Below are positions 1 through 40,399 of a DNA stretch of 40,399 bases, in pieces. Below the pieces are notes generated by a model that was given only the letters and a program-made list of their open reading frames with translations, made no database searches and had not been told where the DNA came from. A program made the translations under genes and the position numbers. This stretch comes from an uncultured bacterium. Lineage in GTDB: Bacteria; Cyanobacteriota; Vampirovibrionia; Gastranaerophilales; Gastranaerophilaceae. The number at the start of each line of letters is the position of its first letter. Position 1 is the first letter of the stretch. The DNA lies in the NCBI GenBank assembly GCA_947428835.1, contig CANENE010000015.1:1-40399 (forward strand). The letters run 5' to 3'.

Positions 1-47
1 ATGCTCAAACAAGTTCACTTTGACGTATGTGGGTATTGATGTTTTCA

Positions 48-100
48 TACGTCATTGCGAGAATGAATGAAAGTAAGGACGCGGCAATACGGTAGCAATA
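48..100. repeat. family A palindromic repeat, partial
   Basis: The stretch begins CGTCATTGCGAG and ends near CGGCAATAC, a degraded form of the CATTGCGAG...GAAGCAATCC arms seen at 897-987, 1306-1392, 22519-22617 and 34969-34998. No convincing gene covers positions 1-141. Confidence 0.5.
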
Positions 101-141
101 AGGCCTTGTTGTTTGCATCCGGGTTTGATATTGTTTAACCC

Positions 142-565
142 TTATTCCTTATTTTCCTTGTCCTTCTTCTTTTCCTCCTTTTCTTTCTTCTTCCTTCCTC
201 GTTTAGAATTTTTCTTTATATTTTCTGTTTGCATTTCTTTGGTTGTCTTTGCATGTTTTGCAATTTTTAGTACAGCTTTATACTTATCTTTAGAAAATTC
301 TTTGTTTAGTTCCAGTGAACTCATTATCATTTTCACTCCTGCAAGATTGGATAGAACTTCATTTGTAAGAAAAAGTATAACTTTTCTTTTCTTCTATGTC
401 ATTAAGTGTATAGTATCTTCTGTTACTTTTTGTTCTTTTTGGAATAAGCATTCCTTCTTTGTCCCATATTCTAAGTGTCCTTGGATGAACTCCAAGATAA
501 TTTGCCACATGGGATATACTAACACTTAATTTCTTAGAACTTACTTTACTCAATGAATCGGGCAT
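142..565 (-). pseudogene. HspR-like MerR-family regulator, frameshifted
   Basis: Two reverse-strand reading frames together make one MerR/HspR-type regulator. The first (565 to 359) carries the helix-turn-helix, with VANYLGVHPRTLRIWDKEG and the wing segment RRYYTLNDIEE. The second, in another frame, reads LTNEVLSNLAGVKMIM, the second half expected of HspR-type proteins, and ends in a Lys/Glu-rich tail. Removing one A inside the A-rich run at about 381-393 joins them as NDIEEKK-VILFLTNEVLSNLAGV. The start at 565 has AAGGA 8 bases upstream. HspR proteins repress chaperone genes; no chaperone gene is visible here. The break could be a true pseudogene, a read error in the homopolymer, or programmed slippage. 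Confidence 0.7.
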
Positions 566-588
566 AATTTATTTCCTTATATAATTAG

Positions 589-617
589 TACTTAAAGATT
601 AACCATGATACTTAAAG
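589..617. promoter_or_regulatory. paired 9-bp direct repeats upstream of the MerR gene
   Basis: TACTTAAAG occurs at 589-597 and again at 609-617, exactly 20 bases apart, which is two helical turns. They lie just upstream of the reverse-strand MerR start and could be an autoregulatory site. This is an inference from spacing and position only. Confidence 0.3.
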
Positions 618-676
618 GTGATGGTAAATCTTATAAAAAAAATGTATTGTGTAGATAAAAATAAAAGGAAATATCT

Positions 677-892
677 ATGCATGAAGAAGAAAAAAGATGT
701 CTTAAAGTGGAAGAATTTAAAAAAGCTCAATACGATATAGAACTTGCTCATACATTAATCGTTTTAATTAAAGAATATTTTCTTAATCATTATGCTGATG
801 AAGAAGGAGCATATCAAATGATACCAATACTAAATTGTGTACAAGAAAGACTGTGCAAAGTCTGTGTTAGTTTTATGGAGGTAGAAATATAA
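677..892 (+). CDS. small hypothetical protein
   Basis: A 71-residue protein of unknown function. AAAGGAAAT lies upstream of the ATG at good distance, which supports it being a real gene. It is soluble, rich in Glu, Lys and Tyr, probably mostly helical, and has three Cys (one near the N-terminus, two in a CKVC segment near the C-terminus). No family is recognised. It is followed immediately by a family A repeat. Confidence 0.55.
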   Translation: MHEEEKRCLKVEEFKKAQYDIELAHTLIVLIKEYFLNHYADEEGAYQMIPILNCVQERLCKVCVSFMEVEI

Positions 893-896
893 TACT

Positions 897-987
897 CCGG
901 ATTACCGAGGCACTTTAGTGCCTCGCAATGACGGTTATTTATATTAAAGCGCACATTCGTCATTGCGGGTGAAACGAAGCAATCCGG
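897..987. repeat. family A inverted-repeat element
   Basis: The element opens with CCGGATTACCGAGGCACT and closes with GAAGCAATCCGG, with CAATGACG and CGTCATTG as inner arms, so the two halves are inverted copies. GGCACT/AGTGCC forms an extra small hairpin in the left arm. A third CCGGATTG fragment follows at about 997-1004. Confidence 0.65.
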
Positions 988-1036
988 TAAAACTTTCCGG
1001 ATTGAATAAAATTGATTTTAGTATTATTATAATTTA

Positions 1037-1297
1037 ATGCAAGAAAATTCTAAAATGTTATATAAGGCTGTTGCTGTTGTCATTAGTGAGCAAAAGGATT
1101 TAAAAGGTATAAAATATACCGAATTATGCTATGAAAATGAAATACCAATGTCAACATATGATGATATAATTAATGCTAAAACAAAAGCTTCTTTTTATAA
1201 TATTGCAAAAGTTGTTAAAGCCTTAGATTTAAGTTTTGAAGAATTTGGTAAATTGCTTGATAAAAAACTTCCTAAGAATTTTTTAGATAATGAATGA
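1037..1297 (+). CDS. small XRE-type helix-turn-helix protein
   Basis: An 86-residue protein with a Cro/C1-like helix-turn-helix: IKYTELCYENEIPMSTYDDI occupies the two-helix region, and KVVKALDLSFEEFGKLL matches the last helices of XRE proteins. It is a DNA-binding domain with almost nothing else. There is no Shine-Dalgarno sequence; TATTAT at 1025-1030 ends 6 bases before the ATG, which suggests a leaderless message. It sits between two family A repeats, with no obvious target nearby. Confidence 0.65.
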   Translation: MQENSKMLYKAVAVVISEQKDLKGIKYTELCYENEIPMSTYDDIINAKTKASFYNIAKVVKALDLSFEEFGKLLDKKLPKNFLDNE

Positions 1298-1305
1298 TAA
1301 TTTTT

Positions 1306-1392
1306 GGATTGCCACACAGCAAAGCTGCTTGCAATGATGCATTTTAAACATCAATTTATACCATCGTCACTGCAAGGGAGGTGAAGCAATCC
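1306..1392. repeat. family A inverted-repeat element
   Basis: The element starts GGATTGCC, has an internal GCAATGATG, and ends with ATCGTCACTGC...GTGAAGCAATCC, the same arm arrangement as at 897-987. It fills the gap between the XRE gene and the convergent sugar-isomerase-like gene. Confidence 0.6.
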
Positions 1393-1416
1393 GACTCCAA
1401 AATGCCAAAAAACAAA

Positions 1417-2223
1417 CTAAGCTAATCCAATGCTTTGGTATAAGCTATTAAAGTATTCAATGGATTCAAAAAGCTCTTCTTTATCAAAAATTTCAAAAGT
1501 CATGCTTGGGTATAGGTGCATATCCTTCAAAGTCTTCAAAATTCCTTTTATATCAATATCCCCCTTTAAAAGGCTTGAGTGAGAGTCTTCATCTTTAAAG
1601 TTGCTATGAAAATGCATATGATGAAGCATTATCCCATATTCTTTAATCCAATAAGAAACAGGCTCAATCGAATGCAGATTGCAATGGCCTATATCAATTG
1701 TCGCTTTAAGATTGGGACTATTAACGGCTGCAATAATATCTCTTATCATATCAGGATTGCTTTCATGCACATTTTCAATTGTTGCAGTTATTTCAAGTTC
1801 TTCAAAATTTTTTATAAATTCATTATAAAATTCAATGTTTGAAAGAAAAAACATCTCTCTATACTGTTTTTGTTTTAAAAGATTATTAAAACAAGTATGA
1901 AAAACAACCGTTTTGGCTCCAAATTCCTGCGCAAGTTCCAAACTTTGATAATATCTTTTGATACTTGCATTTTTTATCAAAGGGTCTTTTGATACAAATG
2001 AAAGCCCCGAAAAAAAGCCATGGAGGCTTACTTCATTTTCAAAATCATTTAAAATCGCTCTGTATTCTTTTTTATTTTTTTCAAAATTTTCTTCAATTTC
2101 AGCTAATTTCCCGAATCTTGAAATTTCAATTCCAAGATTCAATTCATTTGCAATATTGATAGCATCTTTAAAATTATGATAAGATACAGATGAAGATATA
2201 TATCTTTTGATTTTGGTTTCCAT
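1417..2223 (-). CDS. sugar phosphate isomerase/epimerase-like TIM-barrel protein (AP endonuclease 2 family)
   Basis: 268 residues resembling the xylose isomerase-like TIM barrel superfamily. Features expected of metal-binding barrel strands are visible: VVFHTCFNN in the middle, ATIENVHESN (Glu on a strand end), KATIDIGHCNLHS (Asp and His), MHHMHFHSNF (paired His) and MTFEIFD near the C-terminus (Glu). These would bind one or two divalent metals. The substrate cannot be told from sequence. The gene is divergent from the zinc-ribbon gene at 2245; TATAAT read on the reverse strand (2230-2235) ends 6 bases before the ATG with no Shine-Dalgarno, so the message is probably leaderless. Confidence 0.7.
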   Translation of the reverse strand: METKIKRYISSSVSYHNFKDAINIANELNLGIEISRFGKLAEIEENFEKNKKEYRAILNDFENEVSLHGFFSGLSFVSKDPLIKNASIKRYYQSLELAQEFGAKTVVFHTCFNNLLKQKQYREMFFLSNIEFYNEFIKNFEELEITATIENVHESNPDMIRDIIAAVNSPNLKATIDIGHCNLHSIEPVSYWIKEYGIMLHHMHFHSNFKDEDSHSSLLKGDIDIKGILKTLKDMHLYPSMTFEIFDKEELFESIEYFNSLYQSIGLA

Positions 2224-2229
2224 AATTAA

Positions 2230-2237
2230 ATTATAAT
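2230..2237. promoter_or_regulatory. overlapping divergent -10 boxes (bidirectional promoter)
   Basis: The palindrome AATTATAATT contains TATAAT on the forward strand (2232-2237) and TATAAT on the reverse strand (2230-2235). The forward box ends 7 bases before the ATG at 2245; the reverse box ends 6 bases before the ATG at 2223. Both genes lack Shine-Dalgarno sequences. One symmetric -10 element could therefore drive both genes as leaderless messages. Confidence 0.6.
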
Positions 2238-2244
2238 TTAAAAA

Positions 2245-2511
2245 ATGTATATTGCAGAATTATTTATAAAAATTAAAGAAGATTTCAACGATAAAAAAGG
2301 GCCCATTTATAACCTTTTTTTAAAATTTGAAAAATTCATTTTGAAACTTAAAAAAATTGAAATCCCTCAAAATACTAATGAAGAAATTGAAGATGATAGC
2401 ACCAATTGCTCTCATATATTTGTACCTGTTGATTCAACAGGGAAAGTCTTAGCTTGCACAAAATGCGGCGAAATTTATAAACCCACAAAAAAAGATACTA
2501 ACCCGTTTTAG
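2245..2511 (+). CDS. small zinc-ribbon-like protein
   Basis: 88 residues. The first half is Lys-rich and helical (FLKFEKFILKLKKIEIP); the second half has CSHIFVPVDSTGKVLACTKC followed by GEIYK, a pattern of one Cys-His pair and one CxxC typical of short zinc ribbons. No function is recognised. Its last bases overlap the end of the convergent ATPase gene by 4 bases. Confidence 0.55.
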   Translation: MYIAELFIKIKEDFNDKKGPIYNLFLKFEKFILKLKKIEIPQNTNEEIEDDSTNCSHIFVPVDSTGKVLACTKCGEIYKPTKKDTNPF

Positions 2512-3905
2512 AAAAGGTATTTTTTAAGCTCATCTTTTGAAAAAACTTCAATACTTTCTTTGTTATGAATGAAAACAAGACAGCTTATGACGGATTTGAA
2601 CATATTAAATTCGCTAAATTCAAATTTCCGCCTCAAATCGTCCATATTTTCAGCCAAAAATTCCGTAATCAAAGCTTTATTTTTCAAAGTCAAAGAAGTA
2701 AAGAAATCGAGCCCTTCTTTTGTGGTAATTCCTTCAAAATATAGAATATCAGGGCTTTGAAATTCAATAAATCTCATTGCTTTATCAAGGTTAAAACCTA
2801 TATTTTCATTCAATTCGCACTGAGATACATTTTTTAACCTGTATTTTGCAATACTTTCAAGTGTCATGATATTTTTTGATTTTGGAATTAAATTTGATAA
2901 AATCGAATAAATTAAATGCGTTTTTCCAACCAGACTTGCTCCGCAAATCAAAATCACACCTGGCTTTAGAAGAGATTGTTTGATAAGTTCTATCTTATCT
3001 TCTTCTATATTCATCTTTTCAATAGGTATCGGCGGGTGATAGATTTTAATAAGTATTCTTTCCCCATTTATGGTTGGAAACGCACTCACCGAAGCAGTAA
3101 GTTCAATTTCTCCAACGTTAAAACTTAATTTTCCAAGCTGCGGAATTTCAAAGACATTAGGATCAAGATTACATAGGGTCTTTAAGGATTGTACAAAAGG
3201 ATTTGTAAGCAGGCTTGGAATTACTCCTGTTTGAATAACATCATCTGCTCTTTTAAAATTAACGCTCAAGCCTTCTTGTGTATTTTCAAAATAAAGTTCT
3301 TTGAAATCCTCGCTTATTGCTTGTTTTAAAATCGCCTTAAATAAAACCTGAATATGTTCGGAAGATAGATTGTCGCGATGCAGCTCATCTTGCCAATTAA
3401 CAGATGTTGTATTATCAATATCGATATTGTCGATTTTACCTTTTACGTCATAATATTCTTTGATTTTCTTTAAAATAGAAGTTTCAGCGGCAATTACAGG
3501 GTCTATGTTTTTGCCTGTAATTTTCATAATTTTATCAATTGAAAAAAGATCCATAGGATCTGCCATTGCTACAGTGAGCGTATCTTCGATTATAAAAAGA
3601 GGAAGAATTTTGAACCTTAGAGCATCTTTGCAGCTGATAAATTCAAGGCATTTTTTATCAATTGAATAATTTTCAAGATTAACGCAAGGTGTGTGTAATT
3701 TTTCTTCCAAAAATTTCATTAAAGTTTCTTCAGATAACATTTTTGTATTTATTAGAATTTGGCCGATATTTGTATTTTGCGCAAGCGCAAGCTCGCTTGC
3801 ATGTTCTATATCATCATAAGTGACCAAATTATCTCTTACTAAATCATATTTCAGTTTGTCTAAAGTTTTATTATCCAAAGAAGGATTATCGTTCAACAAA
3901 TCCAT
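2508..3905 (-). CDS. degenerate PilB/GspE-like secretion ATPase
   Basis: 465 residues built like the assembly ATPases of type IV pili and type II secretion. An N-terminal MshEN-type domain lies at about 20-150 (IGQILINTKMLSEETLMKFL, then LPLFIIEDTLTVAMADP). A P-loop, GASLVGKT, is at 322-329, and PDILYFEGI at about 385-393 is in the Walker B place. Family landmarks are missing or altered: no clear Asp box (TLESIAK instead of the usual EDP segment), no STLHTN-type His box, and no four-Cys zinc finger. It may be a regulatory or partner ATPase rather than the main motor. It is the third gene of an operon after the kinase and receiver, about 10 bases from the receiver stop. Confidence 0.75.
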   Translation of the reverse strand: MDLLNDNPSLDNKTLDKLKYDLVRDNLVTYDDIEHASELALAQNTNIGQILINTKMLSEETLMKFLEEKLHTPCVNLENYSIDKKCLEFISCKDALRFKILPLFIIEDTLTVAMADPMDLFSIDKIMKITGKNIDPVIAAETSILKKIKEYYDVKGKIDNIDIDNTTSVNWQDELHRDNLSSEHIQVLFKAILKQAISEDFKELYFENTQEGLSVNFKRADDVIQTGVIPSLLTNPFVQSLKTLCNLDPNVFEIPQLGKLSFNVGEIELTASVSAFPTINGERILIKIYHPPIPIEKMNIEEDKIELIKQSLLKPGVILICGASLVGKTHLIYSILSNLIPKSKNIMTLESIAKYRLKNVSQCELNENIGFNLDKAMRFIEFQSPDILYFEGITTKEGLDFFTSLTLKNKALITEFLAENMDDLRRKFEFSEFNMFKSVISCLVFIHNKESIEVFSKDELKKYLF

Positions 3906-3914
3906 TTTTACACC

Positions 3915-4277
3915 TTAAATTAAATGTTTTTCAATTTTTTCAAGAACATCAGAAAATTCAAAAGGCTTTGTAATATATTCATCCGCCCCTGTTTCTTCGC
4001 CTATGATTTTGTCTTCATCCTGGCTTCTTGCAGTAATCATAATAATCGGAATATTTTTGTAGCGGTTATCAAATTTCAAAAGACGGCAAATCTTATAACC
4101 ATTGATTTTTGGCATCATAACATCAAGTATGACAAGGTCCGGGTTTTCATTTTTAGCTTTATTTAGCCCTTCTTCGCCATCTAATGCCGTAATGCATTCA
4201 AACCCTTTGGCCTTTAGCATAAAAGAAAGGGTTTCAACTATATCTTTTTCATCATCAACTATCAAAATCTTTTTCAT
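3915..4277 (-). CDS. single-domain response regulator (CheY-like receiver)
   Basis: A 120-residue stand-alone receiver with all phosphorylation residues: D8-D9, phosphoacceptor D52 in LVILDVMMP, T82 in MITAR and K104 in ITKPF. It lacks an output domain, so it must act by protein contact. The ATG at 4277 (MKKILIVDD) is chosen because AGAGGA lies about 5 bases upstream; a GTG at 4304 is in frame but has no support. It lies between the histidine kinase and the PilB-like ATPase in one operon, so it may carry the kinase signal to that ATPase. Confidence 0.85.
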   Translation of the reverse strand: MKKILIVDDEKDIVETLSFMLKAKGFECITALDGEEGLNKAKNENPDLVILDVMMPKINGYKICRLLKFDNRYKNIPIIMITARSQDEDKIIGEETGADEYITKPFEFSDVLEKIEKHLI

Positions 4278-4306
4278 ATTGTCCTCTTTACCCCTTTTTT
4301 GCACTT

Positions 4307-6385
4307 TCAGCCCAGCTGTTTAATAATTTTGCCAATATCTGTGCCATCTTTTTTACTGTGGGCTTTTGACAATATTATATCATCATTATTTTTAATGCAA
4401 AATTCATTTATAGTTTTGAAAAACGCATCAAAAGATTCTTGTGTAATCTTTGGAATACAAGCATAATAGACGTTTTTTATTTCCCCGATTTTTTCTTCAA
4501 TTTCTTCTTTGGTTTCTTTTGGAACTTCTTCATTTATAAAAAGCTCTTTAGATAATGCCGTTAGATTAAGCAATTTATTTTCTTTTAATTTGCTTATGGT
4601 ATCTGTGTTTTCTTTCATAGAAATTTTAATTATTCCAACATCATCATAATTAGTTAAAGCCCTCATAACATCCATTTCAAAAGTTTTTCTTTCGCTTAAA
4701 AGAGGAAGGAGCACATTAAAAACAGAGCCTTGTTTTTCAACACTATCAACCCAAATTGCCCCAAGGTGCGAATCAATAAGCTGTTTTGTAATAGTTAAAC
4801 CAAGCCCGACACCGCCTTTATTTCGATTTAGAGAGCTTTCAATTTGAGAAAATTTATCAAAAATCTTTGGTATATCTTCTTGTTTAATTCCGATACCATT
4901 ATCTTTTACACTGATTAAAATATATTTTCCATCCAGTTTTTTAGCAGGCAAAATAAGCTTTGTTTCATCAATTTCACTATTTTCAACAAGCCTTGCTGTA
5001 ACTGTGATTTCGCCGTTATCGGAAGTAAATTTAATAGAATTTGAAACAAGATTTGTAAAAATCTGCTCTATTCTTCTGATATCTGCATAAATTTCGGGGA
5101 GTTTTTGCTCAATATTGAGATTGATTTTTATATTTTTTTCATTTGCAACTTGTGAAAAAGTTTTTTGTAACAATTCCAAAGAAGGCGTTATATCAACAAT
5201 TTTGTATTTGAAATCGAGTTTTCCTGTTTGTATTCTTGATAAATCCAACAAATCTTCAATAATCCCTGATAACCTTTGAATATTTCTTTTTGCCATAGAA
5301 ATAAAGTTTCTGGTATCAGGTGTAATTGCTCCTGCTTGCTCGGATAAGACAATCTCAAGAGAATTATTAATGGGTGTAAGTGGTGTTCTTAGTTCGTGGG
5401 AAACTATTGAAACGAATTCGGATTTTAGTTTTTCAAGTTTTTCTAATTTTTTGTTTGTAATAGAAATTTCTTCGTATAATTTGGCACTTCGAAGGGGCAG
5501 GGCTACTTGATGAGATATTGCCTGAAAACAGGTAACATCTTCTGTTGAATATGGAAGGCTGCGGAATATTTCAACAACACCAAAAAAGTCGCTTCCGACT
5601 TTTATCGGGGCAAAAAGTGAATCATAGCTTAAAACTTCAAGACCGAATATTTTATTTGAGCGGGATTGTTTAACTTTTTGGATTAATTCAATTTCATCAA
5701 AGTCTTTTTCGTTAGGTAAAATGCCATCATCAAAAATCGTCTTATAATTCAATACAGAGCGGATTTTAAGGGCATCTGTCAGATTTTGCGAAGGTGTATG
5801 GATTGTATTGATATTTAAAATAGATTTTCCTGTCGGATTAAACAGCAAAACGCAAGCCATATCAAAGCTTAGGGTCTTTTCCATAGCTTCTATCATAATG
5901 TCAAAGAGTTTTGTAGTATTTAAAGTACCTGTAAACTGTGAAGCCGTATTATACAAGACATTAAGCTGATAGAGGCTTCTTGATAGTTCTTTGTTGTTTT
6001 CATAGAGCCTGTCCAGGGATTTTTTGATTTTGAGATGAGAATTTATTGTCGCAATTAAGACATTTTCATTGATAGGGTTTGTAATAATACCATCCGATAA
6101 GCCCATAAATTCTGTTTTTTCGTTATTTACAACAAGAATTATTTGAATATTTTGGTTTTTTGCAACAGATTTAATTTGCCTTAAAACATATTCGCAATTT
6201 TCAAGATTATCTTCAATTAAAACAACATCAGGCATAAAATGATGGATTTGGGTGAGATTATCTTCAATATTTCCAATAGCTTCCATAACCTCAAACCCGT
6301 TGTTTTGAAGAAAAGATTTGATTAAATTATTTGACCCGTTTAAGCATAAATATGCTTTAATTGCAGCAGTAGTTGTGTTATCCAT
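4307..6385 (-). CDS. sensor histidine kinase (pseudo-receiver, GAF, HisKA, HATPase)
   Basis: 692 residues, no membrane segment, so a cytosolic sensor. Order: a receiver-like domain (about 8-120) in which the phosphoacceptor position reads PDVVLIED, with Glu58 where Asp is normal; a GAF domain (about 145-305); the dimerisation helix with SHELRTPLTP (H330); N box QIFTNLVSNSIKFT (about 441-454); DNGIGI (495-500); GVGLGL (525-530). About 130 extra C-terminal residues of mixed character are not recognised. TAAAAT on the reverse strand (6392-6397) ends 6 bases before the ATG without a Shine-Dalgarno sequence, so the operon message may be leaderless. It is the first gene of the kinase-receiver-ATPase operon. 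Confidence 0.85.
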   Translation of the reverse strand: MDNTTTAAIKAYLCLNGSNNLIKSFLQNNGFEVMEAIGNIEDNLTQIHHFMPDVVLIEDNLENCEYVLRQIKSVAKNQNIQIILVVNNEKTEFMGLSDGIITNPINENVLIATINSHLKIKKSLDRLYENNKELSRSLYQLNVLYNTASQFTGTLNTTKLFDIMIEAMEKTLSFDMACVLLFNPTGKSILNINTIHTPSQNLTDALKIRSVLNYKTIFDDGILPNEKDFDEIELIQKVKQSRSNKIFGLEVLSYDSLFAPIKVGSDFFGVVEIFRSLPYSTEDVTCFQAISHQVALPLRSAKLYEEISITNKKLEKLEKLKSEFVSIVSHELRTPLTPINNSLEIVLSEQAGAITPDTRNFISMAKRNIQRLSGIIEDLLDLSRIQTGKLDFKYKIVDITPSLELLQKTFSQVANEKNIKINLNIEQKLPEIYADIRRIEQIFTNLVSNSIKFTSDNGEITVTARLVENSEIDETKLILPAKKLDGKYILISVKDNGIGIKQEDIPKIFDKFSQIESSLNRNKGGVGLGLTITKQLIDSHLGAIWVDSVEKQGSVFNVLLPLLSERKTFEMDVMRALTNYDDVGIIKISMKENTDTISKLKENKLLNLTALSKELFINEEVPKETKEEIEEKIGEIKNVYYACIPKITQESFDAFFKTINEFCIKNNDDIILSKAHSKKDGTDIGKIIKQLG

Positions 6386-6446
6386 AATAAAATTTTAGTC
6401 AATGCTTTTCAAATTGGCAAAAAAGAAACACTTTTGTAATATTTGC

Positions 6447-7808
6447 CTAGCTTAAAAATTCAATCAAATCAGAAGCTGTATTTATTTCATAATTGATTAT
6501 AAAATCTGCAGTTGTTTTTTTAAGCGCAATTAATTTTTCAATCGGGGTCATATATATTCTATCTTTAGCGTTTAAGTTTTTGAGCGAAATTAAAAATAGC
6601 ATTTTAATTATGTTCCAGCCTGAAATTTCTTTGCCTCTGTCTTTTATTTTAATATCAAGACCTTTTGAAATTATTTCTTTATTTATATTTTCAAGCTCAT
6701 CAAGTTTTATAAAGCTGAAAATTTCAAGCAAATTATCAAAATCGCAATAGCAAAGTCCCTTGTAAAAAGCAGCCAAAGCAAGTGCAAGCTCGGGATTTAA
6801 ACTATCATGGTTTCTAATTTCTATATAATTTTTTAATCGGATATCAGGAAAAATCAGGCTTTGGTGCAAAATATAATCTTTTAAAGCCGGCCTGTAACCT
6901 TGATATCCTTCTTTTAAATATGCTGCAAAATCAATTTTGCCATTTATTTCAATAATTTTTTCGTCCCTTTCAATATAAAGCATCGGGACTTTTAGGATTT
7001 CTTGTACATAATTTTTGATTATGTTTTTTTGTTTGTTGAAACCTTGAAAAACCTTTTTATAAAACAAATTGCAGCGATTTGCCCCTGTATTAAGCCAGGC
7101 ATTTGCTCTATTTGATTTGTTTTGGCTCAAAACGCCGTTTTCAAAGGGGCTGTTTGCACTCAATGCCATCATAAAAGGCATAATCATATTAAAAAATTTC
7201 AGCTTATTATAGCAATCGTAACTGTCGCTATAATCTACATTAATCTGTATTCCTGCGGTTTTTCGCATCATAACAGGACAAAGCTCGCCTCTGTCACAAT
7301 ATGGCAGATATCTATTCATCAAATCGTATCTTTTTTTATTCAAGATATTAATCTCATCAACCCCTGACACAGGGCTAATTCCGTAGCCAAGCAAAATTAC
7401 ATTATAGGCAGATGCGATTTTATTAGTGAGCTCAACTATTTTTGACAGTTTTAAATCCATATCCAGGATACTTTTCATCGGAGTAAGACTAATTTCAAAC
7501 TGCATCCCCGGCTCCATTGAAGCGCTTGTGCCATCAGGGCCTTTTGCGCCAATGATTGTTTCATTATCATATATAATTTGCCAGTTTAAAATACTGCTTA
7601 GGTTTTCAATTATCTTTGAAACCTGCTCATAGCTTGCATTTTTAAGAGTAGTTTTATCAAGCGCCAATCTTTCATATTCAAGACCGAATAGATTTTTGTT
7701 TTTCGTTTCATAAAAAGATAAAATATCATCAAAAGTGATTGATTTGGTTTCTTGGCTTTTCGCGCCTGAAGAAGGCTTAATGGCTTTTTTATTTAATATG
7801 TTTTGCAT
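6447..7808 (-). CDS. gshA: glutamate-cysteine ligase, plant/cyanobacterial type
   Basis: 453 residues of the GCS2 family, which joins glutamate and cysteine in the first step of glutathione synthesis. Family motifs: FGLEYERLALD near residue 42, SMEPGMQFEISLTPM around 97-111, KTAGIQINVDYSD in the centre, ANAWLNTGANRC and the late RNHDSLNPELALALAAFYK. This family is the one used by cyanobacteria, plants and alphaproteobacteria rather than the E. coli type. No gshB is in the window. The product could also be used directly as gamma-glutamylcysteine. The first 25 residues are an unconserved Lys/Ser-rich stretch. Confidence 0.85.
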   Translation of the reverse strand: MQNILNKKAIKPSSGAKSQETKSITFDDILSFYETKNKNLFGLEYERLALDKTTLKNASYEQVSKIIENLSSILNWQIIYDNETIIGAKGPDGTSASMEPGMQFEISLTPMKSILDMDLKLSKIVELTNKIASAYNVILLGYGISPVSGVDEINILNKKRYDLMNRYLPYCDRGELCPVMMRKTAGIQINVDYSDSYDCYNKLKFFNMIMPFMMALSANSPFENGVLSQNKSNRANAWLNTGANRCNLFYKKVFQGFNKQKNIIKNYVQEILKVPMLYIERDEKIIEINGKIDFAAYLKEGYQGYRPALKDYILHQSLIFPDIRLKNYIEIRNHDSLNPELALALAAFYKGLCYCDFDNLLEIFSFIKLDELENINKEIISKGLDIKIKDRGKEISGWNIIKMLFLISLKNLNAKDRIYMTPIEKLIALKKTTADFIINYEINTASDLIEFLS

Positions 7809-7881
7809 ACTTCAAATCTTATCATAAATAATAATTAATTTTAGTAAACAAAAGAGGGATATTTTGTAGTAGAATTAATTT

Positions 7882-8733
7882 ATGGACTTACTATACAATA
7901 TCAAAGCAAGAAATTTTAAGGCAAAAAAGTCTCTGGGACAAAATTTTTTAGTCGATAGCGACACTATCGATTTTATAACAAGATGCGCAAATAGCGATGA
8001 TGAAGTGCTTGAAATTGGACCGGGGCTTGGTTTTGTAACAAAAGGACTTATTCAAAACGCAAAAAATGTTGTCTCCGTTGAAATAGACCCTGATGCTATC
8101 AGTGTTTTAAAAAAAGAACTTGGGCACAATGAAAATTTTCATCTTATAGAAGGCGATATTTTAAAAACAAATATAGTTGATTTGCCTTTTAGCGCCAATT
8201 CAAATGAGAACAAAATAAAAGTTATAGCAAATATCCCATACTATATCACAAGCCCGATTTTAGCGCATTTATTGGGAGAAATTGATGATATAAATAATAA
8301 AAATCGAACCAAAATCAAAAAAATTCTTCTTATGGTCCAATTAGAAGTTGCAAGAAGAATAACAGCTGATAATACCGCTTCAAATAAAGAATACGGCGCG
8401 CTTTCCATTTTATCCAATATGTGGGCTGAAACAAAGATAGTAAAAATTGTTCCAAAAAATTGCTTTAAGCCAAGCCCAAAAGTCGATTCCGCTCTTGTCG
8501 AATTTGATTTGTCGGATAAGCCAAAGGTAGAAATTTCAAGGCTTTTAAAAAGAACAGTAAGAGCAATTTTTAATCAAAGAAGAAAAAATATCAAAAACGC
8601 GCTTTTAATAGCAGGCTTTTTAAATGTAGCTGAAGCCCTTCAAAATGCAGGATTTGAACCAACTGCAAGAGGTGAAAAAATGAGCATATTTGATATTAAA
8701 AAAATAGCTGTTGCCCTGGAGGAATTTAATTGA
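7882..8733 (+). CDS. rsmA: 16S rRNA dimethyladenosine transferase
   Basis: 283 residues; dimethylates two adjacent adenines near the 3' end of 16S rRNA using S-adenosylmethionine. Motifs: KKSLGQNFLVD (15-25), SAM-binding EIGPGLGFVT (45-53), EIDPD (67-71) and catalytic NIPYYITSPI (117-126), with the RNA-binding FNQRRKNIKNAL near the C-terminus. TAGAAT at 7870-7875 ends 6 bases before the ATG and there is no Shine-Dalgarno, so it is probably leaderless. It overlaps ispE by one base (TGATG), and the two are co-transcribed. Confidence 0.95.
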   Translation: MDLLYNIKARNFKAKKSLGQNFLVDSDTIDFITRCANSDDEVLEIGPGLGFVTKGLIQNAKNVVSVEIDPDAISVLKKELGHNENFHLIEGDILKTNIVDLPFSANSNENKIKVIANIPYYITSPILAHLLGEIDDINNKNRTKIKKILLMVQLEVARRITADNTASNKEYGALSILSNMWAETKIVKIVPKNCFKPSPKVDSALVEFDLSDKPKVEISRLLKRTVRAIFNQRRKNIKNALLIAGFLNVAEALQNAGFEPTARGEKMSIFDIKKIAVALEEFN

Positions 8734-9533
8734 TGCAAAAAACAGTCAAAATCAAATGTCCCGCTAAAATTAACCTTGATTTAAGAGTATTTGAAAAAGA
8801 CCCTGAAACAGGCTTTCATCCTATAAAAAGCATAATGCAGACAATCGGACTTTATGATTATATTACGCTTAACTTAAATGATAATGGCACTATAATACTG
8901 GATGGCAATAGTGATGAAATTCCCTATGATGAAAATAACTTGTGCTATAAAGCAGCAAAAGCTTATTTGGATAAAACAGGAATTGAAAGCGGCATTCATA
9001 TAAATATTGAAAAAAATATACCTGTAGCAGCAGGACTTGCAGGAGGTTCAACCGATGCAGCAGGGGTTCTTACAGGGTTAAATAAATTATTTGGCGCATT
9101 ATCTGATGAAGAAATTTTTGAGCTTGCAAAAACCTTAGGTTCGGATTTGAATTTTTGTCTTGTCGGAGGCACTGCTCTTTGTCAGGGAAGAGGCGAAAAG
9201 ATAGCCAAAATGCCTTTTTATAATTTTAAATTGTCTTTGATTAAACCAAAAAATCTTAAAATCAGCGCAAAAGAAGCATATAGTGCATTTGATGAATTGA
9301 ATGAAATGTCAGATATGAGAAATGACCTTGAATTTGCTCTTTTAAAGACAAATGCTAAAACAGGCAGATATAAAGAAATTGAATACTTGAATTCACTTGG
9401 CTTTCAAATGTCAGGTTCAGGACCGACGTTTTTTTTGAGAGATAAGAATATTAATAAAAGTATTGTGGATGAAAATGAGTATTTGATAATAAATGACTTG
9501 AATTCTGTAAATTCTGCAGTTGAAATTGTTTAA
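8733..9533 (+). CDS. ispE: 4-diphosphocytidyl-2-C-methyl-D-erythritol kinase
   Basis: A GHMP kinase of the MEP isoprenoid pathway that phosphorylates CDP-methylerythritol. Visible are the opening KCPAKINLDLRV with its catalytic Lys, the ATP loop PVAAGLAGGSTDAAG (about 91-105), and the C-terminal MSGSGPTFF glycine motif. At about 266 residues it is slightly short for the family. The ATG at 8733 overlaps the rsmA stop; an in-frame TTG at 8730 is an alternative with better spacing to GGAGG. rsmA-ispE adjacency is common in bacteria. Confidence 0.93.
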   Translation: MQKTVKIKCPAKINLDLRVFEKDPETGFHPIKSIMQTIGLYDYITLNLNDNGTIILDGNSDEIPYDENNLCYKAAKAYLDKTGIESGIHINIEKNIPVAAGLAGGSTDAAGVLTGLNKLFGALSDEEIFELAKTLGSDLNFCLVGGTALCQGRGEKIAKMPFYNFKLSLIKPKNLKISAKEAYSAFDELNEMSDMRNDLEFALLKTNAKTGRYKEIEYLNSLGFQMSGSGPTFFLRDKNINKSIVDENEYLIINDLNSVNSAVEIV

Positions 9534-9617
9534 ATTAATCTTTTAATTTGTCATTGCAAATGCCTCGCTGAACCGTTCTTCCCGCAGTGATGTATGGAAA
9601 TGATAATGCCTGCATAT

Positions 9618-9690
9618 GCCAAAGTGAACTCGTTTCAGCATTTGAGGTGTTGGTGTGTGATAATTCCGTGAATTGAATCAGGCCTATCCT
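9618..9690. repeat. family B composite repeat, partial
   Basis: GCCAAAGTGAACTCGTTTCAGCAT followed by TTGAGGTGTTGGTGTGTGA matches the same order in the element at 35242-35340. A fragment resembling family A (GTCATTGCAAATGCCTCG) precedes it at about 9550. The gap between ispE and the parvulin gene is otherwise empty apart from the terminator. Confidence 0.5.
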
Positions 9691-9697
9691 AGAAAAC

Positions 9698-9726
9698 AAA
9701 AAAGGCGCAATAATTTGCGCCTTTTT
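9698..9726. terminator. bidirectional rho-independent terminator
   Basis: GGCGCAA (9704-9710) pairs with TTGCGCC (9715-9721) around a TAAT loop, with an A-run before and a T-run after, so it can stop transcription in both directions. It lies between the convergent ispE and parvulin genes. Confidence 0.85.
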
Positions 9727-9744
9727 AAACAATAAAATAAGTTT

Positions 9745-10107
9745 CTACTTAGCATCTAAAACTTTTATCAAATGCCAGCCAAATTGTGTTTGAATTGGAT
9801 CTGATACAACATCTTTATCAAGCGAAAAAGCTGCATCTTCAAATTCTTTTACCATCATGCCTTTTCCAAAATATCCGAGGTCGCCGCCGTTTGCTCCGGA
9901 TGGGCATTTTGAATATTTTTTAGCTGCATCTTCAAAAGAAATTTCTTTGCTTTCAATTTTTGTCTTTAATTCTTGTGCTTGTTTTTGGCTATCAACCAAA
10001 ATGTGCTCAGCTCTTACTTGTGTAGTGTTCATTTTTGCTCCTATACTTACAGATGTCATAAAAATAAATCCAAAAACTAATACTAATGCAAACAATAATT
10101 TTTTCAT
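9745..10107 (-). CDS. secreted parvulin-type peptidyl-prolyl isomerase
   Basis: 120 residues. Residues 1-23 are a signal peptide (MKKLLFALVLVFGFIF, then a small-residue cleavage region). The rest is a single parvulin domain: RAEHILV, GANGGDLGYFGKG, KEFEDAAFSL and FGWHLIKV. It would help fold exported proteins. There is no PrsA-type flanking region and no lipobox Cys, so it is the minimal form. AAGGAGAAAAATA precedes the ATG. It is a single-gene unit ending at the bidirectional terminator. Confidence 0.9.
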   Translation of the reverse strand: MKKLLFALVLVFGFIFMTSVSIGAKMNTTQVRAEHILVDSQKQAQELKTKIESKEISFEDAAKKYSKCPSGANGGDLGYFGKGMMVKEFEDAAFSLDKDVVSDPIQTQFGWHLIKVLDAK

Positions 10108-10202
10108 TATTTTTCTCCTTTACATGGTTAATTTTATCACAAAATATGTTATAATGAAATTAGCTTTATGCGGGTTTACAATTTTGTTCCTACATTTTAT
10201 TT

Positions 10203-10352
10203 AACAGGGAGAGAATTGCTCAGTCAAGCTAAGCTAGGTGTTTGAAGTAGACCGTACCTTATTTAAGGTCTTTAAACGGAAACGGATGCACCCTGGCGCT
10301 CACCCACCTGCTCGTTTCGGCAGGAAACAAAATTGCCCGTGTAAAGCTTTTT
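10203..10352 (+). ncRNA. ssrS: structured RNA, probably 6S RNA
   Basis: A non-coding stretch with the layout of 6S RNA. An outer closing helix joins ACAGGG (10204-10209) to CCCGTGT (10336-10342). An inner arm joins GCTAGGTG (10233-10240) to CACCCTGGC (10289-10297), continuing through CCGT/ACGG and ACCTT/AAGGT to a terminal loop. A short hairpin CCTGC/GCAGG (10307-10324) lies on the 3' side of the central region, as in known 6S RNAs. TACATT at about 10191 could be the -10 box, and a T-run at 10347-10352 could end it. 6S RNA binds housekeeping RNA polymerase. The class call rests on architecture and on my memory of the CTCACCCACCTG-like 3' segment, not a covariance search. Confidence 0.55.
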
Positions 10353-10514
10353 TCAATTATATTTTAGTATAAGGGTAGACAAAAAAAATTTATATTATAC
10401 AATAATCCATGTCAGAAATCCCAACATCGAACATAATAAAAATAGCTTTGAAATAAAGCCGTTTTTTAGTATGTTCTTTTTTCGTTTTTATAGTTTTTGA
10501 TAATTTTAGACAAA

Positions 10515-10535
10515 TATAATTAAGAAAGGTAATAC
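10515..10535 (+). promoter_or_regulatory. promoter -10 and ribosome binding site of the ribosomal gene cluster
   Basis: TATAAT at about 10515-10520 is followed by AAGAAAGG, which is 8 bases before the GTG of rpsE. No good -35 box at 17 bases is seen. This implies the split spc cluster has its own promoter here. Confidence 0.45.
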
Positions 10536-10537
10536 AA

Positions 10538-11197
10538 GTGGAAGAAAACAAAGAACTAGAAACTCAACAAACAGTTGAAGAAGTTGTTGAAACTGTTGAA
10601 ACAGAAGTTGTTGAAGCTTCTGAAACTGTAGAAACAGCTGAAGTTAGAGAAGAAAAGAAACCTCAAAGAAGAAACAAAAGAAGAAAAATAGAAACAGTTG
10701 AACCTGTTGAATCCGAATGGAAAGAACAAGTTGTTCAAATCCGTCGTGTAACAAAAGTTGTTAAAGGTGGTAAAAAACTGTCATTTAGAGCAATCGTTAT
10801 AGTAGGCAACAAAAAAGGTAAAGTCGGAATGGGCGTTGCTAAAGCTGCTGAAGTTATCATTGCTATTCAAAAAGCAGTGGCTGATGCCAGAAAAAACCTT
10901 GTTGATGTTCCTTTGTTTAATACGACAATTCCTCATATGATTCAAGGAAGATCAGGTGCAGGTTCTGTAGTTCTAAAACCTGCTTCAAAAGGTACCGGAG
11001 TTATCGCAGGTGGTGCTGTTCGTGCAGTGCTTGAACTTTCAGGTGTAGAAAACATTTTAGCTAAATCACTAGGTTCAAAATCTCCTCTAAATGCTGCAAA
11101 TGCCACTTTAAATGCTCTTAAGGCTTTAAGACCATTTAAACAAGTTGCTCAAACAAGAGGCATCACAATGAACCAGTTACTCGGAAAAAAAGCATAA
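10538..11197 (+). CDS. rpsE: 30S ribosomal protein S5 with acidic N-terminal extension
   Basis: 219 residues; S5 helps with mRNA helicase activity and decoding fidelity of the 30S subunit. The core begins near residue 65 ([19 protein letters not shown]) and contains [36 protein letters not shown] and [13 protein letters not shown]. The preceding 60 or so residues are a repetitive Glu/Val/Thr tract ending in a basic RRNKRRK patch, absent from ordinary S5 (about 165-175 residues). The start is a GTG with AAGAAAGG upstream. It is the first gene of this cluster; rplR, normally just upstream, is missing. Confidence 0.95.
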
Positions 11198-11215
11198 AAA
11201 TAAGGAAATAATAAA

Positions 11216-11398
11216 ATGGCAGATAAAAAAATAAAAATCAAACAAGTAAGAAGCACAATCGGTGTTCCTGAAAAACAAATTAAAGTTGTTCGTGCTCTTG
11301 GTTTAAAGAAAAAAGATCAAGTTGTTGAACACAGCGCAAGCGCAACTATTCTTGGAATGGTTAAAAAGGTAGAACATCTTGTAGAAGTTGTTGAGTAA
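11216..11398 (+). CDS. rpmD: 50S ribosomal protein L30
   Basis: 60 residues, the usual length for L30. It matches the family through KIKIKQVRSTIGVPEKQIKV and LGLKKKDQVVEH. It is the second gene of the spc-tail cluster, with AAGGAAATAATAAA upstream of the ATG, and lies between rpsE and rplO as in most bacteria. Confidence 0.93.
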   Translation: MADKKIKIKQVRSTIGVPEKQIKVVRALGLKKKDQVVEHSASATILGMVKKVEHLVEVVE

Positions 11399-11435
11399 AA
11401 ATATAAATTAAATATAAAAGAAAGGTATAAATATA

Positions 11436-11879
11436 ATGTTAACTTTAGAAGATATAAGACCAAATGAAGGTGCAACCCACTCTAAAAAACGTAAAGGCAG
11501 AGGCATTGCATCAGGTCATGGTAAAACATCTTGCCGCGGAAATAATGGTGAAGGTCAAAGATCAGGTAATTCTCACAAACGCGGTTTTGAAGGCGGTCAA
11601 ATGCCATCATACAGACAAATGCCTAAATTAAAAGGTTTCAAAAACAGATTTAGAGAAGAATCTGCTGAAATCAATGTTTCAAAATTAGATGCACTTGGTG
11701 CTGAAACTGTTGATTTAGCTTATCTTCAACAAAACAGAAAAGCAAGCTCAACAGCAGTTGCTCTAAGAGTTCTCGGTAACGGAGAAATCAAAAAAGCAAT
11801 CACTGTTAAAGCTTCTTATTTTTCACAATCAGCAAAAGAAAAAATTGAAAAAGCCGGTGGAAAGGCCGAATTAGTATAA
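11436..11879 (+). CDS. rplO: 50S ribosomal protein L15
   Basis: 147 residues. The basic, Gly-rich N-terminal half is typical (KRKGRGIASGHGKTSCRG, then RSGNSHKRGFEGGQMP, YRQMPKLKGF), and the C-terminal half has VALRVLGNGEIKKAITVKA. L15 is a late assembly protein of the 50S subunit. Its stop overlaps the secY start (TAATG), so secY is translationally coupled. AGAAAGG lies upstream of the ATG. Confidence 0.95.
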   Translation: MLTLEDIRPNEGATHSKKRKGRGIASGHGKTSCRGNNGEGQRSGNSHKRGFEGGQMPSYRQMPKLKGFKNRFREESAEINVSKLDALGAETVDLAYLQQNRKASSTAVALRVLGNGEIKKAITVKASYFSQSAKEKIEKAGGKAELV

Positions 11880-13219
11880 TGCAACAAAATATTGACTCTA
11901 ATACAGTTATGCAAAATCTCGTCGCAAGCTACAAAGCAAGCGGTTTAAAAGGAAAACTTATTTTTACGTTTGCAATTATTGCACTATTCAGATTAGGTGC
12001 ACAACTGCCGATTTTTGGGATAAACAATGAAGTTTTCCAAAATCTTGCAAATGGAAACAATCTGATTGGATTTCTTGATATGTTTTCAGGAGGTGCTTTA
12101 GGTAAGGTTTCTATTTTTGCTCTTGGTATCGGACCTTTTATCACTTCATCAATTATTATGCAATTGATGGCAGTTATTATCCCGAGTCTTGAGCGCGCAC
12201 AAAAAGAAGACGGTGAAGCGGGAAGACGCAAAATACAACAAATTACAAGACAATTTACTGTATTTTTGGCACTGTTTCAATCATTGATATTTTCAATAGC
12301 TCTTTATAAGCTCCCGGGTGCTATTGCTCCAAATGTTCCACACGGAATGTTTTTTATTGGTTCTGCAATAAGCCTGACGGCAGGAGCTATAATTGTTATG
12401 TGGCTTGCTGAATTAATCACCGAAAAAGGTGTCGGAAATGGTGCTTCACTTTTAATTTTTGTGGGTATCATTGCAGGTATTCCTTTATATTGTGATAGAA
12501 CCCACACCCTTGTTGCACAGGAGCCCATGCTTCAATTGGGGCTTATGGTTTTAATCGGGATATTTTTAGCAACAATAATATTAATTATAGTTCTCCATGA
12601 AGCCGCAAGAAAGGTTCCCATAGTTTCAGCCAGAAGACAAGTTGGAAACAAGGTTTATGGAGGCGGCAATACAAATATCCCATTCAAATTAAATCCGGGC
12701 GGAGTTATGCCAATTATCTTTGCAGTTGCAATTTTATTGTTCCCTGCAACTGTTCTTGGTTTTGTTCAACAAATGCACGTTGAAAATGTTATGCTTGCAA
12801 CAATATTTGAAAGATTGAATATGGTATTTAGCGCAAATTCAGTAAGTTACTATGTGATATATTTTGTCTTGATTGTAACTTTAACATTTTTCTACGCTTC
12901 AATCATTCCATCTATGCAGCCAAAAGAAATTGCAAACAACCTTAAAAAATACGGTTCAACAATTCCGGGTGTAAAACCTGGCAAGCCGACTGCAGATAAG
13001 CTGAATGAAATATTATCAAGAATAACTCTAATTGGAGCTTTGGCACTTGGAATAATTGCTCTTATTCCAACTGCTGCAACGAAGATTACCAATATCACAA
13101 CTTTTCAGGGTATTGGTTCAACAAGCCTTATAATTCTTGTTGGTGTTGCGCTTGATTTTATTAATCAAATTAAAACACATCTTCTTGCAAAAAACTATGA
13201 AAGTTTCCTGAAACAATAA
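11879..13219 (+). CDS. secY: preprotein translocase subunit SecY
   Basis: 446 residues with ten hydrophobic segments, the channel of the general secretion pathway in the inner membrane. Recognised by RLGAQLPIFGIN, the plug region FLDMFSGGALGKVSIFALGI, GVGNGASLLIFVGI, AARKVPIVSARRQVG in the cytoplasmic loop, and KLNPGGVMPIIFA. It is overlapped by rplO and followed by adk, as in the standard spc operon. It would export the parvulin, serpin-like and prepilin-like proteins of this window. Confidence 0.97.
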   Translation: MQQNIDSNTVMQNLVASYKASGLKGKLIFTFAIIALFRLGAQLPIFGINNEVFQNLANGNNLIGFLDMFSGGALGKVSIFALGIGPFITSSIIMQLMAVIIPSLERAQKEDGEAGRRKIQQITRQFTVFLALFQSLIFSIALYKLPGAIAPNVPHGMFFIGSAISLTAGAIIVMWLAELITEKGVGNGASLLIFVGIIAGIPLYCDRTHTLVAQEPMLQLGLMVLIGIFLATIILIIVLHEAARKVPIVSARRQVGNKVYGGGNTNIPFKLNPGGVMPIIFAVAILLFPATVLGFVQQMHVENVMLATIFERLNMVFSANSVSYYVIYFVLIVTLTFFYASIIPSMQPKEIANNLKKYGSTIPGVKPGKPTADKLNEILSRITLIGALALGIIALIPTAATKITNITTFQGIGSTSLIILVGVALDFINQIKTHLLAKNYESFLKQ

Positions 13220-13246
13220 AAAGAGCAATAAAAGGATTAGTGTTAA

Positions 13247-13909
13247 ATGAAAAAAATATTTATATTTTTAGGCCCTCCGGGGTCCGGTAAAGGAACGCAA
13301 ACAAGCAGACTTGCAGATAAGCTTTCCATCCCTCATATTGATACAGGGTCACTTTTAAGAAAAAATATCGAAGAAAATACACCTTTAGGTATTATTGCAA
13401 AAGGTTTTATAGATAAAGGCAATCTCGCACCTGTCGAAGTCGTTGCAAAAGTTATTGAAGATAGAATCTTGAAGCCCGATTGTGCAAACGGTTTTATTTT
13501 AGATGGCTTTCCAAGGTCGCTTGAACAAGCATACGAACTTGATAAAATAATTGAGCATACTTCTTTTGATTTAAAGAAAGATGCTTTGGCTGTTTACTTT
13601 GATATTGATAATGATGTTTTAATTCAAAGGCTCATAAACAGAAGAAGCTGTCCAAAATGCGGCACGATATATAATCTTTTATCTAATCCTCCAAAGATTA
13701 TGGATTATTGCGATATATGTGATAGTAAACTCACCCTTCGCAAAGACGATAACGAAGAAACTGCCCGTGCTCGTTTTGTAACTTATGAAAAAGAAACCGC
13801 ACCATTATATGATTATTATAAACAGCTTGGCATTTTAAAAGAATTGGATGCAGACAGGCCCATAAGCGATATTTGGGAAAGCCTCAAAGAAATCGTTTTT
13901 GAAGAATAA
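13247..13909 (+). CDS. adk: adenylate kinase with zinc-type lid
   Basis: 220 residues; interconverts ATP, AMP and ADP. The P-loop is GPPGSGKGTQ (about 9-18), the AMP site includes DTGSLLR and LDGFPRS, and the lid carries CPKC and CDIC, four Cys that bind zinc as in Gram-positive enzymes. AAAGGA lies upstream of the ATG. It is the last gene of the cluster; map and infA, which often follow, are absent and repeats begin at once. Confidence 0.95.
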   Translation: MKKIFIFLGPPGSGKGTQTSRLADKLSIPHIDTGSLLRKNIEENTPLGIIAKGFIDKGNLAPVEVVAKVIEDRILKPDCANGFILDGFPRSLEQAYELDKIIEHTSFDLKKDALAVYFDIDNDVLIQRLINRRSCPKCGTIYNLLSNPPKIMDYCDICDSKLTLRKDDNEETARARFVTYEKETAPLYDYYKQLGILKELDADRPISDIWESLKEIVFEE

Positions 13910-13916
13910 ATTAATT

Positions 13917-13965
13917 TTGGCAAGTCATTATAAAGACGAACAACATGAAGACGTGACAATCCGGA
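13917..13965. repeat. family A repeat, degraded
   Basis: GGCAAGTCATTATAAAGACGA...GACGTGACAATCCGG keeps the CATT and CAATCCGG ends but has lost much of the arms. It adjoins a family B element in the gap after adk. Confidence 0.35.
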
Positions 13966-13985
13966 AAAAATTATGTGCAGAATGC

Positions 13986-14100
13986 GTCATGCTGAATTTA
14001 TTTCAGCATCTGATATGTTGGGATGTTTTAGTAGTTTTATGAATAAACTTTTTTGCATTATTGCAGACCTGATCAGACCCTGAAACAAGTTCAGGGTGAC
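13986..14100. repeat. family B composite repeat, full
   Basis: The left hairpin is TGCTGAA-TTTA-TTTCAGCA with flanking GTCA and TCTGATATGTTGG. After about 45 AT-rich bases, the right hairpin CCCTGAA-ACAAG-TTCAGGG ends in GTGAC. The outer ends GTCA...TGAC are themselves inverted. This is the clearest copy in the window and fills much of the 13910-14200 gap. Confidence 0.65.
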
Positions 14101-14200
14101 AGGTATAGACATTATTGTGAAAAATACATTATTATAAGGCTTTAAAATTTGTTAATAATTGTTTTGATATTAAAGAAACGAGTTTAATATAAATAAGTTA

Positions 14201-14884
14201 TTACTGTGAAATTATTTCCAATAATTCCCTGTCACTTATATCTAATAATCCAATATTATCGACAGCAGCAGTGTCAATGTGTCCCGTTTTTAAATATTGT
14301 TCATATTGAGCACATAATTTTTCAATAGCTTCTTTAGCCATTTCATTGAACAGAAGCAAAGCTTTTGTGTCCCTAACTGCTTTAGAATAATATTTCACAT
14401 CATTTTTTGCTTCATTTGCATCATTGGTCCATCCGTCTTCATAATCGCCAACACGATAAATTTCTTCATTATAGTGTATATTTCTTTTATCTTGATAATG
14501 TTCCAGTTGCCCAAGAAGTCTTTCATGTTCTTTATCTAATCTTCTACCTTGAGCCTTAAACCAGTCTAAATTTGCTTCTGTTGGCTTTTCAGAAGTAAGC
14601 TCTTGCCAGCCTTCAGGATTTATCTTCATCATTTCATATATTTGTCCTTTGAAACGAGAAATATCAATAGGTTCATTCATTATTTCTTCTACATCATTCA
14701 TAAACCTTTCTTGGCTTTTTTGTGTTTTAGGACTATATTGGCCGCGCAGATCTTCCCATATTAAATGGCGAGCTTCATCAATATTTTCTTCACGATATGC
14801 CGTATGATATTGTTCGCCACTATTCCCTCTTCTATAATTAGAAGTAAAAGATACAACGGGAATTGAATTAGTAATTTTTAACAT
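14201..14884 (-). CDS. hypothetical protein, helical
   Basis: 227 residues of unknown function. The ATG at 14884 (MLKITNSIPVVSF) is chosen because AAAGAAAGG lies 9 bases upstream; an in-frame start 13 codons earlier lacks support. There is no signal peptide or membrane segment. After a short Ser/Asn-rich N-terminus the protein is charged and helical, with likely coiled-coil stretches (RRLDKEHERLLGQLEHYQDK, then ETAIRE-like helices to the end). It stands alone between repeats and a hairpin-rich leader. Confidence 0.6.
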   Translation of the reverse strand: MLKITNSIPVVSFTSNYRRGNSGEQYHTAYREENIDEARHLIWEDLRGQYSPKTQKSQERFMNDVEEIMNEPIDISRFKGQIYEMMKINPEGWQELTSEKPTEANLDWFKAQGRRLDKEHERLLGQLEHYQDKRNIHYNEEIYRVGDYEDGWTNDANEAKNDVKYYSKAVRDTKALLLFNEMAKEAIEKLCAQYEQYLKTGHIDTAAVDNIGLLDISDRELLEIISQ

Positions 14885-15030
14885 ATGCCTAAACCTTTCT
14901 TTGTGTATAACAATATAGAGCACCTAAAGAATTAATTTGAACACTGGCAGATAAAAATTGTAAAAAAGCATGCTCAAATATTATGGTTTGGCTATTTATT
15001 TACAATTGTTTACAAATAAAATCAACTTCA

Positions 15031-15123
15031 AAAACCATGGTATCATGCGTGCAGCATGGGTTTTAGTTTGTGTATATGCCACAAACCATGGCTGCATCAT
15101 GGTTACAGGGTTTCAATACCCTG
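15031..15123 (+). promoter_or_regulatory. hairpin cluster: possible cis-regulatory leader or small RNA
   Basis: Three hairpins lie in a row: AAAACCATG (15031-15039) with CATGGGTTTT (15055-15064); AACCATG (15084-15090) with CATGGTT (15098-15104); and CAGGGT (15106-15111) with ACCCTG (15118-15123). The first two share their stem sequence. A further AAGGG/CCCTT hairpin lies at about 15237-15252. The gap 14885-15287 has no convincing gene. The elements are upstream of the Cys-rich protein gene and could form its leader. No known riboswitch class is recognised. Confidence 0.4.
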
Positions 15124-15287
15124 GAAATATAAGCCTTAAAGGTGTTTCCATGATTGTAAAAATGCTTAATAATTGGCTGAAAATTGCTTGATAATTGAAA
15201 CTGAAACGATATAATAATATTAAAGCTAATGAGGACAAGGGTTTTAGCCCTTTCATAAGCTGGCAGATTTTTGGGAGAGTTTATAAA

Positions 15288-15509
15288 GTGTTAAAAAGTA
15301 GAGATTTCGGCCGAGCCACAGCAGTTAGAAGATGGACTCAAACTGCAATCGAATGTTACAAGAGGGGCTGCAATTGTGAAGGATGCTTCTATACAGATTT
15401 CTTCAACAATTCAAGCCAAAAATGTCAAATGAAAGCTTCAGTGCTTGAATTAGTCCGAATTTTAGGCAAGCCCGATATAGAAATTAAACAAGTTTTACAC
15501 GACGAATAA
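15288..15509 (+). CDS. conserved-looking Cys-rich small protein
   Basis: 73 residues starting at a GTG with GGGAGAG at good spacing; the longer frame back to a TTG at 15195 looks non-coding. The middle has CYKRGCNCEGCFY followed by SQKCQM, five Cys that suggest a metal or iron-sulfur site, then a helical KASVLELVRILGKP tail. The pattern looks like a real protein family but I cannot name it. It is convergent with cdd, only 4 bases away. Confidence 0.6.
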   Translation: MLKSRDFGRATAVRRWTQTAIECYKRGCNCEGCFYTDFFNNSSQKCQMKASVLELVRILGKPDIEIKQVLHDE

Positions 15510-15513
15510 AAAA

Positions 15514-15924
15514 TTAATTAAACTTAAAACCGTATGGAAATAGCTCTTTTAAAGACAAAACATACGGTTTTTTGTTTTCATCTTCAAGAATTATTTTGGT
15601 GTTGTCATCTGCTGCAAATTCGCTTATCCACTGTCTGCAAGCTCCACAAGGCAAGCAGTCTACTTGTTTTGGGCTATAAATTGCAATTGCTTTTATTTTT
15701 GTTTTTTCACCTTGTGCAATTGCCGTTGAAATTGCATTTCTTTCAGCGCATAAAGTAAGCCCATAGCTTACATTTTCAACATTTGAACCTGTATATATTT
15801 TTTTGCTTTCATATAAAACGCAGGCACCAACCGGAAAATTTGAATAAGGGCAATATGAAAATTCACTTGCCTTTTTTGCTTGCGTTAAAAGTTCTACATA
15901 ATCAATATCAACAGTCATTTTCAT
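15514..15924 (-). CDS. cdd: cytidine deaminase
   Basis: 136 residues, the homotetrameric form. It converts cytidine or deoxycytidine to uridine forms for pyrimidine salvage. The zinc site is visible: LCAERNAIS provides the first Cys and the catalytic Glu, and PCGACRQ provides two more Cys. The substrate-binding FPVGAC and NVENVSYG are present. It lies 5 bases after panC at the end of the pxpA-yvcK-panBC operon; there is no metabolic link to pantothenate, so this is probably just shared transcription. Confidence 0.95.
   Translation of the reverse strand: MKMTVDIDYVELLTQAKKASEFSYCPYSNFPVGACVLYESKKIYTGSNVENVSYGLTLCAERNAISTAIAQGEKTKIKAIAIYSPKQVDCLPCGACRQWISEFAADDNTKIILEDENKKPYVLSLKELFPYGFKFN
15526..15573 (+). 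terminator. terminator for the Cys-rich protein gene, inside cdd
   Basis: AAAACCGTATG (15526-15536) pairs with CATACGGTTTT (15561-15571), followed by more T. On the forward strand this is a stem with a T-run 17 bases after the Cys-rich gene stop. It lies inside the reverse-strand cdd reading frame, so the same bases code for the deaminase C-terminus. Confidence 0.5.
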
Positions 15925-15929
15925 CCTTT

Positions 15930-16769
15930 TTATTTTAACAAGATATTATCAATAAGTCTTGTATTAGAATTTGGTGTTCTTGCGGCAATTAAAACCCTTG
16001 TTTTATCGTCTAAAGCATCAACAAATTCAAAATTATTGTCATCCACAAATTCAATATATTCTACATCCATCTGTTCTAAAAGCTTCAAAGTATTATCTAC
16101 AATGCTTCTTTTTGTTGCAATTCCTTTTTTATAATCGCTTTGAGCCAATTTCAGGGCTTTTGAAATATTAAGTGCAATTTGTCTTTCTTCGGTATCTAAA
16201 TACTTATTTCTGCTTGAAAGCGCAAGTCCGTCTTGTTCTCTGACTATTGGGCAGGGAACAATTTCTATATCAAAATTTAAATCTTTTACCATTTTTTTGA
16301 TAATAAAAAGCTGCTGGGCATCTTTTTGACCAAAATATGCTTTATTGGCTTTTGTAAGGTTAAATAATTTTGCAACGACAGAACATACCCCATCAAAGTG
16401 TCCGGGTCTTGATTTGCCGCAGAGCTTATCTACAGCAGCATAAGGAGGGCAGATTAATGTAAGATTGTTTTTGTCTCCTTCATACATAATTTCAGGTGTC
16501 GGGGTAAAAACAATTTCGACCCCGGCATCTTTACATAGCTTTAAATCAGCCTCTAGAGTCCTCGGGTATTTATCAAGGTCTTCGCCTGCACAAAATTGAA
16601 TAGGATTTACAAAAATTGAAACAACGGTATTATTATTTTCACTTACCGATTTTTCAATTAAGGACTTGTGACCGTCGTGGAGTGCTCCCATAGTAGGAAC
16701 AAGACCTATAGAGCCATTTAGGGCTTTTATTTCTTTTTTTAATTCTTCAATATTATCTATAACTTTCAA
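15930..16769 (-). CDS. panC: pantothenate synthetase
   Basis: 279 residues; joins pantoate and beta-alanine using ATP, forming pantothenate for CoA. Motifs: GLVPTMGALHDGHKSLI with the HxGH nucleotide-binding site, SIFVNPIQF, KSRPGHFDGVCSVV, GQKDAQQ and LSSRNKYL. The start is a TTG at 16769 (MKVIDN), with AGAGGA upstream; it gives the normal family length and overlaps panB by 17 bases. An in-frame start further upstream would add 24 unconserved residues encoded inside panB. Confidence 0.93.
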   Translation of the reverse strand: MKVIDNIEELKKEIKALNGSIGLVPTMGALHDGHKSLIEKSVSENNNTVVSIFVNPIQFCAGEDLDKYPRTLEADLKLCKDAGVEIVFTPTPEIMYEGDKNNLTLICPPYAAVDKLCGKSRPGHFDGVCSVVAKLFNLTKANKAYFGQKDAQQLFIIKKMVKDLNFDIEIVPCPIVREQDGLALSSRNKYLDTEERQIALNISKALKLAQSDYKKGIATKRSIVDNTLKLLEQMDVEYIEFVDDNNFEFVDALDDKTRVLIAARTPNSNTRLIDNILLK

Positions 16770-17589
16770 GGGCTTCCTCTTCTTTTTGTTCAAGTATAAA
16801 GCTTTCTTCGTCATTTGGGAAATTTGAATTTCTAACGTCATTTAAATAGGCATTTATTGCATCTTTCATAATGTCTTTTAAATTGCAATATTGCCTTGCA
16901 AATCTTGGTTTTAATCTGTCGTATTTACCTAAAATATCATCAACTACAAGCACTTGCCCGTCAACTTCAACACCTGCACCTATTCCGATAACGGGAATAT
17001 CAAGCTTTGAGGCGATAAATTTGCTTGATTGTTTTGGAACCATTTCAAGCACAACGCTGAAGCAGCCTGCTTCTTGCAGTTTTTTTGCTTCATTTAAAAT
17101 ATCAATGGTTTTTTGGCTGTCTTTACCTTGGATTTTGTGGCCGCCTATGGTATTTATACTCATCGGAGTAAAGCCCAAATGTCCCATAACAGGGATGCCG
17201 ATAGATGTCAGGTGTTTTATTATATCAAGCAAATACGGGCTGCTCCCTTCTAATTTAACAGCGTTTGCGCCTGCTTTTATAAATTTGCAAGCGTTTTTTG
17301 TAGCTTCTTCTTTGCTTATTTGAAAGCTCATAAAGGGCATATCGGCAACAACCATTGCCTTTTCAACTCCGCGGGATACGGCAGAGACAAAAATTTGCAT
17401 CTCTTTCATTGAAACATCTGTTGTATTTTCATAACCCAAGACAACCTGTGCTAAAGAGTCGCCTACAAGAATAATATCGATATCACACTCATCAACGTAT
17501 TTTGCCGTCGAATAGTCGTATGCGGTTAAAACCGTTATTTTCTTACCTTCGTTTTTTAAATTTTGAATTTTTTGAACGCTTTTTCTCAT
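16753..17589 (-). CDS. panB: 3-methyl-2-oxobutanoate hydroxymethyltransferase
   Basis: 278 residues; makes ketopantoate from ketoisovalerate and methylene-tetrahydrofolate. Motifs: TAYDYSTAKYVDE, metal-binding LVGDSLAQVVLGYENT, VVADMPFMSF, KLEGS, PVMGHLGFTP, and VIGIGAG. The ATG at 17589 has AAGG 8 bases upstream; another ATG 6 bases earlier is too close to it. It is co-transcribed with panC. The ketopantoate reductase panE is not in the window. Confidence 0.94.
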   Translation of the reverse strand: MRKSVQKIQNLKNEGKKITVLTAYDYSTAKYVDECDIDIILVGDSLAQVVLGYENTTDVSMKEMQIFVSAVSRGVEKAMVVADMPFMSFQISKEEATKNACKFIKAGANAVKLEGSSPYLLDIIKHLTSIGIPVMGHLGFTPMSINTIGGHKIQGKDSQKTIDILNEAKKLQEAGCFSVVLEMVPKQSSKFIASKLDIPVIGIGAGVEVDGQVLVVDDILGKYDRLKPRFARQYCNLKDIMKDAINAYLNDVRNSNFPNDEESFILEQKEEEALESYR

Positions 17590-17622
17590 AAGCATTACCT
17601 TCTTTAATAGTATTTTTTCAGA

Positions 17623-18954
17623 TTATTTTCTTAATCTTTTTTTATACCAAACATAAATTGCTTTTGCAATTTTATCGCAATTATGCCTTATAAGTCCTTC
17701 TTTATTATCTTGAAGCAGATTTTTTTGATATACTTCTATTCCCATTTGCCTTAGTTCCGTTATATCAATTTCAACGGGCAGAGAATCTGATTTTTCATAT
17801 TTTTCAGATAAATTTTTCGGAATGGAATTATTTACTAAAACCGCATCCAGGAAAGTTTTACCTTCTACTTTATAATCTTTAACGTGGTTTAAAATAGCTT
17901 TTATATGGTCAGAAACAGAATAATTATCAGTTTCTCCGGGTTGTGTCATAGCGTTACATACATAGATTTTTTTGGCTTTTGCAGCCCAAACAGCTTTTGC
18001 AATATCTTTTACAAGAAAATTCGAAATAACTGATGTATAGAGGCTCCCCGGGCCCATTATAATAATATCTGCATTATGTATAGCTTCAACGATATCAGGT
18101 GTGACTCTTAAATCCTTTGGTTCGGACATCAATTGAATAATTCTTTTTCCGGCTTCGGGGATATTGCTTTCTCCTTTGACAATTGAATCATCTTCCATTT
18201 TGGCATAAAGCTTCATATCATCACACGTTGCAGGTAAGACCCTTCCTCTAACCAAAAGAACCTTGGAAGATTCTTTGATAGCAGATACCATATCGCCACA
18301 GATAGCTGTCATAGCTGTAATAAAAAGATTTCCAAAGCTATGGCCTCCAAGCCCTTCGCCGCTTTGAAAGCGATATTGAAAAAGCTTGGTTACGATATTA
18401 TCATCATCTGCTAAAGCTGCAATACAGTTTCTGATGTCGCCAGGGGGCAATACTCCCATCTGTTCTCTTAAAATCCCTGATGAGCCGCCATCGTCTCCGA
18501 CGGTTACAACTGCTGTTATATTGTTTGTGAGTTTTTTAATACCTTTTAATAATGTGGATAGCCCTGTACCACCACCTATTGCAACAATTTTAGGGCCATG
18601 GTTAAGCTTCATTTTGCGATATAAAATTTCACCCATAGAATCTTTTATTCTGTTAGCTTCAGTGTCTTCTGCTTCTATCATTGAAAAATTGGTTTTTTTC
18701 CATGCAAGAAAGAAAAACACAATACCAATCAAAATAAACACGATACCAACAGGTTCCGGTGGAACTATATGAACAAGTTCTTTTGCGCCATTTACAATGT
18801 ATTCCAAAGGTTCAAGTTTAAATAAAAATGTTGCGCCAAGACAGGCTAAAAGCGAACCTAATATGCTTAATAAGAACCATCTTTTGACTTTTAAGCCCGG
18901 CACAAGCCAAATTGCATCTTTAGGCAGTTTTACATTTTTATGAAAAATTTTCAT
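17623..18954 (-). CDS. yvcK: YvcK/GlmR family UDP-GlcNAc-binding protein
   Basis: 443 residues of the CofD-like fold used by YvcK, a regulator of carbon flow into cell wall precursors that binds UDP-GlcNAc. Two membrane segments lie near the N-terminus (LLSILGSLLACLGATFLF and VGIVFILIGIVFFFLAW). The core starts at KIVAIGGGTGLSTLLKG, followed by VTVGDDGGSSG, LPPGDIRNCI and IIMGPGSLYTSVI. The membrane-anchored form is typical of cyanobacteria-like lineages. The start at 18954 (MKIFHK) has AAGGA upstream and follows the pxpA stop directly. Confidence 0.9.
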   Translation of the reverse strand: MKIFHKNVKLPKDAIWLVPGLKVKRWFLLSILGSLLACLGATFLFKLEPLEYIVNGAKELVHIVPPEPVGIVFILIGIVFFFLAWKKTNFSMIEAEDTEANRIKDSMGEILYRKMKLNHGPKIVAIGGGTGLSTLLKGIKKLTNNITAVVTVGDDGGSSGILREQMGVLPPGDIRNCIAALADDDNIVTKLFQYRFQSGEGLGGHSFGNLFITAMTAICGDMVSAIKESSKVLLVRGRVLPATCDDMKLYAKMEDDSIVKGESNIPEAGKRIIQLMSEPKDLRVTPDIVEAIHNADIIIMGPGSLYTSVISNFLVKDIAKAVWAAKAKKIYVCNAMTQPGETDNYSVSDHIKAILNHVKDYKVEGKTFLDAVLVNNSIPKNLSEKYEKSDSLPVEIDITELRQMGIEVYQKNLLQDNKEGLIRHNCDKIAKAIYVWYKKRLRK

Positions 18955-18955
18955 C

Positions 18956-19591
18956 TTATATTTGTCCTTGTACTCTGTTATAATTGATTGGGGCAATTTC
19001 AGGTATTATTTTTTTGGCTTGGATAATATCATCAAGCTTTTTAAAATGTATTGTCTCAATTCCATCTTCCAATAAATCATCCAAAGTTTTATTCGGGTCA
19101 TAATCCATTTCAAGTGCGGCTTTCACCCCTTGAGATAGAATAATCTCCTTTGTTTCAATATTTGAAACAAATAAATTTAACCAGGGATTAACTTTTTTAA
19201 TTGCCTGTGCAATGGTTTTAGCAGCCTCTGACGATGTATTTAAAAGTTCTTTTAAGGCGCCATGGCATCTGACATTTTCTATTTCAAGATCATAAGTTTT
19301 TGCAAATGATGTAATAGCTCCGATTTGATAGACGACAACACTGTTTAATTCATCTTCATCCAAATCCATTTTTCTTTTGCCAAAGCCCTGAATATCAGGG
19401 AAGCCTATGTGAGCTGATATTGCAATATTATTAGCCTGCGCAAAATCAAAAGCTTTTTTAATTGCAATAGGGTCTGCCGCATGAAATCCGCAGGCAATAT
19501 TTATAGTACTTGCCTCTTTTGCAGGCTCAAATTCATTTTCTATATTGTAAATTCCGTATCCTTGTGCAACATCAACATTAAAATCTATCAT
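18956..19591 (-). CDS. LamB/YcsF (PxpA)-like protein, short and divergent
   Basis: 211 residues, against about 250 for PxpA, the subunit of 5-oxoprolinase that opens pyroglutamate. Family features: DFNVDVAQGYG at the start (normally DLNCDLGE), ASTINIACGFHAADP, AISAHIGFPDIQGFGKRKM, and VRCHGALKELL in place of the usual KPHGALYN. The changed first motif and short C-terminus suggest altered function. pxpB and pxpC are absent nearby. AAGGAAG lies upstream of the ATG and TATAAT further upstream. It is the first gene of the operon running to cdd. Confidence 0.75.
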   Translation of the reverse strand: MIDFNVDVAQGYGIYNIENEFEPAKEASTINIACGFHAADPIAIKKAFDFAQANNIAISAHIGFPDIQGFGKRKMDLDEDELNSVVVYQIGAITSFAKTYDLEIENVRCHGALKELLNTSSEAAKTIAQAIKKVNPWLNLFVSNIETKEIILSQGVKAALEMDYDPNKTLDDLLEDGIETIHFKKLDDIIQAKKIIPEIAPINYNRVQGQI

Positions 19592-19676
19592 ACTTTTCTT
19601 CCTTGAAATATACCAAGATTATACAATGAACAGTATAAATTAAACAACATTAATTACATAAATTAATAAAAAATGT

Positions 19677-19682
19677 TATAAT
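19677..19682 (+). promoter_or_regulatory. -10 box of a leaderless message (FliI-type ATPase)
   Basis: TATAAT ends 7 bases before the ATG at 19690 and no Shine-Dalgarno sequence is present, so transcription should start at or next to the start codon. Confidence 0.55.
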
Positions 19683-19689
19683 TTCTTGT

Positions 19690-21036
19690 ATGGATGAAGG
19701 TTTAGAATATAAATTACAAAATTTAAAACAAAAAACATATTCAACTCTTGAAAATATAGATTTGTATAAGTATAAAGGGGTAGTTTCAAAGCTTTTGGGG
19801 TTGACTGTAGAAGTTAAATTGCCGGGGCTTAAAATCGGTGATTTATGTTATATTCAAACCTACACAGGAGAAAGAAAAGCAGCTGAAGTACAGGCTTTCA
19901 AAGGAGACGTTGCCCAATTGCTTCTTTTATACGATGGCGAAGGCATAGGGCAGGGTTCTTTAGTCGAAACTACAGGAGCGCCAATTTTGCTTCCTGTTGG
20001 AGATTTTTTGCTTGGGCGCCTGATTAATCCACTGGGTGAGCCAATGGATTCAAAACCTATGGATTTAACAAATGCCAAATATATGAATATAAATGGTACC
20101 ATCCCCGATGCCTTTCATAGACCCATTATCAAAGACCAAATGTCAACAGGTGTTCGCGCTATAGATGGGCTTTTGACTCTTGGAACAGGGCAGAGAATGG
20201 GGTTATTTGCAGGTTCGGGTGTTGGAAAATCAACACTTTTAGGAATGATCGCAAGAAATTCTGACGCTGACGTTAATGTCGTTGCCCTGATTGGAGAACG
20301 CGGCAGAGAAGTTAAAGAATTTATAGTAGATGCTCTTAAAGAAGAAGGTATGAAAAAATCTGTTGTAGTATGTGCTACAGGAGACCTGCCCCCGTTAATC
20401 AGAATGAAATGCCTGCTTGCAGCAACAACAGTTTGCGAATACTTTAGAGACCAAGGCAAAAAAGTCTTTCTTATGACAGATACGGTTACACGTTGCGCTA
20501 TGGCGGGGCGTGAAGTGGGGCTATCGCTTGGTGAACCGCCTACAATGAAGGGGTATCCGCCAAGCATTTTTTCTTGGATTCAAAGAGCGCTTGAAAGAAC
20601 GGGAAATTCTGAAAAAGGCTCTATTACAGCCTTGTATACCGTTCTTATGGAAGGAGACGATATAACTGACCCTATCGTCGATATCGTTCGTGGTATTGTA
20701 GATGGGCATATTTTCTTATCTAGAAAAGTCGCCGAGCAAAACCATTATCCTGCAATTGATGCGCTTGGTTCTATTTCAAGGCTTATGAGCGCTATATGCG
20801 ATGAAGAACACAAAGAAGCTGCAGGCAAAATGAGAAACTTGATGGCACTTTATAGAGAAAACAAAGATCTTATAGATGTCGGTATGTATCAGATGGGCTC
20901 TAACCCTAAGCTTGATGTTGCAATTGAGCTTATGCCAAAGATTAATGCATTTTTGCAGCAGAGAACAACAGATATTGTTTCGATGGATACAACCATAAAC
21001 GCTCTAAAAGATATGATGAGGGACGTTCAGGTTTAA
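19690..21036 (+). CDS. fliI: FliI/SctN-type export ATPase
   Basis: 448 residues of the ATPase family that powers flagellar and type III protein export. The F1-like beta-barrel N-terminus is followed by the P-loop GLFAGSGVGKSTLLG (about 176-190), ALIGERGREVKEF, VFLMTDTVTRCAMAGREVGL, the PPTMKGYPPSIFS segment, and a C-terminal domain with LIDVGMYQMGSNPKLD. No FliH, FliJ or other export gene is adjacent, so flagellar versus type III use cannot be decided. Lone fliI genes are known in lineages where flagellar genes are scattered. The message is probably leaderless. Confidence 0.85.
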   Translation: MDEGLEYKLQNLKQKTYSTLENIDLYKYKGVVSKLLGLTVEVKLPGLKIGDLCYIQTYTGERKAAEVQAFKGDVAQLLLLYDGEGIGQGSLVETTGAPILLPVGDFLLGRLINPLGEPMDSKPMDLTNAKYMNINGTIPDAFHRPIIKDQMSTGVRAIDGLLTLGTGQRMGLFAGSGVGKSTLLGMIARNSDADVNVVALIGERGREVKEFIVDALKEEGMKKSVVVCATGDLPPLIRMKCLLAATTVCEYFRDQGKKVFLMTDTVTRCAMAGREVGLSLGEPPTMKGYPPSIFSWIQRALERTGNSEKGSITALYTVLMEGDDITDPIVDIVRGIVDGHIFLSRKVAEQNHYPAIDALGSISRLMSAICDEEHKEAAGKMRNLMALYRENKDLIDVGMYQMGSNPKLDVAIELMPKINAFLQQRTTDIVSMDTTINALKDMMRDVQV

Positions 21037-21084
21037 TTTATTGCCTGTTGAAATGACGGTACTTTAACATTAATTTAAACAATC

Positions 21085-21197
21085 GTCACCCCGAACTTGT
21101 TTTATGGTCTAATTAGGCTTGTAATGAAATAAAAGCTTATTTGTAAAATCTATCATTACACACCAACATATCAGATGCCGGAATAAATTTAGCATGA
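21085..21197. repeat. family B composite repeat
   Basis: Opposite orientation to the copy at 13986-14100: GTCACCCCGAACTTGTTTTATGG...ATTAGGCTTGTAATG, an AT-rich middle, then CCAACATATCAGATGCCGG and AAATTTAGCATGA. The middle and end order match. Several stem bases have decayed. Confidence 0.6.
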
Positions 21198-21213
21198 TAA
21201 ATTGAAACACATC

Positions 21214-21849
21214 TTAATCAAGCAAAATCTTACCTGATTTTCTAAGCAAACCTATTGCCCATTTTGCAATAACAGCGCCACCGACTAATCCCATAACAGG
21301 GTCTAAAAGAACCAAACCGCAGTATTTACCCAGCAGCAAAGCTAAAATTGCAAGAATTGACGTAAAGGCATCGGCCAAAATATGCGCATAAGCTGCCTTA
21401 TAGTTTAAGTTTTCGTGTTTGTGTTCGTGCTTATGTCCGCAATGGTTATGGCCATGGTTATGACTATCTCCCATTAAAACCACACAGACAATATTTACAA
21501 TAAGTCCAATAATTGCAACCAAAATCGCATCAAAAAACGAAATTGAAAGCGGATGAACAAATCTATCTATAGATTCAACAATTATTCCAATTGATGTAAA
21601 CCCTAACAAAATCGCGCTTGTATAGCCGCCCAGGGCATTTAATTTTTCTTCCTTGTTTTTAAATTTTAAAGCAAGATAGCAGACAATTGCCGTAAGCAGA
21701 AGCGCCAAAGCGTGCGTTCCCATATGAAAACCATCGGCTAAAAGTGCCATTGATTTTGTGACAAATCCGAAATAAATTTCAGCAGCCATTGTAATCAAAG
21801 TAACTAAAATCACAAGCTGCGTTTTCTTTAAAAGAATTTTATTATTCAT
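21214..21849 (-). CDS. cation diffusion facilitator, DmeF-like
   Basis: 211 residues in the inner membrane with about six hydrophobic segments. Metal-site motifs: LLADGFHMGTHALAL (DmeF-like, with His and Asp of the transport site) and AHILADAFTSILAIL. A His-rich loop between segments has alternating His and Gly/Lys (HNHGHNHCGHKHEHKHE), a metal-gathering feature. It lacks the usual cytoplasmic C-terminal domain, so it is shorter than most of the family. It would export Co, Ni or Zn. GAGGT lies upstream of the ATG, and the divergent SmtB-type regulator with an operator over its promoter suggests metal-induced expression. Confidence 0.85.
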   Translation of the reverse strand: MNNKILLKKTQLVILVTLITMAAEIYFGFVTKSMALLADGFHMGTHALALLLTAIVCYLALKFKNKEEKLNALGGYTSAILLGFTSIGIIVESIDRFVHPLSISFFDAILVAIIGLIVNIVCVVLMGDSHNHGHNHCGHKHEHKHENLNYKAAYAHILADAFTSILAILALLLGKYCGLVLLDPVMGLVGGAVIAKWAIGLLRKSGKILLD

Positions 21850-21890
21850 TGTTTTTACCTCAACTAATATTTATGCGAACTAATTATATT

Positions 21891-21914
21891 ATAGTTGAAT
21901 GTATATTCAATTGT
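21891..21914. promoter_or_regulatory. operator 1, ArsR/SmtB type
   Basis: A 24-base palindromic site with half-sites GTTGAAT and ATTCAAT. It shares 22 of 24 bases with the site at 21952-21975. It overlaps the reverse-strand promoter region of the metal efflux gene (TATAAT on the reverse strand sits just downstream). Confidence 0.75.
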
Positions 21915-21951
21915 CAATCCTAAAGCTTTGATATTGTTGCATTTCTTAATA

Positions 21952-21975
21952 ATAGTTGAATTAATATTCAATTGT
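21952..21975. promoter_or_regulatory. operator 2, ArsR/SmtB type
   Basis: The second near-identical palindrome, 61 bases from the first and only differing at two central bases. It lies directly before TAGAAT, the likely -10 box of the regulator gene, so it would give autorepression. Confidence 0.75.
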
Positions 21976-22001
21976 TGTTAGAATAATAAAAAGGACACAC
22001 T

Positions 22002-22355
22002 ATGCCAAAAAAACAAACGGATTGCACCGCTCATAATCAGGATTTGATTAATTATGTTAAATCTAATATGCCAAAAGATAAGGTATTATTTAAAGCTGCC
22101 GATTTTTATAAAATTATGGGCGATTATACAAGGATAAAACTTTTAGCTGCACTTGAAGAAAATCAAATGTGTGTTTGTGATTTATCCGTACTTTTGAATA
22201 TGACAAAATCCGCGGTCTCGCATCAGCTTAAGGTATTAAAGAAAGCAAGACTTGTAAAAAGCGAAAAAAGAGGCAAGCATGTATTTTATTTGCTTGATGA
22301 TGCGCACATAAAAGCACTTTTAGATATTGCAATAAGCCATATTAGTGAAAAGTAG
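22002..22355 (+). CDS. ArsR/SmtB-family metal-sensing repressor
   Basis: 117 residues with a winged helix: the recognition helix is MTKSAVSHQLKVLKKA. Two metal-site patterns are both present: C57-V-C59 in the alpha-3 position (MCVCDL, as in ArsR/CadC) and D100, H102, H113, E116 with exactly the spacing of the alpha-5 zinc site of SmtB/CzrA. C8 and H11 near the N-terminus could join the first site. Metal binding would release the two operators upstream. It is divergent from the efflux gene, and AAAGGA precedes the ATG. Confidence 0.9.
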   Translation: MPKKQTDCTAHNQDLINYVKSNMPKDKVLFKAADFYKIMGDYTRIKLLAALEENQMCVCDLSVLLNMTKSAVSHQLKVLKKARLVKSEKRGKHVFYLLDDAHIKALLDIAISHISEK

Positions 22356-22393
22356 TATATTGTGCACATTAATGTAAACATTTGTGCGGAGTT

Positions 22394-22498
22394 GTTACAG
22401 GGCTGAATCAGGCTTGTGACAATGTAAAAATTATTTATAGTAATTATTATTTAATAATCAACACATCAGGCTGAAACTAGTTTCAGCCTGATGTGTTG
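22394..22498. repeat. family B composite repeat with a perfect 40-base palindrome
   Basis: The element opens GTTACAGGGCTGAATCAGGC and GTGACAATG, has an AT-rich middle, and ends in a perfect palindrome at 22459-22498 (half-site CAACACATCAGGCTGAAACT). The half-site matches the CAACATATCAGATGCTGAA end of other copies, so this end has become fully symmetric. It may also serve as a terminator-like structure after the regulator gene. Confidence 0.7.
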
Positions 22499-22518
22499 TG
22501 CGTATCAATTTAATATGT

Positions 22519-22617
22519 ATCATTGCTAAAGTATTGCGAAGCAGTCTGGTTTCTATAGATTTAGATACCAACACCATTGCATTGGATTGCCCATGCACTT
22601 TGTGCTTGCAATGACGA
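22519..22617. repeat. family A inverted-repeat element
   Basis: ATTGCGAAGCAGTCTGG in the left part and GGATTGCCCATGCACT...GCTTGCAATGACG in the right part repeat the arms of the element at 897-987. Together with the adjacent family B copy it occupies the gap 22356-22622. Confidence 0.55.
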
Positions 22618-22622
22618 AAATT

Positions 22623-23666
22623 TTACTGTAAGCCCTTCAAATCCTTTATTCTGAGAGCAAAATAAGGATTAGTCTTGCCTTTATCTATTAAAAAGATTAC
22701 AAAAGTCTTATCAAAATCAAAATGTCTTGGTTTTTGTTTTGAAATTTGAGGAGCAGCCATTGCAAGTTTTGTCATAATAGCGGCTTCGGATTTAACTTTG
22801 CCTCCTTTATTATCAAGGTCAAATTGAATAGTTTCAATGGCATCAGAAAATTCTAAATCTGTTCCTTTAATTCTTTTGTTACAAAGTTCTGTGTATTTTC
22901 TTTCATCTTTAATTTTGATATTCGGGACTTTCAAAGTATCAACATCTATGAAAAATCTGTTTCCTTTGTATTCTTTTGCTTCTTTTTGCATAGCTATAAA
23001 CAATTTATCAAATGTCTGATTATTTTCTGTTCTATAAAGATAAACTATATCATCATTTTTAGTATAGAGTCTTACTGCGTAATCATCTGAGCCATTATAG
23101 AATAATACGCCAACGTTTTCATCTAAAATATCGTTACTTGTATTTGTTATTCCAAAAAAGTTGTATTTAGCTTTAGAGCCGTTGAAAGAAGCGGCATCAA
23201 GGTTATCAAATTCGCTTAAATATTCAAAGTCTTTTTTAAGCATTGCATAAGCATAGTATTTACCATAACCTTTAGACCAATCTAAACTATCTAATATATC
23301 GGAGGTTTCATTGAATTTGGCTTTAATGTCTTTTTCAATAGTTGCTTTAGCTTCAGGAGATGTTTCACCGACACTTGTGTAATAGGTTTCATCATTTAAC
23401 ATTGTTTTGTTAAATAACCCCTGATTTAGGCCTTTAAGCTCTTTTGTGGGCTTTTCTTTCACAAAAACAATATCTTTTTTAATAATATGATTTTTCATAT
23501 CATTAAAAGCAAGCTGGAAGGTTCCAACCCAAAGGGAATTTTCATTTTTTGCCCTTGAAGAAAAAAGTGTTAAAATATCAAGGTTTTCGCTTTTGGCATT
23601 TGCAACAAAAGCACTTGTTAAAATCAAAGACAATGCTAAACATCCTGTTAAAATTCTTTTTTTCAT
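22623..23666 (-). CDS. secreted protein, serpin-like
   Basis: 347 residues. The ATG at 23666 (MKKRILTGC) has AGAGGAG at good spacing. Residues 1-25 are a signal peptide ending in ANA. The C-terminal half resembles serpins: LKVPNIKIKDERKYTELCNK fits the strand and helix leading to the reactive loop, IETIQFDLDNKGGKVKSEAA fits the hinge position, and DFDKTFVIFLIDKGKTNPYF with ALRI fits the closing strands. The hinge lacks the EEGTEAAAAT pattern of inhibitory serpins, so inhibition of a protease is uncertain. The N-terminal half is not recognisable to me. Confidence 0.5.
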   Translation of the reverse strand: MKKRILTGCLALSLILTSAFVANAKSENLDILTLFSSRAKNENSLWVGTFQLAFNDMKNHIIKKDIVFVKEKPTKELKGLNQGLFNKTMLNDETYYTSVGETSPEAKATIEKDIKAKFNETSDILDSLDWSKGYGKYYAYAMLKKDFEYLSEFDNLDAASFNGSKAKYNFFGITNTSNDILDENVGVLFYNGSDDYAVRLYTKNDDIVYLYRTENNQTFDKLFIAMQKEAKEYKGNRFFIDVDTLKVPNIKIKDERKYTELCNKRIKGTDLEFSDAIETIQFDLDNKGGKVKSEAAIMTKLAMAAPQISKQKPRHFDFDKTFVIFLIDKGKTNPYFALRIKDLKGLQ

Positions 23667-23727
23667 TTCTCTACTCCTCTTATTTGACCCCATTGTATCA
23701 TGAAATTTTTAAGGTACAATTTATCTT

Positions 23728-24963
23728 ATGAAAAAGACAGAATTATTAATGCCCGCTGGCTCTATCGAAAAAATGAAATATGCTTTTTATTATGGAGCAG
23801 ATGCAGTTTATTTAGGACTTGTTGATTTTTCCCTTCGCGCACTTCGAAAAGGCGAGCTTATTGATAATACTAATTTGAAAACAGCAGTTGAAATTGCAAA
23901 TTCCTTGGATAAAAAAGTTTACTGCACCTTAAATATTTTTGCTTATGATAAAGATATCAAAAAGCTTGATGAGACTTTAGAAGTTATAAAAGATGCTAAA
24001 CCCCATGCGCTTATTATAAGTGATTTTGGGATATATCGTCTTGTTAAAGAAAAATTAGGCGATATTGATATTCATATTTCAACCCAGACAAATATTTTAA
24101 ATAGCGAATCTGTAAAATTTTGGCGCGATATGGGCGCAAGCAGGGTAATTCTTGCTCGCGAACTATCTTTTAATCAAATAAAAGAAATAAGAAAAAATGT
24201 GCCTGATATTGAAATAGAAATGTTTATCCACGGTGCTCAATGTATGGCATATTCAGGAAGGTGCCTGCTGTCTGATTATATGACAGATGGTGTTAGACAA
24301 GCAAATCAGGGTAATTGTGCTCAAGCCTGCAGATGGAGCTATAAGCTTTTAGAAGAAACAAGACCAAATGAATATTTTGAAATAGTCCAAGACGACAAAG
24401 GCTCTCATATAATGTCTACGAAAGACCTTTGTCTTGTAAATCACATACATAATCTTATGGAAATCGGAATAGATTCTTTTAAAGTCGAAGGAAGAACGAA
24501 GAGTCTCTATTATGTTTCAGGTGCTTCTAAAGCCTATAGAAAGCTTATGGATGGAAAAATCGATGAAAATACAGCATTCAAAGAACTTCAAAAAATCGGA
24601 AATCGCGGCTATACAGAAGGCTTCTTTATGGAAAATAACGATTATACAAGTTATTCCTATGATATTTCAAAGGGGTTGGCGGGAGAAGATTTCCTTGGTA
24701 TTTTTGAAAGCGAAAAAGATGGCACAATTTTAAGATCCTATGAAATATTATTTAAAAATAAGGCTTTATTAAATGATACAGTTGAAATAATTACTCCAAA
24801 TTATTCAACGACCGCTAAAATTGTCAAAATTGAACATAAAAAAATGGGCGAAGTTGATACTGCAAATACAAATGACACAAGTCTTGTAACTTTTATGTGC
24901 GATAATTATGACTGGCAGAAGGAATATAATATGGCACTTCTTAGGACAAAGAAAATCAAATAA
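23728..24963 (+). CDS. U32 family peptidase-like protein (tRNA or rRNA hydroxylation type)
   Basis: 411 residues of the U32 family. Its opening LMPAGSIEKMKYAFYYGADA and the signature EMFIHGAQCMAYSGRC, with GNCAQACRWSY and the late SFKVEGRTKS, match the YegQ/TrhP branch, which takes part in hydroxylation of tRNA uridine in E. coli; collagenase activity is the older label. Conserved Cys could hold a cofactor. TACAAT at 23715-23720 ends 7 bases before the ATG with no Shine-Dalgarno sequence. yqeG follows 20 bases later. Confidence 0.85.
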   Translation: MKKTELLMPAGSIEKMKYAFYYGADAVYLGLVDFSLRALRKGELIDNTNLKTAVEIANSLDKKVYCTLNIFAYDKDIKKLDETLEVIKDAKPHALIISDFGIYRLVKEKLGDIDIHISTQTNILNSESVKFWRDMGASRVILARELSFNQIKEIRKNVPDIEIEMFIHGAQCMAYSGRCLLSDYMTDGVRQANQGNCAQACRWSYKLLEETRPNEYFEIVQDDKGSHIMSTKDLCLVNHIHNLMEIGIDSFKVEGRTKSLYYVSGASKAYRKLMDGKIDENTAFKELQKIGNRGYTEGFFMENNDYTSYSYDISKGLAGEDFLGIFESEKDGTILRSYEILFKNKALLNDTVEIITPNYSTTAKIVKIEHKKMGEVDTANTNDTSLVTFMCDNYDWQKEYNMALLRTKKIK

Positions 24964-24983
24964 ACTTTTTTATAGGAATTGAG

Positions 24984-25463
24984 ATGTTTTTAAAACCGGA
25001 TTTTAATGTAGAATCTATCTATGATATTGATATAATGAAGCTTGATATGATGGGAGTAAGGGCTTTATTTTTTGACCTTGATTCAACCCTTATGAAATCA
25101 AAAAGCGGCAAATTCAGCTATAAAACCCTTCAATTTTTGAATGATTTAAGTACTAATTTTAAAATAGTTATACTCACAAACAACAAAAAACTTTCTTATA
25201 TCAAAAAAGTTAAAGAACAAACGGATGTAAGCGTATATTATAACGCAAAAAAACCAAATGTTGATGTTTTTTATCAGGCATGCAAGGATATGAAAGTAAT
25301 CCCATCCAAAGTTGCAATGATAGGCGATAGACCCCTAAGCGACATATTAGTTGGAATAAAAGCAGGGGCGGTAACTGTTCTTGTTGATTCAATTTCAAAA
25401 GATGAAGAAAATTTTATTGTAAGATTTGCAAGATTTTTAGAAAGACTAACCATTAGAAAGTAA
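24984..25463 (+). CDS. YqeG-family HAD phosphatase
   Basis: 159 residues of the HAD IIIA subfamily. Motif I is FFDLDSTLM (nucleophile Asp first), motif II is VILTNN, the Lys is in YNAKKPN, and motif III is MIGDRPLSDI. In B. subtilis YqeG has a presumed housekeeping role; family members include mitochondrial PGP phosphatase. AGGA lies upstream of the ATG. It follows the U32 gene and its end overlaps the convergent coaE by 18 bases. Confidence 0.88.
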   Translation: MFLKPDFNVESIYDIDIMKLDMMGVRALFFDLDSTLMKSKSGKFSYKTLQFLNDLSTNFKIVILTNNKKLSYIKKVKEQTDVSVYYNAKKPNVDVFYQACKDMKVIPSKVAMIGDRPLSDILVGIKAGAVTVLVDSISKDEENFIVRFARFLERLTIRK

Positions 25464-25991
25464 ATTTATAATTTTAATGGCATTTTGTTTTAGATTTTTT
25501 ATGTCAGATGAATTTTGAACTATAAAATCTGCTTTATCTTTGCCATAGTCATTTTGGCTATTCAATCTCAAAAGAGCTTCATCATAGCTTAAATTGTTTC
25601 TTTTAATCAATCTTTTTAATCTTATTTCAGGCGGCGCATCAACAAAGATAATTTTATCAAAGAATTTGTCAAAGCCGCTTTGGTATAAGATTGCTCCGCT
25701 TATAAAAACAATATCTGAATCTTTTTTAAAAATTTCAAATATTTTTTGTTTTAATTTTGGATGAATAATATTTTCTAAAGCCTCTTTTTTTTCTTTATTT
25801 GAAAAAATGATATCTGCGATAGTTTTTTTATTTAAAGTATTAAATATTATTTCAATTTCATCTTTTTTTTCTTCAAAGATTTCTTTAGATAAAATATCAA
25901 GGTCATACACTTCAAAATTTAAACTTTCAAGGATTTTTTCAAATTCACTTTTGCCTGATGCGATATTACCTGTTATTCCAATTTTAATCAT
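25446..25991 (-). CDS. coaE: dephospho-CoA kinase
   Basis: 181 residues; the last step of CoA synthesis, phosphorylating dephospho-CoA. The P-loop is GITGNIASGKSEF (about 5-17), and DLDIL, IHPKLKQKIFE, FVDAPPEIRLKRLIKRN and the C-terminal lid region fit the family. It is slightly short compared with the usual 195-205. TAAAAT on the reverse strand (25998-26003) ends 6 bases before the ATG with no Shine-Dalgarno sequence, so the message may be leaderless. Confidence 0.9.
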   Translation of the reverse strand: MIKIGITGNIASGKSEFEKILESLNFEVYDLDILSKEIFEEKKDEIEIIFNTLNKKTIADIIFSNKEKKEALENIIHPKLKQKIFEIFKKDSDIVFISGAILYQSGFDKFFDKIIFVDAPPEIRLKRLIKRNNLSYDEALLRLNSQNDYGKDKADFIVQNSSDIKNLKQNAIKIINLLSNG

Positions 25992-26054
25992 AGCTTTATT
26001 TTAACTTAAAATTGATGTATAATTCAAATAGAAATTATAGGGGAGAAATATTTT

Positions 26055-26783
26055 ATGACATCAAATCCGATGATACATTCTAAAGCAGTAGAAAATGTTA
26101 TACTGGATTCAAAGCCAATGACAATATCAGGGGCTGTCAACAAAACCATGCTTTTATTGGCGATTGTTGTTGCAGTTGCTTGTTTTAGCTGGTCAATTTG
26201 TTTAAACGGCTATATAGATAGAGCCTCATTATTAATTACAATAAGTGCTATAGCGGGTTTTATTTTAGCTATTGTGACTTGTTTTAAACCAAATGTTTCT
26301 AAAATTACGGCACCGGCGTACGCTATATGCGAAGGGGTTTTGGTTGGAGCAGTCAGCTTTATGTACAATCAAGCCTATGGCGGTATCGTCGTTCAAGCTA
26401 TATCAATTACTTTGCTTGCATTATTTGCGATGTTATTTCTATACAAATCAAAAGCAATACAAGCAACAGACACATTTAGAAAAGTTATCTTTATTTCAAC
26501 TGCTGCAATTGCAATATTTTATCTAATCGGCTTTATTGCAGCTTTGTTTGGTCATCCTATGACATTATTTAATGGTGGCACCTTAGGTATCGTTGTAAGT
26601 GCTGTAATATGCGTTATTGCAGCTTTAAATTTTGTTTTGGATTTCGATTTTATTGAAAGAGGAGCTAATACTCCGCTTCCTGATTATTTTGAATGGTATG
26701 GCGCATTTTCGCTTTTAGTTACAGTTATTTGGCTGTACTTTGAAATTTTAAGATTATTAGCGCAGTTGAATCGTAGAAATTAA
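26055..26783 (+). CDS. Bax inhibitor-1/YccA family membrane protein
   Basis: 242 residues with seven hydrophobic segments. Family signals are NKTMLLLAIVVAVACFSW, the YAICEGVLVGAVSF segment, TDTFRKVIF between segments and ALNFVLDFDFIERGAN before the last. Relatives include YccA, which interacts with the FtsH protease, and BI-1 Ca2+-leak channels. GGGGAG lies upstream of the ATG and a TATAAT box further upstream. recJ begins 11 bases after its stop. Confidence 0.9.
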   Translation: MTSNPMIHSKAVENVILDSKPMTISGAVNKTMLLLAIVVAVACFSWSICLNGYIDRASLLITISAIAGFILAIVTCFKPNVSKITAPAYAICEGVLVGAVSFMYNQAYGGIVVQAISITLLALFAMLFLYKSKAIQATDTFRKVIFISTAAIAIFYLIGFIAALFGHPMTLFNGGTLGIVVSAVICVIAALNFVLDFDFIERGANTPLPDYFEWYGAFSLLVTVIWLYFEILRLLAQLNRRN

Positions 26784-26793
26784 TTAAATATAA

Positions 26794-29172
26794 ATGAAAT
26801 ATCAAAAAATAGTTCTTAAACAAAATGAAAATAAAGTTGAAAGCTCTACTAAAAATAAACTTTTAGATGAGCTTTTAGCTTTAAGAAATATATGCTCAAA
26901 AGTAAAAATTGAAAGTTTTTTAAATCCAAGTAAAAAAGATTTGATTTCGCCTTATGCTTTTAAAGATATGCAAAAAGCCAAAACAAGAATACTTGAAGCT
27001 ATAGAAAAAAAAGAAAATATTCTTGTATGGGGCGATTTTGATTGTGACGGGGTTACTTCAAGTGCAATTGTTTATAAGGCTTTAAAAAAGCTTGGTGCAA
27101 ATGTTGAAGTATTTATTCCAAACAGAATAACCCACGGTCATGGTCTAAATAACAAAGAACTTATAAAGCAGGTTTCAAAAAATAAAATAAAGCTTGTAAT
27201 AACAGTTGACTGCGGTGTCTCAAATGTTAAAGAAGTTGCGCTATTAAAAAGCTTTAAAGTTGATACAATAATTACAGACCACCACAGCCTGGATGGCGAT
27301 TTACCTGATGCCTGTTGCATAATCAATCCAAACGTTAATCAAGCCCTAAAAGATGATTTAACAATGGATGAAATAACATCTTTAAGCTGTAATTCAGGTT
27401 CACATGTGGCATATAAGCTAGCTATAGCATTACTTGAAGATATTGAAGATGATATTTTAAAAACCGAGCTTTTAATTATAGCAGCAACAGGTGTTATTGC
27501 TGATGTTGTTCCTTTGATTGGTGAAAATAGAGCTTTGGTCACAATTGCGCTTGAGCTTTTAAATACCAAAAAAGAAAATTCAATGAGGGCAATTTTCACT
27601 CTTCTAGATAAAAATGTCCAAAACAGAAACTTTACAAGTACAGATATAGCCTTCATTCTAGCCCCCAGAATAAATGCAGTCGGAAGACTTAGCGACGCTT
27701 CAATATCTTTTGAATTTTTAACGACAGAAAGCTTATCCAAAATAGATTTTCTAATTGAACAATTGAATGACTACAATACCATAAGACAGGCAAAATGCGA
27801 ACAAATTTATGATGATATTTTAAATAGCATTGATAAAAAAGAAAAGAAAAACCCTGCAATAATTCTCTATAACCCTGATTGGCATATTGGAATAATTGGT
27901 ATTGCAGCATCAAAAGTAGTTGAAAACTACCTCAAACCCTGCTTTTTGATGACAAAAGACGACAATAATATTGCAAGATGCTCAATAAGAAGCAATAGTA
28001 CAATCAATGTCTATAATGTCTTAAAAGAAAATGCGAGTCTTTTTGAAGGCTTTGGAGGGCACGAGCTTGCAGGAGGTCTTAGCTTTGATTTAGCGAAAAC
28101 TTCTTTTGAAGCGGTTAAAAGCGCTCTTTTAAAAACAGTTGACGAGCTTAAAGAAGATAATGCCACAGAAAATACCTTTTTAGCCGATATTGAACTTGAT
28201 AAAGACGATATTAATTTTGATTTAATTGAAACTATAGATAAACTTGAACCTTTCGGGCAAGGCAACGAGCAGCCCATATTTTATATGAAAGATGTTAAAC
28301 TCGTTGATTATAAAACAATAGGCAAAGAAAATAATCACCTCAAAATGACTTTTTCTAAAGGCGATATGAAATTTGATTGTATCAAATGGCACGATAGGGA
28401 ATTAAAAATCCCGATTGATTCGATAACGGATATTGCCTTTTTCCCAAGGGTTAATGAATTCAATGGCAACAAAACAATCCAATTTGAAATATATGATATT
28501 TATAGCGCTGATTATGTTGAAAAAGACAGCGAAAATATCCAAGAAACTTCCCCATTCAAGCTTTTTGACCATAGAAGAAAAGAAGGGATTTTATCTATGG
28601 TCAATGATTATTTAAAAAACCTTAAAGGAAGCTTTGGCGTTTGGGCAAAAACCCCGAAAACAAAAGAATCTTTGGCTGATTATGAAGGAATAAAAGAAAA
28701 TATTATAACAAATGAAGAAGCTAAAAAAGGTTTGATGTTTTTTGATTACCCTTCTTCAAAAGAGGAATTTTATGATATTTTAACCAATATAAAACCCGAT
28801 AAAATCCATTTTATGAATACATCTATTGATGAAAATCTTGAAAACTACATCAAGCAGCTTATTGGGATGATTAAATATTGTGCGAATAAAATGGATGGTA
28901 AAATTGTGCTTGAAAAACTATCACTTGCACTTGGTTTGAATAATAATTTTACATCAATGGCACTTGAGATACTTCAAAATATAGGCTCAATTGAAATAAC
29001 CAACGACAAATTAAGCTATATACAAGCGTTTGATTGGGAAAAATTTAAGCAAGACGAGCTATATGAAAGCTTAAACGGTGAATTTGAAGCAATCATTGAA
29101 TTCAAAAAAGAACTTCTAAATTGTGAAATATCCCATCTTTCTGAAATTGTTGAAGAAGTTTATTCAAATTAA
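26794..29172 (+). CDS. recJ: single-stranded-DNA exonuclease RecJ
   Basis: 792 residues; degrades single-stranded DNA 5' to 3' in recombination and mismatch repair. The DHH phosphoesterase core has WGDFDCDGVTSSAI (motif I), TVDCGVSN (motif II) and TDHHSLDG (motif III), and GFGGHELAGGLSF is in the DHHA1 domain. The OB-fold region has EPFGQGNEQPIF. About 220 residues after the OB fold form an extra C-terminal region not found in the shortest RecJ proteins. No Shine-Dalgarno sequence precedes the ATG, which suggests coupling to the gene upstream. Confidence 0.93.
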   Translation: MKYQKIVLKQNENKVESSTKNKLLDELLALRNICSKVKIESFLNPSKKDLISPYAFKDMQKAKTRILEAIEKKENILVWGDFDCDGVTSSAIVYKALKKLGANVEVFIPNRITHGHGLNNKELIKQVSKNKIKLVITVDCGVSNVKEVALLKSFKVDTIITDHHSLDGDLPDACCIINPNVNQALKDDLTMDEITSLSCNSGSHVAYKLAIALLEDIEDDILKTELLIIAATGVIADVVPLIGENRALVTIALELLNTKKENSMRAIFTLLDKNVQNRNFTSTDIAFILAPRINAVGRLSDASISFEFLTTESLSKIDFLIEQLNDYNTIRQAKCEQIYDDILNSIDKKEKKNPAIILYNPDWHIGIIGIAASKVVENYLKPCFLMTKDDNNIARCSIRSNSTINVYNVLKENASLFEGFGGHELAGGLSFDLAKTSFEAVKSALLKTVDELKEDNATENTFLADIELDKDDINFDLIETIDKLEPFGQGNEQPIFYMKDVKLVDYKTIGKENNHLKMTFSKGDMKFDCIKWHDRELKIPIDSITDIAFFPRVNEFNGNKTIQFEIYDIYSADYVEKDSENIQETSPFKLFDHRRKEGILSMVNDYLKNLKGSFGVWAKTPKTKESLADYEGIKENIITNEEAKKGLMFFDYPSSKEEFYDILTNIKPDKIHFMNTSIDENLENYIKQLIGMIKYCANKMDGKIVLEKLSLALGLNNNFTSMALEILQNIGSIEITNDKLSYIQAFDWEKFKQDELYESLNGEFEAIIEFKKELLNCEISHLSEIVEEVYSN

Positions 29173-29462
29173 TTATTATTTTTTGCAAATAAATTTGTTA
29201 AATAATTTCCCGTTTCTTCAACTATTATTTCAGATGCCGGTTGAACTATACATTCTTCAATAAAAGAATCTAAAAAGCTTAAATCCTTTTGTTCTTTTTC
29301 GGGTTCTTTTTCTTCCGGTTCATCGCTTGAAAATAGAGCATCTAAGCTGCTTTTTATAAAAGCATCTTTTAATTTAGACCAGCTGTCTTGGTTTGTATTT
29401 TGAGCAGTATTTTTATTGTTATTTATGCTTTGATTGCTTCCAATCGAATCTAAATATGGCAT
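29169..29462 (-). CDS. small acidic hypothetical protein
   Basis: 97 residues, no signal peptide. The N-terminus is Asn/Gln/Ser-rich and probably unfolded; the middle has an acidic tract (SSDEPEEKEPEKEQ); the C-terminus is amphipathic (FIEECIVQPASEIIVEETG). AGGGGAG precedes the ATG. It follows the Ala/Gly-rich gene on the same strand with a 103-base gap, and its stop overlaps that of recJ by 4 bases. Function unknown. Confidence 0.55.
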   Translation of the reverse strand: MPYLDSIGSNQSINNNKNTAQNTNQDSWSKLKDAFIKSSLDALFSSDEPEEKEPEKEQKDLSFLDSFIEECIVQPASEIIVEETGNYLTNLFAKNNN

Positions 29463-29565
29463 TTTCTCCCCTTTTTCTTTTTAAAAATAAATTATAATCC
29501 TCTATGATTAAATAAAGTATTTTTAAAGTGAAAAATTGCCTTCAATTTAGACTGTAATAAAATTT

Positions 29566-30375
29566 CTATAGATCATCAACAAGTTTAGAATCAGATTCCA
29601 TATTGGATTTCAGTGTCTTTCTTACAATATCTGCTTGGGTGTCAAGCATTTTGCAGACAGTTTCAATATTTCTTACTTTTTCTTCCAATATAACGTCAGC
29701 ATTATTTAAAACATTTCCTGTGATATTTTGATAAGCGGCGAGCGCAGCTGAGCCTGTTCCTTGCATTAGGTTTCCAGCTAAAACTGCACCTAAACCAAAT
29801 TCACCGGCATAAGGTGCAACGGCTTGCAAAATGCCGCCCCATCCTGAAATCAACCCTGCTAAAGGCATTACGATATTCTGCCCGAAACCGAGTCCTGCGC
29901 TTCCTCCTGCAGCGTATGAAGCTGTATTCATTGCAGCAACTCCTGCAGCAGATACAGCTGCTCCTGTCGGAACTCCTGCAGCTCCTCCTGTTGGTTTTCC
30001 AAGAGAGCTTAAAGCGATACTGCTTGCTCCTGAGGGAAAACCTGTAAAAGAAGATAGCCCCGAGACTCCAAAAGCGCTTGTACCTGAATCAATATATGAT
30101 TTTGCCGCATAATTTGGAGACCAATAAGAAGTACCGGGTACATTCATCATAGAAGTGCCGCCAAGAGTTGTCATAAAGCTTGATGGCGAAAAGAGGTTTG
30201 CCAATTGCCATAAAAAACCGCCGGCTGAACCGAAACCTGACCCTGTTGCAGTAGAACCTGAAATAGTAAGGTCTCTTAATCTATCATAAGTTTCATACAG
30301 TTCAGCTTTAGCAGCGGAGCTTTGCGCTCCGTATTTATTTGCAATAGTTAATTCGTGTTCGTATTTATAAGACAT
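29566..30375 (-). CDS. Ala/Gly/Ser-rich hypothetical protein
   Basis: 269 residues of unusual composition. Residues 1-40 are charged and helical; about 40-215 are very rich in Ala, Gly and Ser with hydrophobic runs (IVMPLAGLISGWGGILQAVA and LGAVLAGNLMQGTGSAALAA) that could insert into a membrane; about 220-269 form a charged helix. No signal peptide. GAGGT lies upstream of the ATG. The charged ends around a hydrophobic centre recall pore-forming or exported structural proteins, but I recognise no family. Confidence 0.6.
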   Translation of the reverse strand: MSYKYEHELTIANKYGAQSSAAKAELYETYDRLRDLTISGSTATGSGFGSAGGFLWQLANLFSPSSFMTTLGGTSMMNVPGTSYWSPNYAAKSYIDSGTSAFGVSGLSSFTGFPSGASSIALSSLGKPTGGAAGVPTGAAVSAAGVAAMNTASYAAGGSAGLGFGQNIVMPLAGLISGWGGILQAVAPYAGEFGLGAVLAGNLMQGTGSAALAAYQNITGNVLNNADVILEEKVRNIETVCKMLDTQADIVRKTLKSNMESDSKLVDDL

Positions 30376-30456
30376 AAATTACCTCAATATATAGTTTAGA
30401 CTATAAAACAGCTTTTTTCATAATATATATTAAGGATTTTTTTAAAATAGTCAAAA

Positions 30457-30720
30457 TTAAAAATTATTAGAAATATCGGTTAATTCCTGCTCAATTTTTT
30501 CAATTTCTTCCTGGTTAGAATATTTTAAATCGGCTTTCAATCTCTTCTTTTTGATAAATTTTTTGATGCAATCAGGATTCTTGCATATATAAACGCTTCT
30601 TCCAAGTTCTTTTGAAGCTGGGTTGATTTTAATTGTACCGTCTTTCAGTTTTGTGATTTTAATTAAATCTTCTTTGGGTTTTAATTCAAAACAGCCCTTG
30701 CATTTCCTTAAATGTATCAT
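30457..30720 (-). CDS. rnpM: YlxR-family RNA-binding protein (RnpM)
   Basis: 87 residues of the DUF448/YlxR family, reported as a modulator of RNase P in B. subtilis. It has the family's RKCKGCFE start, the ELGRSVYICKNPDCIKKFI centre with four Cys in all, and the basic KKKRLKADLKY tail. CAGG precedes the ATG. In most bacteria it lies between nusA and infB; here it is the last gene of the thiS-purH-MFS operon, with only 2 bases after the MFS stop. Confidence 0.85.
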   Translation of the reverse strand: MIHLRKCKGCFELKPKEDLIKITKLKDGTIKINPASKELGRSVYICKNPDCIKKFIKKKRLKADLKYSNQEEIEKIEQELTDISNNF

Positions 30721-30722
30721 AT

Positions 30723-31940
30723 TTACACCTGCTTTTCATCTGCTTCTTTCAGGCAGCCGTTTTTCGCCGTATAAAGTCCTACTGCAAAAGCAATTGTGCT
30801 CATTAAAACAAGAATAGTTTTAATGCCGAATTTTTGCCCTATTATCCCGAGAGGTGCTAAAAATAAAGCTCCCAATCCCCAGCTAAAGCCTTGCATGACA
30901 CCACTGATGACTCCTACATATTTTGGCATAGCTTTTTGAGCCTGAACCAGTATAATCCCAACCGAAAGTGAGATAAAAAATCCTGCAAGTATAAATAAAA
31001 TAATTGCAAAATATTTGAATTTTTCAATTGCAGCTAAAAACATTAATATCAAAGGTAAGACTGCAATAAATGAGGTTATAATAATACCATTTGTGCCTAG
31101 TTTCTTTTCAAATTTCGAGCTAAAGATTGTTGCAAGTCCGCCCGAAATAAAAAACGCGGTTACAACAAGCCCTATTTTTTCTAAGCTAAAACCTCTTTGG
31201 GCCAAAAGAAAAGGGATATATGTGCCGAAGCTGATACTTACAGCTGATTTAACGGTTGAAATAATCATTAAAAACATGCATTTTTTATTTTTTAAAATCT
31301 CTTTCATAATAAAAAAGAAATTTTCTTTTATTGTATATTCTTTAATCGGTTTTTTAGGGACAAAAAAGTATATGAAAATACAGCTTAAAAGCCCTATGGC
31401 AGATAAAGACAGAAGTGCATTTTGTCCGAAATTATGGACAATAGTTGTTGAAATATAAGGTCCAAAGGCATAACCTATAGTTCCAAGACCAAGAAATATC
31501 CCCATAACGCGCGATAAATCGGGATTATTTTTATTAAAATCCTTTATCAAAGCAGAAACCTGCGGATGGAAAAAGGCATTTCCTACCATTCCAAGAAACA
31601 AAAATAACGTAAAAATCCAGACTCCTTGAGCTTTTATAGTTAGAGGAATAAAAATAGAGCTTAAAATCAGCCCTGAAATCATAAAGACCCTATGCTTCAA
31701 TTTATCTGCAATATAGCCAAAGATTGGCTGCATCATAGATGAAACAAGGTGTCCAAAAGCTATAATACTGCTTATTATAGCAAGATTTATATCAAGCTTC
31801 TGTGCAAAAAGAGGATATAAAGGAACAAGAATTGCTGCGTAAAGGTCAATATTAAAATGCCCAAAACTAAGCCCCAAGAGCGCTCTAAATTGTTTTCTTT
31901 GTTCTTTTATTTGTTCATAATTTTTAATCAAATTATTCAT
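30723..31940 (-). CDS. major facilitator transporter, fosmidomycin-resistance-like
   Basis: 405 residues with twelve hydrophobic segments. The start GLSFGHFNIDLYAAILVPLYP and the loops QPIFGYIADK and GNAFFHPQVSALI are typical of the Fsr branch, drug/H+ antiporters of the inner membrane. The substrate cannot be known from sequence. It is the third gene of the thiS-purH operon. A perfect 14-base tandem duplication at 31930-31957 spans its start and leaves a second ATG upstream that reads only five codons. Confidence 0.85.
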   Translation of the reverse strand: MNNLIKNYEQIKEQRKQFRALLGLSFGHFNIDLYAAILVPLYPLFAQKLDINLAIISSIIAFGHLVSSMMQPIFGYIADKLKHRVFMISGLILSSIFIPLTIKAQGVWIFTLFLFLGMVGNAFFHPQVSALIKDFNKNNPDLSRVMGIFLGLGTIGYAFGPYISTTIVHNFGQNALLSLSAIGLLSCIFIYFFVPKKPIKEYTIKENFFFIMKEILKNKKCMFLMIISTVKSAVSISFGTYIPFLLAQRGFSLEKIGLVVTAFFISGGLATIFSSKFEKKLGTNGIIITSFIAVLPLILMFLAAIEKFKYFAIILFILAGFFISLSVGIILVQAQKAMPKYVGVISGVMQGFSWGLGALFLAPLGIIGQKFGIKTILVLMSTIAFAVGLYTAKNGCLKEADEKQV

Positions 31941-31957
31941 AGTAAATTATTCATAGT
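31930..31957. repeat. 14-base tandem duplication around a start codon
   Basis: AAATTATTCATAGT is present twice without a gap (31930-31943 and 31944-31957). On the reverse strand each copy contains an ATG; only the second gives the transporter. The first reads MNNLL then stop. Confidence 0.85.
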
Positions 31958-33442
31958 CTAGTGGTTAAAATGTCTGATACCTGTTGTTATCATTGAGATT
32001 TCATATTTATTGCAGGTTTCAATGACTTCTGCATCTTTAATACTTCCGCCCGGCTGAATTATAGCGGAAATCCTGTTTTGTGCGGCAACTTGGATATTAT
32101 CTATAGCAGGGAAAAAGCCGTCACTTGCAAGTACTGCCCCTTTAGGAGAATCGCATACACGATTTAGAGCAATTTCTACAGCGCCTACTCTATTTGTCTG
32201 CCCGCCTGCAATTCCAAGAGTCCTTAAGTCTTTTGCAATGACAATTGCATTTGATTTAACGTGTTTCACGACTTTAAATGCAAAAATCATATCTTCAACT
32301 TCTTTTTGTTCGGGTTTTTTCTTTGTAACCACCTTAAAAGTCTTAGGGTCAAGTTCTTTTGTGTCTTTTTGCTGAATTAAAACACCAAAAGGCGTAATTT
32401 TAATTTCTTCGCTGTTAAAATTCAAAAGCTCTTTTAAAGGTGTATGAATTTGAATTATTCTAACGTTTTTCTTTGTTTTTAATATTTCAAGAGCTTCAGG
32501 GGTAAAATCGGGCGCTAAAATGACTTCTAAAAACATTGAAGCAAGTTTTTTAGCCAAAGGCGCTTCAATAGTTTTAGTAAACGCAAAGACTCCTCCAAAG
32601 GGACTGATCGGGTCAGCATCCATTGCTTTATCAAAGCTAAGCTCCAAATTAGAAGCCAAAGCCACAGCACAAGGGATTGTGTGTTTTATTATAACAGTTG
32701 CAGCCACATCATAAAATTCTGCTGCAATTTCAAGAGCGTAAGTCGAATCCTGGATATTATTATAGGATAATTCTTTGCCATTTAATATTGAATAATCGAG
32801 CTTGTTTTTGTAGGTGTATAAAGCTGCCTTTTGATGCGGGTTTTCTCCATAGCGAAGCTCTTTTTCTTTTTCAAAATAAAAAGCTTTGGCTGAGTTTTCT
32901 TCTTTAAACATTGATGAAAACTTGTTATAGATTGAATAATCATATTTAGAAGTCTTTAAAAATGCCTTGAGGGCAAGCTTTTGTCTTTGATTTTCATCGA
33001 TATTTTCAAAATCGATATTGTAATCTTCTTTATTTGAAATGACTATAACGTTTTGGTAGTTTTTAGCAGCTGCCCGAAGAAGCGCAACCCCTCCTATATC
33101 AATATTTGAAATTAATGTTTCAAGGTCGATATCTTTATCAAGATATTTTTCAAAAGGATAAAGGTCAACAACCACAACATCAAAGCCTTCTATATTTTCT
33201 TTTTGTCTTTCTTCAAGATTTGCAAGGATAGATGCGAATATATCAGGATGCAAAGATTTGACCTTGCCTCCTAAAAGCTCACTAAAACCTGTTATAGCAG
33301 AGCTTTCTTTAGCTTTTATATCAAAATCCGATAAATATTTGACCGTATTTGTTGTGGCTGTAATTTCAAAGCCCGTTTCAACAAGCTTTTTTGCTAAAAT
33401 TTCAATGCCATTTTTATCGCTTACGCTTATATATGCTTTCAT
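31958..33442 (-). CDS. purH: bifunctional AICAR formyltransferase/IMP cyclohydrolase
   Basis: 494 residues carrying the last two steps of purine synthesis. The N-terminal cyclohydrolase domain has ISVSDKNGIEILAKKL, FSELLGGKVKSLHPDI and DIGGVALLRAAAKN. The C-terminal transformylase domain has ELRYGENPHQKAALY, ELSYNNIQD and IIKHTIPCAVA, where the usual NPCG reads IPCA. AGGAGG lies 10 bases before the ATG. It follows thiS by 6 bases. It is slightly short for the family (about 510). Confidence 0.94.
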   Translation of the reverse strand: MKAYISVSDKNGIEILAKKLVETGFEITATTNTVKYLSDFDIKAKESSAITGFSELLGGKVKSLHPDIFASILANLEERQKENIEGFDVVVVDLYPFEKYLDKDIDLETLISNIDIGGVALLRAAAKNYQNVIVISNKEDYNIDFENIDENQRQKLALKAFLKTSKYDYSIYNKFSSMFKEENSAKAFYFEKEKELRYGENPHQKAALYTYKNKLDYSILNGKELSYNNIQDSTYALEIAAEFYDVAATVIIKHTIPCAVALASNLELSFDKAMDADPISPFGGVFAFTKTIEAPLAKKLASMFLEVILAPDFTPEALEILKTKKNVRIIQIHTPLKELLNFNSEEIKITPFGVLIQQKDTKELDPKTFKVVTKKKPEQKEVEDMIFAFKVVKHVKSNAIVIAKDLRTLGIAGGQTNRVGAVEIALNRVCDSPKGAVLASDGFFPAIDNIQVAAQNRISAIIQPGGSIKDAEVIETCNKYEISMITTGIRHFNH

Positions 33443-33448
33443 TTTTAT

Positions 33449-33655
33449 TTATCCTCCTGCGCAAAATTGCACAATTTCAAGCCTGTCGCCGGTTTTTAGA
33501 AAATGCAAATTAAAATCATCCCTGTTGATTATTTGCATATTTAATTCTACTACATAAACTTTTGGAAGTGTCTCTTTGATAGAGTCCAGAAAACTTTGGA
33601 CAGATGTATCCGATTTAATATATTCAATATTGCCGTTTAAGAAAATTTGAATCAT
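33449..33655 (-). CDS. thiS: ThiS-like sulfur carrier protein
   Basis: 68 residues with a ubiquitin-like pattern: MIQIFLNGN, then SVQSFLDSI, VVELNMQIINRDDF, LKTGDRLEIVQFCAGG. The C-terminal Gly-Gly is the site for thiocarboxylate formation in thiamine synthesis. No other thi gene is in the window, so a different sulfur acceptor role is possible. TATAAT-like sequences lie upstream. It is the first gene of the operon to rnpM. Confidence 0.85.
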   Translation of the reverse strand: MIQIFLNGNIEYIKSDTSVQSFLDSIKETLPKVYVVELNMQIINRDDFNLHFLKTGDRLEIVQFCAGG

Positions 33656-33752
33656 ACTTTTTGCGCTTCAACTTTCGGGTTTTCTGTTATAATATATAAT
33701 AAACATCATTAAATATCAATTTAGAAGGAGCGCTGTTTCAAGCCATTTGCCT

Positions 33753-34007
33753 ATGAAAGAAAAAAAATTTTTTATTTTAGGAATAATTTGTTTAATTTTT
33801 GCTCTTTTTACAATTACAATTTTACCCTGCATTTTAAAAAAACAAGGTTTATTTTATCCTGATAATTATTACATTTGGCTTGAATTCATGTTTTTAGTGT
33901 TAACAAGTATTTTTTATCATATTTCGCCAAAATACTATGATATTCAGATGTTCAGTATCCTAACCGCTATGCTTTATTACATATTTTTTGCAAAAGTTGC
34001 ATTGTAG
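33753..34007 (+). CDS. small membrane protein
   Basis: About 84 residues with three likely membrane segments: FFILGIICLIFALFTITI, YYIWLEFMFLVLTSIFYH and MFSILTAMLYYIFF. The topology is short loops with a Lys-rich start. The start is unsure: an ATG at 33753 and a TTG at 33747 are in frame, but AAGGAG at 33725 is too far from either. Family unknown. Confidence 0.5.
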   Translation: MKEKKFFILGIICLIFALFTITILPCILKKQGLFYPDNYYIWLEFMFLVLTSIFYHISPKYYDIQMFSILTAMLYYIFFAKVAL

Positions 34008-34040
34008 ATTTTAAAAATCATTAATTAATATAAAAAATTA

Positions 34041-34080
34041 TTAAGACCAATTAAATTCAATTAATTGGTCTTAAAGTTTT
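34041..34080 (+). terminator. rho-independent terminator-like hairpin
   Basis: TTAAGACCAATT (34041-34052) pairs with AATTGGTCTTAA (34063-34074), followed by AGTTTTG. It lies after the small membrane protein gene. The T-run is weak. Confidence 0.55.
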
Positions 34081-34143
34081 GCTGTATTTATATTTATAAC
34101 TATATTATGATAAATCTATTTGTTAAAAAAAATAGAAATCCAT

Positions 34144-34172
34144 TTGACATGTAAATTTTTAAAATGTACAAT
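34144..34172 (+). promoter_or_regulatory. consensus promoter of the NarL-type regulator
   Basis: TTGACA at 34144-34149, a 17-base spacer, and TACAAT at 34167-34172. Expected start near 34179, leaving a leader of about 40 bases that contains AAGGAAGG. Confidence 0.7.
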
Positions 34173-34219
34173 CAAACTTGAAAAAGGATTTAAAAATTTT
34201 TAAAAAGGAAGGACTATTA

Positions 34220-34948
34220 ATGTTACAAGCACATCTTGAAATCGAGCAAAACAAGGAAACAAAAGAACAAAACAAGCAGCAAGACAAAGTAAAAACCGTT
34301 TTGATTGAAGATTGCAGGCTTACAAGAACAGGATTGAAATTTACTTTAAATCGCTATACCTGTGCAAAAGTTATTGCAGAAGCAGGCTCAATAAATGAAG
34401 GTATAAAGCTCATTAAAAAGCTTAAACCCCAGGTGGTGCTTTTGAATTTTGATTTTCATTCAAAAGATAAAAATGGCTTAAATAATATTCAAAAAGCTAT
34501 AGAAGAAGTTGTTTTAAAAGATGGAATAGAACCTAAAGTCGTCATTTTAACTTCTTCAAAAGAACAGCAAAATGTTTTAGATGCTCTGCAGGCAGGAGTT
34601 AGAGCTTATTGTATCAGAGAAGATATTGAAACAAGCACTCTTTCAATGATTATAAATAACGCCGCGCAAGGTGCCTGCTGGATTGATCCAAAAGTGATGA
34701 ACAATACCATGAAATCGTTTCAAAAACTTGCAGAGCTTTTCCCCAAGCTTCCGCCTGTTAAATTGACTCAAAGAGAATTAGAGGTTTTAAAATATATTGT
34801 TGCAGGTAAAAGCAATCCCGAAATTGCCCATGAGCTAATTGTGTCTGTTCATACTGCAAAAGCCCATGTGACAAACATTTTACAGAAAATGGAAGTTAAA
34901 GACAGGGTTCAGGCTGCAGTTAAGGCAATTAGGCTGAATTTGATATAG
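34220..34948 (+). CDS. NarL/LuxR-type regulator with atypical receiver
   Basis: 242 residues starting at the ATG at 34220, which has AAGGAAGG 7 bases upstream; a longer frame from 34178 is not supported. After about 22 Gln/Lys/Glu-rich residues a receiver domain follows (25-150): E30-D31 are kept, but the phosphoacceptor position in VVLLNFDF is N76 instead of Asp, and the conserved Lys is R133 (AYCIRED), while T111 remains. A standard LuxR-type helix-turn-helix closes the protein (LTQRELEVLKYIVAGKSNPEIAHEL, with VSVHTAKAHVTNIL). It probably works without phosphorylation. Confidence 0.85.
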   Translation: MLQAHLEIEQNKETKEQNKQQDKVKTVLIEDCRLTRTGLKFTLNRYTCAKVIAEAGSINEGIKLIKKLKPQVVLLNFDFHSKDKNGLNNIQKAIEEVVLKDGIEPKVVILTSSKEQQNVLDALQAGVRAYCIREDIETSTLSMIINNAAQGACWIDPKVMNNTMKSFQKLAELFPKLPPVKLTQRELEVLKYIVAGKSNPEIAHELIVSVHTAKAHVTNILQKMEVKDRVQAAVKAIRLNLI

Positions 34949-34968
34949 TATTATACTATCTTCATTGC

Positions 34969-34998
34969 GAGCTTTAGCGAAGCAATCCAGTTCCAAAG
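34969..34998. repeat. family A arm
   Basis: TTCATTGCGAGCTTTAGCGA ending in AGCAATCCAG, a single hairpin copy of the family A arm, directly after the NarL-type regulator. The two ends CATTGCG and GCAATCC mark the repeat. Confidence 0.6.
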
Positions 34999-35042
34999 TG
35001 TTTAACTGTTTGCTTTAATTTTTATAAGTTCTTTATTGTTTT

Positions 35043-35098
35043 TGCCCATTCTTTCTTTTTGCTCTCAATCGCCGAAATCCAAAAAGAAAGAACGGGCA
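35043..35098. repeat. 19-base inverted repeat
   Basis: TGCCCATTCTTTCTTTTTG (35043-35061) and CAAAAAGAAAGAACGGGCA (35080-35098) match as inverted arms at 18 of 19 bases around an 18-base loop. A second foldable element follows, with GCACACT (35143-35149) and AGTGTGC (35220-35226) as outer arms. The gap 34949-35419 holds only these elements and repeats; no gene is seen. Confidence 0.65.
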
Positions 35099-35241
35099 CA
35101 AGAAAGAAAAAATCGGCTTCGTTTTTGCGTTAGCTACTTTTGGCACACTAAATTCACTTACTCACTATGGGCAACTTGGCTAAAGCCTCAGACAATCCCT
35201 ACGTGAGATAAGCTTATTAAGTGTGCGTGATTTTCTAATTT

Positions 35242-35340
35242 GCCAAAGTGAACTTGTTTGCGCATCTGAGGTGTTGGAATGTAAAAAATCGATGTAATAC
35301 CACAAACCTGGTCAGACCCTGAAACGAGTTCACTGTGGCG
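35242..35340. repeat. family B composite repeat
   Basis: GCCAAAGTGAACTTGTTTGCGC, TCTGAGGTGTTGG, then CTGGTCAGACCCTGAAACGA and GTTCACTGTGGCG. It has the layout of the copy at 13986-14100, with one stem strand changed. Confidence 0.6.
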
Positions 35341-35419
35341 TATTAATAAAAAGCTTTCAAAAAAAGAGGCTTATCATTAAGACAAACCTCGTAATCTAAC
35401 ACAAAAAATAACATGAAAT

Positions 35420-37735
35420 TTATATATCCGAATAATCACTTCCATCATAAACGCACCGTGCACTTAGTGAGAAATTATACAGAAAAGAGCCCAAAATAAA
35501 ATCTGATTTAATTACCGCATATGTATTTGTTCCTACGAGTGTTTCGCTCCAAATGCTTCCCGGAAGGCAATAGTTGCTGTTTGAATTCATACAGGTTGTA
35601 CTGTCTTTACATTGTACAAATCCGCCAACTACATTTCCTGCACACAATTGTAATCCATCTTTACCTCTGTTGTTATTTATAATATGTTTATTTTCTCCCA
35701 TTTTTTGAAGTTCATAAATATTTGGAAGCCTCCAGTAACCTGCTTTTGTTTTTCCGTTTGCAATGTAATTTTTACAAGCTTCATTTGCTACATTCCACTG
35801 ACAGACTGTTCTGTTGCATCCCGAGTAATTAGCTCCAACATTGCCTGATATTCCGCAAGTGTCTGCTGTTTTGCCTTTATAGCAGCAATAGCCCTGAGCT
35901 GTACAATATTGACCGGGAGTTAATATATTCTTACTATATTCGGCAGGAATATTCGGACCCAAGCCTTCAGGACCGCTGTCTCCTACATTATATTTTGAAA
36001 TACATAAGTTTCTGGCTCCTCCTGTATATTTTTTATGTATAAATATGGCGGTCAATTTTTCACAATCTTCCTGTGATTTAGGTTCATCCTTCGGGGCATT
36101 TGTATCGTCCCAATCGCTTAAGTCATTCTCGTAATTATTCGCTTTTGTAATGCCGTCATATACACATCTGACACTTGCTGCTACTGTATATTCAAAATCA
36201 ATTATTGATGAGGTAGCAGAAGACAATATTGCATAGGTATTTTGCTTGTTTGATGTCTGTGACCATACATATCCCGGATAGCATCCGCCGCTATATGAAT
36301 TTGTGCCACTTGTGCCGCTGCATCCCGAGGTTCTTCTTTCACATTGAGAAAAACCTGCCGCGGCAGTACTTGAACATAGTTGCAATCCATCCTTGCCTTT
36401 ATTATTGTTTATTTCATTAAAATATTGTGTCCAAACGCTATATTCCGCCTGTGTAGGAAGCCTCCAGGCTCCTGTTGCAGTAGCTCCAAAAGCATTATAC
36501 AGCCTGCAAGCGGCGTTTGCCGCATTCCACTGACATACGGTTCTGTTGCAACCGGAGTAATTTGCACCGGCATTATTGCTTGCAGTATTACAAGCACCTG
36601 CAGTTTTGCCTTTCCAGCAGCAATTGCCCGCATAAGGGCAGGTTTGACCTATGCCCATAATATATTGACCAAAACTGTCAGGAATTGGTGGTCCAAAGCC
36701 ATCAGGCCCTGCATCACCTGCATTATATTTAGAAACGCAGATATTGCGGTTAGCTCCTGACATTTTTTTATCAATGAATATTGCAACAATTTTGTCACAG
36801 TCTTCCTGGGATGCGGGTTCTCCATAAAATGGATCTGTGCTTGGATCTTTTATACCATTGCCCGGAAGCTCTGATATATCTACTGTCATACTATCCAGTA
36901 TGCATCTTGCACCAAGTGCCGAATTTGCAGTCATACCGCCTGACAAATAAAGCTTTCCTTTAATTACCGCAAGCGCCCTAAAAGTATTTGACTCCCCGCT
37001 TTGGATACTATTTGCCCAAACATTTGTCGGATAACAATTGTTGACATTTCCGCTTAGATTTGATGTAGGGCACTTATTTGCATAATGATCACATAAAACA
37101 GCGCCATAACTTGAAGATTCCTGATCACAAAATTGTAGTCCTTCTTTACCTTTGTTATTGTTCAAGCTTAAAAGATTATTTCCCCAGGCTGTTATTTCAT
37201 CGGAATTTGGAATTCTCCAACGTCCTTCATTTTCGTTGTTTGGTGCATAAGAAGCACAGCTTGCATTTGCCGCAGGAAGATTGCAGACAGTTCTATTACA
37301 TCCGCTGTAATCACTATCCCCATTTCCGCTATTTCCGCAATTGCCTGAAGTTTTTCCCTGCCAGCAGCAATTGCCTGCTTCTTTATCAGGACATGTTTCA
37401 CCAACAGATAGAATTTTAACTCCTTTTGCAATAGCAACGCCGCTATTATCTGCATTATCACCAACATTGTATCTTGTAACACAGATGTTTCTTGCGCCTC
37501 CGTTCATTGCAGCAGGAATAAATATTGCATCATATTTATCGCAGTCTTCTTTTGTAACTTGTCTTTCTAATGTCATATTTACATTACTTCCGCTTCCAAA
37601 AGAACCTATTGAAATATCTGATGCTTTAAGTTTCTTTGTTATAATTGGCGCAAATGCTGCAACTAAAAGAGAGATTATAATCAAACTAATTAAAAGCTCG
37701 ATTAGAGAAAATGCTTTTTTGTAATTCTTTTCCAT
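35420..37735 (-). CDS. giant prepilin-like protein with three Cys-rich lectin-like modules
   Basis: 771 residues, far longer than ordinary pilins (about 130-200). The ATG at 37735 has AACAGG 8 bases upstream. The N-terminus KKA-FSLIELLISLIIISLL is a class III/type IV prepilin signal with Ala at -1 in place of Gly and Glu at +5. Three related modules follow, about 62-285, 300-530 and 545-765. Each has an EDCDK start, a MNGG/MSGA segment, NICVTRYNVGD, CCW-GKT, YSGCNRTVC, WRLP, GLQLC-type and a final ARCV/VRCV motif. WRLP plus the ARCV/VRCV end recalls DUF1566/FISUMP and formylglycine-enzyme-like C-type lectin folds. It is divergent from the XRE gene at 37888. A surface adhesin or pilus-tip role is inferred. 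Confidence 0.7.
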   Translation of the reverse strand: MEKNYKKAFSLIELLISLIIISLLVAAFAPIITKKLKASDISIGSFGSGSNVNMTLERQVTKEDCDKYDAIFIPAAMNGGARNICVTRYNVGDNADNSGVAIAKGVKILSVGETCPDKEAGNCCWQGKTSGNCGNSGNGDSDYSGCNRTVCNLPAANASCASYAPNNENEGRWRIPNSDEITAWGNNLLSLNNNKGKEGLQFCDQESSSYGAVLCDHYANKCPTSNLSGNVNNCYPTNVWANSIQSGESNTFRALAVIKGKLYLSGGMTANSALGARCILDSMTVDISELPGNGIKDPSTDPFYGEPASQEDCDKIVAIFIDKKMSGANRNICVSKYNAGDAGPDGFGPPIPDSFGQYIMGIGQTCPYAGNCCWKGKTAGACNTASNNAGANYSGCNRTVCQWNAANAACRLYNAFGATATGAWRLPTQAEYSVWTQYFNEINNNKGKDGLQLCSSTAAAGFSQCERRTSGCSGTSGTNSYSGGCYPGYVWSQTSNKQNTYAILSSATSSIIDFEYTVAASVRCVYDGITKANNYENDLSDWDDTNAPKDEPKSQEDCEKLTAIFIHKKYTGGARNLCISKYNVGDSGPEGLGPNIPAEYSKNILTPGQYCTAQGYCCYKGKTADTCGISGNVGANYSGCNRTVCQWNVANEACKNYIANGKTKAGYWRLPNIYELQKMGENKHIINNNRGKDGLQLCAGNVVGGFVQCKDSTTCMNSNSNYCLPGSIWSETLVGTNTYAVIKSDFILGSFLYNFSLSARCVYDGSDYSDI

Positions 37736-37801
37736 TGATTTAACCTGTTTTTCTACCAAACAATGATAATTTTATATAATTTAACTAACACATAATTATA
37801 T

Positions 37802-37829
37802 ATTCTAACTATTTAATAGATTATGTCAA
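37802..37829 (-). promoter_or_regulatory. promoter of the first giant prepilin-like gene
   Basis: On the reverse strand, TTGACA (37829-37824) and TAGAAT (37807-37802) are separated by 16 bases. The start would be near 37795, giving a leader of about 60 bases. Confidence 0.65.
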
Positions 37830-37853
37830 ATATTTTCTTACAATCAGGTAGTG

Positions 37854-37859
37854 TATAAT
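37854..37859 (+). promoter_or_regulatory. -10 box of the first XRE gene
   Basis: TATAAT lies at 37854-37859 and overlaps an in-frame ATG at 37858, which rules that ATG out as a start and favours the ATG at 37888. Confidence 0.55.
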
Positions 37860-37887
37860 GTTTACAAAATCCATTAAAGTAGTATTA

Positions 37888-38217
37888 ATGAATGAAATAG
37901 TAAACCATATAGGAACAAAAATTAAACAATTCCGCAAACAAAAAGGACTTACCCAAGCCGAACTTGCAGAAAAAATCAATGTCGATCCAAAATACATTTC
38001 AAGACTTGAAACAGGCACTTCTACCCCATCTATCGCTATAATTGCACGTTTGGGAGAAGTTTTGAATGTGGATATTTTTAATTTTTTTGTCGTTGAATCA
38101 AAAGAAAAGAAAACCCATATAATTGAGCTCATTAATTCAAGACTTGTAAAAGCTACTGTTAAGGAATTAAATGCTATATTTGAAATAGTTTCTGTTATAA
38201 CGGAGCAAAAAAGCTAA
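37888..38217 (+). CDS. XRE-family transcriptional regulator 1
   Basis: 109 residues. The helix-turn-helix is KIKQFRKQKGLTQAELAEKI followed by NVDPKYISRLETGTSTPS (about 9-50), and the rest is a helical dimerisation tail (IIELINSRLVKATVKELNAI). The start at 37888 is chosen because an upstream ATG lies within the -10 box; the Shine-Dalgarno is weak. It is divergent from the first giant prepilin-like gene and convergent with its paralogue, stops 10 bases apart. Confidence 0.85.
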   Translation: MNEIVNHIGTKIKQFRKQKGLTQAELAEKINVDPKYISRLETGTSTPSIAIIARLGEVLNVDIFNFFVVESKEKKTHIIELINSRLVKATVKELNAIFEIVSVITEQKS

Positions 38218-38227
38218 CCTTATTTTA

Positions 38228-38551
38228 TTATTTTAAAAGAAAAGTTCTGATATATTTGTGTGCAAGGACAAGTTCTTGCTTGTCTAATGTTTTAACCATT
38301 GAATTTATTGATTTTCTAAGGTCATTCGGTTCTTGCAGATGATAGAATTCGAAAAAATCTTTTGCTTCAATTTTAAAAGCATCACACAGGCGCACAAGCA
38401 AATCTGCGGAAGGGAAATTTTTGCCGCTTTCAATGCAGCTTATGTGTTTATCATCAACATTAACAAGTTCTGCAAGCCTTGCCTGGGTCAGATTATTTTT
38501 CTTACGAAGCTCTTTTAATTTTTTCCCAAATAATATTTTAATATTTTCCAT
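38228..38551 (-). CDS. XRE-family transcriptional regulator 2
   Basis: 107 residues with the same layout as the neighbour: KKLKELRKKNNLTQARLAEL and NVDDKHISCIESGKNFPSAD, then a helical tail (SINSMVKTLDKQELVLAHKY). The ATG at 38551 has GGAG 6 bases upstream; a GTG four codons earlier overlaps that site. It is divergent from the second giant prepilin-like gene, whose promoter region carries candidate operators. Confidence 0.85.
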   Translation of the reverse strand: MENIKILFGKKLKELRKKNNLTQARLAELVNVDDKHISCIESGKNFPSADLLVRLCDAFKIEAKDFFEFYHLQEPNDLRKSINSMVKTLDKQELVLAHKYIRTFLLK

Positions 38552-38604
38552 TATTTGCTCCACTTTTATTTTAACTTTCTTGAACTATTTTAAAAATGGA
38601 GTAT

Positions 38605-38662
38605 GAGGTAATATATTGACAAAAAATTACCTATTTTATATAATTCATGGTGTATTAGGTAA
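38605..38662 (+). promoter_or_regulatory. promoter of the second giant prepilin-like gene with candidate operators
   Basis: TTGACA (38616-38621), a 17-base spacer and TATAAT (38639-38644) make a textbook promoter. AGGTAAT (38605-38611) and ATTACCT (38627-38633) are inverted around the -35 box, and a third AGGTAA lies at about 38657-38662 after the expected start. The neighbouring XRE regulators are the obvious candidates to bind here. The downstream leader is about 100 bases. Confidence 0.65.
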
Positions 38663-38754
38663 AATTTGAATAAAATTTATACTTAATTTATAGAAAAACA
38701 CAAAGATATACAGAAATTTTCTAACGCAAAAATTAAATAACAAAGGAAAATAAC

Positions 38755-40278
38755 ATGAGAAGAATTAAAGCTTTTTCTTTAATTGAGCTATTAATTAGCT
38801 TGATTATAATTTCGCTTTTGATTGGGGCTTTTGCACCAATTATTACAAAGAAACTAAAAGCAACGGACGTTACAGTCGGGAGTTTTTCAAACGGTAACAC
38901 AAATAATGTCATTGAAACGACAAGAGATGTTACAAAAGAAGATTGCGATAAAGTTAAAGCTTTGTATATTCCAAAAGAAATGAATGATGGCATAAAGCCT
39001 GTATGTGTTACAAAATGGAATATGGGAGATGGTGGTTTGCCGCTTGCAGCATCTGTAAGAAGACTTAATGTCGGACAAACCTGCACAGATATCGGCTATT
39101 GCTGTTGGCAAGGAAAAACATCTTCCCAATGCACCTCGACAGGAAATGGTGATAGCACCTATTCAGGTTGCAACAGAACCGTTTGCAATTTAGATGCTTC
39201 AAAAATAAGTTGTGCTATGTATGAACCATTAGAAGGAACTAAAGGCCACTGGCGGCTTCCTAAATATAAAGAAGTACTCGGATGGAAAGAAGCGATAGAT
39301 TCCGAAACCGAAACAAATTTAAAGCTTACAAAATGGATGGGAAAAGACGGTCTGCAGTTGTGCGACAGAAACCCTTCTATAAAAGGTACTATGCAGTGTT
39401 TGTATTTATATCATCAATGTGTAGGAACTCACATCAATCATTGTAATGCATATGGAATTTGGACTGATGATGTCGAAGAAAATACTACAAATAAGTATTC
39501 TTTTAGATTGACGGACGGAAAAATTGTACTGGATACAAATGAAGGAAATAGGGCGATGTCAGCAAGATGCGTGCTTGATAAAATAAATGACCATAAACCT
39601 ATAGAGCCTGATGACAAAGAACCCGAAATTAAAACAAAGGAGCCTGAAAATCAGGCAGATTGTGATAAATATAATGCCTTTTTTATTCCAAAAGCTATGA
39701 ATGGCGGAAAAACAAATGTTTGTGCTACAAGATACAACATAGGAGATATTTATATAGATCCTGTTGTAAATGTTGCACAAGTGAACAGTTCAGAATGTGC
39801 AGGAAAATATTGCTGTTGGAAGGGGCAAACAGCAGGAGATTGTACAGACAATTCATATTATTCAGGCTGTTATAGAACTGTTTGTAATTATTGGGCAAGT
39901 GAAATATCTTGTCAAACATATAATCCCGATGGTAAAACAAAAGGTTTTTGGAGACTGCCATATTTTGAAGAAATGCACGATGGTTGGTTTAACAATTTAA
40001 CATTTATGAATAAGGGAGCAAAAGGTCTTCAGCTATGTGGATATTTAACAGGTGAAACACGCTGCAGGCACGTAAATAGCATTTGTAGAGGCGCATATAC
40101 AGAAAGTTCAAAAAATCTATGCGACACTTCGCATTATTGGTTTCTTGTTGAAAAAGGCGATGATGTAAAATCAGGAATATCTTATGCTGCTCCTGCTTAT
40201 GGCGGTACAGAAGCTTGCCCGCATATAAAAAAAGCCTCGTTTCATGCAAGATGCGTAACGGACAAAATTCCGATTTAA
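38755..40278 (+). CDS. prepilin-like protein with two Cys-rich lectin-like modules
   Basis: 507 residues, a paralogue of the gene at 35420-37735. The N-terminus is IKA-FSLIELLISLIIISLL with Ala at -1 and Glu at +5. Two modules follow at about 60-275 and 300-505, with EDCDK/QADCDK, NVC or PVC, NMGD/NIGD, CCW-GKT or GQT, YSGC-RTVC, WRLP, GLQLC and final ARCV-D motifs. A Pro/Glu-rich linker (KPIEPDDKEPEIKTKEPEN) joins them. About ten Cys per module suggest disulfides, so it should be exported and oxidised. AAAGGA precedes the ATG. It is followed by a terminator. Confidence 0.72.
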   Translation: MRRIKAFSLIELLISLIIISLLIGAFAPIITKKLKATDVTVGSFSNGNTNNVIETTRDVTKEDCDKVKALYIPKEMNDGIKPVCVTKWNMGDGGLPLAASVRRLNVGQTCTDIGYCCWQGKTSSQCTSTGNGDSTYSGCNRTVCNLDASKISCAMYEPLEGTKGHWRLPKYKEVLGWKEAIDSETETNLKLTKWMGKDGLQLCDRNPSIKGTMQCLYLYHQCVGTHINHCNAYGIWTDDVEENTTNKYSFRLTDGKIVLDTNEGNRAMSARCVLDKINDHKPIEPDDKEPEIKTKEPENQADCDKYNAFFIPKAMNGGKTNVCATRYNIGDIYIDPVVNVAQVNSSECAGKYCCWKGQTAGDCTDNSYYSGCYRTVCNYWASEISCQTYNPDGKTKGFWRLPYFEEMHDGWFNNLTFMNKGAKGLQLCGYLTGETRCRHVNSICRGAYTESSKNLCDTSHYWFLVEKGDDVKSGISYAAPAYGGTEACPHIKKASFHARCVTDKIPI

Positions 40279-40303
40279 TTGCTTTATATTGTGTTAGATT
40301 AAT

Positions 40304-40334
40304 GCACCTTTGGTTTTTTAGAGGTGCTTTTTTT
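40304..40334 (+). terminator. rho-independent terminator
   Basis: GCACCT (40304-40309) pairs with AGGTGC (40322-40327), followed by seven T. It lies 25 bases after the second prepilin-like gene. Confidence 0.8.
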
Positions 40335-40350
40335 AAAAGCTTCCTAACCC

Positions 40351-40399
40351 GTCACCCTGAACTCGTTTCAGGGTCTGAGCAAGTTTGTAATACTGCATA
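40351..40399. repeat. family B composite repeat, cut by the window end
   Basis: GTCACCCTGAACTCGTTTCA, then GGGTCTGAGCAAGTTTGTAAT: the intact CCCTGAA/TTCAGGG hairpin end of family B. The other half lies beyond the window. Confidence 0.65.

Follow-up and report, generated by a model that had tools for sequence, protein, structure and literature searches.

Two adjacent XRE-adhesin units from a repertoire of prepilin-anchored lectin-like proteins in a Gastranaerophilales genome

Genes and layout of the locus

The window (the whole 40,399-nucleotide stretch of DNA that was analysed, from a 1.8 Mb Gastranaerophilales MAG) carries four genes in the order prepilin-like protein (reverse strand), XRE regulator (forward), XRE regulator (reverse) and prepilin-like protein (forward), here termed adhesin 1, XRE1, XRE2 and adhesin 2 (Table 1). 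This order, which was described in the first-pass annotation of this DNA, is borne out by the open reading frames and Pfam matches, as are the convergent XRE stop codons, which lie 10 bases apart, and, from the coordinates, the divergent placement of each large prepilin gene relative to its own XRE. The longest open reading frame of adhesin 1 opens at 37759, upstream of its likely ATG. Both XRE proteins scored above the Pfam HTH_3 cut-off of 23 and are thus of the Cro/C1 type.

It had also been claimed that the two halves of the locus are inverted copies, with paralogous XREs and paralogous large proteins. Inverted copies are contradicted by the DNA, as the longest inverted match in the locus comprises just 128 nt at 78% identity and lies over coding sequence (the two prepilin starts), the others being shorter and mostly situated in module-coding regions; these 128-nt arms are a possible substrate for homologous exchange. 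The two XREs are indeed related at the superfamily level, but their identity is only 32%, and for both of them the genome holds a 35% match at another place. Similarly, the first 270 residues of the two large proteins are 48% identical, while both proteins have closer relatives elsewhere (66% and 54%). A mirror-image duplication is ruled out by these protein and DNA identities and by the neighbours of the XRE orthologues in relatives. In related genomes, the XRE1 and XRE2 orthologues that were seen stand apart, the former adjoining a SNF2-type helicase gene (unit L192) and the latter a trypsin-like protease gene (unit L215). Because the orthologues have these other neighbours, the mirror layout looks like a local coincidence.

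Table 1. Features of the four-gene locus (positions in the window)
Feature	Position	Strand	Basis
Adhesin 1, prepilin-like, three lectin-like modules	35420..37735	-	ORF, ~771 aa from likely ATG at 37735
Adhesin 1 modules	36872-37552, 36134-36808, 35423-36073	-	Module alignment
Adhesin 1 prepilin cleavage/methylation motif KKA/FSLIELLIS...	37655..37726	-	PF07963 match
Adhesin 1 promoter TTGACA-16-TAGAAT	37802..37829	-	11/12 consensus; kept in L183, L192, L231
Candidate XRE1 operator region TTGACATAATCTATTAAATAGTTAGAATATAT, overlapping adhesin 1 promoter	37790..37840	-	Conservation
XRE1, HTH protein of the Cro/C1 type, transcribed away from adhesin 1	37888..38217	+	HTH_3 62.7 bits; orthologues 66-68% in relatives
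XRE2, HTH protein of the Cro/C1 type, transcribed away from adhesin 2	38228..38551	-	HTH_3 43.2 bits; L215 orthologue 64%
Candidate XRE2 operator AGGTAATATATTGACAAAAAATTACCT, over -35 box	38606..38632	+	Palindrome; score reached by 0/60 shuffles
Adhesin 2 promoter TTGACA-17-TATAAT	38616..38644	+	12/12 consensus
Further candidate XRE2 half-site TTAGGTAAAA	38655-38664	+	
Adhesin 2, prepilin-like, two lectin-like modules, 507 aa	38755..40278	+	ORF; N_methyl 24.8 bits
Adhesin 2 modules	38935-39600, 39652-40275	+	Module alignment
Inverted repeat of the two prepilin starts, 128 nt, 78%	37590..37717 / 38767-38894		DNA comparison

Prepilin start and lectin-like modules

Members of the adhesin family consist of a prepilin N-terminus followed by one to four copies of a ~215-aa Cys-rich module. 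Both window proteins carry the prepilin motif, scoring above the PF07963 N_methyl cut-off of 21.2 (26.5 bits in the case of adhesin 1; Table 1). A match to Lcl_C (DUF1566; cut-off 34.9) was obtained for adhesin 1 (47.7 bits) and was not reported for adhesin 2, though the modules of the latter belong to the same module family. Structure prediction from the module alignment (used instead of the single sequence of adhesin 2, which gave a pLDDT of 36) returned a model with a C-type-lectin fold at pLDDT 93. Its best Foldseek match was the Lcl C-terminal domain (8q4e, E 9.5e-4), and its structural neighbours included Bd2740 (8oks, Z 9.2), InvE (Z 8.8), the Treponema DGR variable protein (Z 8.1) and many C-type lectins, with Z values that are middling overall (7-9.2). 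The module is predicted with high confidence to adopt a C-type-lectin fold, near Legionella Lcl and Bdellovibrio adhesin tips. Legionella Lcl is a trimer with a collagen-like stalk and without disulphides (PMC11162425); the Lcl_C match of adhesin 1 and the Foldseek match suggest a related C-type-lectin-like domain in the window family, which differs in carrying its Cys-rich modules in tandem after a prepilin segment.

The genome encodes a prepilin peptidase (PF01478 at C2:217867-218199) and PilB/GspE-type ATPases (PF00437, four matches above cut-off), and pilA, pilB, pilC, pilT and pilD have been reported in a Gastranaerophilales genome (PMC5877343). We infer that the adhesins would be displayed at the surface, with a type IV pilus or a pseudopilus as their carrier. 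The same fold class is found in DGR targets (Treponema TvpA, 2y3c), and members of the adhesin family are themselves DGR targets in two relatives (G002 and G018). The window genes differ from these in having no variable repeat: VR-region matches were found at 14 places in the genome (E <= 0.01), none of them within the window, and the window adhesins are ruled out as DGR targets as neither holds a variable repeat that corresponds to the DGR template repeat of this genome.

Promoters, candidate operators and the wider repertoire

The promoters noted upstream of both large genes in the first-pass annotation were confirmed, and both are near-consensus (Table 1). The XRE1/adhesin 1 promoter region is conserved over 103-124 nt at 79-81% identity in three units of relatives (L183, L192 and L231), those whose XREs are 66-68% identical to XRE1. 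No palindrome beyond shuffles was found in this promoter region, and the candidate XRE1 site is therefore defined by conservation only. For the palindromic candidate XRE2 operator, the L215 unit carries AGGTAAATTATTGACACTAATTTACCT at the matching position. The promoter/operator sequences of the two window units differ, with no operator-like sequence common to both, and no sign of cross-wiring between the units was seen. Conservation of a promoter region together with its own XRE across species is what is expected of a repressor and its target, and this conserved DNA supports the proposed binding of each XRE to an operator over its target promoter; the XREs are probably repressors.

A survey of the stretches around matches identified 42 genes in this genome that share the prepilin start of the window genes, 37 of which, including both window genes, lie divergently beside an XRE gene. 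In relatives, the divergent pairing was found at 35 of the 46 large genes of the family, and in both cases its frequency is far above chance. The pairing is not universal, as four family genes in the genome have upstream sequence yet no divergent XRE, and in a second genus many family genes stand in tandem without one. The locus represents two adjacent units of about 40 adhesin units, and not a unique mirror-image switch.

Palindromes beyond shuffles were present in 15 of the 37 own intergenic regions, where 1.9 were expected, and in 14 of the 46 from relatives, where 2.3 were expected. One XRE class has two palindrome copies that flank the -35 box and precede the -10 box, with arms that are unit-specific. 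RstR and other Cro/C1-type phage repressors similarly combine a small HTH protein, a divergent gene and repeated or palindromic operators (candidates here) over the core promoter, although XRE1 and XRE2 scored below the curated cut-off of the RstR model (NF041951; 51.1 and 48.7 bits, cut-off 80), the present target is a surface adhesin, and a single small genome holds dozens of copies that are mutually dissimilar. Separately, a putative leader hairpin is common to seven units, its covariation being too small to establish it.

Uncoupling of regulator and adhesin

The strongest result is that regulator and cargo are uncoupled, the regulator being conserved across species while the adhesin differs. 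Within the genome, adhesins are up to 85% identical and their XREs on average 25%, a value found both behind adhesin pairs of 60% identity or more and behind those under 40%. XRE and adhesin identities are uncorrelated (Mantel p 0.77), which rules out co-inheritance through duplication of whole units. Between species, promoter/operator DNA is kept in 22 of 25 orthologous XRE pairs (which stem from just 12 own units and are not independent) but in only 19 of 1751 other pairs. By contrast, the adhesin bodies behind orthologous XREs are 32.0% identical where alignable, compared to 32.1% for other pairs. Furthermore, for 11 of 13 XRE-orthologous pairs the closer adhesin is a paralogue in the own genome and not the one at the orthologous unit, and DNA similarity between units begins at the FSLIE codon (median -4). 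The two window units follow this pattern, with XRE and promoter DNA kept and a different adhesin body, though some pairs of relatives break it (G001, CALVET and CALURR). The species compared are distant, and fast evolution therefore contributes to the divergence of the adhesins; recombination is the probable cause of the uncoupling.

Lineage-specific duplication and drift, in which adhesins multiplied recently, each beside or recruiting a different XRE and without any exchange of bodies, would account for the 31 of 33 own-genome adhesins whose closest relative lies in the same genome, and a similarity that begins at the prepilin motif would arise in part through coding constraint. It is nevertheless unlikely, as orthologous XREs are 57-91% identical between species with family adhesins behind the same promoter/operator, the XRE-adhesin units thus being older than the species split, and as adhesin pairs whose DNA is 78-84% identical over 580-1220 nt have XREs of 20-25% identity. 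Less likely again is that the XREs are activators, or sensors that turn the adhesin on: the divergent arrangement suits activators too and a conserved operator is silent on the sign of regulation, but the adhesin promoters come close to the consensus (Table 1), several candidate operators cover the -35 box or fall within the -35/-10 spacer, positions typical of repression, and a domain profile search found no ligand-binding domain in XRE1 or XRE2. Small Cro/C1-type proteins can make bistable circuits, as lambda-type repressors illustrate, and the arrangement of the four genes had suggested a dedicated switch in which each XRE would regulate the promoter of the other XRE or of the opposite adhesin, only one adhesin being made at a time, but this is highly improbable given a shared operator was not seen, the XREs are related at the superfamily level only, the relatives that keep a promoter region with its own XRE do not have the other XRE beside it, and the two units are two of about 40. 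A model in which each unit is controlled independently is a better fit than alternation because of this number of units, their different promoters and operators, the lack of any sign of cross-wiring and the separate location of the XRE1 and XRE2 orthologues.

The account that we consider probable is thus of a repertoire of pilus-type lectin adhesins, with a private repressor at a strong promoter in each unit and with exchange of adhesin bodies among the regulatory addresses. Each unit would have a strong sigma-70-type promoter driving a prepilin-anchored string of C-type-lectin modules, and the divergent XRE, by binding a private operator overlapping this promoter, would keep the adhesin off and probably control its own gene too. 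The XRE and the promoter/operator would form a stable regulatory address, while the cargo would be the adhesin body, starting with the prepilin motif, which recombination would have exchanged or homogenised among addresses in the course of evolution. With each unit set independently, cells could display different adhesin sets, and repression might be lifted by a signal or by chance switching. A more far-reaching version is offered tentatively: dozens of mutually orthogonal Cro/C1-type repressor-operator addresses may be kept across species, with pilus-anchored lectin adhesins, partly retroelement-hypermutated, exchanged behind them, such that the independent on/off combination of each cell would amount to a combinatorial surface code encoded by a gut genome of 1.8 Mb.

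In Neisseria, pilin gene conversion achieves multigene antigenic variation from silent cassettes and a single expression site; many paralogous surface genes with apparently exchanged segments are likewise present here, but silent cassettes served by a single expression site are absent, every gene comes with a promoter and a regulator of its own, and between species it is the regulator that is conserved. The PilV shufflon of IncI plasmids concerns a type IV minor pilin whose exchangeable adhesin ends alter target recognition, with rearrangement of a single gene at sfx sites through a site-specific recombinase (PMC9045228). The resemblance lies in a pilin-type protein carrying a presumably exchangeable adhesin part, whereas the present system comprises about 40 separate full genes, each with its own promoter and XRE. 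Invertible, phase-variable promoters and shufflons use short exact inverted repeats together with a dedicated recombinase; the longest inverted match of the locus is the inexact 128-nt one (78%) over coding sequence. No description of an XRE-paired prepilin-lectin adhesin system was found in the literature, most subscription journals being outside the reach of the search, which is therefore weak evidence of novelty.

Gastranaerophilales are gut relatives of cyanobacteria known nearly only from metagenomes, and to our knowledge no mechanism of their attachment to hosts or to other microbes has been described. The present analysis suggests that a sizeable share of a very small genome is devoted to a repertoire of adhesins in which every gene has a private repressor of its own. 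It yields specific predictions as to which XRE binds which site, testable on short DNA pieces. Additionally, the dozens of natural XRE-operator pairs in one cell may serve as a model for the avoidance of cross-talk among paralogous regulators, and would present a case of regulators conserved between species with their targets swapped.

A genome-wide family of paired units

Two large prepilin-like proteins (adhesins 1 and 2), each divergent from its own Cro/C1-type helix-turn-helix gene (XRE1 and XRE2), had been described in the first-pass annotation as a mirror-image locus. The four genes and the XRE pairing were recovered in the window, with only the gene starts slightly corrected, and both adhesins open with a prepilin motif (AFSLIELLISLIIISLL..AFAPIITKK) scoring above the Pfam cut-off, as does Lcl_C in adhesin 1. 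As a mirror-image locus it is not unique: throughout the genome (1.8 Mb in 24 contigs, the window being one whole contig of 40,399 bases), the same adhesin-type protein gave 70 matches. A 54-nt repeat (CCCTGAAACGAGTTCA-like) lies on both sides of the two-unit locus (inverted match 80%), and a sequence resembling it also occurs downstream of other adhesin genes.

Features of the adhesin units and associated elements
Feature	Sequence	Positions	Strand	Description
Adhesin 1	window	35420-37735	minus	prepilin-like gene
XRE1	window	37888-38217	plus	HTH gene
XRE2	window	38228-38551	minus	HTH gene
Candidate operator of adhesin 2	window	38606-38632		AGGTAATATATTGACAAAAAATTACCT; score reached by 0/60 shuffles
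Adhesin 2	window	38755-40278	plus	prepilin-like gene
54-nt repeats	window	35292-35345 and 40345-40398		flanking the two-unit locus
ATPase match	window	2739-3362	minus	PilB/GspE-type (PF00437, 78 bits)
Reverse transcriptase (RT)	C3	77179-78351		ORF
DGR-like cassette	L106 (G000:C3:76817-79168)	5818-8169		adhesin with VR, bAvd, RT, TR
A-biased DGR repeats, G002	L256	2416-2632 and 3740-3956
A-biased DGR repeats, G018	L258	4614-4833 and 2445-2664

Reading of the stretches around the matches identified 42 genes with a prepilin start of this type, 37 of which have a divergent XRE directly upstream (102-305 nt between domains); one of the remaining five is truncated at a contig end, and in four the upstream sequence is present but holds no XRE of this kind. 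The encoded proteins comprise a prepilin segment and a Cys-rich module of ~215 residues in one to four copies. In the fetched stretches of this genome, 105 such modules were counted; the true unit and module numbers are uncertain and some genes are cut, since about 12 contigs (C1, C3, C5, C9, C11, C12, C16, C17, C19, C20, C22 and C23) break off within adhesin genes, as is expected of repeats in metagenome assembly.

Among relatives, a divergent XRE accompanies 35 out of 46 such large genes. Four loci (L266, L267, L269 and L272) of another genus in the family also show the pairing, and further adhesin genes there are arranged in tandem and lack an XRE. Strict module matches were patchy in a family-wide search (12 of 146 genomes, 3 of 41 genera). 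When named genomes were searched with the adhesin alignment, most matches were to MAGs carrying the label Candidatus Gastranaerophilales; the rest bore no label beyond cyanobacteria or uncultured bacterium, apart from a single weak match outside. This places the organism with that order, whose members are gut-dwelling relatives of cyanobacteria.

Regulator and adhesin identity within and between genomes

The 37 XREs of paired units share a mean identity of 25% within the genome (best pair 51%), and the N-terminal 270 residues of the adhesins a mean of 46% (highest pair 85%). No correlation exists between these identities (Mantel r -0.06, p 0.77), XRE identity being 25% for adhesin pairs at least 60% identical versus 26% for those below 40%. 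The FSLIE codon is usually where units begin to resemble each other at the DNA level (median -4).

The between-species pattern is the inverse of this. Where XREs are at least 55% identical (25 orthologous unit pairs, from 12 distinct units of this genome), promoter/operator DNA is conserved in 22 of 25 pairs (73-95% identity), in contrast to 19 of 1751 other pairs; the contrast is large, although the pairs are interdependent and only a sample of relatives was covered. The adhesin bodies of the same pairs, when matching at all, are 32% identical, the same as other pairs, and in 11 of 13 such pairs a paralogous adhesin of the same genome is closer than that of the orthologous unit. Regulator and cargo are thus uncoupled, and both window units fit this pattern: XRE1 has orthologues of 66-68% in L183, L192 and L231, where the promoter DNA is 79-81% identical, and XRE2 one of 64% in L215, where the palindrome over the -35 box is almost identical and the overall DNA match is short (39 nt, E 2e-3). 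The simplest reading, drawn from between-species comparison, would be that adhesin bodies are swapped between addresses (XRE plus promoter/operator) by homologous recombination at the common prepilin-coding start and between modules.

Between the C2:134 unit (L100) and stretches L180 and L217, the XRE is 91% and the intergenic DNA 95% identical, with unrelated adhesin bodies; other XRE orthologues between these species are mostly 60-76% identical. The regulatory part of this unit was possibly acquired by recent lateral transfer.

Module fold and retroelement link

A module model was generated with AlphaFold2 from an alignment of 90 module sequences (mean pLDDT 93). Its best matches among solved structures were the C-terminal domains of Legionella Lcl (Foldseek E 9.5e-4, Z 8.5) and Bdellovibrio Bd2740 (Z 9.2), Yersinia InvE (Z 8.8), a Treponema diversity-generating retroelement (DGR) variable protein (Z 8.1) and many C-type lectins (Z 7-8). 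Lcl binds sulphated glycosaminoglycans (PMC11162425). These matches point to a predicted binding domain with a C-type-lectin fold.

The only reverse transcriptase match of the genome, on contig C3, is accompanied by a bAvd-type accessory gene and flanked by two adhesin units; the 3' region of one of them, C3:78957-80354, and a repeat past the RT share 92% identity across 213 nt. Since only 1 of the 16 mismatches between template (TR) and variable repeat (VR) falls at a template adenine and 12 fall at T, the template itself looks altered, as if mutated or overwritten; it carries TAC/CAC codons in place of the expected AAC. Adhesin-family members in two relatives' genomes are canonical DGR targets: template A accounts for 19 of 20 mismatches within a prepilin-module gene of G002, and for 24 of 26 (coding strand) within a module gene of G018 that is cut by a contig end. 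The window adhesins were rejected as DGR targets, as a genome-wide search gave no VR-region match in the window.

Candidate operators and proposed regulation

Palindromes beyond those of dinucleotide shuffles were detected in 15 of the 37 intergenic regions of this genome, where 1.9 would be expected, and in 14 of 46 regions of relatives, against an expectation of 2.3. These counts mix operators with others, as some of the best palindromes are situated in the leader and not in the promoter. One XRE class carries two palindrome copies, directly 5' of the -35 and of the -10. Units of this class mostly retain an AATT-like core, with flanks that vary by unit and in most cases remain symmetrical (CTC..GAG, GTTC..GAAC, TTC..GAA, TAC..GTA, TGC..GCA, CAC..GTG), which is how private operators would be expected to look. 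No significant palindrome was found against shuffles at the adhesin 1 promoter, where conservation is the sole basis for a candidate operator. Seven units (C1:2, C2:45693, C2:74978, C2:78589, C9:62213, C10:58549 and C12:14187) have a common terminator-like leader 5' of the start codon, consisting of AACTATA, a short putative hairpin (GGCA..TGCC) with just one compensatory pair, and a T run.

As the window adhesin promoters are near-consensus, with candidate operators over the -35/-10 and a divergent XRE, the XREs are best read as private repressors, each of which would repress its adhesin promoter through an operator spanning these boxes. Domain profile searches of XRE1 and XRE2 recognised no sensor domain, and release from repression could thus occur by chance or through some partner. 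The adhesins could plausibly be exported by a type IV pilus or pseudopilus machine, given that a prepilin peptidase and PilB/GspE-type ATPases are encoded in the genome, one ATPase match being on the window's own contig.

The first-pass observation was thus confirmed in part, and the proposed switch between the two window adhesins was not supported. Rather, the pairing points to a many-unit adhesin repertoire with private, conserved regulatory addresses and exchangeable cargo, akin to known multigene surface repertoires and exchangeable pilus adhesins, as a variant of these kinds.
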